This document shows, piece by piece, positions 1-55,843 of a stretch of DNA of 55,843 nucleotides. This DNA comes from Lachnospiraceae bacterium (GTDB lineage Bacteria > Bacillota > Clostridia > Lachnospirales > Lachnospiraceae), in contig JAFUXG010000036.1 in the NCBI GenBank assembly GCA_017470935.1, forward strand, positions 1 to 55,843. The letters run 5' to 3'. The notes under the pieces were generated by a model. That model was given only the letters and a program-made list of their open reading frames with translations, was not told the origin of the DNA and searched no databases. A program made the position numbers and the translations under genes. Position 1 is the first letter of the stretch, and each line of letters starts with the position of its first letter.

Positions 1-50
1 ACATATCTATGAAAAAAGCTATACGAATAAGCAAAGGAAAAAAGAAGTAA
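1..50 (+). CDS. possible 3' end of an upstream gene (partial)
   Basis: A short lysine-rich reading frame enters from the left edge and ends with TAA at 48-50. It could be the basic tail of a gene lying outside the window, and the hairpin at 78-119 would then be a shared terminator. There is too little sequence to identify it and it may be non-coding. Confidence 0.25.
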   Translation, partial: ISMKKAIRISKGKKK

Positions 51-77
51 TATATAGCTACATTTTTACACATTTTA

Positions 78-119
78 AAATGCGAGGTTTCCGCATAAAC
101 ACTGCGTTTCCTCGCATTT
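78..119. terminator. hairpin terminator, possibly bidirectional
   Basis: The arms AAATGCGAGG and CCTCGCATTT are perfectly complementary, and an inner CGC/GCG pair closes the loop. AT-rich sequence flanks both sides. It lies between a possible rightward gene end and the leftward small gene at 161-322, which suits a terminator for converging transcripts. Confidence 0.5.
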
Positions 120-160
120 AAGCTGTCAAAGATGGGATTATACACATTTCCAAAGAAAAA

Positions 161-322
161 TCAAGAGATTTTTTCAATATTTTTGCTTATCCAGAACAGC
201 TCATTCACAAGACAGTTAAATTTGAATCTGCAAATCCCTATTCCATGCCGTACACAGTAGTCACGGATATAGTCTGCCTCTTCATCTGTACAGTCCCTGT
301 TGAATCTGTGATATGCCTGCAT
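161..322 (-). CDS. small protein of unknown function, 53 aa
   Basis: The frame starts at an ATG preceded by AAGGGAG at good spacing and ends in TGA at 161-163. The predicted peptide is rich in Arg, Asp, Cys and aromatic residues, with no membrane segment or recognised motif. It starts 54 nt after the stop of the YgjP-type gene on the same strand, so the two may be co-transcribed, and the hairpin at 78-119 follows it. The reading frame stays open upstream to the end of the previous gene, so this may instead be the 3' part of a decayed longer gene. No family recognised. Confidence 0.45.
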   Translation of the reverse strand: MQAYHRFNRDCTDEEADYIRDYCVRHGIGICRFKFNCLVNELFWISKNIEKIS

Positions 323-375
323 CAGTTCTCCCTTGTATATCCCGATGGTGATGAAGGGCTTGTTAGAAACACAAT

Positions 376-939
376 CTACATATATTCATTTCCATGCTGT
401 CTAAGCCAGCTTCTCCGATTTTTATAATCCGGTATCACACTGCCCACATGCTCCCAAAATCGGGAGGAATGATTCATCTCCAATAAATGTGAAAGCTCGT
501 GCACCACAACATAATCCTGTATATCCTCTGGCATAAGAACAAGTCGCCAGCTATAAGAAATGGTCCCCTTACTGCTGCAGCTTCCCCATCTTGTCTTCTG
601 GTCTCCTATCCTTATCCTTTGATAATCCACATTTAACAGCTTTTTATAATAATCCGTCTTTTCTGTAAGGACTCCTCTTGCCTTCTCCCGCAGTCTTCGT
701 ATCTCCTCATCCGAATAGAAAACCCTGCCGGCATTATCCTTCTTTACACGTACTGCCTGCTTATATATCCAGAATTTCTTTCCATTGATAAATCTTTCTA
801 TCTCCCTGTCTGTCATCCTAATGGGTGCCTTTACCCTAAGGCTTATATCATCCGTAATGGAAATTGACAGAGTTTTTCTGCTGCTTCTTTCCATAATAAT
901 TGGCAGCGTAATATCTTCAATCTCAAGCTTGTCTATCAT
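376..939 (-). CDS. YgjP-like zinc metallopeptidase domain protein (DUF45)
   Basis: A 187-aa protein of the DUF45/YgjP family (SprT/WLM-like zincins). The zinc-binding HExxH is visible near residue 148 in VVVHELSHLLEMNH, followed by the family's downstream Asn-His and a C-terminal FWEHV segment. A typical RxRWGSC element lies just before it in TRWGSCSS. The length fits single-domain members. It has no signal peptide, so it is cytoplasmic. Members are often found with restriction or DNA-repair genes but their substrates are unclear; nothing nearby settles its role. The ATG start has a GGGGAA purine stretch upstream. Confidence 0.85.
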   Translation of the reverse strand: MIDKLEIEDITLPIIMERSSRKTLSISITDDISLRVKAPIRMTDREIERFINGKKFWIYKQAVRVKKDNAGRVFYSDEEIRRLREKARGVLTEKTDYYKKLLNVDYQRIRIGDQKTRWGSCSSKGTISYSWRLVLMPEDIQDYVVVHELSHLLEMNHSSRFWEHVGSVIPDYKNRRSWLRQHGNEYM

Positions 940-1241
940 TTATTGATTCCCCGTATCGTCACTCACTGTTAAGTGATTCATTAATAATTCACAACCATAA
1001 TAGCTGCCCGGTCATTTTCTATACATACTGATTATATACCATTTTCAATTTCACACAAGATAATTTATTCGTATTTACTTTTACAATTTGCTATGTTAGT
1101 ATTTTATATATTTCTAGCAAACATAATGATACTGCTTTTAATCAAACTCTTATTAATCAATTATTTTTAAATAAGCATTAATAAGATAACCATAGATATC
1201 AATAAAATATTATAGACATAAGAAATGACAAAGGGGACCTT
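940..1241. other. intergenic region between divergent genes, no gene seen
   Basis: About 300 bases of very AT-rich sequence between the start of the leftward YgjP-type gene and the rightward transglutaminase gene. It must hold both promoters, but I could not single out a convincing -35/-10 pair. No RNA gene or long repeat is visible. Confidence 0.5.
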
Positions 1242-2225
1242 ATGAATTCTGCAAAACCTCCAGCAATTATGATGCATAGAAGCATACCGCAACATATTAT
1301 ATATACAATTACATTAATAATACTATTGTTTGCTGTCAATCTAATTTCAATTACCTCCCATGCCGACAGCATGGATAATCCTGTAAAATCCATTGACGAG
1401 CTGTATACTGCCATGTCACGGCAGATTCTGGCACACAAAACAAAGGAATCATATTACATTGCATCTGATGAACTGCTACAAGTAGTATCCTCAAAAAACA
1501 CATGGAATGGCTTTGGTTACCACTACAATCCATCCACCCCCTTATTCTCAGGGTGCTATACCGCAAGACAATCCTTTGACGGAAATATTAGCTGGTTTAC
1601 AACAAATAACCGGACAATAAGCGTATCCTTTAATTATTACGTTCCAAAGGACACCATGAATGCATATTTTGAAGAAATGAAGAGTCTTGCCAGTGAGCTT
1701 AAGGGAGAAAATGATTTTGAAAGCGTCAAAAACGTTCATGACTACATTATCAACCGTGTAGAATATGATTACAGCAGTGCCGGCAAAAACTATACAGACA
1801 TTGAAGGCTTTAGAGAAAACCGTATGGTATGTCAGGGCTACAGCATGGCCACCTTTGTCCTGCTCTCCTACATGAATATCCCCTGCCGCATGGTAACAGG
1901 AGAAGCCGGTGATGATAAGGACAAGGGCCCCCATGCCTGGAATATTGTCCAGATTGACGGCAAATGGTACAACTATGACGCCACCTGGGATGATTCCGAG
2001 GAATATGGTGCACACTATACCTTCTTCCTGAAAAGTAACGAGGACTTCCCCATGCACTATCCTGAAGGTCTCTATGCTAACAGTGATTTCACCCAGATGA
2101 TATCAACCGAGTCATATAACATGCCACAAAACATTAATGACAAAATGGTGTTGTGGATTCTTGCAGCTTTGGCAATCCTTGTAATAATAACATTTAAGAC
2201 ATCAGGCAAACGGGGACAGCAATGA
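1242..2225 (+). CDS. secreted/anchored transglutaminase-like protein
   Basis: A 327-aa extracytoplasmic protein with a transglutaminase-core (papain-like) fold. Residues 18-36 form a hydrophobic signal segment with a possible cleavage site after SHA. The Cys-His-Asp triad is visible: Cys in RMVCQGYS (~197), His in GPHAWN (~230) and Asp in NYDATWDD (~246). A second hydrophobic stretch near residues 302-318 followed by Lys/Arg suggests a C-terminal membrane anchor. Start chosen at the ATG after AAAGGGGAC. The family includes proteases and cross-linkers, so the substrate is unknown; a cell-wall or surface role is inferred. It is converging with the ABC permease gene. Confidence 0.82.
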   Translation: MNSAKPPAIMMHRSIPQHIIYTITLIILLFAVNLISITSHADSMDNPVKSIDELYTAMSRQILAHKTKESYYIASDELLQVVSSKNTWNGFGYHYNPSTPLFSGCYTARQSFDGNISWFTTNNRTISVSFNYYVPKDTMNAYFEEMKSLASELKGENDFESVKNVHDYIINRVEYDYSSAGKNYTDIEGFRENRMVCQGYSMATFVLLSYMNIPCRMVTGEAGDDKDKGPHAWNIVQIDGKWYNYDATWDDSEEYGAHYTFFLKSNEDFPMHYPEGLYANSDFTQMISTESYNMPQNINDKMVLWILAALAILVIITFKTSGKRGQQ

Positions 2226-2284
2226 TGTATCTAGTATTCATCATTGCCATCCCCGTGTTGTACATATTCCACGATTCACTGATA

Positions 2285-3463
2285 TTAATTCATATATCTC
2301 AGAGCCTCGATAGGAGGCTTGTTTGCCGCCTTATAGGCAGGATATATTCCAAAGACCACTCCGATAAATGCGGAAAAACCGATTGCGATCATGACCACAT
2401 CAAGAGACATGCTTGCTGATATTGATTCCATAAATCTGTTGATTCCAACAACTGTCAATGCCGACAGTCCAATTCCAATAGCGCATCCCATTATGCTTAC
2501 CAGAAGTGCCTCTATAAGAAACTGGAGAAGTATGTTATTCTTCCTGGCACCGATTGCCTTTCTGATACCGATTTCACGCGTTCTCTCAGTAACGGACACC
2601 AGCATTATATTCATAATACCAATCCCCCCCACAAGCAGTGAGATTGCAGCAATGCCACCAAGCATCCATTTCATGGTATCATTTACACTGCTCATGGTCT
2701 CCATTATAGTAGACGAATTCGTGATGGTAAATGCATCAGAATCATAGGAAAATCTCTGATACAGATATTTTGTAATCTCGTTCTCCACTCCGTCCATACT
2801 CTTCTCATCTGCAGAGGATATATAGAAGCTTGTAATCTCTCTGCTGCTGCCTGCAATTTTTGACAGGGCAGTAAATGGTATATATGCCTCAAGTCTGTCA
2901 GAGGAATTACCTGTAGTGCTCTCCTCCTCTTGCAAAACTCCTATGACCGTAAAATGATAACCGTTAAGAGATATGGTCTCCCCTGCCACATTGGTCCGGC
3001 CTATCAGCTCCTCAGCTGCAGTCTGATTGATTACCGCCACAAATGCACTTCCTGTCACATCCGCATTTTTCAAAAAACGACCTCTTGCAAGGGTCAGTCC
3101 CTTGATATCATAATAGGCACCTGTGGTTCCATATAGGGTGATGCTTTCGCTGTTTCTTTTGTATTTTGCCGTTGCACTTCCGGTTGTAAATGGCGCTGTA
3201 TATTCAACCGACTCATAATCCGCAAGCTCCTCAACCTCTTCAAGAGTCAGGGGATTATCCTTGTTGTCCTTGATGGTCACCGCCAACAGATTCGTTCCTA
3301 TACTTGATATTGAATCTGTTACGCTCTTTGTAGCACCATTTACAATTGATACAAGCACCACCAGGGACATGACACCGATTATCATTCCAAGCATGGTGAG
3401 AAATGACCTCATTTTATTGGATAATATAGAATCCATTGCCATCTTTACTGACTGAAGTATCAT
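2285..3463 (-). CDS. MacB/FtsX-type ABC transporter permease
   Basis: A 392-aa permease. An N-terminal transmembrane helix (~residues 14-38, rich in Leu/Met/Val) is followed by a ~220-residue extracytoplasmic MacB core domain. The FtsX domain comes next, with three C-terminal helices, beginning at MKWMLGGIAAISLLVGGIGI and containing the coupling motif TREIGIRKAIGA. I chose the ATG at 3463 because the GAGAGG site lies about 8 nt upstream; an in-frame GTG three codons earlier would be too close to it. It follows the HlyD-type adaptor by a few bases, so both are one operon. Macrolide-export or peptide-export type systems need a MacB-like ATPase, which is not encoded here. Confidence 0.9.
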   Translation of the reverse strand: MILQSVKMAMDSILSNKMRSFLTMLGMIIGVMSLVVLVSIVNGATKSVTDSISSIGTNLLAVTIKDNKDNPLTLEEVEELADYESVEYTAPFTTGSATAKYKRNSESITLYGTTGAYYDIKGLTLARGRFLKNADVTGSAFVAVINQTAAEELIGRTNVAGETISLNGYHFTVIGVLQEEESTTGNSSDRLEAYIPFTALSKIAGSSREITSFYISSADEKSMDGVENEITKYLYQRFSYDSDAFTITNSSTIMETMSSVNDTMKWMLGGIAAISLLVGGIGIMNIMLVSVTERTREIGIRKAIGARKNNILLQFLIEALLVSIMGCAIGIGLSALTVVGINRFMESISASMSLDVVMIAIGFSAFIGVVFGIYPAYKAANKPPIEALRYMN

Positions 3464-3477
3464 AACATACACCTCTC

Positions 3478-6159
3478 TTACTGCTGCTTACCGGGACCTC
3501 CGCTGCCACTTCCCTTGCCGCCGCCTGAGGATTTCCCGCTGCCGTCACCTGAAGGTCTTCCGCCGCCATTTTCTCCTGATGGTCTGTCACCACCCATCTT
3601 CATATCCCCCTGGCCGCTCATTCCTGGCATTCCCATGCCATTCACGCCGCGGGATGATCTGCTGTCAGAGTCCTGGCTTCCCTGCATCTCATAGTAAATG
3701 GTGTCGCCCTCTGAAAGTCCTTCCTTGATCTCCACCTTATTATCATCTGACATACCGAGAGTTACTTCTGTTTTTCCTGTAAGCTCACCTGACGCCTCAT
3801 CATACCCCGTATACACATAGCTGCTTCTTCCCTCGTCTGATATTGCTGCAAGAGGCACTGTAAGTACATTTTCTGCCTCTTCAATTATTACTGCTACAGA
3901 AGCATTCATTCCTGAAAGCATCTCATCCGTTTTGTCAAAGGTTATCTCCACAGGGTACTGTGTTGAGCCATTGCTTCCGCTTGCACTGCCACTTACAGCC
4001 GTTATTGTTCCCTCAAAGGTTTTATTCTCCACTGCGTCAAGAGTGATCTCTGCCGATAAGCCCTCCTTCATCGTAAGAATATCCAGCTCATCCACATTCA
4101 TAGTCACCTTCATCTTATCACCATCAGCAATAGTAAATGCACTTATGGTACTAACCTGTGAGGTTCCTCCATTTGAGCTTCCTGACGATCCTCCGGATGA
4201 ACTTCCTGATGAGCTTCCCTTTGAGGACGTTCCTCCTGAAGAACTGCTTTTTCCTGATGAACTGCCTGTACTGCTTTTTGAGGAGGACGCTCCTGTGCTG
4301 CTGTCACTCTTTGCACTGTCTGTTGTACTGCTTCCGCTTACCGAGCTGCTGCCTGTTGATGTGCTTGACGTACTGCTCTTTCCTGTTGTACTGTCAGTGC
4401 TGCCACCCGATGTATTACTGTTTGTACCTCCTGCCGAAGCTTTACCGCCTGTGGTTCCCGATCCAGTGCTTGCCGTAGTGCTGCTTCCTGTACTGTCTGT
4501 TATAACATCTGAATTGCTCTGGCCTGACTGACTGCCATCTGAGCCAGCGTTACCCTGACTTGCCCGGTCACTGCTTGAGCCTTTGTCATTTTGGCCTGAC
4601 TGGCCGTTATTTGAGCTTGCACCGCTCTGTCCCGGCTGCTCGTTATCTGTGCCTGCCTTAACACTTGTATTTGTCTCTTCTGATGCCTCTTTCACTTCAA
4701 CCTTTACCGCACTGCTTGCCGCAGTTGTTAATGTCTCCTTATACCTGACATACCATACTCCGATACCAGCCTCAGTGTGATCATCTGTGCACTCTGTCCA
4801 ATCTGCTGCGTCCTCTTTATCAGCATATTCCATTTCCTTTGTAGTTCCCTCTATACATCCCACACCTGCCTTAATCTCCTCCAGCAGCTTAAGCTTCTCC
4901 TCACTTACACTTGGAAGCACTGAGGCTCCATATATATTCACGTCAGAAACCGATAACCGTGTATCATATGGTGTATCGCTATTATGGGCTAATGTATCTG
5001 AAGATGTTGTGGAATCTTTCAATACTGTGTTATTTGCTGATGCAAGCGTCTTTGATGTTACAGATGGCGCTGCAAGATTTGTTATTGTAACAGCAGATAT
5101 GCTGTGCACAGAGCTGTCTGTATCTGAAGCATCCACATCATCTGTTATGGAATGGTCTTTATCACTTATCATATTATCAGATGCTTCACTTAGATTATTG
5201 GCCGCGGTCATAATGCATCCTTGTGAATCATCCTTGGCATCCTCCACACCAGCAGAATTCTTGGTGCCACCAGTCATTGCTTCTGCAGATGTATTATTGT
5301 CAGAGGCTGATCCTGATACATTGATTGTCTCCACCATACCCTCGACACCAGCAGTAATGCCTCCATTTTTCTTAATTGATATAAGTGTTTCTAATATAGA
5401 CACAAGTTCTTCTCTATCCTTTACAGCCTGAAGATATTCCCCGGACTGTGCATCAGAATCTATAGTGAATACCCTTGTGGAAGCAGATACACTGCTTCCC
5501 TCAGACACGTTGACAGATGTAATGGTTCCGTCACTGCCAATAACCTTGATGGTCTCATCTCCATTTTTCACGAGCATGAGGGCACCGTTCTCCACCATTA
5601 TATCCTCTACACTATCACCGATACTGCCATAAATTTTCTCAACTGTACCGGACACACCCGCTGTCACATACTGAGTTGTACTGCTGCTAAGCTCAGATGT
5701 TATGGTGGAATCAAGCCCGCTTATTGCTTCCTCCACATCAGCTATGCACACCGCCAGTGATGTCTTATCCACCGTGGCAAGGAGAGTTCCCTTTTCCACA
5801 TATGTTCCCTCACTTACGAGAATCTCATCCATTTCAAGATCAGAGGGCACCTGAATATCTGTTGTGCCGGCATAGGAAATGGTACCTGTTCCGGACACAC
5901 TTTCCTTAATGGTTCCCGTTCCCACAGTGGCACTGATAGCCTTGCTCTCAGAGGCTTTTGTTTTGTTCTGCTTCGTTATTGCATTTCCCACCGTTGCAAT
6001 AACAAGACATATAATAAGTGCTGCTGCAATTATCTTCTTTCTTTTCCCTTTGCTCCTTCCAAGCCTTTGTTTTATCTTCTTCGATTCAGACTTATCTGAT
6101 TCCTGTTTTACAGATTCAACATCACCTGAATCTAAGCTTCCTGACCTAAATATCTTCAT
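3478..6159 (-). CDS. HlyD/MacA-type membrane-fusion adaptor with giant low-complexity linker
   Basis: An 893-aa adaptor subunit, roughly twice the usual family length. Order: a charged cytoplasmic N-terminus, one membrane helix (~residues 43-61), a lipoyl/barrel-sandwich hairpin (~75-130), a second lipoyl-like half (~165-240), and a long acidic/Ser-rich insertion. A Ser/Thr/Gly-rich stretch follows (~490-668, nearly devoid of hydrophobics), then the beta-barrel and membrane-proximal part (~675-830) and a Gly/Met/Pro/Lys-rich tail. The start is the ATG at 6159, with GGAGG seven bases upstream; a TTG five codons earlier lies before that site. It should bridge the MacB-type permease to the cell wall. 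The linker probably spans the thick Gram-positive wall or is glycosylated; that is inference. Confidence 0.85.
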   Translation of the reverse strand: MKIFRSGSLDSGDVESVKQESDKSESKKIKQRLGRSKGKRKKIIAAALIICLVIATVGNAITKQNKTKASESKAISATVGTGTIKESVSGTGTISYAGTTDIQVPSDLEMDEILVSEGTYVEKGTLLATVDKTSLAVCIADVEEAISGLDSTITSELSSSTTQYVTAGVSGTVEKIYGSIGDSVEDIMVENGALMLVKNGDETIKVIGSDGTITSVNVSEGSSVSASTRVFTIDSDAQSGEYLQAVKDREELVSILETLISIKKNGGITAGVEGMVETINVSGSASDNNTSAEAMTGGTKNSAGVEDAKDDSQGCIMTAANNLSEASDNMISDKDHSITDDVDASDTDSSVHSISAVTITNLAAPSVTSKTLASANNTVLKDSTTSSDTLAHNSDTPYDTRLSVSDVNIYGASVLPSVSEEKLKLLEEIKAGVGCIEGTTKEMEYADKEDAADWTECTDDHTEAGIGVWYVRYKETLTTAASSAVKVEVKEASEETNTSVKAGTDNEQPGQSGASSNNGQSGQNDKGSSSDRASQGNAGSDGSQSGQSNSDVITDSTGSSTTASTGSGTTGGKASAGGTNSNTSGGSTDSTTGKSSTSSTSTGSSSVSGSSTTDSAKSDSSTGASSSKSSTGSSSGKSSSSGGTSSKGSSSGSSSGGSSGSSNGGTSQVSTISAFTIADGDKMKVTMNVDELDILTMKEGLSAEITLDAVENKTFEGTITAVSGSASGSNGSTQYPVEITFDKTDEMLSGMNASVAVIIEEAENVLTVPLAAISDEGRSSYVYTGYDEASGELTGKTEVTLGMSDDNKVEIKEGLSEGDTIYYEMQGSQDSDSRSSRGVNGMGMPGMSGQGDMKMGGDRPSGENGGGRPSGDGSGKSSGGGKGSGSGGPGKQQ

Positions 6160-6337
6160 AGCTGATACCTCCAATCTCCGTTAATACTCATATATTTTCT
6201 CATTTATTAATCCGTAATGTGTTCAAATCTGCAGTATAGCTTCACTGCTGATTTTTTAATATGTTAACAGTCAAACATTTAAAAAACCTTGAAATTATAT
6301 ATATGAGTTAAAAAGATTTTAAGGTATCATTATGCTT

Positions 6338-7249
6338 TTATAGCACCAGCTCCGCAACCGAATGGGCGTCAGCTCCCTTTATCAGGAGCAAGGGCTTACC
6401 TTCTTCCTCATTGGCAATTGTATCTGCCAGCTCCCAAAATTCATTCCAATACTGGTGCTTTCTTTTCTTTGAGCTGATATTCTGCTCAAGAGCGATTCCA
6501 TTCTCTCTTGCTGATCTGATAAGCTTTTCCGACATTTCTGCCATATCCTCTGTCCAATTCCTCTTCCTTCGGAATGCTCTGTCAGGATGGGCTATTACAC
6601 GAAAATATCCGGTATCACATGCCGTAAGCATTGCCTCCATAAGCCCATATGCCTCACATTGATTTTTCACCTCTGTACTGTCAGAAAAGCTATATACTCC
6701 CGGCTCATACTCATAAAAATGCTGCCCGACTATAAGCCATCTAATATCTTCATTGGCTGCAAGCTTTCTGTAATACTCATCGAAGCTTGGAAGATATTCG
6801 ATTTCAAGACCTATCTGTACACTAATATACTTAATATATCTATCAGCAAGCTTCTTAAGAGAAGCTATATATTCCGGCAGCTCTTCAATATCCATCCTGT
6901 TGCCAAATGGATTACCGGGAAAGGGAGCATGATCTGTGAAAATGATACGCTTAGCTCCAAGTTCTATTGCCCTTCTTACATACTCCTCATCCTCCTCGTC
7001 ACCTGCATGCTTACACCTGTATGTATGGACATGAAATATATCATCTGCACAGATCTCTGCCACCGGGCGCATCTCATTTACCCTATTCCATTCATCATCA
7101 AGCTCATCAAAGGAAGCTCCGCTTAACGCCCTGTTACACTCAGGACACCTTATCCTCAGGATTGGTCCGCAGTTTTCTCTAAGTATTTTCTCCGCAGGCA
7201 ATCCGCAATACATGCATGGATTAAGCTTATTACCAATATCAACTGACAT
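6338..7249 (-). CDS. PHP-domain phosphoesterase with N-terminal zinc ribbon
   Basis: A 303-aa protein. Residues 12-48 contain two CxxC pairs (CMYC and CPEC) followed by a DEWN element, resembling the Lar-type zinc ribbon. From ~72 onward is a PHP domain like histidinol-phosphatase HisK/HisJ: HVHTYRCKHAG, FTDHAP near 102, an LEIEYLP element, VGQHF, AHPDRAF near 218 and a terminal DAHS. These supply the metal-binding His/Asp set. Start ATG has AGGAGG upstream. No histidine genes are nearby, so the substrate is open; it could be histidinol phosphate or another phosphoester. No partner gene is in the same transcript. Confidence 0.85.
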   Translation of the reverse strand: MSVDIGNKLNPCMYCGLPAEKILRENCGPILRIRCPECNRALSGASFDELDDEWNRVNEMRPVAEICADDIFHVHTYRCKHAGDEEDEEYVRRAIELGAKRIIFTDHAPFPGNPFGNRMDIEELPEYIASLKKLADRYIKYISVQIGLEIEYLPSFDEYYRKLAANEDIRWLIVGQHFYEYEPGVYSFSDSTEVKNQCEAYGLMEAMLTACDTGYFRVIAHPDRAFRRKRNWTEDMAEMSEKLIRSARENGIALEQNISSKKRKHQYWNEFWELADTIANEEEGKPLLLIKGADAHSVAELVL

Positions 7250-7467
7250 TATTCATCCTCCTATCCTCTATTAAACCATTTAACTTATATACACATCTAT
7301 TTATTAATATTACCAAAGAAATTTACAATAATATCTGCTATTATTATAGCACTTTATATTGCAAAAACTGTAAACTCTCAGTTTAAAATCTTTAATATTT
7401 TCAAGCTTATTTTAAGAATTACCAGATATAATCAATATAGCTTTAAGATATTAAGCCCATATATCAC

Positions 7468-7489
7468 CACCCGGCAGATTACCCGGGTG
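7468..7489. other. GC-rich hairpin upstream of the two-component operon
   Basis: CACCCGG and CCGGGTG flank an 8-nt loop in otherwise AT-rich DNA, about 15 nt upstream of the putative -35 box. No T-run follows on either strand, so it is not a typical terminator. It could be a binding site for a regulator, for example the response regulator encoded just downstream. The rest of the 7250-7600 gap shows nothing else beyond the promoter listed separately. Confidence 0.4.
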
Positions 7490-7501
7490 CAAAATGAGGC
7501 A

Positions 7502-7530
7502 TTGTATTTAACATTTTTCTACTATATAAT
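7502..7530 (+). promoter_or_regulatory. candidate sigma-A promoter of the two-component operon
   Basis: TTGTAT at 7502-7507 and a perfect TATAAT at 7525-7530 are separated by 17 nt. The start codon of the response regulator lies about 70 nt downstream. Confidence 0.55.
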
Positions 7531-7600
7531 ATTAACGTGTGTAAAGGCTGTTATTTCAACATTTAATATATAAAAGCTCTGACCGAAAGGGGGAATTACC

Positions 7601-8278
7601 ATGAGATTATTATTAGTCGAAGACGAAGAAGGCTTTGCCGAGGCGCTATGCACCTCGCTTAAAATGGAACACTATATAGTTGACTGGGCTGCTGACGGCG
7701 AGGAGGGACTTGACCAGGCACTTTCCGATGTGTATGATGCAGTAATCCTTGATATTATGCTGCCCAAGATGAGCGGGCTGGAAATATTAAAGGAAATGCG
7801 TAACCAGGACATCCATACTCCTGTCATTATGCTGACAGCCAAATCGGAATTAAATGATAAGATTACCGGCCTTGATATGGGAGCTGACGATTATCTTACA
7901 AAGCCCTTTCACAGAGAAGAGCTGTTTGCAAGGCTTAGGGCACTCACAAGACGGCAGACCACTGATGCAGAGGCTCCCTCTGAGGTGGCTTACGGCGACA
8001 TATACATGCAGCAGGGCGGTAATGAGCTGTACTGCCGTTCATCAGGAAGCAGTATAGCACTGAACGGAAAGGAATATCAGCTCATGGAATATCTCCTTAG
8101 AAACGGAGGCCAGATCATAAGCCGGGAACAGATTATCGAGAAGGTTTGGGGATACGATACCGACGCAGAATACAACAATGTGGAGGTGTACATCTCCTTT
8201 CTCCGCAAGAAGCTTACCTTCCTAAAGGCAGGGACCTCCATCCAAACCGTCAGAAAGCTTGGATATAAGCTGCAGTAA
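7601..8278 (+). CDS. OmpR/PhoB-family response regulator
   Basis: A 225-aa two-component response regulator. The receiver domain (1-118) has the acidic pair E7/D8, the phosphoacceptor D51 in VILDIMLPK, a conserved Thr in MLTAKSE and Lys in DYLTKPF. The C-terminal winged helix (~128-225) contains GKEYQLMEYLL, the ISREQIIEKVWG recognition helix region and RKLGYKL. A GGGGG ribosome site precedes the ATG. The sensor kinase gene starts 29 nt downstream, so they form an operon. Targets are unknown; members of this type beside envelope transport genes often control them, which would fit the adaptor/permease genes further left, but this is inference. Confidence 0.93.
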   Translation: MRLLLVEDEEGFAEALCTSLKMEHYIVDWAADGEEGLDQALSDVYDAVILDIMLPKMSGLEILKEMRNQDIHTPVIMLTAKSELNDKITGLDMGADDYLTKPFHREELFARLRALTRRQTTDAEAPSEVAYGDIYMQQGGNELYCRSSGSSIALNGKEYQLMEYLLRNGGQIISREQIIEKVWGYDTDAEYNNVEVYISFLRKKLTFLKAGTSIQTVRKLGYKLQ

Positions 8279-8307
8279 ACAGTAATGAAGTACGAAGGGA
8301 GAACCCC

Positions 8308-9735
8308 ATGACAAAACAACTCAGGAAGCGCATCATGATAATTCTCATGCTGCTGCTAAGCATAACATTTATTGCTATTATAGCTGCCATCAATATAGGT
8401 CTTAACAGCGGCAACCGCAACATGGCTAACGAGAGCCTGCAGTTTCTTATGCAGCGTGAAGGCCGTCCTGATAACATGCCTGAATTAAATCCCGGCGGGA
8501 ACAAGCCTGGCAGTGAATCAGATAATGCGACACCCGGGGACAGGCCGGATAATAAGCCGGATGCTAAGCCTGACACTAGCGGCAATGATAATGCTGAAGG
8601 CGGCTCTGACAGTTCTGCCGGCAATACCGCTGATGGCAGCAATAATCCTGCTGCAGGCGACAGCGAAGCCCGTCCGCCGGAGCTACCGGAGGATAGCAGG
8701 CGTGCTGATGACAGACACATGGAGCTTGCCACATCCCATTATATTCTCGTTAGAATTGACAAAAATAACAACCTGAAATCAATCGACAATACCTTGTCAG
8801 ATTCGTATTCAGATGAAGATATAGAAAGCTACTGCAAGGAGATAATTTCGGAAAATAAAAAGCAGGGAACTATCGATCAGCTAAGATACTTGGTCAGGGA
8901 GAACAGGAATGATGTGGTCATTGCATTTATCGATCATTCTTCTGCCGTACAATCCGGAAGAAATCTTATGATCATATCTGTTGTGGCAGGAGTTTTTGCT
9001 ATAGCTTTCTTCGCCGTGCTTTCCTATGTTCTTTCCGGATGGATGGTGAAGCCTGTAGAGGAAGCCTTCACCAAGCAGAAGCAGTTCATATCCGATGCAA
9101 GCCACGAGCTGAAGACACCGATTACGGTCATTCTTTCTAACAGTGAGCTTCTAGAGGATCAGATTGGTGAGAACAAGCAGCTATCATATATTAAGAAGGA
9201 ATGTGACCAGATGCACTATCTTGTCACATCACTCCTTACCCTTACAAGACTTGAACAGGCTCCCTATAAGGATATGGAAAAAAATGATTTCTGCATCAGT
9301 GATACAGTTCTTGAACGGATCCTCCCTATGGAAAGCGTTGCCTTTGAAAAGGGGGTTATGATGGATTATGAAAATGTAGCTCCCGACCTTCATTTCTATG
9401 GTGTAAAGGAACAGCTTGGGCAGATAGCTGCCATTCTTATTGACAACGCCATAACACACACAGATAAAGGCGGAACAATAACCATTAAGCTTTGGAAAAC
9501 ACCACATCACATTCATCTTACAGTCGCCAACACAGGCAAGGAGATTCCTGAGGATGAACGGGAACGTTTATTTGAGCGGTTCTACCGTGCGGATGAATCG
9601 AGACACCGGGCAAGCGGGCATTTTGGTCTGGGGCTTTCTATTGCCAAGACTATCGTTACGAATCACAAGGGAAAGATAAGTGTGGACTGCGCAGATGGAA
9701 TTACTACTTTTACAGTAAGGCTGAAAATCCAGTAG
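8308..9735 (+). CDS. sensor histidine kinase with Pro/Asp/Gly-rich extracellular loop
   Basis: A 475-aa membrane kinase. Transmembrane helix 1 is at ~9-31. The extracellular loop begins with a low-complexity Pro/Asp/Gly/Asn-rich segment (~50-130) containing repeated DxKPD and GDRPD-like units, then a folded part (~140-210). Helix 2 is at ~216-242. The HisKA box reads SDASHELKTPI with the phospho-His near 265; the HATPase domain has N-box DNAITHTDKGG, a G1 box near NTGKEIPEDE, FERFYR and GLGLSIAK. Start ATG follows GAAGGGAG. It should phosphorylate the upstream regulator. The disordered loop resembles in style the linker of the HlyD-type protein and may also extend through the wall. Confidence 0.93.
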   Translation: MTKQLRKRIMIILMLLLSITFIAIIAAINIGLNSGNRNMANESLQFLMQREGRPDNMPELNPGGNKPGSESDNATPGDRPDNKPDAKPDTSGNDNAEGGSDSSAGNTADGSNNPAAGDSEARPPELPEDSRRADDRHMELATSHYILVRIDKNNNLKSIDNTLSDSYSDEDIESYCKEIISENKKQGTIDQLRYLVRENRNDVVIAFIDHSSAVQSGRNLMIISVVAGVFAIAFFAVLSYVLSGWMVKPVEEAFTKQKQFISDASHELKTPITVILSNSELLEDQIGENKQLSYIKKECDQMHYLVTSLLTLTRLEQAPYKDMEKNDFCISDTVLERILPMESVAFEKGVMMDYENVAPDLHFYGVKEQLGQIAAILIDNAITHTDKGGTITIKLWKTPHHIHLTVANTGKEIPEDERERLFERFYRADESRHRASGHFGLGLSIAKTIVTNHKGKISVDCADGITTFTVRLKIQ

Positions 9736-9815
9736 GATTTCTTATGCAGGCACATATAACTGAATAAAAGCTTATGTATTAATACATCGCATATTCCATA
9801 TGTAGTCCTGTAAAA

Positions 9816-9841
9816 AACGGTGGAGATCGCTCTCCACCGTT
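9816..9841 (-). terminator. intrinsic terminator after citrate synthase
   Basis: AACGGTGGAGA and TCTCCACCGTT form a perfect 11-bp stem with a TCGC loop. On the minus strand it runs into six T residues, the right orientation for the citrate synthase gene. It may also stop the converging histidine-kinase transcript. Confidence 0.85.
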
Positions 9842-9921
9842 ATCTACTATTCCTTGTATGTTCTGTCGTCCATGGGCTTCACATATTCATTTGTAAGATC
9901 AAGCCATCATAAATATCATAT

Positions 9922-11307
9922 CTACCTCTGATCCATAGGAACATACGCCTGGTTTTTCTTAACAGCCTTATATGCCGGACGGATAATCTTACCCTGATTG
10001 ATAAGCTCCTCTATTCTGTGGGCACTCCAGCCTGCCATTCTCGCCACTGCAAAGAGCGGTGTAAACAGCTCCATAGGAAGTCCCAGCATCTGATATACAA
10101 AGCCTGAATAGAAGTCCACATTGGCACTAACACCCTTATATATCTTTCTCTCCTCAGCAATAACAAGGGGTGCAAGACGCTCAACATTAGAGTACAGCTG
10201 GTACTCCTTCTCAAGCCCTTTCTCTATTGAAAGCTTCTCAACAAAGCCCTTGAACACCTTAGCTCTTGGATCTGAGATCGAATAAACCGCATGTCCCATA
10301 CCATATATAAGGCCTGCCTTATCAAAGGCCTCCTTATGAAGCAGCTTCTTAAGGTAAACCTTGATCTCATCATCATCATTCCAGTCCTTGACCGCATCCT
10401 TCATCTCGGTGAACATCTTAGTAACCTTGATGTTGGCACCACCATGCTTGGGCCCCTTTAATGAGCCTAAGGATGCCGCCATTGAGGAATATGTATCTGT
10501 TCCTGATGATGTAACAACATGGGTAGTAAATGTTGAATTATTACCACCACCATGCTCCGCATGTAATACAAGAGCAAGATCCAATATACGGGCCTCTAGC
10601 TCTGTGTATTTGCTGTCAGGTCTTAGCAGGTACAATATATTCTCTGCTGTTGACAGATCACTCTGAGGCGTATGTATAAACAAACTGTTACCGTCATGGT
10701 AATGGCTGTATGCCTGATATCCGTAAACAGAAAGCAGCGGCACAACGGAGATAAGCTGCAGGCACTGCCTTAACACATTAGGGATCGATGTATCATCTGC
10801 CTTCTCATCATAAGCATATAATGTGAGAATACTTCTCTGCAGCGTGTTCATCATGTCCTTACTAGGTGCCTTCAAAATGATATCTCTGACAAAATGTGTG
10901 GGAAGTGATGTTCTGTAGTTTCCAAGAATATTCTTGACCACCTCAAGGTCGTCCTTGTTGGGCAGCTTTCCGAACAACAGCAGGTAAACCGTCTCCTCAT
11001 ATCCGAAGCGCTTCTCTTCAATGAAGCCAGCTACAATATCCTCTACATCAACACCCTGATAATAAAGCTTACCTTCGCAGGGAATCATATCATTATCTTC
11101 AACAATGTAAGACTGGATCTTCGATACATCCGTAAGTCCTGTAAGAACTCCTCGTCCGTCAAGATCACGAAGTCCACGCTTGACCTCATACTTTGTATAA
11201 AGCTCAGGATCGATCTTCAGATTCTCCAGACATAGTGTGGATAAATCCTGAATCTCCTCTGATATTTTTGAATAAGAATTAATTTTTTCAATGTGGTTGT
11301 TATCCAT
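9922..11307 (-). CDS. gltA: citrate synthase
   Basis: A 461-aa citrate synthase, condensing oxaloacetate and acetyl-CoA. The active-site regions are visible: LHAEHGGGNNSTF around residue 250 (catalytic His), SLGSLKGPKHGGAN near 283, and GMGHAVYSISDPRAKV near 340 (second His). The C-terminal part has LFAVARMAGWSAH with the conserved Arg. The ~40-residue N-terminal extension with charged helices is common in clostridial members. Start ATG follows AAAGGGTG. It stands alone between two unrelated units; in anaerobes like this it would feed glutamate synthesis through a partial TCA cycle, which is general knowledge and not shown by neighbours here. Confidence 0.95.
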   Translation of the reverse strand: MDNNHIEKINSYSKISEEIQDLSTLCLENLKIDPELYTKYEVKRGLRDLDGRGVLTGLTDVSKIQSYIVEDNDMIPCEGKLYYQGVDVEDIVAGFIEEKRFGYEETVYLLLFGKLPNKDDLEVVKNILGNYRTSLPTHFVRDIILKAPSKDMMNTLQRSILTLYAYDEKADDTSIPNVLRQCLQLISVVPLLSVYGYQAYSHYHDGNSLFIHTPQSDLSTAENILYLLRPDSKYTELEARILDLALVLHAEHGGGNNSTFTTHVVTSSGTDTYSSMAASLGSLKGPKHGGANIKVTKMFTEMKDAVKDWNDDDEIKVYLKKLLHKEAFDKAGLIYGMGHAVYSISDPRAKVFKGFVEKLSIEKGLEKEYQLYSNVERLAPLVIAEERKIYKGVSANVDFYSGFVYQMLGLPMELFTPLFAVARMAGWSAHRIEELINQGKIIRPAYKAVKKNQAYVPMDQR

Positions 11308-11495
11308 GCAATCACCCTTTCTATCCCGGTCATATGATCCTACTTACAAAACAGTGCTTACCCACTGCTTTACCTGTATAAAATCACCCGGGTTCATCTT
11401 CTTAATATTCTTCGTTTTATGCACAAACATGAGTATACCACATTTTTACTAGTTTTTTCTATCATTTTTGTAAAATTCATAGAATTTTAACATTA

Positions 11496-12944
11496 TTATA
11501 CGTTAATCTCTGCTGTAAGACCCAAAAGATTGCTGTTAGCAGTAAGCATAGGCTTAACCATCTCAGTGATAAACTCCTCTGTCTGCTGTGGTGCGCGGCC
11601 CACAAAATTCTTAGGATCCAATATCTCCTCTATCTCTTCCTTAGTCATTCCAAATGCAGGATCATTGGCAATTCTATCCACCAGGTCATTCTCCCTACCA
11701 TGCTTCTTAACAACCTCACCTGCTGCCATAGAATGCTTACGGATCTTCTCATGGAGCACCTGCCTGTCTCCACCATTCTTAGCAGCATCCATCATAATAT
11801 TCTCTGTTGCCATAAATGGAATCTCTTTCATAAATCTCTGATAAATGACCTTATCATATACCTCAAGTCCATCCACTACGTTGAGATAAAGATCCAGAAT
11901 ACCATCCACTGCAAGAAATGCTTCAGGAACTGAAAGTCTCTTATTGGCAGAATCATCCAGTGTTCTCTCAAACCACTGTGTTGAAGCTGTGATCGCAGGA
12001 TTAAGCGCGTCTACCATTACATAGTTTGCAAGGGAAGCAATCCTCTCTGAACGCATAGGGTTTCTCTTATAAGCCATAGCCGATGAACCTATCTGGTTCT
12101 TTTCAAAGGGCTCCTCTATCTCCTTAAGGTGCTGGAGAAGTCTTATATCATTGGAGAACTTATGGGCGCTCTGGGCAATCCCTGAAAGCACATTGAGAAC
12201 TCTGGTATCCACCTTTCTGGAATAGGTCTGTCCGGATACAGGATAACATTCAGAAAATCCCATCTTCTCAGCGATCATGCCGTCAATCTTTCTTACTGTC
12301 TCGTGATCCCCATTGAAAAGCTCCAAAAAGCTTGCCTGGGTTCCTGTTGTTCCTTTACAGCCCAGAAGCTTCTGCTGGCTTATCATATAATCCAGATCGG
12401 AGAGATCGAGCATCAGCTCTTCAATCCACAACGTTGCACGCTTACCCACTGTTGTTGGCTGAGCCGGCTGAAAATGTGTAAATGCAAGTGTAGGAAGATC
12501 CTTATACTGCATTGCAAATTTTGAGAGTATATTGATAACGTTTATAAGCTTCTTTCTAACAAGCTTCATTGCCTCTGTCATTATAATTATATCTGTATTA
12601 TCACCCACATAACAGCTAGTAGCTCCAAGATGAATGATCCCCGCTGCAGACGGGCACTGCTTACCATAAGCATACACATGGCTCATAACATCATGCCTTA
12701 CCAATTTCTCACGCTTCTTTGCCACATCATAATTAATATCCTCAGCAAAGGCCTTGAGCTCTTCTATCTGCTCATCGGTAATTCTGGGCTTTCCGTTTTC
12801 TGAAAGTCCTAATTCCTTCTCAGTCTCAGCCAAAGCGATCCAAAGCCTTCTCCATGTCTTAAACTTCATATCCGGAGAGAAAATGTACTGCATCTCCTTG
12901 CTTGCATAACGCTCTGATAATGGGCTTACGTATTTATCCTTCAT
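11496..12944 (-). CDS. purB: adenylosuccinate lyase
   Basis: A 482-aa member of the fumarase/aspartase superfamily that cleaves SAICAR and adenylosuccinate in purine synthesis. The signature loop GSSAMAYKRNPMRSERI is at ~298-314 and contains the mobile catalytic Ser. HVYAYG and HLGATSCYVGD near 95-115 carry the conserved His and substrate-binding residues, and THFQPAQPTTVG near 158 the second His. Length and N-terminus (residues near YASKEM) fit the eukaryote-like, longer PurB type seen in many Clostridia. The ATG is preceded by AGGAGG. No other purine gene is adjacent. Confidence 0.95.
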   Translation of the reverse strand: MKDKYVSPLSERYASKEMQYIFSPDMKFKTWRRLWIALAETEKELGLSENGKPRITDEQIEELKAFAEDINYDVAKKREKLVRHDVMSHVYAYGKQCPSAAGIIHLGATSCYVGDNTDIIIMTEAMKLVRKKLINVINILSKFAMQYKDLPTLAFTHFQPAQPTTVGKRATLWIEELMLDLSDLDYMISQQKLLGCKGTTGTQASFLELFNGDHETVRKIDGMIAEKMGFSECYPVSGQTYSRKVDTRVLNVLSGIAQSAHKFSNDIRLLQHLKEIEEPFEKNQIGSSAMAYKRNPMRSERIASLANYVMVDALNPAITASTQWFERTLDDSANKRLSVPEAFLAVDGILDLYLNVVDGLEVYDKVIYQRFMKEIPFMATENIMMDAAKNGGDRQVLHEKIRKHSMAAGEVVKKHGRENDLVDRIANDPAFGMTKEEIEEILDPKNFVGRAPQQTEEFITEMVKPMLTANSNLLGLTAEINV

Positions 12945-13101
12945 AATTCCTCCTGCTATAGTTCCGTATCATTATAGTATTCTTACTGTTCTTACAGCTT
13001 CCGCAGCATTTTGTTATGCCCTAAAATAAAGCGACACAAACTCACCGCATATTGAATAGTAACTGTTTATCAAAGAAATGTCAATGAAAATACATTTTTA
13101 T

Positions 13102-13130
13102 TTGTTATTTTCTGCCATCTATGTTACAAT
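13102..13130 (+). promoter_or_regulatory. candidate sigma-A promoter of the PilZ gene
   Basis: TTGTTA at 13102-13107 and TACAAT at 13125-13130 are 17 nt apart. The leader to the PilZ start is about 90 nt. Confidence 0.55.
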
Positions 13131-13225
13131 ATACGAAATTGCAGCTAGTAATTTTTTGTGTTTTGATCAGTACAAGCATAATAACAGCGTTAATAAGCAA
13201 TTATAAGTATTGGAGGGAATGAATT

Positions 13226-13582
13226 ATGGAAGAAAAGAGACGTTATAAGAGACTTCCGATTCAGTTGAATCTTGAAGTATCAGAGGTATTTAAGCAGGAC
13301 AATGATGTGATAACCGATCTTAATGCTGAGATCCATGTATTTGATATAAGCAAGGCAGGTATCGGATTTACAACAACCACATATCTTCCTGAAGGATATT
13401 ATTTCAATGCAACTATCGTATTGGAGCAGTCAGACCAGAAAATATTGACCGTAGTTAAGATTCTTAATGTATTTAAGATGGATGACGGTACCTACAGGTA
13501 TGGATGTGAGTTCGTTGGTCTTGCGGGAATATTCAATTACCTGTTTGATGATTACGCAAAGTACATTCACGAGGAAGAATAA
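13226..13582 (+). CDS. PilZ-domain c-di-GMP-binding protein
   Basis: A 118-aa single-domain PilZ protein. It has the two c-di-GMP-binding elements: an RxxxR motif in KRRYKRLPI at the N-terminus and a DxSxxG motif in DISKAGIGF near residue 47. The rest follows the PilZ beta-barrel pattern, ending in the typical YRYGCEFVG strand. GGAGGG lies just before the ATG. It is monocistronic with its own promoter and terminator. It would act as a cytosolic receptor transmitting c-di-GMP levels to an unknown partner. A c-di-GMP riboswitch lies 4 kb away, so this signal is used in the organism. Confidence 0.92.
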   Translation: MEEKRRYKRLPIQLNLEVSEVFKQDNDVITDLNAEIHVFDISKAGIGFTTTTYLPEGYYFNATIVLEQSDQKILTVVKILNVFKMDDGTYRYGCEFVGLAGIFNYLFDDYAKYIHEEE

Positions 13583-13589
13583 CATAGTT

Positions 13590-13615
13590 AAGGGGAGGCA
13601 AGGCTGCCTCCCCTT
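13590..13615 (+). terminator. intrinsic terminator after the PilZ gene
   Basis: AAGGGGAGGCA and TGCCTCCCCTT form an 11-bp stem with a 4-nt AGGC loop, followed by a short T/A tract. The converging amidase gene may use the same hairpin. Confidence 0.8.
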
Positions 13616-13641
13616 TATATATCAATAGCTTTTTTCAATAC

Positions 13642-14946
13642 TTAATCACTTGTGAAATCAGACCTACATACCCTATATCTGCTTCTGATCCCCAGTCTAA
13701 GCTTCTCATCCATCAGGTTCATCCTTTGTACGGATAACACGCCATAATCCCTTACAGAAAAATCTGCCTCGCCACTGTAAGGAAAAGTATTTAGCCAGTC
13801 ACATTTTCCAAAGCCCACAAGCTGTCCTCCCGATACATTATAGCCTGCGTCAAAACCAGCCCTGTCATATACTCCCACATACGAAAGGGTATATCTCGAT
13901 ATGTCAAGCTTCTCAGGAATATAGGCCGAAAGCTCATGGCTTCCTGTCTTAAGTACATCCCCAAGAATCAAGGAAACTGTAACGGAATTACCTGCTCCAT
14001 TCTTATACACAAGATAAATGGAATTAATACCAATTCCATCCTCAACATCAACCTTAAAGCTTGCCATTCCCGGGGTTGTTCCCGAATACTCTATAAGCTC
14101 TATGCCAGTAAGCTTCGGTGGCGCATAATAATTATATTGAATCGCCTTAGTTGTCGCCCCATATTGCTTTGCATGCTTTCCATCATATATTGTTCCATCC
14201 GCTGCTACAAGTCCATAATAGGCTGCAATTGCATTAACATCTGCTTCTGCCAGCCTTTTGATTCCTGAATCATTTCGTATATAATTCCAGTCCAGCTCAT
14301 TATCCATATAACAGTGCTCTATAAGCAGAGCAGGTATACCGTTATTATAGGAATGCCTAAGCACCCCGTAATAATCATCGAAGCTCCCATCAGCTCTTCT
14401 TCCACCCATCTGTGTTACCCTTGCAAATGTACCTGCATTATCAAGCCCTATGGCTTCAAATTCCCCAAGGAAATAGTCTGCAAAATCTCTAAGCTCACGG
14501 CGCTTAGCTTCTCCTGTGCTGATATATACAGATGCCCCATGGCTTGTATGAGAAACGCTGGCATTGCAGTGCAGGCTGATAAATATATCTGCCCCAGCCC
14601 TTGCTGCTCTGTCTGCCCTTTCCTTAAGCCCTACCTCCTCATCACCATCTCTTGTTAACACAACATTTACATTATCATACCTGGACAATCCCTCCTCCAC
14701 CAGCTTTGCAATCCTCCAGTTGATATCCTTTTCCCTTTCTCCATAATAATCTGCTCCCTTTTCCTCTCCGCCGTGTCCGGGATCAAGTGCAATAGTTAAT
14801 TCGGGATTAGTAATGTCCGCATCATATTCTGCTGCAATTGTAATATTATCACATCCGGCAAGAAAGCTTATGATCAAGCCAATAATACTTACCGATATCA
14901 GCAGAAAAATAATCATACTATTTATTTTTTCTTTTATTGAGATCAT
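13642..14946 (-). CDS. lipoprotein N-acetylmuramoyl-L-alanine amidase (Amidase_3)
   Basis: A 434-aa exported enzyme that cuts the MurNAc-L-Ala bond of peptidoglycan. The N-terminal hydrophobic segment ends in a lipobox LAGC near residue 32, implying a lipid-anchored surface protein. The zinc ligands are visible: His in LDPGHGG (~59), Glu in GEREKD (~69) and His in SLHCNAS (~126), with the catalytic Glu in LLIEHCYMD. The domain ends near residue 245. The remaining ~190 residues form a beta-rich C-terminal region of unknown type, possibly Ig-like substrate binding. It is separated from the upstream transglutaminase-like gene by a hairpin. Confidence 0.92.
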   Translation of the reverse strand: MISIKEKINSMIIFLLISVSIIGLIISFLAGCDNITIAAEYDADITNPELTIALDPGHGGEEKGADYYGEREKDINWRIAKLVEEGLSRYDNVNVVLTRDGDEEVGLKERADRAARAGADIFISLHCNASVSHTSHGASVYISTGEAKRRELRDFADYFLGEFEAIGLDNAGTFARVTQMGGRRADGSFDDYYGVLRHSYNNGIPALLIEHCYMDNELDWNYIRNDSGIKRLAEADVNAIAAYYGLVAADGTIYDGKHAKQYGATTKAIQYNYYAPPKLTGIELIEYSGTTPGMASFKVDVEDGIGINSIYLVYKNGAGNSVTVSLILGDVLKTGSHELSAYIPEKLDISRYTLSYVGVYDRAGFDAGYNVSGGQLVGFGKCDWLNTFPYSGEADFSVRDYGVLSVQRMNLMDEKLRLGIRSRYRVCRSDFTSD

Positions 14947-15043
14947 TCTCTTCCACCTTTACTTGTTGAATAATTACTTATTAATGGATGATCTGTGTTT
15001 GACAGATCCCCAAAGCTGCCTTATGCAGTCCTACTCATATGAA

Positions 15044-15083
15044 AACTGCCACATTACTTACCCTTAATCGTAATGTGGCAGTT
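15044..15083 (-). terminator. intrinsic terminator after the transglutaminase/InlB-repeat gene
   Basis: AACTGCCACATTAC and GTAATGTGGCAGTT are a perfect 14-bp inverted repeat with a 12-nt loop. On the minus strand it is followed by TTTTC, so it fits the end of the gene read from 17078 to 15153. Confidence 0.75.
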
Positions 15084-15152
15084 CCATATAACTATGTGTC
15101 CAGTGCTTAACAAACTGACAGAACATCTACGGCATTCCGCTGATGTCTTATA

Positions 15153-17078
15153 TTATTTGATTGTAACCTTTTTTACACCGGACCAGTCAGAAGTAATCGT
15201 CTTTCCATCTACATTCTTATATGCCCTGACTCTGACATAATATGTAGTCTTCTTCTTAAGCTTATTAACAGTTACACTTGAAGACTTCTTAGAAACCTTA
15301 GCTTTCCTGGCAACCTTCTTAAAATTCTTAGCCTTACTTAACTGTATCTCATAGCCTGTTACATCTGAAACCTTCTTCCAGGTAACCTTGCACTTCTTAG
15401 AGCCTGAAGCCTTAACCTTTGAAAGACCAGGAGTATCTACTGTTATCTCCTCTTCATCCTCTGTATCCTCGATAATAGAATCATCATTGTCATCAGTATC
15501 ATCTGATACATAAGCCTGAACACTACTATCCTGTACCGGTACAGCACTCCACTGGGCAACTAATGTGGAATCCTTATTAATAACTGTGTTCTTCCCAATA
15601 GGCTCACCCATATAATACCAGCCTTCAAAAACATATCCGCTTCTGACCGGTCTTGGCAACACTATGGAATCACCATTCTTAACAACCAATGGATCAAGCG
15701 CTTCCCCACCATTAGTATCTAAGTATAAGGTAATACTACCGCTGTTATCGTCATCGCCCACTATATCTTTATCATCTTCTGCATATTCATTTTGAGATTG
15801 TGCATCTGTACCGGTAATATCAGCACTGCTTTCATCATTTTCATCATTATTTGCTGTCTGATCAGCAGGTGTAGAAGCATCATCAATCTCAACATCTGAA
15901 TCCGTATCATCCTGATTCTGTGCTTGATTCTCATCATCAGCCTTGACGATCACATCAGAAGCTTCGAAGTCCTTCTCTGCAGCCGGATAATATTCCGGAA
16001 GCTTGATCTTATGAGCACCGGAATCACCATCATATTCCTTAATGTTTTCATCTGATTTGTTATAGAAATAATCTCCTATAATAGATGAAGCATCATCATC
16101 ATCCCATGTAACATCCACTGCATACCATCTATTGCAGTCATCAATATAAACCTTATTCCATGCATGGCCATCACTATAGGTTGTAACCGCCGGAACTCCT
16201 GCTGCATTAAGCAGTAATTCAAAGGTAAGGGAATATCCTGCACACACTGTACTTCCCTTTGTCAATGTACTGTAAACGGATTGTGTCTGATATACCTCTT
16301 CACTATAATCCTTTTTCTTTTTTGTATTCATGATTTTTTCTGCTTCTGTATCATAGCTGACATTATCACAGAGATAATCATGACAAGCCTTCTCTATATC
16401 TCTTGAATTATTACTTCCCTCAGTAATATCCCCCAGCCATTCATCTACTTTTGAAAATAAGGAATTGGTAACCTCTGCACGGTCATCTCCATCAGCAAAT
16501 GAAGGATAACAGTACATATAAAGCTTACTCTCTGATTCATCAGTTCCATATGCTGAGGTCGTAAAGTAATATTGTGGATTAGCATATACAAACAACTGCA
16601 AGACATCTGCATAGGAGCTGTCAGTAAAGTCCTTAATAGAAACTGCCGGGAGATAATATCCTGAGCTCAGATAAAGTGCATCCTTGTTACTGTTCTTAAT
16701 ATAGTCCATGCACACACTTTCCAGCTCATTATATAATGCCTTCTCCTTAGCATCCATCTGGTCAAACACATATGTTGTACGGTACTGCTGCCAGTTTCTA
16801 TTATTAACAGTCGTTGCAGATCTATCTGAGCTACCTGAAAGCTTATTCAAAAACTCTCCCTTAGCTATTGCAAAGGAGCTAAGCTCTTCTGACTGAATAT
16901 CCAAAATACCTGTCTCTTGAATCTCGTCTGTTGAAATCTCTTCTACCGAAACCCCGGCATCTGAAATCCCGTCAGTCTTAGCTGTAGACGGTACTGATAT
17001 TACAGATACTGCCATAACTGCCATCATCATATATGCTGTTATTCTCTTACCTGCTCTAAAAGATATTCTCTTCTTCAT
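15153..17078 (-). CDS. secreted transglutaminase-like protein with InlB-type repeat and Fn3 domain
   Basis: A 641-aa surface protein. Residues 1-35 are a signal peptide (basic start, MMMAVMAVSV core). The transglutaminase-like core follows, with Cys in STVCAGYS (~279), His in DGHAWN (~304) and Asp in AVDVTWDD (~320). Next come an Asp/Asn-rich spacer (~385-455), an InlB/Flg_new-type repeat (YLDTNGG to GYVFEGWYY) and a C-terminal fibronectin type III-like domain ending in SGVKKVTIK. I use the ATG at 17078, which has GGAAAGGA upstream; an earlier in-frame ATG lacks a site. The gene is preceded by a c-di-GMP-I riboswitch, so expression should follow c-di-GMP. A role in surface adhesion or matrix formation is inferred. 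Confidence 0.88.
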   Translation of the reverse strand: MKKRISFRAGKRITAYMMMAVMAVSVISVPSTAKTDGISDAGVSVEEISTDEIQETGILDIQSEELSSFAIAKGEFLNKLSGSSDRSATTVNNRNWQQYRTTYVFDQMDAKEKALYNELESVCMDYIKNSNKDALYLSSGYYLPAVSIKDFTDSSYADVLQLFVYANPQYYFTTSAYGTDESESKLYMYCYPSFADGDDRAEVTNSLFSKVDEWLGDITEGSNNSRDIEKACHDYLCDNVSYDTEAEKIMNTKKKKDYSEEVYQTQSVYSTLTKGSTVCAGYSLTFELLLNAAGVPAVTTYSDGHAWNKVYIDDCNRWYAVDVTWDDDDASSIIGDYFYNKSDENIKEYDGDSGAHKIKLPEYYPAAEKDFEASDVIVKADDENQAQNQDDTDSDVEIDDASTPADQTANNDENDESSADITGTDAQSQNEYAEDDKDIVGDDDNSGSITLYLDTNGGEALDPLVVKNGDSIVLPRPVRSGYVFEGWYYMGEPIGKNTVINKDSTLVAQWSAVPVQDSSVQAYVSDDTDDNDDSIIEDTEDEEEITVDTPGLSKVKASGSKKCKVTWKKVSDVTGYEIQLSKAKNFKKVARKAKVSKKSSSVTVNKLKKKTTYYVRVRAYKNVDGKTITSDWSGVKKVTIK

Positions 17079-17160
17079 ATACAACATCCTTTCCCGAATG
17101 ATCGTCATTAACCTTCACAAGATGTATTATAAATATTGCTTACGCATCCCACGGAGTATT

Positions 17161-17196
17161 TTATATAATAAGAAACGAAGTTTCTTAATTATATAA
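17161..17196 (-). other. AT-rich palindrome in the riboswitch leader
   Basis: TTATATAATAAGAAAC and GTTTCTTAATTATATAA flank GAA and pair along nearly their full length with one bulged base. It directly follows the terminator hairpin of the leader. It could stabilise the read-through mRNA or bind a repressor. Confidence 0.45.
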
Positions 17197-17199
17197 AAA

Positions 17200-17229
17200 G
17201 CATTGCTCATAATATAATATGAGCAATGC
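17200..17229 (-). terminator. intrinsic terminator acting as riboswitch expression platform
   Basis: GCATTGCTCATA and TATGAGCAATGC form a perfect 12-bp stem with a 6-nt loop, followed on the minus strand by TTTTT. It lies between the c-di-GMP aptamer and the coding start at 17078, so read-through here decides expression of the secreted protein. Confidence 0.8.
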
Positions 17230-17327
17230 CTGCCATCAGCTATCAATCTATCAGATATATAAAAATATCCTAATCATCTGTCAAATTATTCCGAATCAAT
17301 ATTAGCTGGTTCAAGCTCTGTTATGAT

Positions 17328-17396
17328 CCGAAAGCAACTGGCTGCCATTCCAAAGGCCCTATAGCTTTGCGTCACAAGATTTCTCCTGCTTTGCCC
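17328..17396 (-). ncRNA. c-di-GMP-I (GEMM) riboswitch aptamer
   Basis: On the minus strand the order of conserved GEMM-I blocks is GGGCAAAGC; a CAGGA-GAAA-TCTTG hairpin carrying the GNRA tetraloop; the invariant GTGACGCAAAGC; TATAGGGCC; and the tetraloop-receptor side ATGGCAGCCAGTTGC. These match the known cyclic-di-GMP-I aptamer in sequence and spacing. It sits about 10 nt after a strong promoter and about 100 nt before a terminator hairpin, upstream of the secreted transglutaminase/InlB-repeat gene. Whether c-di-GMP turns the gene on or off depends on the antiterminator pairing, which I could not resolve. Confidence 0.9.
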
Positions 17397-17410
17397 ATAT
17401 TTATAAGAAG

Positions 17411-17439
17411 ATTTTACCATTTGGAACAGTATATGTCAA
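17411..17439 (-). promoter_or_regulatory. sigma-A promoter of the riboswitch transcript
   Basis: Reading the minus strand, a perfect TTGACA (17434-17439) and TAAAAT (17411-17416) are separated by 17 nt. The aptamer begins about 10-15 nt downstream. Confidence 0.85.
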
Positions 17440-17484
17440 TCAATATAAGAATATTATTTGCAGAAAATTCACCAAAGATATTTA

Positions 17485-17703
17485 TCAAAAATCACCATCA
17501 GGATTTTCGTGCAAAATCTCATTTTCAACCATCTGCTCCCATATGCGCTCTGTCTCCGAAATCGCTGCTTCAAAGCCCGTAAGTGCAGCAAAGGGTGCAA
17601 ATTGCGCCGCTCTTTTATCAAGGCTCATCTGAGGATGCTTATCTGACACATGATGAGGAAGTTCAATTATATCATTGTATGCTTCTATGCCTTTATTTTC
17701 CAT
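17485..17703 (-). CDS. small YolD-like/Y-polymerase-associated protein
   Basis: A 72-aa acidic protein with a central segment SLDKRAAQFAPFAALTGF. Small proteins with this RAAQFAPFAAL motif regularly follow Y-family polymerase genes in Clostridia, and the length fits. Here it begins 22 nt after the polymerase stop, so it is in the SOS-controlled transcript. By analogy it may bind or regulate the polymerase; the biochemical role is not established. The ATG start is preceded by a GGAGAATATAAATT region. Confidence 0.75.
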   Translation of the reverse strand: MENKGIEAYNDIIELPHHVSDKHPQMSLDKRAAQFAPFAALTGFEAAISETERIWEQMVENEILHENPDGDF

Positions 17704-17725
17704 AATTTATATTCTCCCGTATTGC

Positions 17726-19291
17726 TTACGCTCTATGCCCGCCTATCTGATGATTGCGTTCCATAGTCGTTGCTCCATCCTTAAGATTCATTCCCTTTAA
17801 AATGGCATTCTTGCCATACTTCTTCTGTATTGAAAGCACAGCCTCCTGCATTCTCTTCTCATCCCTGACACGATCCTTATGCCCATATAGGTCCTTGGTC
17901 TCATTTCCTTCATTTCCACTGTCATTTTCTTCATTAGAAACCATATCAAAAAGAGACAGCTGTACATATTCCTGCTTAGAAGCCGCTTCCTTCTCAGATA
18001 TAACATGATTTGCAGTAATATACACTCTTCGGATCAATAATGCAGGATCGATAATACTATCATAAAGCTCCATAGCTGCATCCACAAGCTTGATTGTTGA
18101 TGAAGTCATAATTGAAAGCTTTGTGCTGCCGTGGGCGTGCTTTGGCACAAGACGTCCGTAATGATCTGCAGTAACCTCCCCTTTGTATGCCGAGCGCTTC
18201 TTTGGATCTGCTAAATTCTCAATATCGTAGCCAACAGTAAGCACCAATTGATCCGTAACAAGTCCCTTATCCACAAGATCAAGAGAAAGAAGCTCCGTCA
18301 TCTCCCGAACAATAAGCTTTGCCTTCCCGGCATCATAGGGCTCCTTTAGCACCTGGCCTTGACCGGTGCTGTTATTCTCCGGCTTGTAATCCTTAATATG
18401 CTTGATGGTACACGGCTCATATCCCCAGGCATGATCGATCAAAAGCTCAGCATTTACTCCAAAAAGCTTGAATAACAGCTCCTCATTATAGAAATCTGCA
18501 GACTTCCCAACAGAACACCTGGCAATATCCCCCATAGTATAAATTCCATGCTTCCACAGCTTATTGGCATAGCCGTGGCCGACTCTCCAGAAATCCGTTA
18601 AGGGCTCGTGTGTCCAGAGAAGCCTTCTATAGCTCATCTCATCAAGCTTTGCAATCCGGACGCCATCGCTGTCCGGCTTAATATGCTTGGCTACAATGTC
18701 CATGGCAACCTTTGCAAGATACAGGTTAGTCCCAATTCCAGCAGTGGCCGTAATTCCCGTCTCTTCCAGAACCTTTTTTACAATAGTCCTTGCAAGCTCA
18801 CGTGGTGCCATATGGTATATAGTAAGATAATCCGTCACATCCATGAAAACTTCATCTATAGAATATACATGTATATCCTCAGCTGCAACGTACTTAAGAT
18901 ATATGTTATAGATTCTGGTACTATAATCCATGTAAAGAGCCATTCTCGGTATTGCCGTAATAAAATCAAGCTCCAGCACCGGATTATCAGCGAGCTCCTT
19001 TGCATCACATGAACTTCCGGAAAGCCTGCTGTCAGGCGCTAAGGTTTTTCTTGATGCATTGACTTCTCTTACCTTCTGCACAACCTCAAACAGCCTCGCC
19101 CTTCCCGGAATCCCATATGCCTTAAGGGACGGTGATACCGCAAGGCATATAGTCTTCTCCGTACGTTCTCTATCCGCAACCACCAGATTAGTTGTAAGCG
19201 GATCATATCCCTTCTCCACGCACTCCACAGAAGCATAGAAGGACTTAAGGTCAATTGCAATGTATGTTCTTTGTTTCTCGTCAGATGCCAT
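17726..19291 (-). CDS. Y-family DNA polymerase (UmuC/DinB-like)
   Basis: A 521-aa translesion polymerase. The first catalytic motif is IAIDLKSFYASVECVE at ~11-26 (Asp plus the steric-gate region Phe-Tyr), and the second is the SIDEVFMDV motif near 144 with the SxDE acidic pair. A helix-hairpin-helix region follows (GHGYANKLWKHGIYTMGDIA), then the little-finger domain. A C-terminal extension past residue 440 carries QLSLFD, a probable sliding-clamp-binding motif. It is longer than DinB (~350 aa) and matches the UmuC-like Firmicutes type. A perfect SOS box and promoter lie upstream, and the small partner gene follows. Confidence 0.92.
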   Translation of the reverse strand: MASDEKQRTYIAIDLKSFYASVECVEKGYDPLTTNLVVADRERTEKTICLAVSPSLKAYGIPGRARLFEVVQKVREVNASRKTLAPDSRLSGSSCDAKELADNPVLELDFITAIPRMALYMDYSTRIYNIYLKYVAAEDIHVYSIDEVFMDVTDYLTIYHMAPRELARTIVKKVLEETGITATAGIGTNLYLAKVAMDIVAKHIKPDSDGVRIAKLDEMSYRRLLWTHEPLTDFWRVGHGYANKLWKHGIYTMGDIARCSVGKSADFYNEELLFKLFGVNAELLIDHAWGYEPCTIKHIKDYKPENNSTGQGQVLKEPYDAGKAKLIVREMTELLSLDLVDKGLVTDQLVLTVGYDIENLADPKKRSAYKGEVTADHYGRLVPKHAHGSTKLSIMTSSTIKLVDAAMELYDSIIDPALLIRRVYITANHVISEKEAASKQEYVQLSLFDMVSNEENDSGNEGNETKDLYGHKDRVRDEKRMQEAVLSIQKKYGKNAILKGMNLKDGATTMERNHQIGGHRA

Positions 19292-19369
19292 CAGCCTATG
19301 TCCTCCTTAAACTTAAGCTCCATATATGTGTAAACATTACAACAGATACTTCTTCAAGCTCCACGCCAA

Positions 19370-19383
19370 CGAACATTAGTTCG
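19370..19383 (-). promoter_or_regulatory. LexA (SOS) box
   Basis: CGAACATTAGTTCG is an exact match to the Gram-positive LexA consensus CGAAC-N4-GTTCG, and the symmetry extends to AAC/GTT outside it. It overlaps the expected transcription start of the Y-family polymerase gene, just downstream of the -10 box, so LexA binding would block initiation. Confidence 0.92.
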
Positions 19384-19391
19384 TTATTACA

Positions 19392-19420
19392 ATTATAATA
19401 TTAATAAAAATGGATTGCAA
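19392..19420 (-). promoter_or_regulatory. sigma-A promoter of the SOS polymerase operon
   Basis: On the minus strand TTGCAA (19415-19420) and a perfect TATAAT (19392-19397) are 17 nt apart. The -35 box lies inside the arm of the terminator hairpin of the upstream tcdA-like gene. Confidence 0.8.
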
Positions 19421-19446
19421 GTGCTAATTATTGGCACCCACAATCC
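19412..19446 (-). terminator. terminator of the tcdA-like gene
   Basis: GGATTG/CAATCC form the outer stem and GTGC/GCAC an inner one; on the minus strand the hairpin is followed by ATTTTTATT. It overlaps the -35 region of the SOS promoter. Confidence 0.7.
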
Positions 19447-19502
19447 ATATCATAATTTCAGTTAATTCATACACATATTTCTCATAAATGCACTTTATAG
19501 CA

Positions 19503-20261
19503 TTAATGAATACTTGTTATATCCTTCACTATCTCCCCTGCAATTATAAGTCCCACAACAGACGGAACAAAGGCAGTGGAACCGGGAATATCGCGCCTTT
19601 GCGTACATGTCCTCTGTGCCCCCGGTGGACAGACACAATTAGTCCGGCAGCTTATGGACATATCCTCAATGGGACGTGTTGGCTTTTCCTCTGAGTACAC
19701 CACCTTCAAGGACTCAATCCCGCGTTTCTTACACTCCCTTCGCATTACCTTTGCCAAGGGACAGATAGAGGTCTCATATATATCTGCCACCTTAAATGCC
19801 GCAGGGTCTAATTTATTCCCTGCACCCATGGATGAAATGATTGGTGTACCTGCCTTATTCGCTTCCATCACCAGTTGAAGCTTTCCTGTCACCGTATCAA
19901 TAGCATCCACCACATAATCATATTCTGTAAAATCAAACTGATCTGCTGTTTCCGGCAGATAAAAGGTCTGATATGTCTTAACAAGGCACTCAGGATTGAT
20001 CTCATTTATTCTTTCCTTTGCCACATCCACCTTATACCGGCCTATTGTCTTTCTCGTGGCAATGATCTGCCTGTTGATGTTTGTAAGGCACACCTTATCA
20101 TCATCAATCAAGTCAAGGGCGCCCACGCCGGAACGGGCAAGCCCCTCAACCACATAACCGCCCACGCCTCCAACACCAAAAACTGCCACTCTTGCATTTT
20201 TCAATCTATCCATCCCTTCATGCCCCAAAAGAAGCTCTGTACGGGAAAACTGATTCAACAT
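19503..20261 (-). CDS. tcdA: TcdA-like E1 enzyme (tRNA threonylcarbamoyladenosine dehydratase)
   Basis: A 252-aa ThiF/MoeB/HesA superfamily protein. The ATP-binding glycine-rich loop reads VFGVGGVGGYVVEGLARSG near residue 29; NINRQI near 64 carries the Asn/Arg pair of adenylating E1 enzymes; and DAIDTVTGK near 122 is the second nucleotide element. The C-terminal half with SICPLAKVMRRECKKRGI and the VYSEEKP element is typical of TcdA/CsdL, which cyclises t6A37 in tRNA. Length fits. Start ATG follows GGAGG. The FapA-like gene upstream on the same strand is 74 nt away, so they may share a transcript. Confidence 0.88.
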   Translation of the reverse strand: MLNQFSRTELLLGHEGMDRLKNARVAVFGVGGVGGYVVEGLARSGVGALDLIDDDKVCLTNINRQIIATRKTIGRYKVDVAKERINEINPECLVKTYQTFYLPETADQFDFTEYDYVVDAIDTVTGKLQLVMEANKAGTPIISSMGAGNKLDPAAFKVADIYETSICPLAKVMRRECKKRGIESLKVVYSEEKPTRPIEDMSISCRTNCVCPPGAQRTCTQRRDIPGSTAFVPSVVGLIIAGEIVKDITSIH

Positions 20262-20335
20262 TGTTCATCCTCCACTGTCAATACCATTTATCTGTATATG
20301 CTTTCATGCTCCAAAGAATAACCTATACAACCGGC

Positions 20336-21871
20336 TCATTCCTCCTCATCCTTATCAAAGCTAAATGCTATTCCATCATCACTGCCACGAAAGCTTACCC
20401 TTATCATCTCATCACCTATCTTCTTTTCCCTCATGTCAATCCTTACAATGGTACCTGGATAGAACTTCCTTCCGGATATCACCCCTCGCATAGGATTCTT
20501 GCCATATAGCACATCTATTGTGGCATAGACAGCCTCTAACTGCTTTTTCTCAGTAAGTATCCTTGCCTTATTCTGCCTCACAATATGCAAAAGATTTGAC
20601 ATTGAAGGATTATTCCTTGCCTCACGGCCTAACTGTATCTCTCTGCTGTTAATACCCACAAGCTTTGTCTCAAGCTGTTCAATAAGTCCCGGATATTCAA
20701 CACGTCTTTCAAGCACCTCCGCACTCTTCCCCACTGCCAGGATTGTTTTAACTCCCCGCTTGTTGCCTATAGCCTGGCCGTCAACACCCTTAGAGCTATA
20801 TATAAAGCCTCCGGATATAACACCATTGGTATCCTCAACCCTGACCATACCGCCTGCGCGTATCGTACAGTCAAGTATGGATTTTGCCTTGACCTCGCCA
20901 CCGGCGACCACATTGACATACTGCAAAAACCGGCTTTCCAGATTTCCACCACAGGTTATGATGGTCCGTTCGTCACCAAGGATTCCGCCCCGCACCGATA
21001 TATTCTCTCCGGCTCTTACACTGGAGCCCTGAAGCGTTCCCCCAATGGTAACACTTCCTGTAGCAGTGATATCAACCCCTGAGTCTACATCACCGTACAC
21101 CACAACATCCCCAATGAAGTAAATGCTGCCGTATGCCACGTTAATATTTCTGTTGATCTCGAGAGTTCCGATCACCTGTAATTTGGAGGGTGTTGCCTCC
21201 ACCTTGCCATCTATATCAGCATAATAGGAATAGCTCTCCTCCTCGTAATGACAGCCTATAAGCTGTGGCACCGGCAGACCCTTAGGCTGCTTAGGCTTAA
21301 GCAGCTCGCCTGTAACAGAATAACCAAAATGACCGGGCTTGGAGGGATGATATACTGCCAGCAGATCGCCGACAGAAACCGTCCCCACCGTATTCACACT
21401 TGTATAATCAACGGAGCCGTCATCAAGTATCCTTGGCCTTCCGCTGTCACCGTCCTTCTGATGGAAGAAATACTCAAAATATCCGTCAATACCATCCTTA
21501 CAGGGAACTCCCTCTGCAATAAGTCTGCTGGAATCATATATGCCCTTACTTACCATCTCCTTAACAAGCTCTTCCTTAATATTTTCCTTGATTCCGACCG
21601 CATTAATGGCAGCAAAGACTTCGTCTACGTCATATCCCTTCTTATCATTGCCCGAAGCTTCATAAGAAGTGTTTCCCTCAGAAGCTTTCCAAGCCGGAGA
21701 ATTAGTCATTCGCTCCTCCTCAAAGGGTTTCTTCAGAACAAGATATGCCGACAGCTTATCCTCTGAAATATTGATCTGTATTCTCTTTTCTGAAGACTCC
21801 TCCGATGACGGATTACCGCCTCCGGATCCGGTCTTCCCATTCTTACGTTTGCTGCCAGAGTATGCTCCCAT
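20336..21871 (-). CDS. FapA-family (DUF342) polymer-forming protein
   Basis: A 511-aa DUF342/FapA protein. The N-terminus (1-150) is polar with a basic start. The central 230-400 region is a right-handed beta-helix of short repeats built on Gly-Xaa-Val steps (VTIGGTLQGSSVRAGENISV and similar), typical of the family. A C-terminal helical hairpin follows (RRVEYPGLIEQLETKLVG and later), then a small beta domain. The family is linked with flagellar assembly, chemotaxis or kinase regulation in Vibrio, but no motility gene is seen here. No signal peptide. The ATG is preceded by GGGAGGGA. Function in this organism is not shown. Confidence 0.88.
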   Translation of the reverse strand: MGAYSGSKRKNGKTGSGGGNPSSEESSEKRIQINISEDKLSAYLVLKKPFEEERMTNSPAWKASEGNTSYEASGNDKKGYDVDEVFAAINAVGIKENIKEELVKEMVSKGIYDSSRLIAEGVPCKDGIDGYFEYFFHQKDGDSGRPRILDDGSVDYTSVNTVGTVSVGDLLAVYHPSKPGHFGYSVTGELLKPKQPKGLPVPQLIGCHYEEESYSYYADIDGKVEATPSKLQVIGTLEINRNINVAYGSIYFIGDVVVYGDVDSGVDITATGSVTIGGTLQGSSVRAGENISVRGGILGDERTIITCGGNLESRFLQYVNVVAGGEVKAKSILDCTIRAGGMVRVEDTNGVISGGFIYSSKGVDGQAIGNKRGVKTILAVGKSAEVLERRVEYPGLIEQLETKLVGINSREIQLGREARNNPSMSNLLHIVRQNKARILTEKKQLEAVYATIDVLYGKNPMRGVISGRKFYPGTIVRIDMREKKIGDEMIRVSFRGSDDGIAFSFDKDEEE

Positions 21872-21960
21872 AACAATCCCTCCCGCACTAACGAATCAAA
21901 TCACACCCCTGTTAATTGTCATATCCATCGGACTATTACCAAGCTTTACTATTAACGTTA

Positions 21961-22107
21961 TTATAACACTATTCCATCCATATGAAAAGAGAACCTGTCG
22001 ATCATCCACAAAATAGTGCATACAAACAGCACCAACACTGCGATATTAAGGTATATCTCCTTAGAATACCTGTCAACAGGGAACAGGCAAAATATCGGTA
22101 TTCGCAA
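21961..22107 (-). CDS. possible 48-aa membrane peptide, in frame after the GH43 stop
   Basis: Directly after the TAA of the GH43 gene a TTG opens a 48-codon frame in the same reading frame, ending in TAA at 21961-21963. It encodes a basic start and one strongly hydrophobic segment (YLNIAVLVLFVCTILWMI). It could be a translationally coupled small membrane protein, or a read-through tail of the glycosidase, or chance. There is no good ribosome binding site. The remaining 21872-21960 stretch shows no gene. Confidence 0.3.
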   Translation of the reverse strand: MRIPIFCLFPVDRYSKEIYLNIAVLVLFVCTILWMIDRFSFHMDGIVL

Positions 22108-23955
22108 TTACCTGAATAATATATCTTTTATCTGTATTTTCCTGCTTCCATGATATATGAGATAGACTGGATGGATTCCATCAGGTATGCTCACATCACC
22201 GACAAGCTCATGCCATGTAAATGAATCCGCACCCTCTTTGTTAACTGACATTCTATCGTCAATCAGGATACATCCCACACTTTCTCCATCCGGCACAAGA
22301 CGTATCTCTATATAATCACCCCTTACTGCATTACTATCAAACTTTACATCCTTATTCCCTGCAGCACTATCAACGACACAAGCTGCAACGCCATCATGAC
22401 TCATATCATCCTGGCTCCTGGTCTCCTTCTCATGGAGCCTTGCCTCATCCTCTGCGCACCTGTCATCCAGTCTCACAGGTCCGTCAAACACCACCCTGTT
22501 ATCATCATTCTCAAACCGTGTCTTAACTCCTATCTCTTTAACACCTTGGAACTCAAAATACTTATAGCCTATAAGAGTTCCATCCTCAATCTCACCAATG
22601 AATCTATCCTCTCCTAAGTTAGTTACATTGGGAAAGGGCATGGTATATACACTGTTAGAGCCGTGGGGCATGTTTCCGTTAGTAAGATTGCAGCAGATTA
22701 CTGCCGGATATCTTCCCGCTGCCTTCAAGGGACCATCATTAAGTCCGCAGCTCGTAAGCTCTGCCTGCTTAATGCTCCCATCTGCTTCTATCCTTATCTT
22801 CTCCGCACATGCCTGTCTGCTGTAATCAGACTTGTGGGTAAGCCTGTGAAAGAACACATACCACTGCCCGGCTATCTCACATATGCTTCCATGGGTGGTG
22901 CCGGTCATATTAAGCTTATCTCCGGCCCTGCGCCCATTTAAACCCACATCACCGTTAGACACCACCGTTCCTCCAAAGGTAAAATCCCTGTCAGGGTAAT
23001 CCGACACAGCATAACAAAGCTCATGATTCTGCCAAGATGAATAAATGAAATAATACCGCTCTCCAACCTTTCTCATGGATGGCCCTTCAAAGAAGGGATG
23101 CTCCTCAAAGCTTGTCCCCTTTACCTTGTATGGAATGATATGCTTTGCCTCCTCCTTAACGGTAAGCATATCATCCTCCAGCACTACCATAACAGCGCCG
23201 TTGATACTGTCAGGATATGAAAGTATCTCTTCACGGGTCCTTCCGAACATGTTGATCTCCGTCTCTATTACCTTTTCCATCTCCTCTGAAAATGCCTGCC
23301 TGTCTAACCCCTTGCCTCTTGTCAGTGAGTCATTGTTTATATCTTTACTATCCACATTGTTATCATTTGGACCGCTGACATCCCCATTAAGTCTGTCACT
23401 CCCATTCACTTTGTAATATCTTTCTATCTCATCAGCAAGCCCCGATCTCTCTTCGTCCCCATACTGGGTGCCATAATATACACGTATGGTTCCGTTATCA
23501 TTTATAACAGCAGGATCAAAGCATACATACTTCATCATGGGACTTCCGTCAGGGTTCTTTACAACGCCTAAGAACTCATACTTTCCAGCAGGAGTGTCGC
23601 ACACTGCAACACTTATGGGTCCTGAATAACCGCCATATCCATAATCACCGCCCATACAGTAATAGAGATAATAACGTCCGTCATTACCCCTTATCACATC
23701 CGGCGCGTACATGTACTGCGGATTCGGGTATCTTGGATCCTGCTCCGCCCTATATATCACCCCCTCATAACGCCAGTCCGAAAGGTCATCCACCGGCGCT
23801 GAATACGTTACATAATCCTCCATGCAGAACGTATAGCCTCCCTCTCTGTCATGGGAGCCGAATATGTACACTCTGTCTCCGAAAACATGGGGCTCACCGT
23901 CCGGTATGTATTCATGTAACGGTAAATATGGATTATAGACCTGTTTTTTCTGCAT
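22108..23955 (-). CDS. glycoside hydrolase family 43 protein
   Basis: A 615-aa five-bladed beta-propeller glycosidase, expected to act on arabinose- or xylose-containing oligosaccharides. The catalytic base Asp lies in the N-terminal blade (IPDGEPHVFGDRVYIFGSHD region), the pKa-modulating Asp in MYAPDVIRG (~85) and the acid Glu in FFEGPSMRKVG (~295). A C-terminal beta-sandwich module of ~200 residues follows. A polar Asp/Asn-rich insertion near 185-225 interrupts the propeller. No signal peptide, so it is cytoplasmic and would need a sugar importer encoded elsewhere. GAGGAGGG lies upstream of the ATG. It stands alone, with no regulator or transporter nearby. Confidence 0.88.
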   Translation of the reverse strand: MQKKQVYNPYLPLHEYIPDGEPHVFGDRVYIFGSHDREGGYTFCMEDYVTYSAPVDDLSDWRYEGVIYRAEQDPRYPNPQYMYAPDVIRGNDGRYYLYYCMGGDYGYGGYSGPISVAVCDTPAGKYEFLGVVKNPDGSPMMKYVCFDPAVINDNGTIRVYYGTQYGDEERSGLADEIERYYKVNGSDRLNGDVSGPNDNNVDSKDINNDSLTRGKGLDRQAFSEEMEKVIETEINMFGRTREEILSYPDSINGAVMVVLEDDMLTVKEEAKHIIPYKVKGTSFEEHPFFEGPSMRKVGERYYFIYSSWQNHELCYAVSDYPDRDFTFGGTVVSNGDVGLNGRRAGDKLNMTGTTHGSICEIAGQWYVFFHRLTHKSDYSRQACAEKIRIEADGSIKQAELTSCGLNDGPLKAAGRYPAVICCNLTNGNMPHGSNSVYTMPFPNVTNLGEDRFIGEIEDGTLIGYKYFEFQGVKEIGVKTRFENDDNRVVFDGPVRLDDRCAEDEARLHEKETRSQDDMSHDGVAACVVDSAAGNKDVKFDSNAVRGDYIEIRLVPDGESVGCILIDDRMSVNKEGADSFTWHELVGDVSIPDGIHPVYLIYHGSRKIQIKDILFR

Positions 23956-24029
23956 TATTCATTTCCCTCCTCATAGATCGCTCTATTTGATATATTCTAT
24001 CTGATGGATCGTTAAAACTCCATAAATAT

Positions 24030-24055
24030 AAGCCGGCAGAATAATCTGTCGGCTT
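24030..24055 (-). terminator. terminator of the PolC-like/AAA+ operon
   Basis: AAGCCGGCAGA and TCTGTCGGCTT form an 11-bp stem (one G-U pair) with an ATAA loop, about 45 nt after the AAA+ stop codon. The minus strand continues with a T-rich tract. Confidence 0.75.
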
Positions 24056-24097
24056 ATATTATATAAAGATATATTTATTAATTCAACCGGATAATTA

Positions 24098-26983
24098 TTA
24101 GATTGCAAAACCTATCGGTATTTTTCTATTTTCTTTCTTAATATCCGGCTCCGGTATATCTGCCTCTTCAATTGTAGTGAGCATTTTTCTCATATGATCA
24201 CATTTGCCAGGCTTAAGCCCACCGCCTTCAGTATCTGTATCAAATTTGCCCGACTTAAGTAATCTGTCGGCAAGATTAAGCTCTGCCTCCTCTATTATCT
24301 TACGGACAAAACGTCCATTTCCAAAATCCTCACTGCCATTCATGCTTTCATATATATTTCTAAGCTTAGCCATGGCAGTATCGGTGATAGACATCTGTTT
24401 CTTTGAGATCATAAGTCTTGTTATATCTAAAAGTTCATCTGTAGAATAATCATCAAATTCCACATGATAGGCTATCCTTGAGGAAAGCCCCGGGTTCCTT
24501 TCCAGAAAATGCTTCATTTCATCCGGATAACCTGCAAAAATAACAATAACCTTATCCCTGTTATTTTCCATTTCCTGAACAATCGTATTGATTGCCTCAT
24601 CACCAAAGCTGTTTTCCCTGTCATCACAGAGGGAATAAGCCTCATCAATGAAGAGAACACCACCTTGGGCTTCACGGAATTTTTTCTTCACAATGGGTGC
24701 TGTATGGCCAATAAACTGTCCCACAAGATCTGCTCTTCCACATTCCACAAAGGCTCCGGTAGTAAGCACCTTTTCATCCTTCATAATCTCTGCAAAAAGT
24801 CTTGCAACAGTTGTCTTGGCAGTTCCGGGATTACCTGTGAATACCATATGCATAGATCCGTTTTCCTTTTGTATGCCTTTATTTTCGCATATTTTTCTAA
24901 GTTTACATCCGGCTATTGCTTTATTAACTATGGCCTTCGTCTTGGTAAGTCCTATCATGTCATTAAGTTCTTCCCTGGCTGAAGCCTCTGTTTTTTTCTC
25001 CTTTTTCTCTTCCGTTGTCTCCGCAATATCCTTCTTAGTAATTTGAAAAAGCTCCCTGTTCCTGACTGATGACACATCTGCTTTGGATCTGGCAAGCCTT
25101 GACGCCTGCTTTTGCACAGCCTTTTCAAGCAAATTGCGGACATACCTTCCGTTGCCGAAATTATCTAACAGACGTGCTCTGTCAAATATGTAATGACATT
25201 CCTTTATGGCATCCTCCGTGGCAGTAAAGCCTCTGTCTTTAAGCATTAACTTGAAAATTTCCGTAAGCTCATCCGCATTGTAATCAGGAAAGTCTATCCA
25301 ATATGGTACCCTGCTCTTTAAGCCTTCATTTAGCTCCATAAAATTCTTCATTCTCTCGTTATACCCTGCAAGGATCACAATCACATCTTCCCTGTGATTC
25401 TCCATCTCCTGTATAAGCACCGTCACAGCAGCATCACTTTTCAGGGAATAAGCTTCATCAATGAATAAGACACCACCCTTGGCAGCCTTGAAGGCGGTTC
25501 TTATTTTATATAAGCAGGCAAATCCATCCAGATCCATTCCGCCGCGCTCTACAAAAGCACCGCTTTTCAGAATTCCTTTGTCCTTGGCAATCCCGGCAAA
25601 CAGCTTTGCAACCGTTGTCTTTGCTGTTCCCGGATTTCCGGCAAATACCATGTGCATGGCAGATGAATTATAGCTGCTGCCCCTGCGTTTCCTTCTTTCC
25701 TTTTCCACAATATCAGCTGTAATGATCTCGTCTATCTGCTGCTTTACCTCTTTAAGACCTATCATTTCCTTTAACCTGTCATATGAAGAGGCATTATCAT
25801 CCCGATCTAACATAAATATATCCTTATTGTCATAGTTATATGCCTGCATGACATTCTTGTTGAGGCACCATGAGTCAAAGCCTTCATAAGCCTTAAGCAC
25901 ATCTGTCTGAGTAAATGTTTCTTCAGGGAACTGCTTCATGAACTCATTTGCCTGACCGGCATAATCAGAATAATCCGATTCCTTAATAAGCTGCTTCATG
26001 TAATTTACCGCAGCTCTTCTGTCACCTTTTCCCTCCCGAAGTGCATACAGAAATATATTATCAGATATATCCGGCAAAACACCGTACGAAAACCCCGGAG
26101 CATCTATATTATATACAAATACAAAAAGACAGTCATTTTTATATTTTTTCACTGTATTCACAATATATTTACAGGTTCCGTCATATTCTGTAATGTCATG
26201 CCCGAATTTTTCAGAAAGGTCAAGAACGATCACTCCACCGTAATTATTCTCGATAAGATCTTCTACATGATCACGAGATTGGTAAAACCTCGGTCCTATA
26301 TTACTAAATATCTCAACCCGTCTGCCGCTTATGCGATTGGCAGCTGCAAGACCTGAAGCAAGAGCCTCCACCATATCACCTGCAGCCTCAATACTTTTCG
26401 CAGATATAACATAATGAACTATATTGCCCTCATGATTCGTAAGGTTCTTATGCTGCTTAATATTATCAAGCTCACATACTAAGCTTTTATCATATATTGC
26501 ATTTTTTACTTTTCTGTTCTCATTAATTATTTTTTCGCTTAGATCAAAAGAAATATTGGTGTTTCTTATATCCAAATATTCATGATAAAATCTGTAGCCT
26601 GCGTTATTTATAATGATGCGCGGACTACTTGTGTATAATCTTCTACGAGCCTCTTGAAAATGCAAATAAAAATCCTGTATTGATATCTCAGCAGGCTCAT
26701 CCTTGATTTTTTTGATGCCGAACACATCTGAAAGTTCATCCAGAATATAACTATATGCCTCATCAAATGTATCCGACCTTTCATCATAAGAAAACACAGC
26801 CTGCATCACATTACCCGGCTCATCTCTGTAAACAAAGAAAAGAAGCCCATTCCTCATCTTCTGGTACATATAATTGTTCACAGCTCCAATAGTACTACTA
26901 TATTCATAATCGCGAAGTCTTACCTTTGTATTCTTTTCTATCTCGGAAGCATTAGTTCCAAGAACAAAATTATAATATCTCAT
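24098..26983 (-). CDS. tandem AAA+ ATPase (CbbX/SpoVK type) with degenerate N-terminal module
   Basis: A 961-aa protein. Two complete AAA+ modules are visible: Walker A GNPGTAKTT at ~453 and ~723, and Walker B GGVLFIDEAYSL at ~508 and ~779. Arginine fingers lie in GLKSRVP and GLSSRIA. Both Walker A loops have Ala in place of the usual second Gly (GTGKTT). The second pore loop reads DLVGQFIGHTA, as in CbbX; the first is altered (DLDGFACLYKI). Residues ~185-390 look like a third, inactive AAA fold with a Walker B-like GGVIVLDLSE and no P-loop. Start ATG at 26983 has AAAGGAGAA upstream. It follows the PolC-like gene and is its likely partner, perhaps as a remodelling hexamer. Confidence 0.85.
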   Translation of the reverse strand: MRYYNFVLGTNASEIEKNTKVRLRDYEYSSTIGAVNNYMYQKMRNGLLFFVYRDEPGNVMQAVFSYDERSDTFDEAYSYILDELSDVFGIKKIKDEPAEISIQDFYLHFQEARRRLYTSSPRIIINNAGYRFYHEYLDIRNTNISFDLSEKIINENRKVKNAIYDKSLVCELDNIKQHKNLTNHEGNIVHYVISAKSIEAAGDMVEALASGLAAANRISGRRVEIFSNIGPRFYQSRDHVEDLIENNYGGVIVLDLSEKFGHDITEYDGTCKYIVNTVKKYKNDCLFVFVYNIDAPGFSYGVLPDISDNIFLYALREGKGDRRAAVNYMKQLIKESDYSDYAGQANEFMKQFPEETFTQTDVLKAYEGFDSWCLNKNVMQAYNYDNKDIFMLDRDDNASSYDRLKEMIGLKEVKQQIDEIITADIVEKERRKRRGSSYNSSAMHMVFAGNPGTAKTTVAKLFAGIAKDKGILKSGAFVERGGMDLDGFACLYKIRTAFKAAKGGVLFIDEAYSLKSDAAVTVLIQEMENHREDVIVILAGYNERMKNFMELNEGLKSRVPYWIDFPDYNADELTEIFKLMLKDRGFTATEDAIKECHYIFDRARLLDNFGNGRYVRNLLEKAVQKQASRLARSKADVSSVRNRELFQITKKDIAETTEEKKEKKTEASAREELNDMIGLTKTKAIVNKAIAGCKLRKICENKGIQKENGSMHMVFTGNPGTAKTTVARLFAEIMKDEKVLTTGAFVECGRADLVGQFIGHTAPIVKKKFREAQGGVLFIDEAYSLCDDRENSFGDEAINTIVQEMENNRDKVIVIFAGYPDEMKHFLERNPGLSSRIAYHVEFDDYSTDELLDITRLMISKKQMSITDTAMAKLRNIYESMNGSEDFGNGRFVRKIIEEAELNLADRLLKSGKFDTDTEGGGLKPGKCDHMRKMLTTIEEADIPEPDIKKENRKIPIGFAI

Positions 26984-27013
26984 AACACATTCTCCTTTCA
27001 AACTGTATTGATG

Positions 27014-27070
27014 TAATAGGTAATTGTGAAACTCGATTTCTTTCGTGAAGATTTGCGCAATTATCTATTA
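27014..27070 (-). repeat. long inverted repeat, intergenic element copy A
   Basis: TAATAGGTAATTGTG (27014-27028) pairs with CGCAATTATCTATTA (27056-27070), a 15-bp stem with two G-U pairs. The right arm contains the stop codon of the PolC-like gene. Its AATTGCG core and position match the repeats at 40781 and 45856. Confidence 0.65.
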
Positions 27071-29433
27071 ACTGATGCAAGATTACTTTGTACCATAAGA
27101 TACTCCTCAGGATAATTCAATCTGTACCATATAAGCTTAGAGTAAAAGATTGCATACTCAGTATCATGCACCTTAGGGAACAGATATTTTATTGTCTTTA
27201 TTGACTCGATATATTCTTCACTTATTCCTTTACTTCTAAGCATTTCATAGTCATTCTCCGTAAGCTCCTTCTTAACCCTGCCCTTTCTCACAAGCATCAT
27301 AATCCGATAAGCATCCTCTCTTCCTATGCCGTGACGTATCAGAGTATTCATCACATCATCTCTATGAGGGATCACCTTATCAGGATCATGGAAATTCTTT
27401 TTAAACAGCTCAACCGCATCGCCCTCCCATACATCGGGAGATTGATGGTAATATCCAAGTATTCTGACTATATCTGAAAAGGAATTAAGGGAAGCTGTAT
27501 CAGCAAATTTCCCTGCCAGATGTAATGGCGGAATATCCTTATTAAGCTCCTTTTCAAAAAATGTTCTGTAATCAATCTCTTCTATCGAAATACTATTCGC
27601 TTTCACAGAGGTCATTTTCTCCAACTGATGTATAAATGATAATCTGTCATTACCAATAATATACATTCCCATAGCATCAAACATGCTTCTATGGTCAGAA
27701 AACCGCGCAGTTGCTCTGCCGTCTGTATAACCATCATTAGTGGTTAATTGTCTTATGGATGTATAATCATATATTTCCTTGTCAGGAGAAATCATGATTA
27801 TTTTAAACGGATGCTGCCATTGTTCAATACCAAAAGCTGCACTTGCATGAAACACCTTATTATTACCTAGAAATCTATCCAAATGTTCAAGTATATCAGT
27901 TCTAAGTTCAGGAGTAACATCAACTTCGAAATGGGGATGCTTTTCTCCATTAAGCCCTGCGAACACCTCAAAGTGAATATCATGACCATCACAGTCTAAT
28001 GCATTGCCGCATTTCGGACAGCTGCGTTTTCCCATACCGGCACCCATGAGATCAAAACCAGAGCTTATTCTGCCGGACACCTTTTCAGGCGAAAAATCAA
28101 CATACCCACATGCCGGACAAAAGTAGTGTGGCGGCAGCGGATTAGTTCCGGTAATTCCTGTGATATAAGCCACATATGACGCTCCTACGCTACCTCTTGC
28201 CAGAGTATAGCCGCTAAGTCTCCTGCATTCACCTGTAATCTCAGCAGCAGCCAGATAATAAGATGAATATCCATGAGACATGATCTTATCAAGTTCATCA
28301 CTCATTCTTTCACTAACCTGAACAGGAAGCCTTTCTCCATACTTTTCGTGTGCTCTTTCATAACACACAGCCTTAAGCTTCTCATCTGCATCAGGAAGCT
28401 TAAATCTCTTATCATCTGCTGAATACGGCTCAATATACTCAATCTGTTCTTCAAGGAGTAACGGTTCTCGTACCATCACATCCATGGCAAGCTCATCACC
28501 CAGATATCCATACTCATTAAGATATGATTCATCGACTCCAGCAGTGTTGATGTCTGCTATGACTATTTTCCCGATGGACTTAAGATATCTTGCTATCATG
28601 ACTGCTATCTCTGCCAACCTAACGTCTTCACCCGGTTCAATCTTTATCGTCTTGAGATCTGAGATGCCGCATTTGTCTTTTACCTTCTCATTAATCTGAT
28701 GCATCAAGCTGTATGGACAAAGCTCTACAAAATCCATATCACCATATCGGAATTCCACCGATTCTTTTATCTCATCATCACTAAAACCGCTCTGCGCCAG
28801 TGTCCGAATGTAACTCCATGAGACCGAGCGACCCAACAATACTCCTTCTCTGTCAGAAAGTATATAGTCCAAATCGCAGACACCTGCATATAAATAATCC
28901 AAATCGCAGACATAGATATTGTTATCATCCGTATTAGTGATATGATTACAATTATTATCAACATTATCGATATATTCAGATGACACTATCCTGTTAAGGG
29001 TTCTTATTCCATTCCTGTTCTTAACAAGAATACGTATGTCCAATACATAATCCGGATTTTTTTCATCTACAGCATAGCTTCTTTTGCAGAAGAGCGTGTT
29101 AGAAAATACAGGCTTTGCTCCATCGTCCGTAAAATACCTGAATTCATCAGGGTCACCAAGACAGCTAAATGGTACAAGAACCATCTTCCTGTCATTTTTA
29201 GAAGGCTGCCTCAACATCCTCAACGCATCCGCCTGCAATTCTCTAACCTGATCAGGAGTTATATCAAGCTTATTAGCAGTTTCTTCAATACTAATTCCTT
29301 CTTCGCCGCTTAAGGTGCCGAATCTAAGCTCTATTACTCTTCTATAGAGCTTAGGCAGGCGTTTGCGTCTTTCCTCAATAAATCCGAGTGATTTTGCTAA
29401 TTTCTTTACCTTGTTAATATCTGTATTCTTCAT
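27061..29433 (-). CDS. sigma-70 region 4-like HTH fused to a catalytically degenerate PolC-like polymerase
   Basis: A 790-aa protein. Residues 24-76 resemble sigma-70 region 4 (LPKLYRRVIELRFG, then the HTH SIEETANKLDITPDQVRELQ). From ~80 to the end it follows Gram-positive PolC after the exonuclease insertion: ILVKNRNGIRTLNRIVS, LARGSVGASYVAYITGITG, NPLPPHYFCPACG with a second CPKCG zinc pair, GHDIHFEVF, SPDVWEGDAVELF, LVRKGR and IKYLFPKVH. PolC's N-terminal domains, first PHP half and exonuclease are absent. Where PolC has PDIDLNF, this has PHFEVDV, and LKLDILGHDD is replaced by MGMYIIGNDR, so the three catalytic Asp residues seem lost. Start chosen at the ATG with GGGAG upstream, downstream of the promoter. 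It is not the replicative polymerase; DNA binding or scaffolding is inferred. Confidence 0.82.
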   Translation of the reverse strand: MKNTDINKVKKLAKSLGFIEERRKRLPKLYRRVIELRFGTLSGEEGISIEETANKLDITPDQVRELQADALRMLRQPSKNDRKMVLVPFSCLGDPDEFRYFTDDGAKPVFSNTLFCKRSYAVDEKNPDYVLDIRILVKNRNGIRTLNRIVSSEYIDNVDNNCNHITNTDDNNIYVCDLDYLYAGVCDLDYILSDREGVLLGRSVSWSYIRTLAQSGFSDDEIKESVEFRYGDMDFVELCPYSLMHQINEKVKDKCGISDLKTIKIEPGEDVRLAEIAVMIARYLKSIGKIVIADINTAGVDESYLNEYGYLGDELAMDVMVREPLLLEEQIEYIEPYSADDKRFKLPDADEKLKAVCYERAHEKYGERLPVQVSERMSDELDKIMSHGYSSYYLAAAEITGECRRLSGYTLARGSVGASYVAYITGITGTNPLPPHYFCPACGYVDFSPEKVSGRISSGFDLMGAGMGKRSCPKCGNALDCDGHDIHFEVFAGLNGEKHPHFEVDVTPELRTDILEHLDRFLGNNKVFHASAAFGIEQWQHPFKIIMISPDKEIYDYTSIRQLTTNDGYTDGRATARFSDHRSMFDAMGMYIIGNDRLSFIHQLEKMTSVKANSISIEEIDYRTFFEKELNKDIPPLHLAGKFADTASLNSFSDIVRILGYYHQSPDVWEGDAVELFKKNFHDPDKVIPHRDDVMNTLIRHGIGREDAYRIMMLVRKGRVKKELTENDYEMLRSKGISEEYIESIKTIKYLFPKVHDTEYAIFYSKLIWYRLNYPEEYLMVQSNLASVNR

Positions 29434-29525
29434 ATACATCCACTCCCTTCCAGCACTTTCGCAATTGTCATCCCGAAACTCATATTGCATGTTATCAATA
29501 TCTTCTTGCATTTGTATGCAAGCCA

Positions 29526-29554
29526 TAATAACATAAATCACACCTGCTTGTAAA
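29526..29554 (-). promoter_or_regulatory. candidate sigma-A promoter of the PolC-like/AAA+ operon
   Basis: On the minus strand TTTACA (29549-29554) and TTATTA (29526-29531) are 17 nt apart, with a long A/T-tract upstream that could act as an UP element. Its position rules out the in-frame ATG at 29541 and supports the start at 29433. Confidence 0.6.
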
Positions 29555-29620
29555 CATATTTTTAAAAAAAATTTTTAAAAATTTTTATATGTAAATATCA
29601 ATACAAATAAATTGCTATTT

Positions 29621-30461
29621 AATCCGTGCATTTCAATAAATATCCCGGAATCCGTTATGGCAAATGGCAATATGATAGGAGATCTGGCAAGACAATATTT
29701 TGGAGAATATGAACTTGTTGAATTTAACTAGAATAAGTCTGTCATGGCAGGGAAGACTTCTGAACTGATGAATTCGGGGACAGCCAACATTGCTGAAGCC
29801 GCATTCTATACCGATGGGCTTTACTGTGCTGTGGACATCCTGCACAGGGTGGGAGATGCTTACGATATTATAGAGGTAAAGAGTTCAACCCATGCCACAG
29901 ATACCATTTCAGTATTCTCTTCATATCGAACAAGCTGACGGAAGGATAGAGCATCGTGAATTTCTTGCAAAGGAAGGCACTGACCCAAGAAGAGCCATCG
30001 CCGAAAGTCTGTGCAAGGACTTCCCTACAGACGTATGTGTCCTTGCTTACAATATGTCCTTTGAGCGTGGCGTATTACAAAGACTTGCCCAGACATTTCC
30101 CGATCTGTCGGAACATCTGCTGGCAATAAGAGATAATATACACGATCTTATGATACCATTTCAGAAGCAGTATTATTATACAAAAGCAATGCAGGGATCC
30201 TATTCCATCAAGTATGTACTCCCGGCACTTTGTCCAGGAGATCCGGAGCTTGATTATCACTCCCTTCACGGCGTACACAACGGTGGCGAAGCATCTGCGG
30301 CATTTGCAGATATGCCGAATCATACTCCTGATGAGATTGCCGTTATGCGGAACGATCTTCTGAATTACTGCTGCCTTGATACACTGGCAATGGTTAAGGT
30401 ATTAGAGAAATTAAGAAATGTATGTGCTGCAGGGCTAGTACAGTATCAAATTGAATTTTAG
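29621..30461 (+). pseudogene. decayed DUF2779 protein gene
   Basis: Remains of a DUF2779-family gene (Cas4-like PD-(D/E)XK part followed by an RNase H-like DUF2779 domain). The N-terminal piece (GNMIGDLARQYFGEYELVEF, later VDILHRVGDAYDIIEVKSS with the D-ExK nuclease motif) lacks its first ~20 residues and is cut by an in-frame TAG at 29729-29731. Near 29893 the frame jumps directly into QIPFQYSLHIE of the C-terminal domain, so the middle of the gene is deleted. The C-terminal 570 bases (29892-30461) remain open, with LAYNMSFERGVL and YSIKYVLPAL visible. A start there could still give a 189-aa fragment, but no ribosome site is seen. Confidence 0.8.
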
Positions 30462-30519
30462 CTAAATATATTTATACATTAACATACCAATACCATAAAA
30501 AAGCATAGGTCTCAACAAC

Positions 30520-31875
30520 TTATTTCTTAATTTTACCATCAATATCAATATATCTTATAGGGTTACCCTTTCCATAAATATTGTGCGTTACACTATCTGG
30601 ATTAGGTCTTTTTTTCTTCCCTTCTTTTATAGCTTTATCTCGCTCCTTCTTTTTTTCAAGCCTAGTAATTTTTACATATCTATCCGAATGAATAATCCTT
30701 CTATACAAATATTCAATATACTCTTCATAGTTTGGATCATCTTCAGATATATCTTCAAGAATCATATAAGTTCTTCCTAATATATTTTTAAATTCATTCC
30801 TTGGATCTTTTTCTTTTTCTACATTTTTAATGTATTCACTTCTAAAGTCAGATGGCATATCATCTAATTCTACCTGCGAAGGATGCTTCCCTTTACTATC
30901 TGCGACAGTTACTATACTTTTTGCTAATTCATAATCTTCATTTCTAAAGTGAATTATTCCCTCTCCGTGAGGGTATTCTGAATTCTCCTTAGTGCTCTCA
31001 TACATACAATGAATTTTTTTCCCATCAACTTCCTTAATCTTGTATATTCCTACAACACGAGCTTGAACCGTAGCAAATACATATTCAATTCCTAACTTCT
31101 CAAAGCTTTCAATTTTAATTTTCCAATTCCCACATGCAGTATCTTTAATGGCGTTTTTTCGTTTCTCTCCAACAGGATACTTTAAACATTCTGGATAGGC
31201 GTTATTTATATTAATAAGCAGCGCTTTAACTTTTCTCTTTTGCAAATCCTCGTAATACAATGGTTTTTTCGCAAATTCTTCACAGAATTCATCAACAGTC
31301 CATGCTTTTGTTAATCCAGTTTGTTTTTCTCCTTCACTTTGATGCCCTTGAACTTTATTGGTAAGTTTATCCTTATTATCACTACAACTTGAATCAAATT
31401 TTAATCCACCAATACGTAAAAGATTAATTAGCGCAGATTCCGCCATAAACGCCTCTTTACTAGTCATCCCCCATTTTATGATGTACTTCACAATTTTACC
31501 ATGTCGCTTATTTATTTCTTCAATCTTATGAATTTTCTCTGAGAGTTCTTCCTTTCTTTTTTCCAATTCATCTAATCTACCTTCTTTTGCGAGTTCCTCT
31601 TCCAGAATTCGTATCTGATCAGATGTTTCTAATTCATGTGACCAAACTCTTGATCCCTTTCCTTCGCCAATATAAAAAGGAATCAAACTTTCTCCTACCT
31701 TCTCACATAAAGCATATACATAAGATCTATGATCTTTATCATGTTTAGGATCAACTTCTTTCGAAAAATCATCTAGGGCATAAGTAAATTCTTTAATAAC
31801 CTCATTACTCTCAATGATTGATATTTCCAACTCTTGATATTCAGCTTGTACTTCTTTATTTGGGGTTTTACTCAT
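30520..31875 (-). CDS. GIY-YIG nuclease-like protein (LEM-3-like)
   Basis: A 451-aa protein. Residues ~50-75 carry a GIY-YIG-type start (RSYVYALCEKVGE, then FYIGEGKGSRVWSH), as in the LEM-3-like branch where the second triplet is YIG followed by GKG-x-R. A charged coiled-coil segment (~85-120) and a conserved-looking KWGMTSKEAFMAESALINLL follow, the latter fitting the catalytic Glu region. The C-terminal half is Lys/Glu-rich and unrecognised. Codon use is much richer in A/T than in neighbouring housekeeping genes, suggesting acquisition. GAGAGG precedes the ATG. It is alone in its transcript, and beside nuclease remnants. A DNA-cleaving defence or mobile-element role is inferred. Confidence 0.7.
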   Translation of the reverse strand: MSKTPNKEVQAEYQELEISIIESNEVIKEFTYALDDFSKEVDPKHDKDHRSYVYALCEKVGESLIPFYIGEGKGSRVWSHELETSDQIRILEEELAKEGRLDELEKRKEELSEKIHKIEEINKRHGKIVKYIIKWGMTSKEAFMAESALINLLRIGGLKFDSSCSDNKDKLTNKVQGHQSEGEKQTGLTKAWTVDEFCEEFAKKPLYYEDLQKRKVKALLININNAYPECLKYPVGEKRKNAIKDTACGNWKIKIESFEKLGIEYVFATVQARVVGIYKIKEVDGKKIHCMYESTKENSEYPHGEGIIHFRNEDYELAKSIVTVADSKGKHPSQVELDDMPSDFRSEYIKNVEKEKDPRNEFKNILGRTYMILEDISEDDPNYEEYIEYLYRRIIHSDRYVKITRLEKKKERDKAIKEGKKKRPNPDSVTHNIYGKGNPIRYIDIDGKIKK

Positions 31876-32005
31876 TAATTATAACCTCTCTATTCTTCTT
31901 TGTGTATGTTTAACAAAATAATTTTACCAAGTTTCTTAAATGATAATCTTTTTGCTTTCAGATTCCTTGTTGCTTACTTTATTCCTATTCATTTATCACT
32001 TTATT

Positions 32006-32203
32006 TTATGTTTTACCTATATAACCTCCATTTCTCACACCATCCCCTGAAACAACCTTTTCCCCAACATTAAACCTCTTAACTCCCGTCTCCTTCTTCT
32101 GATTGAAGCAGAAGTTTAACATATATCCGGTGTCAAGTCCGAAGTAATCAAGGTAAACCTTAAGCTGCTTCTGTGCCTCATCATCAGGCATATACGCCAT
32201 CAC
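32006..32203 (-). pseudogene. C-terminal remnant of a PD-(D/E)XK nuclease/AAA-type protein
   Basis: A 65-codon open frame whose first half (QKQLKVYLDYFGLDTGYML, then FCFNQKKETGV) matches the C-terminal tail of the widespread AAA-ATPase-like proteins that end in a PD-(D/E)XK nuclease domain (DUF1703 group). The ATPase and the rest of the nuclease are missing, and the upstream sequence abuts the HTH gene at 32221. It is best read as a leftover after deletion. No good ribosome site. Confidence 0.65.
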
Positions 32204-32220
32204 ATCTCTATTACTAATCG

Positions 32221-33099
32221 TTAAAAATAATCATCATTTTCATTCCTGACCTCAAGATCAAATACGCTTTTAATCTTTTTTTTGTCATGGCGTGGGAGGA
32301 TCTTCTCTGTCACAACCTTATTCTTTCCCATATCAACCAAAACAACAGACATATGTGTATTGAACTTCTGTTTCATAACCATATCAGAAAATGCATTAAA
32401 TAAATGCTCTTCAGTAAACACAAATGTATTCTTAATATCTTTAAGTGTATCCGGCTCCCACACATCTTTAAGAAAAACATGTACACAGTCATCCATCAGC
32501 CACCTGATATGTCCGGTGATAATGTTCTCATTGGACCAATCCAACTTAGAGTCCTCTCCAAAGAAATTAACAATAAAATTCCAATATAGCGGCTCATAAC
32601 CCTGCAGATGTACGGCAAAGCTGCTATATTGATGCAGACCATAAGAGCTTTTTGGAACCTCATCAAGCGGAAGTCTCGGATAAAATCGCAGCATCAATCC
32701 TCTATCATATAACTCATCTGCTATTATATTTCTTATCGCCCTCTCCGCATTCTTACGATCTTCGCTCTCCTTTCTGCTGTCTTCATCCATCTTCATTCTA
32801 TGCTCCTGCTCATCCTTTGGAAGCATACCATTAGCCCTCATAAAATCTTCATAATCGATTTTATCCGGATTGACAGCATTTCTCACGATTGACTGAATAA
32901 GTTCGACAGCTAAAGGCTTCGTAATCTTGCAATTGACAATTCTGGAAAATGTAGATGCGCTAACCATCCCACAGTCCTCGGCGAACTCTGCCATGGTTCT
33001 CTCCAGCCCCTTTGCCTGATTCACATACATCGCCAGCCTCATCTTGTCCGGTACCAAAGCCTCTATATATTCACGATTAAAATCATTCCTTTCACTCAC
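32221..33099 (-). CDS. HTH-type protein with unknown C-terminal domain
   Basis: A 292-aa protein. The N-terminal ~70 residues look like an XRE-type helix-turn-helix (RTMAEFAEDCGMVSASTFSRIVN). A polar linker (~75-115, KDEQEH to RKNAERAIRN) leads to a ~175-residue C-terminal domain with no recognised motif, containing SSYGLHQYSSFAVHLQGYEP and VVLVDMGKNKVVTEKI, which looks like a beta-rich ligand or effector domain. It begins with GTG, preceded by AGGAGG about 10 nt upstream. It could regulate a neighbouring accessory gene; a similar HTH-plus-domain layout occurs in toxin- or nuclease-associated regulators, but identity is uncertain. Confidence 0.6.
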   Translation of the reverse strand: MSERNDFNREYIEALVPDKMRLAMYVNQAKGLERTMAEFAEDCGMVSASTFSRIVNCKITKPLAVELIQSIVRNAVNPDKIDYEDFMRANGMLPKDEQEHRMKMDEDSRKESEDRKNAERAIRNIIADELYDRGLMLRFYPRLPLDEVPKSSYGLHQYSSFAVHLQGYEPLYWNFIVNFFGEDSKLDWSNENIITGHIRWLMDDCVHVFLKDVWEPDTLKDIKNTFVFTEEHLFNAFSDMVMKQKFNTHMSVVLVDMGKNKVVTEKILPRHDKKKIKSVFDLEVRNENDDYF

Positions 33100-33295
33100 C
33101 GCCTCATTGCCTCCTGTCTCAAACTATCAACATTAATCTTTGCTCTGACACTTTTCCCCTTAAGGGGAAGTCTTAACTTGATGACACTATATGCATGATG
33201 CAGTATTCCCCATGGAGAAGCTAATGTATTCAAATGATTACAATGAATATACGCCTACAATAACATTTCAAATTAACATTGTCAACAAAAGAAAA

Positions 33296-33326
33296 CAAGT
33301 TCGTACATTTCTCTTGCACGAACTTG
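33296..33326 (-). terminator. intrinsic terminator after the phospholipase C-like gene
   Basis: CAAGTTCGT and ACGAACTTG form a 9-bp stem with a 13-nt loop, followed on the minus strand by TTTTCTTTT. It lies 30 nt after the stop codon at 33357. Confidence 0.75.
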
Positions 33327-33356
33327 AAATAATATATATATCAAATTAAATTCACA

Positions 33357-33992
33357 TCATCTATGCACTGCCGCCGGTATTCTAACATATCCTCTTTTTG
33401 TCTCCATGGAAAGCATGCACACATGTAAGATCGCAGCAGACACGGTAGAGCACACACCAACAATGTACCTGCAATCCTGTTCTACATTATGGGTTCCTCT
33501 CCGTATATAATGTCTGTGCTGTTCTTTAATAAATTCCATTATATCAGCAACCGAATTGAATCTGGACATATCAGAAAGCTTAAGCTGGGATTTCCATCTC
33601 GCCAATTCATGCTCATTAAGATTCTTAATATATGCGCGAAGCTTATGCTTAAGCTCACCCTCATACACGCAATGATCCTTCATAGTCCCGGGATACTCCT
33701 TGTTATGGGGATATGTGAAATAATCTGCTATATAGTGAAGCACCTCACCAAGCTTTGTATAATACATGGTGGAAAGCTCTCCTATATGGCTGTATCCTGT
33801 TGTAAGCTTTCGCATCTGCTCCTCCACAAGGTGTATCGTTCCATTAATCTCATGCCGCTGTGTCAGAAATGAAGGCTTGCAATCCGGAAGAATGCTTCCA
33901 ACATAAAATGCCTTCTTATGCTTATCAAAATTACTAATATCTGATATGTTCACAATATGTCTTGCCAATGAAATATGTGATTTCTTACGCAT
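33357..33992 (-). CDS. zinc-dependent phospholipase C-like protein
   Basis: A 211-aa protein of the zinc-dependent phospholipase C/P1 nuclease fold. Metal-binding candidates are spread as in that family: His in KSHISLARHI near the N-terminus, SILPDCKPSF near 33, H in INGTIHLVEEQ, and LHYIADYFTYPHN near 86-98 with the typical His/Asp pattern. It lacks a signal peptide, unlike secreted toxins, and is shorter, as in the intracellular Firmicutes group often annotated this way. AAGGAGG precedes the ATG. Substrate unknown. A terminator follows, so it is monocistronic. Confidence 0.75.
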   Translation of the reverse strand: MRKKSHISLARHIVNISDISNFDKHKKAFYVGSILPDCKPSFLTQRHEINGTIHLVEEQMRKLTTGYSHIGELSTMYYTKLGEVLHYIADYFTYPHNKEYPGTMKDHCVYEGELKHKLRAYIKNLNEHELARWKSQLKLSDMSRFNSVADIMEFIKEQHRHYIRRGTHNVEQDCRYIVGVCSTVSAAILHVCMLSMETKRGYVRIPAAVHR

Positions 33993-34187
33993 ATGATACC
34001 TCCTTGTGTTAGTTAGTCGGATAAAACATCGTTATGTATAGTTTATCACTTTCCAAATAAAATACAATGGAAATATCAACAAAAAAATATACAAAAATTT
34101 CTGTACAAAATATATCTAAAGCTGTGATGTAAAAAGCTATGATACTAACTGTTTTCGGAAGCACTGCTTTATTATAAGCATTAAAAA

Positions 34188-34221
34188 GGCTTCACCCCAT
34201 CATATGAGATAGGACGAAGCC
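34188..34221 (-). terminator. terminator after the Cys-rich-ended protein gene
   Basis: GGCTTC and GAAGCC form the base of a hairpin followed on the minus strand by TTTTTAA. It lies 24 nt after the stop at 34245. The loop is long and imperfect. Confidence 0.6.
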
Positions 34222-34244
34222 CTTAACAAATAAATTGTATATGC

Positions 34245-35168
34245 TTACTCAGCTGGAGCATCAGCACCTGTAATAACTGTATCATTGTCACATACCGTAG
34301 CATTCCCACATCCGTTGTCAGCACAGTCATTCTTATATCTCTCCTCATACCTCGGTGCTCCAAGGTCAAGAGGCTTAATCTCAAGATCAAGAAGGTCACC
34401 GGCAACAAACATCATGCATTCAGTATTTTCAGGAGAGATGATGCTTCCCTTAGGAGTATCAATCCTGCCTTCGCTTGCAACCTTATAGCCTGCATAATAC
34501 ATACTCTGCAGTACAAGGGTAAGTCCAACAGTCACTGTGCTGTCATCAAGCTCAAAATCAATAAGCTTAGCAATGGAATACAGATTAATTCCCTGTGTCG
34601 GAAGGTTATTGGTATCGAGATAACCAATATAATTAATTACTGGAGTAGGAGCACCCTCACCAGCATATGCATATCCATAAGGTGCAAAAATCTCAAGCTC
34701 AACAGATGATGGATTAGTTTCCTCATCATAGGTAGGAGCAGTTATGTCTGACGGAAGATACACTGCGGTAGGGAAGATTGTATCTACCAGTCTTCCACCT
34801 GCATCATACAGATTAACTGCAAACTGCACAGTAAGATTTGAGAGTGTAACTCCATAACAATTAGGTCTTCCAGCTAAGGTCTCAATAGACACCCCATCTT
34901 CACCATAGGTATAGGTAGCATTTATTACCTTTACCGAAGCACATGTAACAGTTGGATAAGCAGTAGCAACATCTACACCAAGCTCGAAGGTAGTACACAG
35001 ATTGATGCCAATCTCATCATAGATAAGAGGAGCCATTACACTTAATACTCTAGGCTCTGCACAGATAGGATTTGCACATACATCAACACATCCCTCCTGA
35101 CACGGTGAAATCTCACGCACTGCATTACTTACGACTCTGGGTCTTTTTGAACATTTACACTTTGCCAT
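34245..35168 (-). CDS. unknown protein with cysteine-rich ends
   Basis: A 307-aa protein with no signal peptide or membrane segment. The first 40 residues hold eight Cys (including CKCSK and CQEGCVDVCANPIC), and the last 30 have CADNGCGNATVC. Between them lies a beta-rich body with APLIYDEIGINLC and repeated Thr/Val/Tyr-rich strands. The layout resembles clostridial coat or surface-layer-like proteins crosslinked through Cys, and the APLIYDEIGINL stretch recalls DUF3794-type proteins, but I do not recognise a family. Start ATG has AAGGAAA upstream. It is divergent from the coiled-coil gene at 35263, sharing a 94-bp promoter region. Confidence 0.6.
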   Translation of the reverse strand: MAKCKCSKRPRVVSNAVREISPCQEGCVDVCANPICAEPRVLSVMAPLIYDEIGINLCTTFELGVDVATAYPTVTCASVKVINATYTYGEDGVSIETLAGRPNCYGVTLSNLTVQFAVNLYDAGGRLVDTIFPTAVYLPSDITAPTYDEETNPSSVELEIFAPYGYAYAGEGAPTPVINYIGYLDTNNLPTQGINLYSIAKLIDFELDDSTVTVGLTLVLQSMYYAGYKVASEGRIDTPKGSIISPENTECMMFVAGDLLDLEIKPLDLGAPRYEERYKNDCADNGCGNATVCDNDTVITGADAPAE

Positions 35169-35262
35169 AATGCATTTCCTTATAATTCTTTACTATATAA
35201 TATGTCATAAAAAATGAAATGTTCCCATATAGTTAGAAAAAAACAATTTCGAGGTTTCCAGA

Positions 35263-36273
35263 ATGGATTTGATCATACAGACAGGCTCTGAAAGAAAGCA
35301 TATGCTTTACAGTATGGGGTCTCATATTATTATGAGACAGCTTCAGCCGGAATTTGTATCAAGACCGGCTATTCTTGCCCGCGACTTTGCCGGCGAGCTT
35401 AGTGGTGTATATACAAAAGATACCATATTATACTCTTATATTACATTAAATGATTCTCTTATCTTAAGGGATATCACAGACAACGTTCCCATCATACAGT
35501 TAAATGCCAATCGGCATCACAAATATGAGCTGGCAAGCATGACTGTATTTAAGGAACAGATAATACTTATTTTCTGTGCCTATGATCCCACAGACAATAT
35601 ATGGACTGTGAAATACATAACTCACTCACCGGTTAGAAATACTTTCGGTAACCATACTTCATCTGCCGCTAATGAGAATAGCTTTTCCAATAATGTATCA
35701 GCTTCCGCAAACAGGGACAGCCCTTCTATTGACGCTTTAACACCAACAAATGCTAACACAATACTTGAAGCTATACCCTACAGACCGCATTTTTCAGTCC
35801 TTAACACCAATGCACATTTAATGCTTGATATTAACAGTGACGGCAAGGACTATCTATGGGAGATAACCTCTGATTTTAAGCTGGTAAGCCACAATGATAT
35901 TAACGAAACATTAAAACAGCAAAGTGTGTGGCAGCTAGACAAGATAGGTTCTCTTCAAGAGGATGTGGATATGCTTCAACAGGCAAGCAGTCTTATGATG
36001 AATAAGATAAATTCTCTGTTAAATGAAAACGAACAATTAAGAAATGAGAATACAAGGCTTCAGGATGAAGGCTCAAGGCTCTCCCCAGTTATTAAAGAAA
36101 AGGAGGATAAGCTAAGGGCTCTTTCAGATTCCCTAAATGAAACACAAAAAGCACTCACAATACGGGAGGCCCAGATTGAGAGTGCTAAAAAACAATATAA
36201 TGAACTAATGGATGTAGCTGAAAAGTATCGTGATGAAGCTATCAAATGGAGAACAGCTCTGATGTCAAAGTGA
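35263..36273 (+). CDS. unknown protein with C-terminal coiled coil
   Basis: A 336-aa cytosolic-looking protein. The first ~190 residues are beta-rich (repeated short strands such as TILYSYITLNDSLILRDI and IILIFCAYD), reminiscent of a propeller-like or sensor fold, with a Ser/Asn-rich loop near 128-160. Residues ~222-325 form a long coiled coil (LQEDVDMLQQASSLM, NENEQLRNENTRLQDE and onward). No catalytic motif is seen. The gene starts after CGAGG and is divergent from the Cys-rich-ended protein gene, which suggests shared regulation. It converges on nadA. Function unknown. Confidence 0.6.
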   Translation: MDLIIQTGSERKHMLYSMGSHIIMRQLQPEFVSRPAILARDFAGELSGVYTKDTILYSYITLNDSLILRDITDNVPIIQLNANRHHKYELASMTVFKEQIILIFCAYDPTDNIWTVKYITHSPVRNTFGNHTSSAANENSFSNNVSASANRDSPSIDALTPTNANTILEAIPYRPHFSVLNTNAHLMLDINSDGKDYLWEITSDFKLVSHNDINETLKQQSVWQLDKIGSLQEDVDMLQQASSLMMNKINSLLNENEQLRNENTRLQDEGSRLSPVIKEKEDKLRALSDSLNETQKALTIREAQIESAKKQYNELMDVAEKYRDEAIKWRTALMSK

Positions 36274-36346
36274 CTCTTACTATCATCTGTCAAATTATTA
36301 TCGATACAGATAACCGCCACCAAGAGCTGGAATGTGGTTATTGTTT

Positions 36347-37258
36347 TCATTTTGCCAACTCAAGCATTCGTTCAAGAGGTCTCTTTGCCGATTCCATAAT
36401 ATCATCGGGAAGTGTGACATCAGGCTCCATGGATTCAAGCGCCTCAAGCACCTTATCAAGAGTTACAAGCTTCATATTGGGGCAGAATTGTCTGTGACCA
36501 ACAGAATAAAATTTTTTATCAGGATTTTTCTGCATAAGCTCAAAGAACACACCCATCTCTGTACAAATGATAAATTCCTTTTTATCACTTGCAGTTGCAT
36601 GATCTATAATCTCAGATGTGCTTCCAATAAAATCAGAAATCTCAAGCACATCCATAGTACACTCCGGATGTGTCAGCACCTCTGCATTAGGACAGAGCTT
36701 CTTTGCCTGCTCCACAGCCTCCTTAGTGATACTCTTATGTACATGACAATAACCGTCATTAAAAATAAAATGCTTTTCCGGAAGCCTGGCTGCAATGTAC
36801 CTTCCAAGATTATTATCAGGAACAAAGAATATGTTCTTCTCCTTAAGATTGCTTACCACCTTAAGGGCATTGGATGATGTAACACAAACATCTGATACAG
36901 ACTTGATCTCTGCTGTGGAATTCACATAGCAAACTACTGCCAGGTCATCATATTCTTCCCTTACCTCAGCAATTCTCTTCCTTGTCACCATATGTGCCAT
37001 GGGACAGTCAGCGCTTGCATCTGCCATAACAACCCTCTTTTCAGGATTAAGAAGCTTTGCACTCTCACCCATAAATGACACGCCGCCAAAGAGGATATTG
37101 GCTTCCTTAACCTTCGTGGCCACCTTTGCCAGGTAGAAGGAATCTCCCACATAATCAGCCAGCTCCTGCACTTCTCCATCCACATAATAGTGGGCCAATA
37201 TGACAACATCCTTTTCTTCCTTCAGCGCCTTGATACGGCTTACAATCTCTTTATCCAT
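36347..37258 (-). CDS. nadA: quinolinate synthase
   Basis: A 303-aa [4Fe-4S] enzyme that condenses iminoaspartate with dihydroxyacetone phosphate in NAD synthesis. The short (~300-aa) type is typical of Firmicutes and archaea. Cluster cysteines are visible in ASADCPMAH (~85), SVSDVCVTSSNA and RQFCPNMKL (~269). ILAHYYVDGEVQELADYVGDS near the N-terminus and FVPDNNLG near 148 are the substrate-binding signatures. Partner genes nadB and nadC are not adjacent. AGGAGA precedes the ATG. A strong terminator separates it from rpsI upstream. Confidence 0.93.
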   Translation of the reverse strand: MDKEIVSRIKALKEEKDVVILAHYYVDGEVQELADYVGDSFYLAKVATKVKEANILFGGVSFMGESAKLLNPEKRVVMADASADCPMAHMVTRKRIAEVREEYDDLAVVCYVNSTAEIKSVSDVCVTSSNALKVVSNLKEKNIFFVPDNNLGRYIAARLPEKHFIFNDGYCHVHKSITKEAVEQAKKLCPNAEVLTHPECTMDVLEISDFIGSTSEIIDHATASDKKEFIICTEMGVFFELMQKNPDKKFYSVGHRQFCPNMKLVTLDKVLEALESMEPDVTLPDDIMESAKRPLERMLELAK

Positions 37259-37281
37259 TGTTATCTCCTAAACATTTAATA

Positions 37282-37313
37282 AAAGCTCCGAGACACAAAG
37301 TACTCGGAGCTTT
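37282..37313 (-). terminator. intrinsic terminator after rpsI
   Basis: AAAGCTCCGAG and CTCGGAGCTTT form a perfect 11-bp stem with a 10-nt loop, followed on the minus strand by TTTTATT. It ends the rplM-rpsI unit. Confidence 0.88.
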
Positions 37314-37332
37314 GTACAATAAACAATATTGA

Positions 37333-37728
37333 TCAACGTTTTGAGAACTGCGGTGCACGACGAGCAGCCTTCAAACCATACTTCTTTCTCTCCTTCATAC
37401 GAGAATCACGAGTAAGGTATCCTGCCTTCTTAAGAGCCGGACGGTTCTCAGCGTCTGCCTCTAACAATGCTCTTGAAATACCATGACGGATAGCACCGGC
37501 CTGGCCTGTATATCCACCACCGCGAACATTAACAAGTACATCAAACTTTCCCTGTGTATTAGTTACAACAAATGGCTGATTAACGATAAGCTTCAAGGTA
37601 TCAAGACCAAAGTAATCATCCATATCTTTCTTATTAATAGTAATCTTACCTGTACCAGGTGTTAAGTAAACTCTTGCAACACTGCTTTTTCTTCTGCCTG
37701 TTCCATAAAATCTTGCTGATTTTGCCAC
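37333..37728 (-). CDS. rpsI: 30S ribosomal protein S9
   Basis: A 131-aa S9. The signatures [16 protein letters not shown] at the start, [19 protein letters not shown] and the basic C-terminus ending APQFSKR are diagnostic; the tail reaches the ribosomal P site. I take the GTG at 37728 as start because AAGGAGG lies just upstream; the ATG six codons earlier overlaps the end of rplM and contains that site. It is co-transcribed with rplM. Confidence 0.97.
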
Positions 37729-37745
37729 TACTTTGTCCTCCTTCA

Positions 37746-38180
37746 TTAATACTTAATCTCTAACTCTTTTGGCTGCTGTGCCTGCTGCTTGTGATCAGGT
37801 CCTGCGTACACATGTAGCTTTGTGATCATCTGACGTCCCAAAGGTCCCTTAGGCAGCATACCCTTAACAGCCTTGCGGAGAACTTCCTCAGGCTTCTTTG
37901 CTAACATTTCCTTAAGTGTTGTCTCTTTCATACCACCTACATAGCCTGAATAGTTGTGATAGATCTTCTGGTCTAACTTCTTGCCAGTAACCTTAATCTT
38001 ATCTGCATTAACAACTACTACGTAATCACCTGTATCAATATGTGGTGTAAATGTAGGCTTATTCTTACCTCTTAATACGCTTGCAATCTCAGATGCCAAA
38101 CGTCCTAATGTATGTCCTGTAGCATCCACTACATACCACTGTCTCTCAATTGTCGATGGGCTTGCCATATAACTCTTCAT
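37746..38180 (-). CDS. rplM: 50S ribosomal protein L13
   Basis: A 144-aa L13. The start [20 protein letters not shown] with AAGGAGG upstream, the core [17 protein letters not shown] and the block [12 protein letters not shown] identify it. A longer in-frame upstream extension to 38291 has no ribosome site and lies in the leader, so I reject it. It opens the rplM-rpsI operon, behind a ~250-nt structured leader and a consensus promoter. In many Firmicutes L13 follows truA directly; here the sucrose PTS cassette separates them. Confidence 0.97.
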
Positions 38181-38429
38181 GGTGTTCCTCCTTAAAATAT
38201 TCAAATGTCTCCGTCTTCCACACCTATGCTTAATACCGCAATGTCCGAAACGATATACCTGATATGTGCTTCTGACATAATCTATTATCATCCTTATCCC
38301 GTCTCATCACACTACCGTCTTCGGCATCCATATGTATGATGTTGGAAAGCGACAGAAGCTCGGGTGATACAAAACTACCAGGACACCGGGGCTTATTGGC
38401 ATCAAGGCAGTCTTTTCCTATCGTCACAA
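38181..38429 (-). ncRNA. structured 5' leader of rplM-rpsI (possible r-protein autoregulation)
   Basis: About 250 nt of untranslated leader follow the promoter. It can form a GGTG/CACC hairpin, and a longer one in which CATCATAC pairs with GTGTGATG and an inner TGCCG-AAGA-CGGTA stem closes it. Ribosomal-protein leaders such as the known L13 leader regulate this operon in Firmicutes; I cannot confirm that this one belongs to that family. Confidence 0.5.
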
Positions 38430-38435
38430 GAAAGT

Positions 38436-38464
38436 ATTATATTATAAATGAATCCCCATGTCAA
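38436..38464 (-). promoter_or_regulatory. sigma-A promoter of rplM-rpsI
   Basis: On the minus strand perfect TTGACA (38459-38464) and TATAAT (38436-38441) boxes are separated by 17 nt, a full consensus promoter. Confidence 0.9.
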
Positions 38465-38597
38465 CGGATTTTTTCTAACTTTTTGCCGCTTGTTGCCGCT
38501 TATTTTGTAACGGATCCAGCAGGACACTCACTTTCTGCAGGGCTTAATGATGCAGAGGAGCAATATCCGATGCACAGCCCCCTGCTGATGAAGAACA

Positions 38598-38625
38598 AAG
38601 GGCAGCCTGTGATTTGGCTGCCCTT
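38598..38625 (-). terminator. intrinsic terminator after ptsI
   Basis: AAGGGCAGCC and GGCTGCCCTT form a perfect 10-bp stem with an 8-nt loop, followed on the minus strand by TTTGTTCTT. It ends the sucrose PTS transcript before the rplM promoter. Confidence 0.85.
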
Positions 38626-38656
38626 CTGCTATGACTATATAGTATGTTTGTTGCTT

Positions 38657-40282
38657 TTACTTACTAAGGTCAAGACCTCTTATAACCTTACGTATCGGCA
38701 GTACCGACTTAGGATTAACCGAAAGCTCATCAATACCCATACGCAGGAAGGTTTCTGTTAGGGAAAGGTCTGAGCCCAGCTCTCCACATATACCGACCCA
38801 AGTATTATGCCTGTGTCCTGCCTCAATTGTCATCTGAATAGCCTTAAGCACTGCCGAATGATGTGTGTCAAGGAAAGGCTCAAGCTTTGCATTCTGACGG
38901 TCTATGGCAAGGGTATACTGGGTAAGGTCATTAGTTCCGATGGAGAAGAAATCACATTTCTCAGCCAGTTCATCTGCACAGAGCACCGCAGCAGGGGTTT
39001 CGATCATGATACCCACCTGGTACTCGCCAACCTTGACACCCTCTTTGATAAGCTCCTCTTTACACTCATCAAGAATCTGCTGTGCCTCATTTAACTCCCT
39101 GAGACTTATTATCATAGGGAACATTATTCCAAGATTACCATATGCTGATGCCCTAAGAATTGCCCTAAGCTGTGTCTTAAAGAAATCCTTTCTTGTAAGG
39201 CAGATCCTTATGGCGCGATATCCCAGTGCCGGATTCTCCTCCTCACCAAGATCCATATACTCAACTGTCTTATCGGCGCCTATATCGCAGGTCCTTATTA
39301 TAACCTGCTTGGGTGCCAATGACTCAACTGCCAGCTTATAAGCCTTGAACTGCTCATCCTCTGTGGGATAATCCTTGCTGTTAAGATACACAAACTCCGA
39401 GCGGAAAAGTCCAACGCCACCTGCATCATTCTGCTGAACCATTCCAATATCAGAAGGTCCGCCGATATTGGCATATACCTTGATGGTCTTACCGTCAATA
39501 GTGGTATTATCCTTACCCTTAAGCTCCTGTAAAAGTGCAAGCTTCTTCTCGTCCTCCTGCATTTTCTTAGACAGGCTGTCCATCAGGTCATCTGTGGGCT
39601 CCACATACACACATGAATTATATCCGTCTATAATGGCAGTCTTACCATCCCAGCTGTCGTCAATCTCCTTGCACTGAATGATAGTCGGAAGGTTCATGCT
39701 GCGGGCAAGTATTGCCGTATGACTGTTAGAGCTTCCCTCTCTTGTGATCATTCCAAGAAGCAGTGATTTGTCAAGCTTCACCGTCTCAGATGGTGCAAGG
39801 TCCTCCGCCACAAGAATAGTGGGCTCGGTTCCCTGCATAGAGGCAGGATCAACTCCGAATAACACATCTAACACCGCCTGCTTAATATCGTGTATATCCG
39901 CACTTCTTGCCTGCATATATGGATCATCCATCTGCGCAAACACCTCTGCCTGGTTATTAAATGCAACATTCACCGCATACTCTGCCGACTTCTTCTGCCC
40001 GGTTATTATCTCCTTGACCGCATCCTGGAGATCATCATCCTCAAGCATCATGGCATGGACCTCAAATATCTCCGCGCTCTCCTCTCCCGCTGCCTCTAAG
40101 GCTTTGTCATAGAGTGCATTCTGCCCATCTATGGCCTTCTCCAAAGCCGCCTCGAACTTAGCTATCTCCCCATCCGTATCGGCAATGTCATTCTCATTTA
40201 TCTCATAGCTTGGTGCCTTATATATCTTCACCTTGCCGATTGCAATTCCGTTCAAAATACTTTTACCTGTTGCTACCTGCAT
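38657..40282 (-). CDS. ptsI: PTS enzyme I (phosphoenolpyruvate-protein phosphotransferase)
   Basis: A 541-aa enzyme I, which takes phosphate from PEP and passes it to HPr. The phosphohistidine motif GSSNSHTAILARS is near residue 188; the C-terminal PEP-binding barrel has GGVGLFRSEFVYL near 288, LGYRAIRICL near 350, and the FSIGTNDLTQY and GICGELGSD blocks. Length is slightly below the usual ~570 aa. Start ATG follows AGGAGTGG. It is the last gene of the sucrose cassette, 209 nt after ptsH, with a hairpin between. It probably serves other PTS sugars too if no second ptsI exists. Confidence 0.95.
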   Translation of the reverse strand: MQVATGKSILNGIAIGKVKIYKAPSYEINENDIADTDGEIAKFEAALEKAIDGQNALYDKALEAAGEESAEIFEVHAMMLEDDDLQDAVKEIITGQKKSAEYAVNVAFNNQAEVFAQMDDPYMQARSADIHDIKQAVLDVLFGVDPASMQGTEPTILVAEDLAPSETVKLDKSLLLGMITREGSSNSHTAILARSMNLPTIIQCKEIDDSWDGKTAIIDGYNSCVYVEPTDDLMDSLSKKMQEDEKKLALLQELKGKDNTTIDGKTIKVYANIGGPSDIGMVQQNDAGGVGLFRSEFVYLNSKDYPTEDEQFKAYKLAVESLAPKQVIIRTCDIGADKTVEYMDLGEEENPALGYRAIRICLTRKDFFKTQLRAILRASAYGNLGIMFPMIISLRELNEAQQILDECKEELIKEGVKVGEYQVGIMIETPAAVLCADELAEKCDFFSIGTNDLTQYTLAIDRQNAKLEPFLDTHHSAVLKAIQMTIEAGHRHNTWVGICGELGSDLSLTETFLRMGIDELSVNPKSVLPIRKVIRGLDLSK

Positions 40283-40310
40283 ACCCCCACTCCTTTCTTA
40301 TTTGAGTTCC

Positions 40311-40343
40311 GCATCTATGCTCAAGGTTCCTTTCCATAGATGC
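40311..40343 (-). other. hairpin in the ptsI leader
   Basis: GCATCTATG and CATAGATGC form a 9-bp stem with a 15-nt loop, about 30 nt upstream of the ptsI start. No T-run follows on the coding strand, so it may affect translation or RNA processing. Confidence 0.45.
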
Positions 40344-40386
40344 TGTTTTGAGTTCATCATCCATGCTCCATATGTTCATAAGATGG

Positions 40387-40416
40387 AATAACCGGCCCTC
40401 AATAGAACCGGTTATT
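40387..40416 (-). terminator. hairpin between ptsH and ptsI
   Basis: AATAACCGG and CCGGTTATT form a perfect 9-bp stem with a 12-nt loop. The minus strand lacks a strong T-run after it, so it may be a weak terminator or processing site that lowers ptsI relative to ptsH. Confidence 0.5.
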
Positions 40417-40491
40417 CTGATTGTCAATACATTCTCTAATTCCTTAATAAGAATTCTATCTTATTATATATAGTCCATCATATATGCAGGT

Positions 40492-40749
40492 TTAAAAATT
40501 CTCCTCAAATGCCTTCTTAACTGCCTCTGCTGCTGCATCCTCATCAGGACCCTCAACCTTGATTGTGATGGTATCGCCCTGCTTGATTCCCATTCCCATA
40601 AGCTTCATAAGCTTCTTCATATCGCAGCTTGCGTCACCCTTCCATACGGTAATGGCGCTTTCAAAGCCCTTAACCTCTTTAACAAGAACTCCTGCCGGGC
40701 GGGCATGGATTCCGTTAGGATCATTAATTGTGTAATTGAATTCTTTCAT
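40492..40749 (-). CDS. ptsH: HPr-like phosphocarrier protein lacking Ser46
   Basis: An 85-aa HPr. The active-site motif GIHARPAG places the phospho-His at residue 15, as required for transfer from enzyme I to the EII. At the regulatory site, Bacillus HPr has NLKS(46)IMGVMSLG, while here the aligned segment reads DMKKLMKLMGMG with Lys at 46. This HPr therefore cannot be phosphorylated by HPr kinase at that position and should not support CcpA-type repression. AGGAGG precedes the ATG. It sits between the sucrose EII and enzyme I genes. A second HPr with Ser46 may be encoded elsewhere. Confidence 0.93.
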   Translation of the reverse strand: MKEFNYTINDPNGIHARPAGVLVKEVKGFESAITVWKGDASCDMKKLMKLMGMGIKQGDTITIKVEGPDEDAAAEAVKKAFEENF

Positions 40750-40780
40750 GTTGTGTAACCTCCTTAGATTGTATATTTAT

Positions 40781-40874
40781 TAGGTATCTGCAAAACTCAT
40801 TAACAACTTATATCATGTTGTGAATATTGTATAGACAACAAACAAAGTGTACATATGAGCTTCGCAATTGCCTA
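40781..40874 (-). repeat. long inverted repeat, intergenic element copy B
   Basis: TAGGTATCTGCAAAACTCAT (40781-40800) and ATGAGCTTCGCAATTGCCTA (40855-40874) pair with a few mismatches and G-U pairs around a ~54-nt loop. It fills the gap between the EIIBCA stop and ptsH. Arms and part of the loop resemble copy C at 45856. Confidence 0.65.
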
Positions 40875-40875
40875 T

Positions 40876-42726
40876 TTACCCAAGCTTAACATCCTCATAG
40901 TCATCGCTGTTTGTAAGTAATACTACAACCACATCCGGATGTCCTGCCGCAGCAATCTTAGCCTTATCAAACTCCATAAGCTTCTGGCCCTTCTTGACCT
41001 CTTCATCCTCAGAAACAAGGCAGTTAAAGCCGTCGCCGTTCATGCTTACCGTATCAACGCCTACATGTATCAGCAATTCCATATCATTAGGTCCTGTAAT
41101 ACCGATAGCATGCTTTGACTCTGCCACTGATGATATAACGCCGTCATAAGGCGCATATACAACTCCGTATTCAGGCTCAATACCAACGCCTTCACCAAGC
41201 ACTCCTGCTGCAAAGGTCTCGTCAGGGATATCAGCCTGTGCAACAACCTTACCTACAACCGGCGCAACAATCTCACCTGCCGAGCAGCTTATTACAACAT
41301 TCTCAGGCTTAGGAAGGTCAGCTGTCTCCTCCTTCTTAGAAGCCCCTGCATCCTTCTCCTCTTCCTTATATACGATAGTTGTAAGAATAAATGCAACACC
41401 GCCGGAGATAAGAAGAATAATGGTGTACTTAAGAGGATCATTTATTGTAAGATATCCTGGAATTCCTGTAACACCGTAAGCTGATGCACCAATATGCATC
41501 CATGCACTTACCATGGCACCGATGGCACCACCGATAATACCGCATACAAATGGCTTCATATATCTAAGATTCACACCGAAGATAGCAGGCTCTGTAATTC
41601 CCAACGCAGCTGAAAGTGCTGAAGGAATTGCCACAGATCTTGTCTTGGCATTCTTTGTCTTGATACCAACTGCAAGACAGGCACCAAACTGTGCAAAGTT
41701 AGCCGCCGTTGCAATAGGCATCCATGTATTGATACCGCCGTCCCCTGCAAGCATTCCTGCCTCGATAACATTGTACATATGGTGAAGACCCATAACAACC
41801 GTAACGGGATACAATCCACCCATAAGCAGTGAACCAACACCAAAACCAACTGTGATAAGCCACTGGGCAAATGTAAGAATATATGACTCAGCAGTTGAGA
41901 AGATAGGTCCGATGATTGTAAATGTCAAAAATGTTGTTATAAATACTGTTGTTATCGGTGTAACAAATAAGTCTATAACCTCAGGTACATGCTTATGCAG
42001 CCATTTCTCCACCATGCACATAAACCATACTGCAATAACAACCGGAATAACGTGTCCCTGATAGCCTACTGTCTTTACATTGAAGAACAACAGATGCCAT
42101 CTGGGAATCTCTGCTGCATCCATTCCTGATACAGCCCATGCATTAATAAGATTACTGTGTATCATGGCAAGACCAACAACTGCACCTAAGAACAGGTTGC
42201 CGCCAAACACCCTTGCTGCACTGATGGCAACCAGCACAGGAAGATATGCAAATGCAGTATTAGATATCATATCCAGGAATGCATACCAGTCAGTCTCTGC
42301 AAAATTAGGAATTGCTTTACCAAGTGCCTCTACCACACCCATCAAAAGACCGGATGCCACAATAGCCGGAAGAATAGGTACGAATACATCTCCCAGGGAT
42401 TTCAGCATACGCTTCGGAAGCGGCTGCTTAGCCGCAGCTGCCGCCTTAACCTCCTCCTTAGAGGCTGCGGTAAGTCCGGTAATGGCAAGAAACTCATCAT
42501 ATACCTTGTTGACCGTTCCTGTTCCAATAATAAGCTGAAGCTGCCCGTTGGAATTGAACATTCCCTTAACACCCTCAACCTCCTCCAACGCCTTGGCATC
42601 AATCTTGCTGTTATCAGCAATGACAAGACGAAGTCGTGTTGCACAATGTGCTGCGCTTATGATATTCTCCTTACCACCTAAGTGACTGTAGATTTCTTCC
42701 GCGCATTTGTGATAATCAAGTGCCAT
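40876..42726 (-). CDS. scrA: sucrose-type PTS EIIBCA permease
   Basis: A 616-aa fused EIIBCA of the glucose/sucrose/beta-glucoside superfamily. EIIB: residues 1-85, phospho-Cys C28 in HCATRLRLV. EIIC: ~105-455, about ten hydrophobic segments with GLHHMYNVIEAGML and GITEPAIFGVNLRYMKPF. EIIA: ~485-616, phospho-His near 550 in ELLIHVGVDTVSM. Sucrose specificity is inferred from the flanking GH32 hydrolase and fructokinase. AAAGGGGG precedes the ATG. A GTTAAAACAC-TTT-GTGTAAC near-palindrome at 42755-42774 may be an operator; no LacI-type or antiterminator gene is in the cluster. Confidence 0.92.
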   Translation of the reverse strand: MALDYHKCAEEIYSHLGGKENIISAAHCATRLRLVIADNSKIDAKALEEVEGVKGMFNSNGQLQLIIGTGTVNKVYDEFLAITGLTAASKEEVKAAAAAKQPLPKRMLKSLGDVFVPILPAIVASGLLMGVVEALGKAIPNFAETDWYAFLDMISNTAFAYLPVLVAISAARVFGGNLFLGAVVGLAMIHSNLINAWAVSGMDAAEIPRWHLLFFNVKTVGYQGHVIPVVIAVWFMCMVEKWLHKHVPEVIDLFVTPITTVFITTFLTFTIIGPIFSTAESYILTFAQWLITVGFGVGSLLMGGLYPVTVVMGLHHMYNVIEAGMLAGDGGINTWMPIATAANFAQFGACLAVGIKTKNAKTRSVAIPSALSAALGITEPAIFGVNLRYMKPFVCGIIGGAIGAMVSAWMHIGASAYGVTGIPGYLTINDPLKYTIILLISGGVAFILTTIVYKEEEKDAGASKKEETADLPKPENVVISCSAGEIVAPVVGKVVAQADIPDETFAAGVLGEGVGIEPEYGVVYAPYDGVISSVAESKHAIGITGPNDMELLIHVGVDTVSMNGDGFNCLVSEDEEVKKGQKLMEFDKAKIAAAGHPDVVVVLLTNSDDYEDVKLG

Positions 42727-42977
42727 ACAAAGTCCCCCTTTGCTAAATTATTTTGTTAAAACACTTTGTGTAACGCAGCTTTCCCACTGCTTATATTTCA
42801 AAAGACCATCTGATAGTATATGTATATATTGTTCAAGCTTTCTTAATTCACCATATACACATATATAATTATTATCTGTGATCTTTAAGAAATCTATACT
42901 ATTAACGCACCTTATATAATCCTCAGCATATGAATGAATCATTAGTATATTTTCATATTATGCTTTACTATGCGTGT
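42727..42977 (-). promoter_or_regulatory. scrK-scrA intergenic region with candidate operator
   Basis: An AT-rich 250-bp gap upstream of scrA. The only notable element is the near-palindrome at 42755-42774. Promoter-like boxes are present but none is clearly better than chance, and no terminator is visible after scrK. Confidence 0.35.
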
Positions 42978-43994
42978 CTATCCTCTACGCTCCCTAAGAA
43001 AGGCTTCTACCTCCTCACTCTTAGGCATCACACGAAGAGCGCCCTTTCTTGTGGTAATTATAGATGCTGCCGCATTGGCAAAGGTAAGTGCAGTAACAAG
43101 CTTCTCTTCATCAAAGCCATCAAGGCCATATAAAAGCACATGGTGCAGCATACTCCCCATAAATGTATCCCCTGCGCCCGTTGTCTCTATGGTGCCCTCC
43201 TGAATAAATGCAGGCACCGTAACCGAAATAATATCACCTGACAGATCAGGCAGGCTGTTATCCGCCGCCTTCACAGTTCTATAAAACGCCCTGCTGCCAT
43301 CCTTGCCAAGGGACAGCATCATCAGCTTAATATCAGGGTAATTCTTCATAATATAGTCTGCTGCCGCATCATAATCCTCTATGCCTGTAAACCATGTGAT
43401 CTCATTATCGGAAATCTTCATGATACTGCAGTTCTTCATACCCACATCAATCTGTGCCTTGGCCTCTTCAAGGCTTTCCCAAAGCGGCTCTCTTAAATTG
43501 GGATCAAAGGATACGATCACATCATTATCATGTGCAACATTAAGAGCCTTCATGGTTGCTCCCCTCACTGCCTCATCAGTAAGAGATAATGATCCAAAAT
43601 GGAATATCTTAGATCCTGCAATAAGCTCCTCATCAATCTCCTCCGCCGTAAGACACATATCAGCTCCCGGCTTTCTATAAAATGAAAAATCCCTGTCCCC
43701 ATTATCTAACTTATGCACCAATGCAAGGGTTGTATGAATCTTATTGTCATATCTAAGTCCCGTAGTATCAATACCCTGCTCCACTAATGAATCCCTTAAT
43801 ATATAACCGAAGCTGTCATCTCCCACCTTGCCAATAAATGCCACCTTATCCGAAAGTCCTGAAAGCATGGAAAGCACATTGCAGGGTGCTCCCCCCGGAT
43901 TGGCCTCAAACAAGGGATTGCCCTGCTCTGACATACCATACTGTATAAAATCAATCAACAGCTCTCCCATTGCCGTAACATCAAAACACTTCAT
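42978..43994 (-). CDS. scrK: fructokinase (PfkB family)
   Basis: A 338-aa ribokinase-family sugar kinase. The N-terminal PfkB pattern GELLIDF, NPGGAPCNV and IGKVGDDSFG and the C-terminal signature ETTGAGDTFMGSML near residue 265 (catalytic Asp in GAGD) are clear. In the sucrose cluster it would phosphorylate the fructose released by SacA to fructose-6-phosphate. Cytoplasmic. AAGGAGC precedes the ATG. Its transcript appears to start at a promoter lying before the terminator hairpin that follows sacA, so attenuation is possible. Confidence 0.92.
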   Translation of the reverse strand: MKCFDVTAMGELLIDFIQYGMSEQGNPLFEANPGGAPCNVLSMLSGLSDKVAFIGKVGDDSFGYILRDSLVEQGIDTTGLRYDNKIHTTLALVHKLDNGDRDFSFYRKPGADMCLTAEEIDEELIAGSKIFHFGSLSLTDEAVRGATMKALNVAHDNDVIVSFDPNLREPLWESLEEAKAQIDVGMKNCSIMKISDNEITWFTGIEDYDAAADYIMKNYPDIKLMMLSLGKDGSRAFYRTVKAADNSLPDLSGDIISVTVPAFIQEGTIETTGAGDTFMGSMLHHVLLYGLDGFDEEKLVTALTFANAAASIITTRKGALRVMPKSEEVEAFLRERRG

Positions 43995-44054
43995 ATCGAA
44001 AGCTCCTTACCTGTAATATATTAATATATAATGCAACACATATACATAAAAAAC

Positions 44055-44102
44055 GGCACCGGCCATGCAACTTTTCAATTAATATATTGCATAGCCGGTG
44101 CC
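44055..44102 (-). terminator. strong terminator/attenuator between sacA and scrK
   Basis: Arms GGCACCGGCCATGCAA and TTGCATAGCCGGTGCC form a 16-bp stem with one mismatch; the minus strand continues GTTTTTTATG. It terminates sacA transcripts but also lies within the leader of the promoter at 44130-44158. Confidence 0.85.
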
Positions 44103-44129
44103 TCCTTAAGTGTCCTTAATCATGGCTCA

Positions 44130-44158
44130 ATAATACCATAATCTGTTATAAAAGTCAA
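44130..44158 (-). promoter_or_regulatory. sigma-A promoter of the scrK leader
   Basis: On the minus strand TTGACT (44153-44158) and TATTAT (44130-44135) are 17 nt apart, between the sacA stop and the terminator hairpin. Confidence 0.75.
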
Positions 44159-44208
44159 CAAAAGATATCCACATAATCCACTCTTTTTCGTCTAATTACA
44201 CAAAACAT

Positions 44209-45828
44209 TTATTCCATTAGCATATGCTTCATAGGATACACCAAAACCCTTGCCTCTCCTATATCAAGCCTTATCTTATTACCGGTAATGTCCTTATAAA
44301 ATCTGGTTGTAAATACCATCCCGCCTTCATTTACATATATCTCAAGTATAGAAGAATCCACCAGAAGTCTTAGGGAATCCACCCTTGTTATCTCCGCTTT
44401 TCTAGCTCTTCTACCAAGTCCACACCCTTCTGAAAGATTAAGCTCTAGAACACTTCCATCATATTTGAAGATTACCCCTTCATTAATAGTAATCTCAAAA
44501 GCTCCTGCAATATCTTCACATACTATATCCAAAAGCTCTTTATCACTTTCAAATAACCGTAATGTTTTATTATCACTTACATCCTCACTGCCGGATTCCG
44601 CATTGTTGTCTGTGGAGCCGGACATATACTTATCAAGAGCAATTACCTCTCCTGTTCTTAGTGCCTCAAGCTCTTTGATCGGTGTCTGGAATACCTTTCT
44701 TACTCCGTCACAGTCTTCTTTGACACTCAGTATTCTTGGTACAGTAAAGCAGTGCTGCCAATTTTCTGTCTCAGTCTCACCATTTTCATAGCCGGGATCA
44801 GGCATTCCCGCCCAACCCACAAGAATACGCCTTCCACTGTTATCCTGAAATGTCTGGGGTGCATAGAAATCAAAGCCCATATCCCATTCCACAAATTTCT
44901 CCTGATCTATAACAAGCTGTTCCTTCAGCGGAGAACCTGTTTTCTTATGGTCATCATTACCCTCCCAGGTCTGTCCTTCTGCCATATCCCCCATGTCAGC
45001 CACTGAATCTGCAGCTTCGGATATATCAGTTAACGGATTAACATTTCTAAGAACATATCCCGACTGGTACGTGTTCTGATATCTGTACTCCTCTGCATCA
45101 AGTCCCTGGGGAGAAAATGATATAACATAGGTCTCATCAATATTGAATATATCCGGGCACTCCCACATGTATCCGAAGGGCTTCTCAGATGAAATTACCC
45201 TGTATAAGCTCCATTTAAGCATATCAGCAGAGAAATATACAAGTATCTGACCAACGCTGTCCTTAGTCCTTGCACCCAGCACCATATAATATGTGTCGTT
45301 CTCCCTCCAAACCTTAGGGTCACGAATATGGCAGCTGTACCCCTTCGGGTACTCATCCGTATCAATAACTACCCGCTTTTCGCTAAAATTAACACCATCC
45401 TTACTCTCTACCAGAACTGTGTCAGCCCTTCGCCCTGAATTAACATAGTCATGATCACCCGGGAGCTTCACATTTCCTGTATAGAAAATGTGCATACCCT
45501 GTTCATCCACATATGAGCTTCCGGAATACACACCGTTCTTATCAAAGCCTTCATCAGGAACAAAGGGTGCACCCGCATAACACAGATTAACGAAATCCTT
45601 TGTCACATAATGTCCCCATGCCTTCATTCCTCCCCTTGCATCAAGCGGAGAATACTGAAAGAACAGATGATACTCATCCCCTAACTGACACAACCCATTG
45701 GGATCATTAAGCCATCCAGTTGGAGGCATGATATGAAATCCGTTCCTATAACTCATATCACCCTTTGAAGCAGCCTTCTCCTCCGCTTCCTTGATCAGCT
45801 TCTGTAACCTGTCGTACTCCTGATTCAT
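44209..45828 (-). CDS. sacA: sucrose-6-phosphate hydrolase (GH32)
   Basis: A 539-aa GH32 beta-fructosidase. The nucleophile Asp is in GWLNDPNGLCQ near residue 36, the transition-state Asp in CHIRDPKVW near 160 and the acid Glu in MWECPDIF near 215. A C-terminal beta-sandwich module follows, with an acidic Asn/Ser-rich loop (~280-300). No signal peptide, so it acts on cytosolic sucrose-6-phosphate delivered by the PTS. I use the ATG at 45828, with AAGGAGGG upstream; a GTG six codons earlier precedes that site. It is the first gene of the cassette after truA. Confidence 0.93.
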   Translation of the reverse strand: MNQEYDRLQKLIKEAEEKAASKGDMSYRNGFHIMPPTGWLNDPNGLCQLGDEYHLFFQYSPLDARGGMKAWGHYVTKDFVNLCYAGAPFVPDEGFDKNGVYSGSSYVDEQGMHIFYTGNVKLPGDHDYVNSGRRADTVLVESKDGVNFSEKRVVIDTDEYPKGYSCHIRDPKVWRENDTYYMVLGARTKDSVGQILVYFSADMLKWSLYRVISSEKPFGYMWECPDIFNIDETYVISFSPQGLDAEEYRYQNTYQSGYVLRNVNPLTDISEAADSVADMGDMAEGQTWEGNDDHKKTGSPLKEQLVIDQEKFVEWDMGFDFYAPQTFQDNSGRRILVGWAGMPDPGYENGETETENWQHCFTVPRILSVKEDCDGVRKVFQTPIKELEALRTGEVIALDKYMSGSTDNNAESGSEDVSDNKTLRLFESDKELLDIVCEDIAGAFEITINEGVIFKYDGSVLELNLSEGCGLGRRARKAEITRVDSLRLLVDSSILEIYVNEGGMVFTTRFYKDITGNKIRLDIGEARVLVYPMKHMLME

Positions 45829-45855
45829 GTAATCCCTCCTTACCACATATACTAA

Positions 45856-45927
45856 TAGGCGTTTACAAAACCCATCAACAATATATATTCACAAAAACAA
45901 TGTGTATCTGAGTTTTGCAAATGCCTA
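45856..45927 (-). repeat. long inverted repeat, intergenic element copy C
   Basis: TAGGCGTTTACAAAACCCAT (45856-45875) and TGAGTTTTGCAAATGCCTA (45909-45927) pair along nearly their full length through G-U pairs. The right arm carries the truA stop codon. The loop (ACACATTGTTTTTGTG and onward) resembles that of copy B. Confidence 0.65.
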
Positions 45928-46662
45928 CATATACTCAACATCCACAAGTGTAAGTCCGCATGCAGCAGCCTTGTGCCCTGCTCTTGTCCTGTCCTTTGCC
46001 TCAAGAATATTCCCGATCTCTGAAGGCTCAATCATCCCCATACCGACCTTCATAAGAGACCCTACAATTATCCTGACCATATTATACAGGAAACCATTAC
46101 CGTTAACAAGGATTCTCACCATATTCCCATCCCTGATCACTTTAATATAGTAAATGGTCCTGACCGTATTCTCCACATCCTCCTTAGGCGTGCAGAAGCT
46201 CTTAAAATCATGCTCTCCAACAAGATATGAGGCTCCCTGCTGCATCTTCTCCTCATCAAGATGGAAGTAGACAAAATGAGAATAAAGTCTCACCGTAGGA
46301 TCCGGAAACTGTGCATTATAAATCTTGTATTCATAGGTCTTCCTTGTATCACAGTACCTCGGATGAAAATCTGATGCCACCTCCTCCGACTTCCGGATTC
46401 TAATGTCATCAGGCAGAAGATTGTTGATTGCATAGGCAATCTTCTCAGGAGGCATGGTCACTTCTGCGTCAAACACCGCCACATTTCCCAAGGCATGCAC
46501 TCCCGAATCTGTACGGCTTGCACCAATAACCCTTATCTCCTGATGAAAGAAGTCACTAAGGGTTTTATTAAGCACCTCTTCTATTGTTATTCCGTTTTTC
46601 TGAAGCTGCCATCCACAGTAGTTGGTACCGTCATAGGCAACTGTAAGCTTAATACGCTTCAT
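45925..46662 (-). CDS. truA: tRNA pseudouridine(38-40) synthase
   Basis: A 245-aa TruA. Diagnostic motifs: LTVAYDGTNYCGWQLQ at the N-terminus, GASRTDSGVHALGNV near residue 48 with the catalytic Asp, and FLYNMVRIIVGSLMKVG near 185. It modifies positions 38-40 of tRNA anticodon arms. AGCGGAG lies before the ATG. It follows ecfT by 22 nt, the usual ECF-truA order in Firmicutes. Its stop codon lies in an arm of inverted repeat C. Confidence 0.96.
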   Translation of the reverse strand: MKRIKLTVAYDGTNYCGWQLQKNGITIEEVLNKTLSDFFHQEIRVIGASRTDSGVHALGNVAVFDAEVTMPPEKIAYAINNLLPDDIRIRKSEEVASDFHPRYCDTRKTYEYKIYNAQFPDPTVRLYSHFVYFHLDEEKMQQGASYLVGEHDFKSFCTPKEDVENTVRTIYYIKVIRDGNMVRILVNGNGFLYNMVRIIVGSLMKVGMGMIEPSEIGNILEAKDRTRAGHKAAACGLTLVDVEYM

Positions 46663-46684
46663 GATTTTCTCCGCTTCTATTGTT

Positions 46685-47488
46685 TTATATCAATGCTTTT
46701 TTCATAACAATCAGCAAGGCAATATATAAAACTAATAAAACATACGCCATGTAGTCAGCATTTCTGTACTTAAGAGGCTTCATCTTGGTCCTGCCCTCAC
46801 CGCCATGATAGCATCTGGCATCCATTGCCATCGCCAGGTCATTGCTTCTTCTTATTGCCGATACAAAAAGGGGCACTATAATAGGCATCAGTTTCTTAAG
46901 CCTTTCGAAAATACTGCCCTCCTTAAAGTCCATTCCCCTTGCCATCTGAGCCTTCATTATCCTGTCAAGCTCCTCTGTAAGCACAGGAATAAACCTAAGG
47001 GCAATGGACATTATCATCGCAATCTCATGCACAGGAAGCTTAAGCTTATTCATCCATTTAAGCAGCTTTTCCAGCCCGTCTGTCAGAGCGTTAGGTGTAG
47101 TTGTATATGTCATCATCGATGACCCTGCCACCATCAGCACAAGGCGCAGGAAAAGACATACCGCTGAATATACTCCCGTATTTGTTATCCTTATAACTCC
47201 CCACTCAAATACTGTTTCCGCTCCCTGAACAGTGAACATCTGTAATATTACTGTAAACACAATGAACCATACAAGAGCTTTGGTACCCTTAACAACAAAC
47301 CTTATGGGGACGTTAGATAATTTGATGTAAGCAAGCAATGTAAGAAACGCCACACCATACAAAGCTATGTCTCTCAGAAAAAGCAGACTTATAACATATA
47401 CAAAGGTTATAACTATCTTTACCCTGGGGTCTAGTCTGTGAATGAGAGAGTCTGTACTATAGAATTGTCCTATTGTCATTTCACGCAT
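46685..47488 (-). CDS. ecfT: energy-coupling factor transporter membrane subunit
   Basis: A 267-aa EcfT. Several hydrophobic helices surround the two Ala-Arg coupling motifs, visible as AQMARGMDF near 188 and MDARCYHGG near 228, which contact the EcfA ATPases. The N-terminal DSLIHRLDPRVKI is typical. It would form the shared module for S-component vitamin transporters encoded elsewhere. In the usual order it follows ecfA directly, but here a small cassette intervenes and a separate promoter is likely. GAAGGAA precedes the ATG. Confidence 0.94.
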   Translation of the reverse strand: MREMTIGQFYSTDSLIHRLDPRVKIVITFVYVISLLFLRDIALYGVAFLTLLAYIKLSNVPIRFVVKGTKALVWFIVFTVILQMFTVQGAETVFEWGVIRITNTGVYSAVCLFLRLVLMVAGSSMMTYTTTPNALTDGLEKLLKWMNKLKLPVHEIAMIMSIALRFIPVLTEELDRIMKAQMARGMDFKEGSIFERLKKLMPIIVPLFVSAIRRSNDLAMAMDARCYHGGEGRTKMKPLKYRNADYMAYVLLVLYIALLIVMKKALI

Positions 47489-47529
47489 ATATATTCCTTC
47501 TTCATATCATTCCATCTATAATAATCAAT

Positions 47530-47559
47530 ACTATATCGCCCGTAACTCTATGTATCCAA
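47530..47559 (-). promoter_or_regulatory. weak candidate promoter of ecfT
   Basis: On the minus strand TTGGAT (47554-47559) and TATAGT (47530-47535) are 18 nt apart. It would restore ecfT-truA transcription after the cassette terminator. Confidence 0.4.
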
Positions 47560-47634
47560 TCGTGTTCATAGCATAACATATAGAAAAAAAGCTGTCCATG
47601 ATTAAATACAAAGCATTTCCAAAATATTGCAATA

Positions 47635-47662
47635 AAATAAGAGCTGTTTCCAACTCTTATTT
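47635..47662 (-). terminator. terminator of the inserted cassette
   Basis: AAATAAGAG and CTCTTATTT form a perfect 9-bp stem with a 10-nt loop, followed on the minus strand by TTATTGC. It lies 60 nt after the last cassette gene. Confidence 0.65.
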
Positions 47663-47721
47663 CAATAATAAATTTTCAATATGAATAAAAACCGTATATC
47701 TATACCAGATCACACAGTTTT

Positions 47722-48344
47722 TTAGCTATTCTTTGATTTCAACGGTCGTATCACCATCGGGTTGATAGTTTCCTCTAAAATCTGTCTATTATAGTTTTCA
47801 ATCCAAAAAAGCATATCAGCATATCCAAGAAAATCGAAAGATCTTCTATTACCATCATTTATGGCAAGTGTTTTAACTCTGCCCCTCAAATAAAGATCAT
47901 GACCAGGGGTAGTTCTTGGGTATATAAACTTGGGGACATCTTTCATCTTCTTACACATATCAGGAGCAACTTCACGATACGCATAGTAAAGGAAAAAACG
48001 CACTATATATATACTTGCAACAATTCCAAGCCAATAGTTTGACAATGCAATATACTCAGGCACATCTATGCTATTGCTATATATAATAGGAGATTCTTTT
48101 ATTATCGCCCTAGCAAAACAAGCACCTATTTTATGCACATCATACTTTTTCCACCGAAATAGCTCTTATGAATTATGTCTCTATAATCTTGATATTTTTT
48201 ATATACAGCTGCTCGTGTATCGTCCGTTTCATCTAAATGCCAATTATATCTTGCTCGACAATCTCTATCATATAATGAAAGAATCTCTTCTGCTGCAGGT
48301 TTTATACAATTCTGCCACAGAACATCATATGTTTCAATTTTCAT
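47722..48344 (-). pseudogene. frameshifted gene of unknown function (two overlapping halves)
   Basis: The 72-aa frame at 48344-48126 and the 138-aa frame at 48138-47722 overlap by 13 nt and read like one ~207-aa protein. Adding one A to the A5 run at 48146-48150 joins YFGGK to KYDVHKIGACFARAII in a continuous frame, and this avoids the abrupt end MMCIK. The N-terminal half has WQNCIKPAAEEILSLYDRD and the C-terminal half has hydrophobic segments (LGIVASIYIVRFFLYYAY). I do not recognise a family. It starts inside the end of the small gene at 48537, so translation is coupled. It may be a true mutation, a sequencing error or a programmed shift. Confidence 0.55.
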
Positions 48345-48537
48345 TTGCAGATTTTCCCTCCATCAATGCTTTGGTTAATCCAATATTACCTTGAATATAA
48401 TCACCCTGCATTGCAACTACCATTTCATCTATATCTTCACTTTCATTATCTACTTTAAGTTCATCCATATGCTGTTGAATCCAAGTTAATGTATTATTTC
48501 GTGAAATAATTCTGTTATTATCTGGCATTTTCTCCAC
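48334..48537 (-). CDS. small unknown protein, first gene of cassette
   Basis: A 67-aa acidic protein (MPDNNRIISRNNTLTWIQQH, then acidic DNESEDIDEM). It starts with GTG preceded by AGGAAGGG; an ATG three codons on is an alternative. It overlaps the next gene by 11 nt. A strong promoter lies 45 nt upstream. The small-acidic plus larger partner layout recalls toxin-antitoxin or abortive-infection pairs, but no family is recognised. Confidence 0.55.
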   Translation of the reverse strand: MEKMPDNNRIISRNNTLTWIQQHMDELKVDNESEDIDEMVVAMQGDYIQGNIGLTKALMEGKSANEN

Positions 48538-48579
48538 ATTTCCCTTCCTATTATTTGCCTTTTACATTTAAATGGTTAT

Positions 48580-48608
48580 ATTATACGTTATTTTATTAAA
48601 AATTTCAA
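48580..48608 (-). promoter_or_regulatory. sigma-A promoter of the inserted cassette
   Basis: On the minus strand TTGAAA (48603-48608) and a perfect TATAAT (48580-48585) are 17 nt apart. The cassette thus has its own promoter and terminator. Confidence 0.8.
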
Positions 48609-48828
48609 CCACTTTCTACAAAAATAGTTGTCCGCATCTCCCTGTTCAACGTATGAATATCGGGTTTTTATGCTATAATATGAATTGCCGTTCTATCTCA
48701 CTTGCCAATTCATACTTACCTAAAGCCATCATAGTCGTTAATACAAGGAACGATTTACAGCCTCAATGATGAAATTGCCACTTTTAATCTTATAATGGGC
48801 TTGTTCCCTTCTATTCGTAAATATCATA

Positions 48829-50673
48829 TCATAACAGCTTGCATAATTCGCCGAATATATCCATGTTAGTGTGCTTAGTTATATCTACGTTAACGCCAGC
48901 GTTCTTAAGCGCATGCAGCATATTGATTCCAAGAGGAGCATCCACTCCAAGCTCATCCATAAGTCCCTTGTTCCTGAACACCTTCCATGTGCTGTCATCC
49001 ATGCGTATCTCACCCTTATCCATAACCACTACACGCTCAGCGTACTCAGCCACCTCAGACATGTTATGAGATACTACAACTATTGTTATTCCATGTGTCT
49101 CCTGCAGACTTTTCAACATATCAAGAAGCTTCCCGGCCGCCTCCGGATCAAGTCCCGCTGTAGGCTCATCCAGCACCAGAAATTCCGGCTCCATAGCAAG
49201 CACCCCTGCAATGGCAACCCGCCTTTTCTGCCCACCGGATAAGGTCAAAGGTGAGGCGTCATATACAGTATCCGGCAGTCCCACCGCCTCAATTGCCTTA
49301 TACGCCCGCCTGGAGGCCTCCACCTTAGGGATATCCATATTAATTGGTCCAAAGCACACATCCTGCTCCACAGTCTCTGCAAAAAGCTGATATTCAGGAT
49401 ACTGAAATACCAAGCCTACCCTCTGCCTAAGCTCTTTAATAGGATAATCCTTATCTGTAATGTCCCTTCCGTCATAATATACGCTGCCGTCATCAGGCAC
49501 AAGTAATCCGTTTAAATGTTGTATCAAAGTGGACTTCCCCGACCCTGTATGCCCTATTATCGCAACAAAATCTCCCTTGCCTATATGAAGTGTTATATTC
49601 TTAAGGGCAGCACGCTCATTTGCATATCCCTTGTTGTATATGTAAGTAACATCATTAAGCAAAATACCATCTGCCAGGTTTTGATTTTCACCATAACCTG
49701 CACTTCCTTCTTCCTCTATATTATCTTGGCTATTTAATATAGATTTTTCTCCGTAAGACATCCTCCCATCTCTGCTATGATCCAAATTCAAGTCACTCCC
49801 TGTGCCATTAAGTCCATACTTATTACATAGCAGATTTATTAGCTGCTCGTCACTATCAATAACCGCAGCCTCTGTATCTGATATTATTCCCTGCCCTGTC
49901 AAAAATCTTTTGTATTGAAGCAGTTGCGGCATAGAAAGCCCACATTCTGTCAACAGCTGCTCGTTGGCAAATATCTGCCCCGGTGTTCCCTGTACTTCAA
50001 TATGCCCTTCCTTCATAACAAACACCTTGTCAGCCGCATATACCTCATCCATATGGTGAGTTATCCATATAATCGTTATCTTCTTATCCCTATTAAGCTT
50101 TGCAGCTGTATCCAACATCAAAAGCCTGCTTCCCGGATCAAGCATTGATGTGGACTCGTCAAATATAATACATTTGGGCTCCATGGCAAGCACCCCCGCA
50201 ATGGCAACCCTCTGCTTCTGTCCGCCGGAAAGCCTGCCTGGCGGGCTTGATCTATATTCATCCATATCTGTGGCATCGAGGGCGCCATCCACCTGATTCC
50301 AAATCTTTTCTGTGGAAAAGCCAAGATTCTCCGGGCCAAATGCCACATCCTCCTCCACAATACTTCCCACAATCTGGTTATCAGGATTTTGAAATACCAT
50401 TCCTGCAGTCCTTCTGATATTAAGGCGAAGCTCCTCGTCCTCTGTATCCATGCCATCAACAATGACCTGCCCCTCGCTTGGAGTAAGCAATGCATTTATC
50501 TGCTTTGCAAGAGTGGATTTGCCGGAACCATTTCTACCTAATATGGCAACGAACTCTCCCTGCTCCACATCAAGGGATATATCAGAAAGAGCCTCCACCA
50601 TCTCATCAACATTACCTTCTTCGTCGCGCCTGAAATATTCAAATACAAGATTCCTGATATCAATAAAACTCAT
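48829..50673 (-). CDS. fused EcfA1-EcfA2 energy-coupling factor ATPase
   Basis: A 614-aa protein holding two complete ABC ATPases that are normally separate genes. First: Walker A GRNGSGKST (~51), signature LSGGQKQRVAIAG (~152), Walker B CIIFDESTSMLDP (~171). Second: GHTGSGKST (~376), LSGGQKRRVAIAG (~479), FLVLDEPTAGLDP (~502). A Ser/Asp/Asn-rich linker (~285-345) joins them. The first domain has the EcfA1-type STSMLDP, the second the EcfA2-type PTAGLDP. Start ATG at 50673 has GGAAAGGA upstream; an earlier TTG includes the site. It powers ECF vitamin importers together with EcfT, 1.3 kb downstream. Confidence 0.93.
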   Translation of the reverse strand: MSFIDIRNLVFEYFRRDEEGNVDEMVEALSDISLDVEQGEFVAILGRNGSGKSTLAKQINALLTPSEGQVIVDGMDTEDEELRLNIRRTAGMVFQNPDNQIVGSIVEEDVAFGPENLGFSTEKIWNQVDGALDATDMDEYRSSPPGRLSGGQKQRVAIAGVLAMEPKCIIFDESTSMLDPGSRLLMLDTAAKLNRDKKITIIWITHHMDEVYAADKVFVMKEGHIEVQGTPGQIFANEQLLTECGLSMPQLLQYKRFLTGQGIISDTEAAVIDSDEQLINLLCNKYGLNGTGSDLNLDHSRDGRMSYGEKSILNSQDNIEEEGSAGYGENQNLADGILLNDVTYIYNKGYANERAALKNITLHIGKGDFVAIIGHTGSGKSTLIQHLNGLLVPDDGSVYYDGRDITDKDYPIKELRQRVGLVFQYPEYQLFAETVEQDVCFGPINMDIPKVEASRRAYKAIEAVGLPDTVYDASPLTLSGGQKRRVAIAGVLAMEPEFLVLDEPTAGLDPEAAGKLLDMLKSLQETHGITIVVVSHNMSEVAEYAERVVVMDKGEIRMDDSTWKVFRNKGLMDELGVDAPLGINMLHALKNAGVNVDITKHTNMDIFGELCKLL

Positions 50674-50757
50674 ACTAATATTCCTTTCCAATTATCAGAC
50701 TAATGTATAATCATGGTACAATCCGGCATCATTAATCCGATTATATCTTCCCGCATT

Positions 50758-51453
50758 TTATTGCAGCTCGTTAATCCATTTCTCAACACCCGGACTGGAA
50801 AATACTGCTCTTGCACTTGCATATTGTCTTTCCATATCTATCTGTTTTCCCAGCTTTTGTGCCAGCTTGCCTTCCAAAACAGTATACATTGCAAAATACA
50901 TTTTAGGAAAATCCTTTTTACATGCCCCCGCAGTCGTAGCAGCTTTCTCAAAGTCTCCCTGCTTATAAAACAAAAATGTCTCCGATAATATTGCATTAAC
51001 ATGCCCCAGATCGCCATGTTTACGAAAATATGTATATAATTTCTCTGCATCATGATATATATATTCTGCCTTTTCCTGATTTCCTGCTATCAGATATAGA
51101 ATAATACCTGCTGCCACATATTTTATTCCATTGAAATCATTTGCAGATTTTCCCGGATAATTAAGATGATTTTTATATTCCTCCCACGGTATCCTTTCAA
51201 ATGTATCTAATGCATCTTCAAATCTTCCGGCTTCTATGTAACGTTCAATTTTATTCGTTATCGCTAAGTAGTAAAAGCCGTAATCCCTTATATCTGCATG
51301 AGGACTATCAACTGCCAGCTTCTTTTTCTTTATATCCTCCTCCAATATATCAAACAGCTTTTCTGTGTATCCATTTTGCTTTATTTCTTTTTTTACTGAA
51401 TTAAGTCCTGTCAACCCCTCGAAAAGCTTTCCTAAAACATAGTAATCAGCCAT
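50758..51453 (-). CDS. TPR-like helical protein of unknown function
   Basis: A 231-aa protein made almost entirely of amphipathic helices, with repeating helix pairs (YYLAITNKIERYIEAGRFEDALDTF, YLIAGNQEKAEYIYHDAEKLY and FLFYKQGDFEKAATTAG in part) characteristic of tetratricopeptide repeats. No signal or membrane segment. The ATG at 51453 follows GAGGAGGG; an upstream in-frame extension has no such site. It sits between the rplQ terminator and the EcfA fusion, so it is likely in the ECF transcript or alone. Protein-protein interaction is inferred; the partner is unknown. Confidence 0.7.
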   Translation of the reverse strand: MADYYVLGKLFEGLTGLNSVKKEIKQNGYTEKLFDILEEDIKKKKLAVDSPHADIRDYGFYYLAITNKIERYIEAGRFEDALDTFERIPWEEYKNHLNYPGKSANDFNGIKYVAAGIILYLIAGNQEKAEYIYHDAEKLYTYFRKHGDLGHVNAILSETFLFYKQGDFEKAATTAGACKKDFPKMYFAMYTVLEGKLAQKLGKQIDMERQYASARAVFSSPGVEKWINELQ

Positions 51454-51510
51454 AATTTCCCTCCTCATATATAAGCCAATTGGCAACTACTTCTTTATAG
51501 AATATATAAA

Positions 51511-51532
51511 GCGGAGACATTAAAGCCTCCGC
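51511..51532 (-). terminator. terminator of the ribosomal alpha-type operon
   Basis: GCGGAG and CTCCGC close a hairpin with a 10-nt loop; the minus strand continues TTTATATATT. It lies 130 nt after rplQ and before the TPR-like gene. Confidence 0.65.
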
Positions 51533-51665
51533 CTTATGATATACGTTATCCTATTTTAATGCAAGTATTAATCATTATAATTTGATAATAACATTTTAAT
51601 AAAACTCTATTATTATGGAATAAATCAACCATAAAATAATATGTTATAAAAACTGTTATTCGTGA

Positions 51666-52202
51666 TTATACTAACTCTAATATAACCTCCATGGCTGCAT
51701 CACCCTTACGGGGTCCAATCTTAACGATTCTTGTATAACCACCGTTACGCCCTGCATACTTAGGTCCATACTCGTTGAATAGCTTCTCTGTAAGGTCAAC
51801 CTTCTTTGTGCCTCTCTTCTTACCTGCTGCCTCTGTTGGAACCTCAACTACAGGATAAAGCACCTTTAACATCTGTCTTCTTGCATGAAGCTTTGATGGC
51901 TGATCCTTCTTAACTGTCTTCTCAACCTCGTCATAAACGGTAACCTTCTTACCGTCTACAACCTCCTTGATTCTCTTGCCATCCTTATCCTTCTTAGCAA
52001 CCTTAGCAGTTACAGTAACCTCATCATAGTTATCCTTTTCCTTAACTGCCATTGTGATAAGACTCTCAGCAATCTTACGAACCTCCTTAGCTCTTGCCTC
52101 GGTAGTTGTAATCTTACCTTTATATAACAGCTGTGTTACCTGATTACGTAATAACGCTTTTCTCTGTGCCTGCTTCTTTCCAAGCTTTCTATACATTGCC
52201 AT
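51666..52202 (-). CDS. rplQ: 50S ribosomal protein L17 with long insertion
   Basis: A 178-aa L17. The start MAMYRKLGKKQAQRKALLRN, TTEARAKEVRKIAESLI and the C-terminal NGGYTRIVKIGPRKGDAA are diagnostic. The usual ~115-aa protein is lengthened by a charged insertion (~70-120, rich in Lys/Asp/Val) also seen in Lachnospiraceae L17. GGAGG is about 10 nt before the ATG at 52202; the in-frame upstream extension is leader. It is the last gene of the rpsM-rpsK-rpsD-rpoA-rplQ unit. Confidence 0.96.
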   Translation of the reverse strand: MAMYRKLGKKQAQRKALLRNQVTQLLYKGKITTTEARAKEVRKIAESLITMAVKEKDNYDEVTVTAKVAKKDKDGKRIKEVVDGKKVTVYDEVEKTVKKDQPSKLHARRQMLKVLYPVVEVPTEAAGKKRGTKKVDLTEKLFNEYGPKYAGRNGGYTRIVKIGPRKGDAAMEVILELV

Positions 52203-52351
52203 AATGTAAAAACCTCCTTCACTTTGCTTACTGCGGTGCTCCCTGTGCCCATAACAAGCCTGGGTTGCGTCGTATGTGTGAAGATACATCTTACTGATCC
52301 TCACTTAACATCCTTCAGCTTAAGTGATCTTTCTTAAAATATTATTGTTTA

Positions 52352-53308
52352 TTAGTCATCTCCGTTATTAAGGGATAAGCCAAGCTCTTTAAGCTTATTA
52401 AGCACTTCATCAAGCGACTTTCTACCCAGGTTACGAACCTTCATCATATCCTCAGTTGTCTTGCTTGTAAGCTCCTCAACTGTATTAATGCCTGCACGCT
52501 TCAAGCAGTTAAATGAACGAACAGAAAGCTCCAGTTCATCGATATTCATCTCCAGAACCTTCTCCTTCTCATTATCCTCCTTCTCTACCATAACCTCTGC
52601 AGATTTGGCATTCTCTGAAAGATCAATGAAAAGACTCAAATGCTCGCTTAACACCTTAGCAGCAAGGCTTACTGCCTCATCCGGCGGAAGCGTTCCATTA
52701 GTATATACATCTAATGTAAGCTTGTCATAATCTGTTGTCTGTCCAACACGGGTATCTGTTACTGTAAGATTCACGCGCTCAACAGGTGTATAAATGGAAT
52801 CAATAGCAATAACATCAATAGAGGTATCATCCTTCTTGTTCTTGTCAGAGCCTACATATCCTCTACCCTTTGTAATTGTCAACTCCATATCCAATCTGGC
52901 ATCAGATCCCGAAAGGGTTGCGATGACCAGATCCGGATTCAATATTTCAATATCGCTATCTACATGAATATCAGCAGCGGTAACAACACCCTCTCCTGCA
53001 AACTCAATATAAGCCTGCTTAGGCTCATTAGATGTACTGTTGTTCTTGATAGCTAATTCCTTAATGTTCATAACTATCTCAGTTACATCCTCTTTAACAC
53101 CCGGGATTGAGCTGAACTCATGTAAAACGCCCTTAATCTTGATATAGCTTACAGCTGAACCTGGTAAAGATGATAACATAATTCTTCTTAAAGAGTTACC
53201 AAGTGTTGTGCCATATCCTCTCTCTAAAGGTTCTACTACAAACTGACCGTATCTGTTGTCTTCTGAGATCTCTTTAATCTCAATTCTTGGTATTTGAAAT
53301 TCAAACAC
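52352..53308 (-). CDS. rpoA: RNA polymerase alpha subunit
   Basis: A 318-aa alpha subunit. The N-terminal dimerisation domain has [20 protein letters not shown] near 26 and [13 protein letters not shown]; the C-terminal domain has [19 protein letters not shown] and [12 protein letters not shown], the UP-element and activator-binding module. AAGGGAGG precedes the ATG. It follows rpsD and precedes rplQ as in most bacteria. Confidence 0.98.
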
Positions 53309-53334
53309 GTTACGAACCTCCCTTTAAAAAATTT

Positions 53335-53928
53335 TTACTTAGAATATAACTCGACGATAAGTGTCTCGTTAACAGGAACATCTATCTGCTCTCTAAGTGG
53401 AAGCTCTGTTACTGTTCCTGAAAGGTTTTCCTGGTCAACATCTAACCATGCAGGAACTAATCTTCCGCCTGTTACCTCTAAGATATCCTTATATCTCTGT
53501 AAAGATTTGCTCTTCTCACGAATCTCGATCTTATCTCCAGCCTTAATTCTGTATGAAGGGATGTTAACGCATTTGCCGTTAACCAATACATGCTTATGAT
53601 CTACAACCTGTCTAGCCTCTCTACGAGTTCTTGCGAAACCCATACGGAATACTACGTTGTCAAGTCTTGACTCCAAAAGGATCATAAGGTTCGGACCTGT
53701 AAGTCCTTTCATTCTCTCTGCTGTTGCATAAAGATTACGGAAAGGCTTCTCCAATACACCGTAAATGAACTTAGCCTTCTGCTTCTCACGAAGCTGTAAT
53801 CCATACTCGCTCATCTTTCTGCTTGAACGAACTAACTTTCTATTTGATTTCTTATCAACGCCTAGAACCTGAGGCTCCATGCCTAAAGATCTGCATCTCT
53901 TAAGAACCGGTGTTCTATCTACTGCCAT
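53335..53928 (-). CDS. rpsD: 30S ribosomal protein S4
   Basis: A 197-aa S4. Signatures [20 protein letters not shown] and the S4 RNA-binding fold [20 protein letters not shown] identify it, with [19 protein letters not shown] after it. It lacks the N-terminal zinc-cysteine set of the C+ type, so it is the C- paralog. S4 initiates 30S assembly and, in several bacteria, represses its own operon. AGGAGG precedes the ATG. Confidence 0.97.
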
Positions 53929-53981
53929 CTTTCTCTACCTCCTAATTAAAGTACCGCATCTCCATTTCATTTCGATGCTGA

Positions 53982-54374
53982 TTACACTCTTCTACGCTTT
54001 GGTGGACGACAACCGTTGTGTGGAACAGGTGTTACGTCACGGATTGAAAGTACCTCAAGACCAGCTGCCTGAAGCGCACGGATTGCTGCCTCACGGCCTG
54101 AACCCGGACCCTTGACCATTACGTCTACCTTCTTAAGACCATGAACTAATGCTGCCTTTGTTGCAGTCTCTGCTGCCATCTGAGCTGCATATGGAGTTGA
54201 CTTCTTAGAACCCTTGAAACCAAGCTCGCCTGCACTTGCCCATGAAAGCGCATTACCCTCATTGTCGGTTAATGTAACAATTGTATTATTAAAAGATGAC
54301 TGAATATGTGCCTGACCGTGCTCAACGTTTTTCTTAACACGCTTCTTTGTCACTTTCTTTGTAACTTTAGCCAT
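53982..54374 (-). CDS. rpsK: 30S ribosomal protein S11
   Basis: A 130-aa S11. [39 protein letters not shown] and the C-terminal [18 protein letters not shown] are diagnostic. It lines the mRNA exit platform of the small subunit. AGGAGG precedes the ATG; spacing to rpsM is 18 nt. Confidence 0.98.
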
Positions 54375-54392
54375 TATAAATTAACCTCCTGA

Positions 54393-54761
54393 TTATTTCT
54401 TCTTGTTTGCTACTGTTCTCTTAGGACCCTTACGTGTTCTTGCATTGGTCTTGGTCTTCTGACCACGAACCGGCAAACCTTTTCTATGACGAATTCCACG
54501 ATAACAACCGATTTCCTGAAGACGCTTGATATTAAGCGCAATCTCTCTACGAAGATCACCCTCTACCATCTGTGTCTCATTGATTATCTCGCTGATTCTC
54601 TTAACCTCGTCGTCTGTAAGATCACGGACACGAGTATCAGGATTAACATTAGCTTCTTTCAAAATACGCTGAGATGATGGAAGTCCAATACCATAGATAT
54701 AAGTAAGACCAATCTCAACACGCTTTTCTCTTGGTAAATCTACACCTGAAATACGAGCCAT
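54393..54761 (-). CDS. rpsM: 30S ribosomal protein S13
   Basis: A 122-aa S13. [33 protein letters not shown] and the basic tail [17 protein letters not shown] are diagnostic; the tail contacts P-site tRNA. The ATG at 54761 has GGAGG upstream; the earlier in-frame ATG at 54779 lies before that site. It follows a 359-nt non-coding gap after rpmJ that carries several hairpins. Confidence 0.97.
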
Positions 54762-55120
54762 ATTGACTGCTACCTCCATTTAATAAATATGTTAGTAATT
54801 ATACAACCAGAAGCCTTGTACCCATCAGCTCCTTAAATAAATGAAACAATAATAATATCGTTTCAAATGTGTATTGATAATTCCTGCGTATCTCTATAGG
54901 GTAATATAGAGGTGAAATGTATACCGGCACCTTATCAACACTGCCTGCGATAAATGGGCATCAGCCGGATGCTCACTACCACACTATATTGTTATGTTAT
55001 ACAGGCTCATGACACCTGTATATACAGCCGCTTTCAAATTCTTCTTCTTATAATATAAGATCGGTATATTATAGAAGTAACTTCGTACCGGGAATACGGC
55101 ACTACTTTGGTCTACGTGTT
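54762..55120 (-). ncRNA. structured gap between rpmJ and rpsM (candidate leader RNA)
   Basis: An unusually long non-coding stretch inside the ribosomal operon. On the transcribed strand it has four hairpins: 55044-55077 (13-bp AT-rich stem, one bulge), 54998-55022 (TATACAGG/CCTGTATA), 54924-54968 (CCGGC/GCCGG with an inner TTATC/GATAA stem) and 54892-54911 (CTCTATA/TATAGAG). In other bacteria an S4-binding leader sits at this position; whether this is one is untested. Confidence 0.5.
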
Positions 55121-55234
55121 CTAACCCTGTCTCTGCTTATGCTTAGGGTTTTCGCAGATTACACGAATACTGCCTTTTCTTTTAATGACTTTGCACTTGT
55201 CGCAAATTGGTTTAACTGATGCTCTAACCTTCAT
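55121..55234 (-). CDS. rpmJ: 50S ribosomal protein L36
   Basis: A 37-aa L36. [20 protein letters not shown], then [13 protein letters not shown], with the four zinc ligands C11, C14, C27 and H32 present, is diagnostic of the zinc-binding form. GGAGAGT precedes the ATG at 55234. It follows infA with a promoter between them. Confidence 0.97.
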
Positions 55235-55344
55235 TAAAATACTCTCCTTTCGAATCCATTGTGCACTTATAATTAATATAAATGCATAGCAATAACAACC
55301 GCATAAGACTTTATATAACGCAAAAAAGTCCACTGCGAATTACT

Positions 55345-55373
55345 ATTGTACCATTTTAGTCAATCTAATGCAA
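55345..55373 (-). promoter_or_regulatory. candidate internal promoter upstream of rpmJ
   Basis: On the minus strand TTGCAT (55368-55373) and TACAAT (55345-55350) are 17 nt apart, in the infA-rpmJ gap. It could start a transcript covering rpmJ and the structured leader of rpsM. Confidence 0.6.
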
Positions 55374-55393
55374 GCAAAATTTTCTATTTTTGT

Positions 55394-55612
55394 CTATTTT
55401 TCTCTCCATTTAATTCTTCCCTTGGAAAGATCATATGGTGAAAGCTCTAATGTCACCTTATCACCCGGTAATATTTTAATATAATTCATTCTAAGCTTTC
55501 CGCTTATATGTGCCAAAACCTCGTGGTCATTTTCAAGCTTAACCTTGAACATTGCGTTAGGTAATTTCTCAATTACTGTTCCTTCTATTTCAATTACATC
55601 TGCTTTAGACAT
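55394..55612 (-). CDS. infA: translation initiation factor IF-1
   Basis: A 72-aa IF-1 of the S1/OB-fold. [40 protein letters not shown] and the end [13 protein letters not shown] are diagnostic. AAAGGAGGAC precedes the ATG at 55612; an upstream in-frame ATG overlaps that site and is rejected. It blocks the A site during initiation. It is the first gene of this operon seen in the window. Confidence 0.97.
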
Positions 55613-55843
55613 TGATTCGTCCTCCTTTAAATACATTTTGATAAATTACTGTTTAGTTAACTTTTGTTTTTGTATGACGGACGCAGGTAAGCTGTCAGCA
55701 TTGTGCGTTTTGTATGACTTTCTGTACGGTGATAAGAGTTTCTAAGTATCCCGTTAAAGCTTTGATGACGTACGCGGCAAGGTGCTTAGTCGCCATCCAT
55801 GGCTCCGGCGCACCTGCTCGGCATCCATGCCTCGCATCCGCTG
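55613..55843. other. region upstream of infA to the window edge, no gene identified
   Basis: The first ~130 bases next to infA are ordinary AT-rich leader. The outermost ~70 bases are markedly GC-richer and contain repeated ATGGATG words; one minus-strand frame stays open for about 48 codons from the edge but resembles no expected gene (map or a KOW protein usually lies here). It may be the end of an unrecognised gene or an intergenic repeat. Confidence 0.4.

Follow-up and report, generated by a model that had tools for sequence, protein, structure and literature searches.

A PolC-like protein with replaced catalytic aspartates beside an AAA+ ATPase in a Lachnospiraceae bacterium

Two of the described systems with which the protein presented here can be compared are the replicase PolC, in which a thumb segment splits the palm and, together with the tandem-HhH end, holds duplex DNA, and the MZA anti-phage system, whose sigma-like protein is MzaA. 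According to the available part of the report on Enterococcus faecium PolC, a double mutant with Ala in place of the first two equivalent catalytic Asp had no polymerase activity, and five residues of the nucleobase pocket were described (PMC12592400). The DnaE2 mutasome includes ImuB, a Y-family polymerase that is inactive, and the accessible sections of two surveys of bacterial polymerases report inactive PHP-, Y- and X-family proteins and none of the C family (PMC3919608, PMC12926913). Among conflict systems, the vWA-MoxR type has been presented in a text whose accessible portion names no PolC, sigma, SpoVK or CbxX (PMC7159879).

The window analysed here, the whole stretch of 55,843 nt from a Lachnospiraceae bacterium, encodes a PolC-like protein, hereafter pseudo-PolC, with an AAA+ ATPase partner (Table 1); a normal PolC is encoded elsewhere in the same genome. 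Residue numbers follow the 826-residue reading of pseudo-PolC. The minus strand of the window also carries a c-di-GMP-I riboswitch (17330-17405) and a TwoAYGGAY RNA (55721-55843), and the segment 17726-19382 comprises a Y-family polymerase gene and, some 80 bp upstream of it, the LexA-like box GAACATTAGTTC (19371-19382). No exact LexA-like GAACN4GTTC box was found before the operon of pseudo-PolC, and an SOS-controlled repair gene was rejected on this ground. Promoter-like sites were not commoner than in shuffled sequences (34 vs 34.8).

Table 1. Position of pseudo-PolC, its motifs and the surrounding genes in the window
Feature	Coordinates	Strand	Remarks
Pseudo-PolC gene	27061..29433	-	790 aa from ATG 29433, 826 aa if the start is GTG 29541; PolC match
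Sigma-70 region 4 type HTH	29206..29361	-	residues 61-112 of the 826-aa reading
RGSVGAS palm loop	28177..28197	-	retained
Two CxxC zinc-ribbon pairs (CPAC, CPKC)	28003..28119	-	retained
Palm motif PHFEVDV, replacing PDIDLNF	27916..27936	-	first two catalytic Asp changed to H537 and E539
MGMYIIGNDR, replacing LKLDILGHDD	27643..27672	-	third catalytic Asp changed to Y627
Fingers stretch	27154..27453	-	nucleobase-pocket residues: H of YYHQSPDVW and Y, F, H, Y of IKYLFPKVHDTEY; also LVRKGR
AAA+ partner, 961 aa	24098..26983	-	N part of ~390 aa and two SpoVK/CbbX-type AAA modules; gap of 77 bp to the upstream pseudo-PolC gene
Broken DUF2779 gene remnant	29640..30461	+	divergent from the operon
GIY-YIG protein like PADLOC PD-T4-3 (2.8e-8)	30520..31875	-	between the putative-HTH gene and pseudo-PolC; only a putative module member
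292-aa protein, putative HTH	32221..33099	-	PHROG 'DNA binding protein'; in L014 and L037, homologues lie before the AAA gene

Both the fold and the sequence of pseudo-PolC are similar to those of PolC, and VRKG, the RGS loop and both zinc CxxC pairs are kept. Alignment of the two palm motifs with their PolC counterparts places H537, E539 and Y627 at the catalytic positions, so that all three palm Asp are replaced, as a reading of the sequence alone, made before this analysis (the sequence-only reading), had suggested. No intact acidic triad was seen elsewhere in the palm in this alignment; a shifted pair (E539 and D541) is present in the window protein and in its homologue at locus L014, but the third acid has no replacement that could be seen and most of the thumb is gone, and an active polymerase with relocated acids was rejected. 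The thumb slot holds 10 residues compared with 46 in PolC (~36 are gone), and no residue follows the fingers cut, against 132 in the organism's own PolC, so that the tandem HhH and the clamp-binding end are absent; a pattern search found no clamp-like motif. The PHP core is partly present, the PHP metal-ligand motifs of PolC are absent from the alignment, and the OB/N-terminal part is missing, as is the exonuclease. Judged by its sequence, pseudo-PolC would be unable to polymerise, and it lacks parts that hold duplex DNA in PolC. The region 4 fold of sigma-70 claimed for the N terminus was confirmed; for sigma region 2 there was no Pfam match up to E 1, and several positions of the recognition helix (TPDQVRELQADALRML) differ from the organism's own RpoD (TRERIRQIEAKALRKL).

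The 26 genomes of the genus, its own among them, yielded one more clear homologue, a 724-aa protein of genome G002 (L014; its contig is also that of L048, from a Lachnospiraceae MAG), which is 39-40% identical to the window protein and has Y, E and H at the Asp positions; a more distant short PolC-like protein (L015, G019) has intact Asp. Scanned with the C-terminal profile A5, genome contigs gave seven loci, with relatives in RUG11929 (L049, L050), Lachnospiraceae MAGs (L051 and L052, 98% identical) and Eubacterium MAGs (L053, L054), and gave no relative with the query P0001. Searching the family with A1 at E 1e-90 gave two normal PolCs besides the window gene. Among the matches listed, normal PolC also dominates the broader search of 387 family genomes with A7; the 16 genomes with a full-strength PolC and another match, to the exclusion of those with two or three weaker matches, were taken further and yielded at least 17 more non-canonical PolC-like loci, a lower bound because only these 16 were followed.

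The resulting table holds 30 PolC-like rows, namely 16 thumbless, 13 with a thumb, of which three are normal PolCs, and one fragment (L016). At least one catalytic Asp is lacking in 14 of the 16 thumbless rows, all three being kept in L049 and L050, and in one of the 13 thumb-bearing rows (L098); some of the Asp positions are gaps in L082 and L089-L091, and motif placement is uncertain in the most divergent rows (L082, L085-L088, L090). Asp loss is thus seen in 15 of the 30 rows, the window protein included. On a 28-row tree built without the catalytic and thumb columns, the window protein groups with L014, L054, L049 and L050 (support 98/98), and the Asp state changes at least five times; a single clade of all 15 inactive rows was rejected (p-AU 2.3e-6, with long branches present and the group defined from the data). 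Based on these changes and on this rejection, the catalytic Asp were probably lost repeatedly among the short PolC-like proteins of Lachnospiraceae and relatives, to which the window protein belongs. Compared over independent pairs, thumb loss and Asp loss gave one supported pair.

For the window-L014 pair dN/dS was 0.23 (dS 2.4, near saturation), and it was 0.19 both for the inactive pair L085-L086 and for the Asp-intact pair L049-L050; dS was saturated in two more inactive pairs. This fits purifying selection, under which pseudo-PolC appears to be. The gene does not look like a decaying singleton, given this ratio (near saturation) against a 39%-identical homologue and the recurrence of its AAA neighbour. 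With the Asp lost and the gene apparently kept by selection, the protein probably senses or mimics something rather than copying DNA.

Conservation of the HTH, on the other hand, was not borne out: no HTH was found in the closest homologue, L014, and none was detected in the PolC-like protein of L054. An HTH_3 is fused to an Asp-deficient thumbless PolC-like core in L085 (7594-9069) and L086 (7666-9141) and is unrelated to the sigma-4 domain of the window, and HTHs on PolC-like proteins are therefore recurrent but different in kind.

Some short PolC-like proteins combine PHP-type start motifs with three intact Asp (L051:678-2885, L052:8090-10297, L055:5922-8294 and L092:2112-4889); neighbouring genes are of the metallo-beta-lactamase type (L051, L052, L055) and the HTH_11 type (L055, L092), with Pfam run on the L052 and L055 genes only. 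One of these proteins lies in a viral contig, and they may possibly be compact polymerases of mobile elements. The C-terminal profile found this locus alone in viral contigs (L055, Asp intact); P0001, the N part of the AAA+ protein (A4) and A1 found no relative there, and a phage-borne origin of the gene was rejected. By tblastn, P0001 matched 24 phage and 27 plasmid records; among the matches listed (12 phage, 10 plasmid), coverage of the query stayed below 80%, and the one record inspected, pCY186, has a full-length PolC.

The set of five pocket residues described for E. faecium PolC in the available part of PMC12592400 is complete in the window protein and in L054 (5/5 each) and nearly so in L014 (4/5). 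Retention of the pocket over the 15 inactive rows was 0.72; it was 0.52 for the 77 columns conserved in 90% or more of 10 active rows. Since 645 of 10,000 random sets of five columns matched the pocket, its above-average retention is suggestive only and is taken as a hint. The complementary contrast, poorer retention of the catalytic columns than of random invariant ones, is circular, since those very columns served to class rows as inactive.

The AAA+ partner, named as such in the sequence-only reading, matches TIGR02881 (E 1.4e-142), and Walker A, Walker B and an Arg-finger-like motif are present in both of its modules. The model of its N part has a mean pLDDT of 55.5, better at residues ~165-380, and AAA+ proteins are its best fold matches (E ~1e-5, TM ~0.3-0.4); on this low-confidence model the segment ~165-380 may hold a degenerate AAA module, and no Walker A was found in the N part by pattern. 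The N part occurs in 14 of 397 family genomes (E 1e-4) and, with a wider profile, in seven of 391 class genomes (E 1e-12), and had no match in plasmids.

The proposed pairing with this AAA+ gene stood in so far as it recurs at L014 and L053/L054, but it does so at few sites: of 21 non-redundant AAA loci, three, the window included, have a PolC-like gene as their immediate neighbour on the same strand within 200 bp, and by Pfam this neighbour is a DnaB C-terminal domain (L057), a protein with sigma region 2 and WYL (L041) or a Clp protease (L037) at one each, with another neighbour or none at the rest. In each of the three lineages that pair PolC with AAA, the PolC core has lost catalytic Asp. 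Conversely, the AAA family does not adjoin 12 of the 15 inactive PolC-like rows, nor the Asp-intact short proteins of L015, L051, L052 and L055, within the stretches examined; for L049 and L050 the contig begins ~220 bp upstream, and a partner there may lie beyond its end. Pairing is thus recurrent but not obligate. Other AAA genes lie near Asp-intact PolC-like genes in L095 and L096, and in the latter (5245-9744) an FtsH-like AAA and M41 peptidase part directly precedes the PolC-like gene. Gene order also varies, with the PolC-like gene first in the window and the AAA gene first in L014. There, the AAA gene is followed by pseudo-PolC and a 237-aa gene before uvrB (L014:6288-12054), and in L037, from the window's own genome, it is followed by a Clp protease gene before uvrB (L037:8408-11924). 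These two AAA genes, from two genomes of one genus, are 84% identical, and because one pairs with pseudo-PolC and the other with a Clp protease, the partner of the AAA gene looks exchangeable.

The putative-HTH protein accompanies the AAA gene in the window, L014 and L037 (41% identity between window and L014). Defence-type genes at AAA or PolC-like loci include McrBC (L014, L037), GmrSD (L053) and Mrr (L054), WYL genes were found at L041, L065, L096 and L098, and genes for an AAA_3-type ATPase and a DUF2201 VWA-like protein lie near related AAA genes in L046 and L068; no Pfam WYL match was obtained beside the PolC-like genes of L083 and L091, and beside L087 the match was below threshold. Altogether, by a plain count of neighbours, these loci look like defence or conflict islands. 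PADLOC has no model for pseudo-PolC, its only match being MzaA to the HTH at 0.0015, and gave no match for the L014 homologue.

Several other arrangements were observed around these genes. Longer relatives of the DUF2779 remnant lie near the AAA gene in L065 and L037 and near the PolC-like gene in L098. A sigma-70 region 2-like stretch and WYL occur in one protein near the AAA gene in L041 (4734-6431) and L039 (3922-5718), above the Pfam sigma cut-off in the former and below it in the latter. One strand of L081 (7903-13907) carries shortened PolC-type, DnaB N and C, two DnaA ATPase and DnaE-type genes; its DnaB parts are without most of the ATPase core, and a UPF0227 gene and a YYPRGR-domain gene lie in between. 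The Butyrivibrio plasmid pCY186 (L116, NC_014390.1 110542-130485) has its own PolC, DnaB, DnaA/Hda and DnaX genes, and a plasmid replisome of this sort is a possible source of L081-type genes. The YYPRGR domain, of 105-120 aa, forms the N terminus of the L054 PolC-like protein (L054:6422-6799) and occurs also in L061, L066, L081 and L098. It is phage-linked, with 17 viral loci (L099-L115) on 15 contigs, and was found in seven of 382 genomes; the L081 copy, the only one scanned, had no Pfam match, a PolC-like piece lies near the domain in viral locus L105, and the domain search gave no further PolC-AAA units.

Our preferred reading, a tentative one to which we give a probability of about 0.4, is that pseudo-PolC would be a pseudo-replicase whose PolC palm-fingers core has been kept to serve a defence-like AAA+ module as its recognition subunit, with nucleotide sensing as its foremost form. 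Its pocket would bind a nucleotide or a similar ligand and could thereby report, for instance, on the dNTP pool while a phage or mobile element replicates; binding would be relayed to the AAA+ ring, which would remodel or release a target, and pseudo-PolC and the AAA+ protein would as a unit serve defence or conflict. The sigma-4 domain would provide an extra contact, with RNA polymerase or a promoter; this is favoured because an HTH is also fused to the PolC-like cores of L085 and L086, and it would be optional in the family since none was seen in L014 or L054. A recognition subunit is preferred because, as far as sequence can show, the anatomy speaks against DNA synthesis and a normal grip on duplex DNA and leaves a pocket and a surface. 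It is supported by the replaced Asp, the pocket kept at 5/5, the low dN/dS, the pairing in three lineages, the seemingly exchangeable partner of the AAA gene and the defence-type neighbours. Against it are counted the possibility that the pocket was retained for structural reasons, the 18 of 21 AAA loci with no adjoining PolC-like gene and the 12 of 15 inactive rows without this AAA beside them in the stretches examined, the near relatives L049 and L050, which are thumbless with three intact Asp, and the fact that PADLOC holds no model for pseudo-PolC.

Less probable, though deserving attention, is that pseudo-PolC would be a bait: by resembling host PolC and sigma region 4, it would capture phage or plasmid factors aimed at those machines, which would thereby trigger the AAA+ partner. 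This would account for the fusion of parts of two host machines in one protein, and it is consistent with the DnaB, sigma-region-2/WYL and Clp protease genes adjoining the AAA family (L057, L041, L037), with the run of shortened DnaA (two), DnaB, DnaE-type and PolC-type copies in L081 and with the decoy role proposed for inactive enzymes of conflict systems in the accessible portion of PMC7159879. However, an immediate neighbour of the PolC, DnaB, sigma or Clp type is found at only six of the 21 AAA loci, and L081-type genes could stem from plasmid replisomes such as that of pCY186. In a wider form, which we regard as equally doubtful, Lachnospiraceae and their relatives would make immune modules from inert, shortened copies of PolC, DnaE, DnaA, DnaB and sigma together with AAA+ motors, as baits or ligand sensors of attack or drain by invaders, and the window protein would watch two machines. 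DNA-binding regulation, close to what the sequence-only reading proposed, with the HTH on a promoter and the dead PolC core as ligand or partner domain, is possible but weaker: the sigma-4 fold, the HTH_3 fusions of L085/L086 and the WYL-type regulator genes near PolC-like genes in L096 and L098 (with the below-threshold match beside L087) agree with it, but the HTH was undetected in L014 and L054 and its recognition helix is unlike that of the organism's own RpoD.

The combination of kept PolC core motifs and lost catalytic Asp would also suit a dominant-negative antagonist of replication, an inert core that enters and blocks the replisome of host or invader; this appears improbable, as the parts that would place it there (the clamp-binding end, the tandem HhH and most of the thumb) are gone and the pattern search gave no clamp-like motif. 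A repair adaptor comparable to ImuB, in keeping with a polymerase predicted to be inactive and with PolC-like genes near uvrB (L014, L051, L052) or a RecN-like gene (L082), is more doubtful still, since there is no clamp motif and the exact GAACN4GTTC box, present in this window upstream of the Y-family polymerase gene, is missing before the operon. Fast divergence and truncation might suggest a polC duplicate in decay, but long open frames in distant relatives, a dN/dS of ~0.2, the recurrent AAA arrangement and the repeated loss of certain motifs make this very improbable, and it is disfavoured.

Compared with PolC (Geobacillus kaustophilus 3f2b; Enterococcus faecium 9qpc), pseudo-PolC shares the palm and fingers fold, zinc ribbons, RGS loop, VRKG, nucleobase pocket and a partial PHP core, and differs by the absence of the three Asp, most of the thumb, the exonuclease, the OB/N-terminal part, the tandem HhH and the clamp end and by the added sigma-4 HTH. 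ImuB is likewise a polymerase scaffold without catalysis, but its fold is of the Y family rather than the C family, and the clamp motif and LexA-like box were not found here. The AAA+ partner resembles SpoVK/CbbX-type ATPases in its TIGR02881 match and in the Walker A/B motifs of both modules, and is unlike them in its tandem modules and ~390-aa N part. With the vWA-MoxR systems, as far as the accessible text of PMC7159879 goes, there are in common the AAA_3-type ATPase and DUF2201 VWA-like genes near related AAA genes (L046, L068) and the inactive enzymes proposed as decoys, whereas no MoxR or vWA gene was found beside the window pair among the window proteins scanned (part of the ORFs). The likeness to MzaA is confined to a weak match of the HTH, with a score far below the NCBIfam cut-off, and no other MZA part was seen. 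Among the open-licence papers listed we recognised no description of an inactive PolC paralogue or of such a PolC/AAA layout, in line with the novelty that the sequence-only reading had suspected; as far as searched, an inactivated polymerase scaffold is a known kind of protein, and its occurrence in the C family and in this setting is undescribed. PolC-derived proteins that appear to be under selection, with Asp probably lost more than once, would make it possible to test whether a replicase has been turned into a sensor, bait or adaptor; searches for conflict systems in Firmicutes of the rumen and gut can use their gene signature, a PolC core that lacks the thumb, the Asp and the clamp end.
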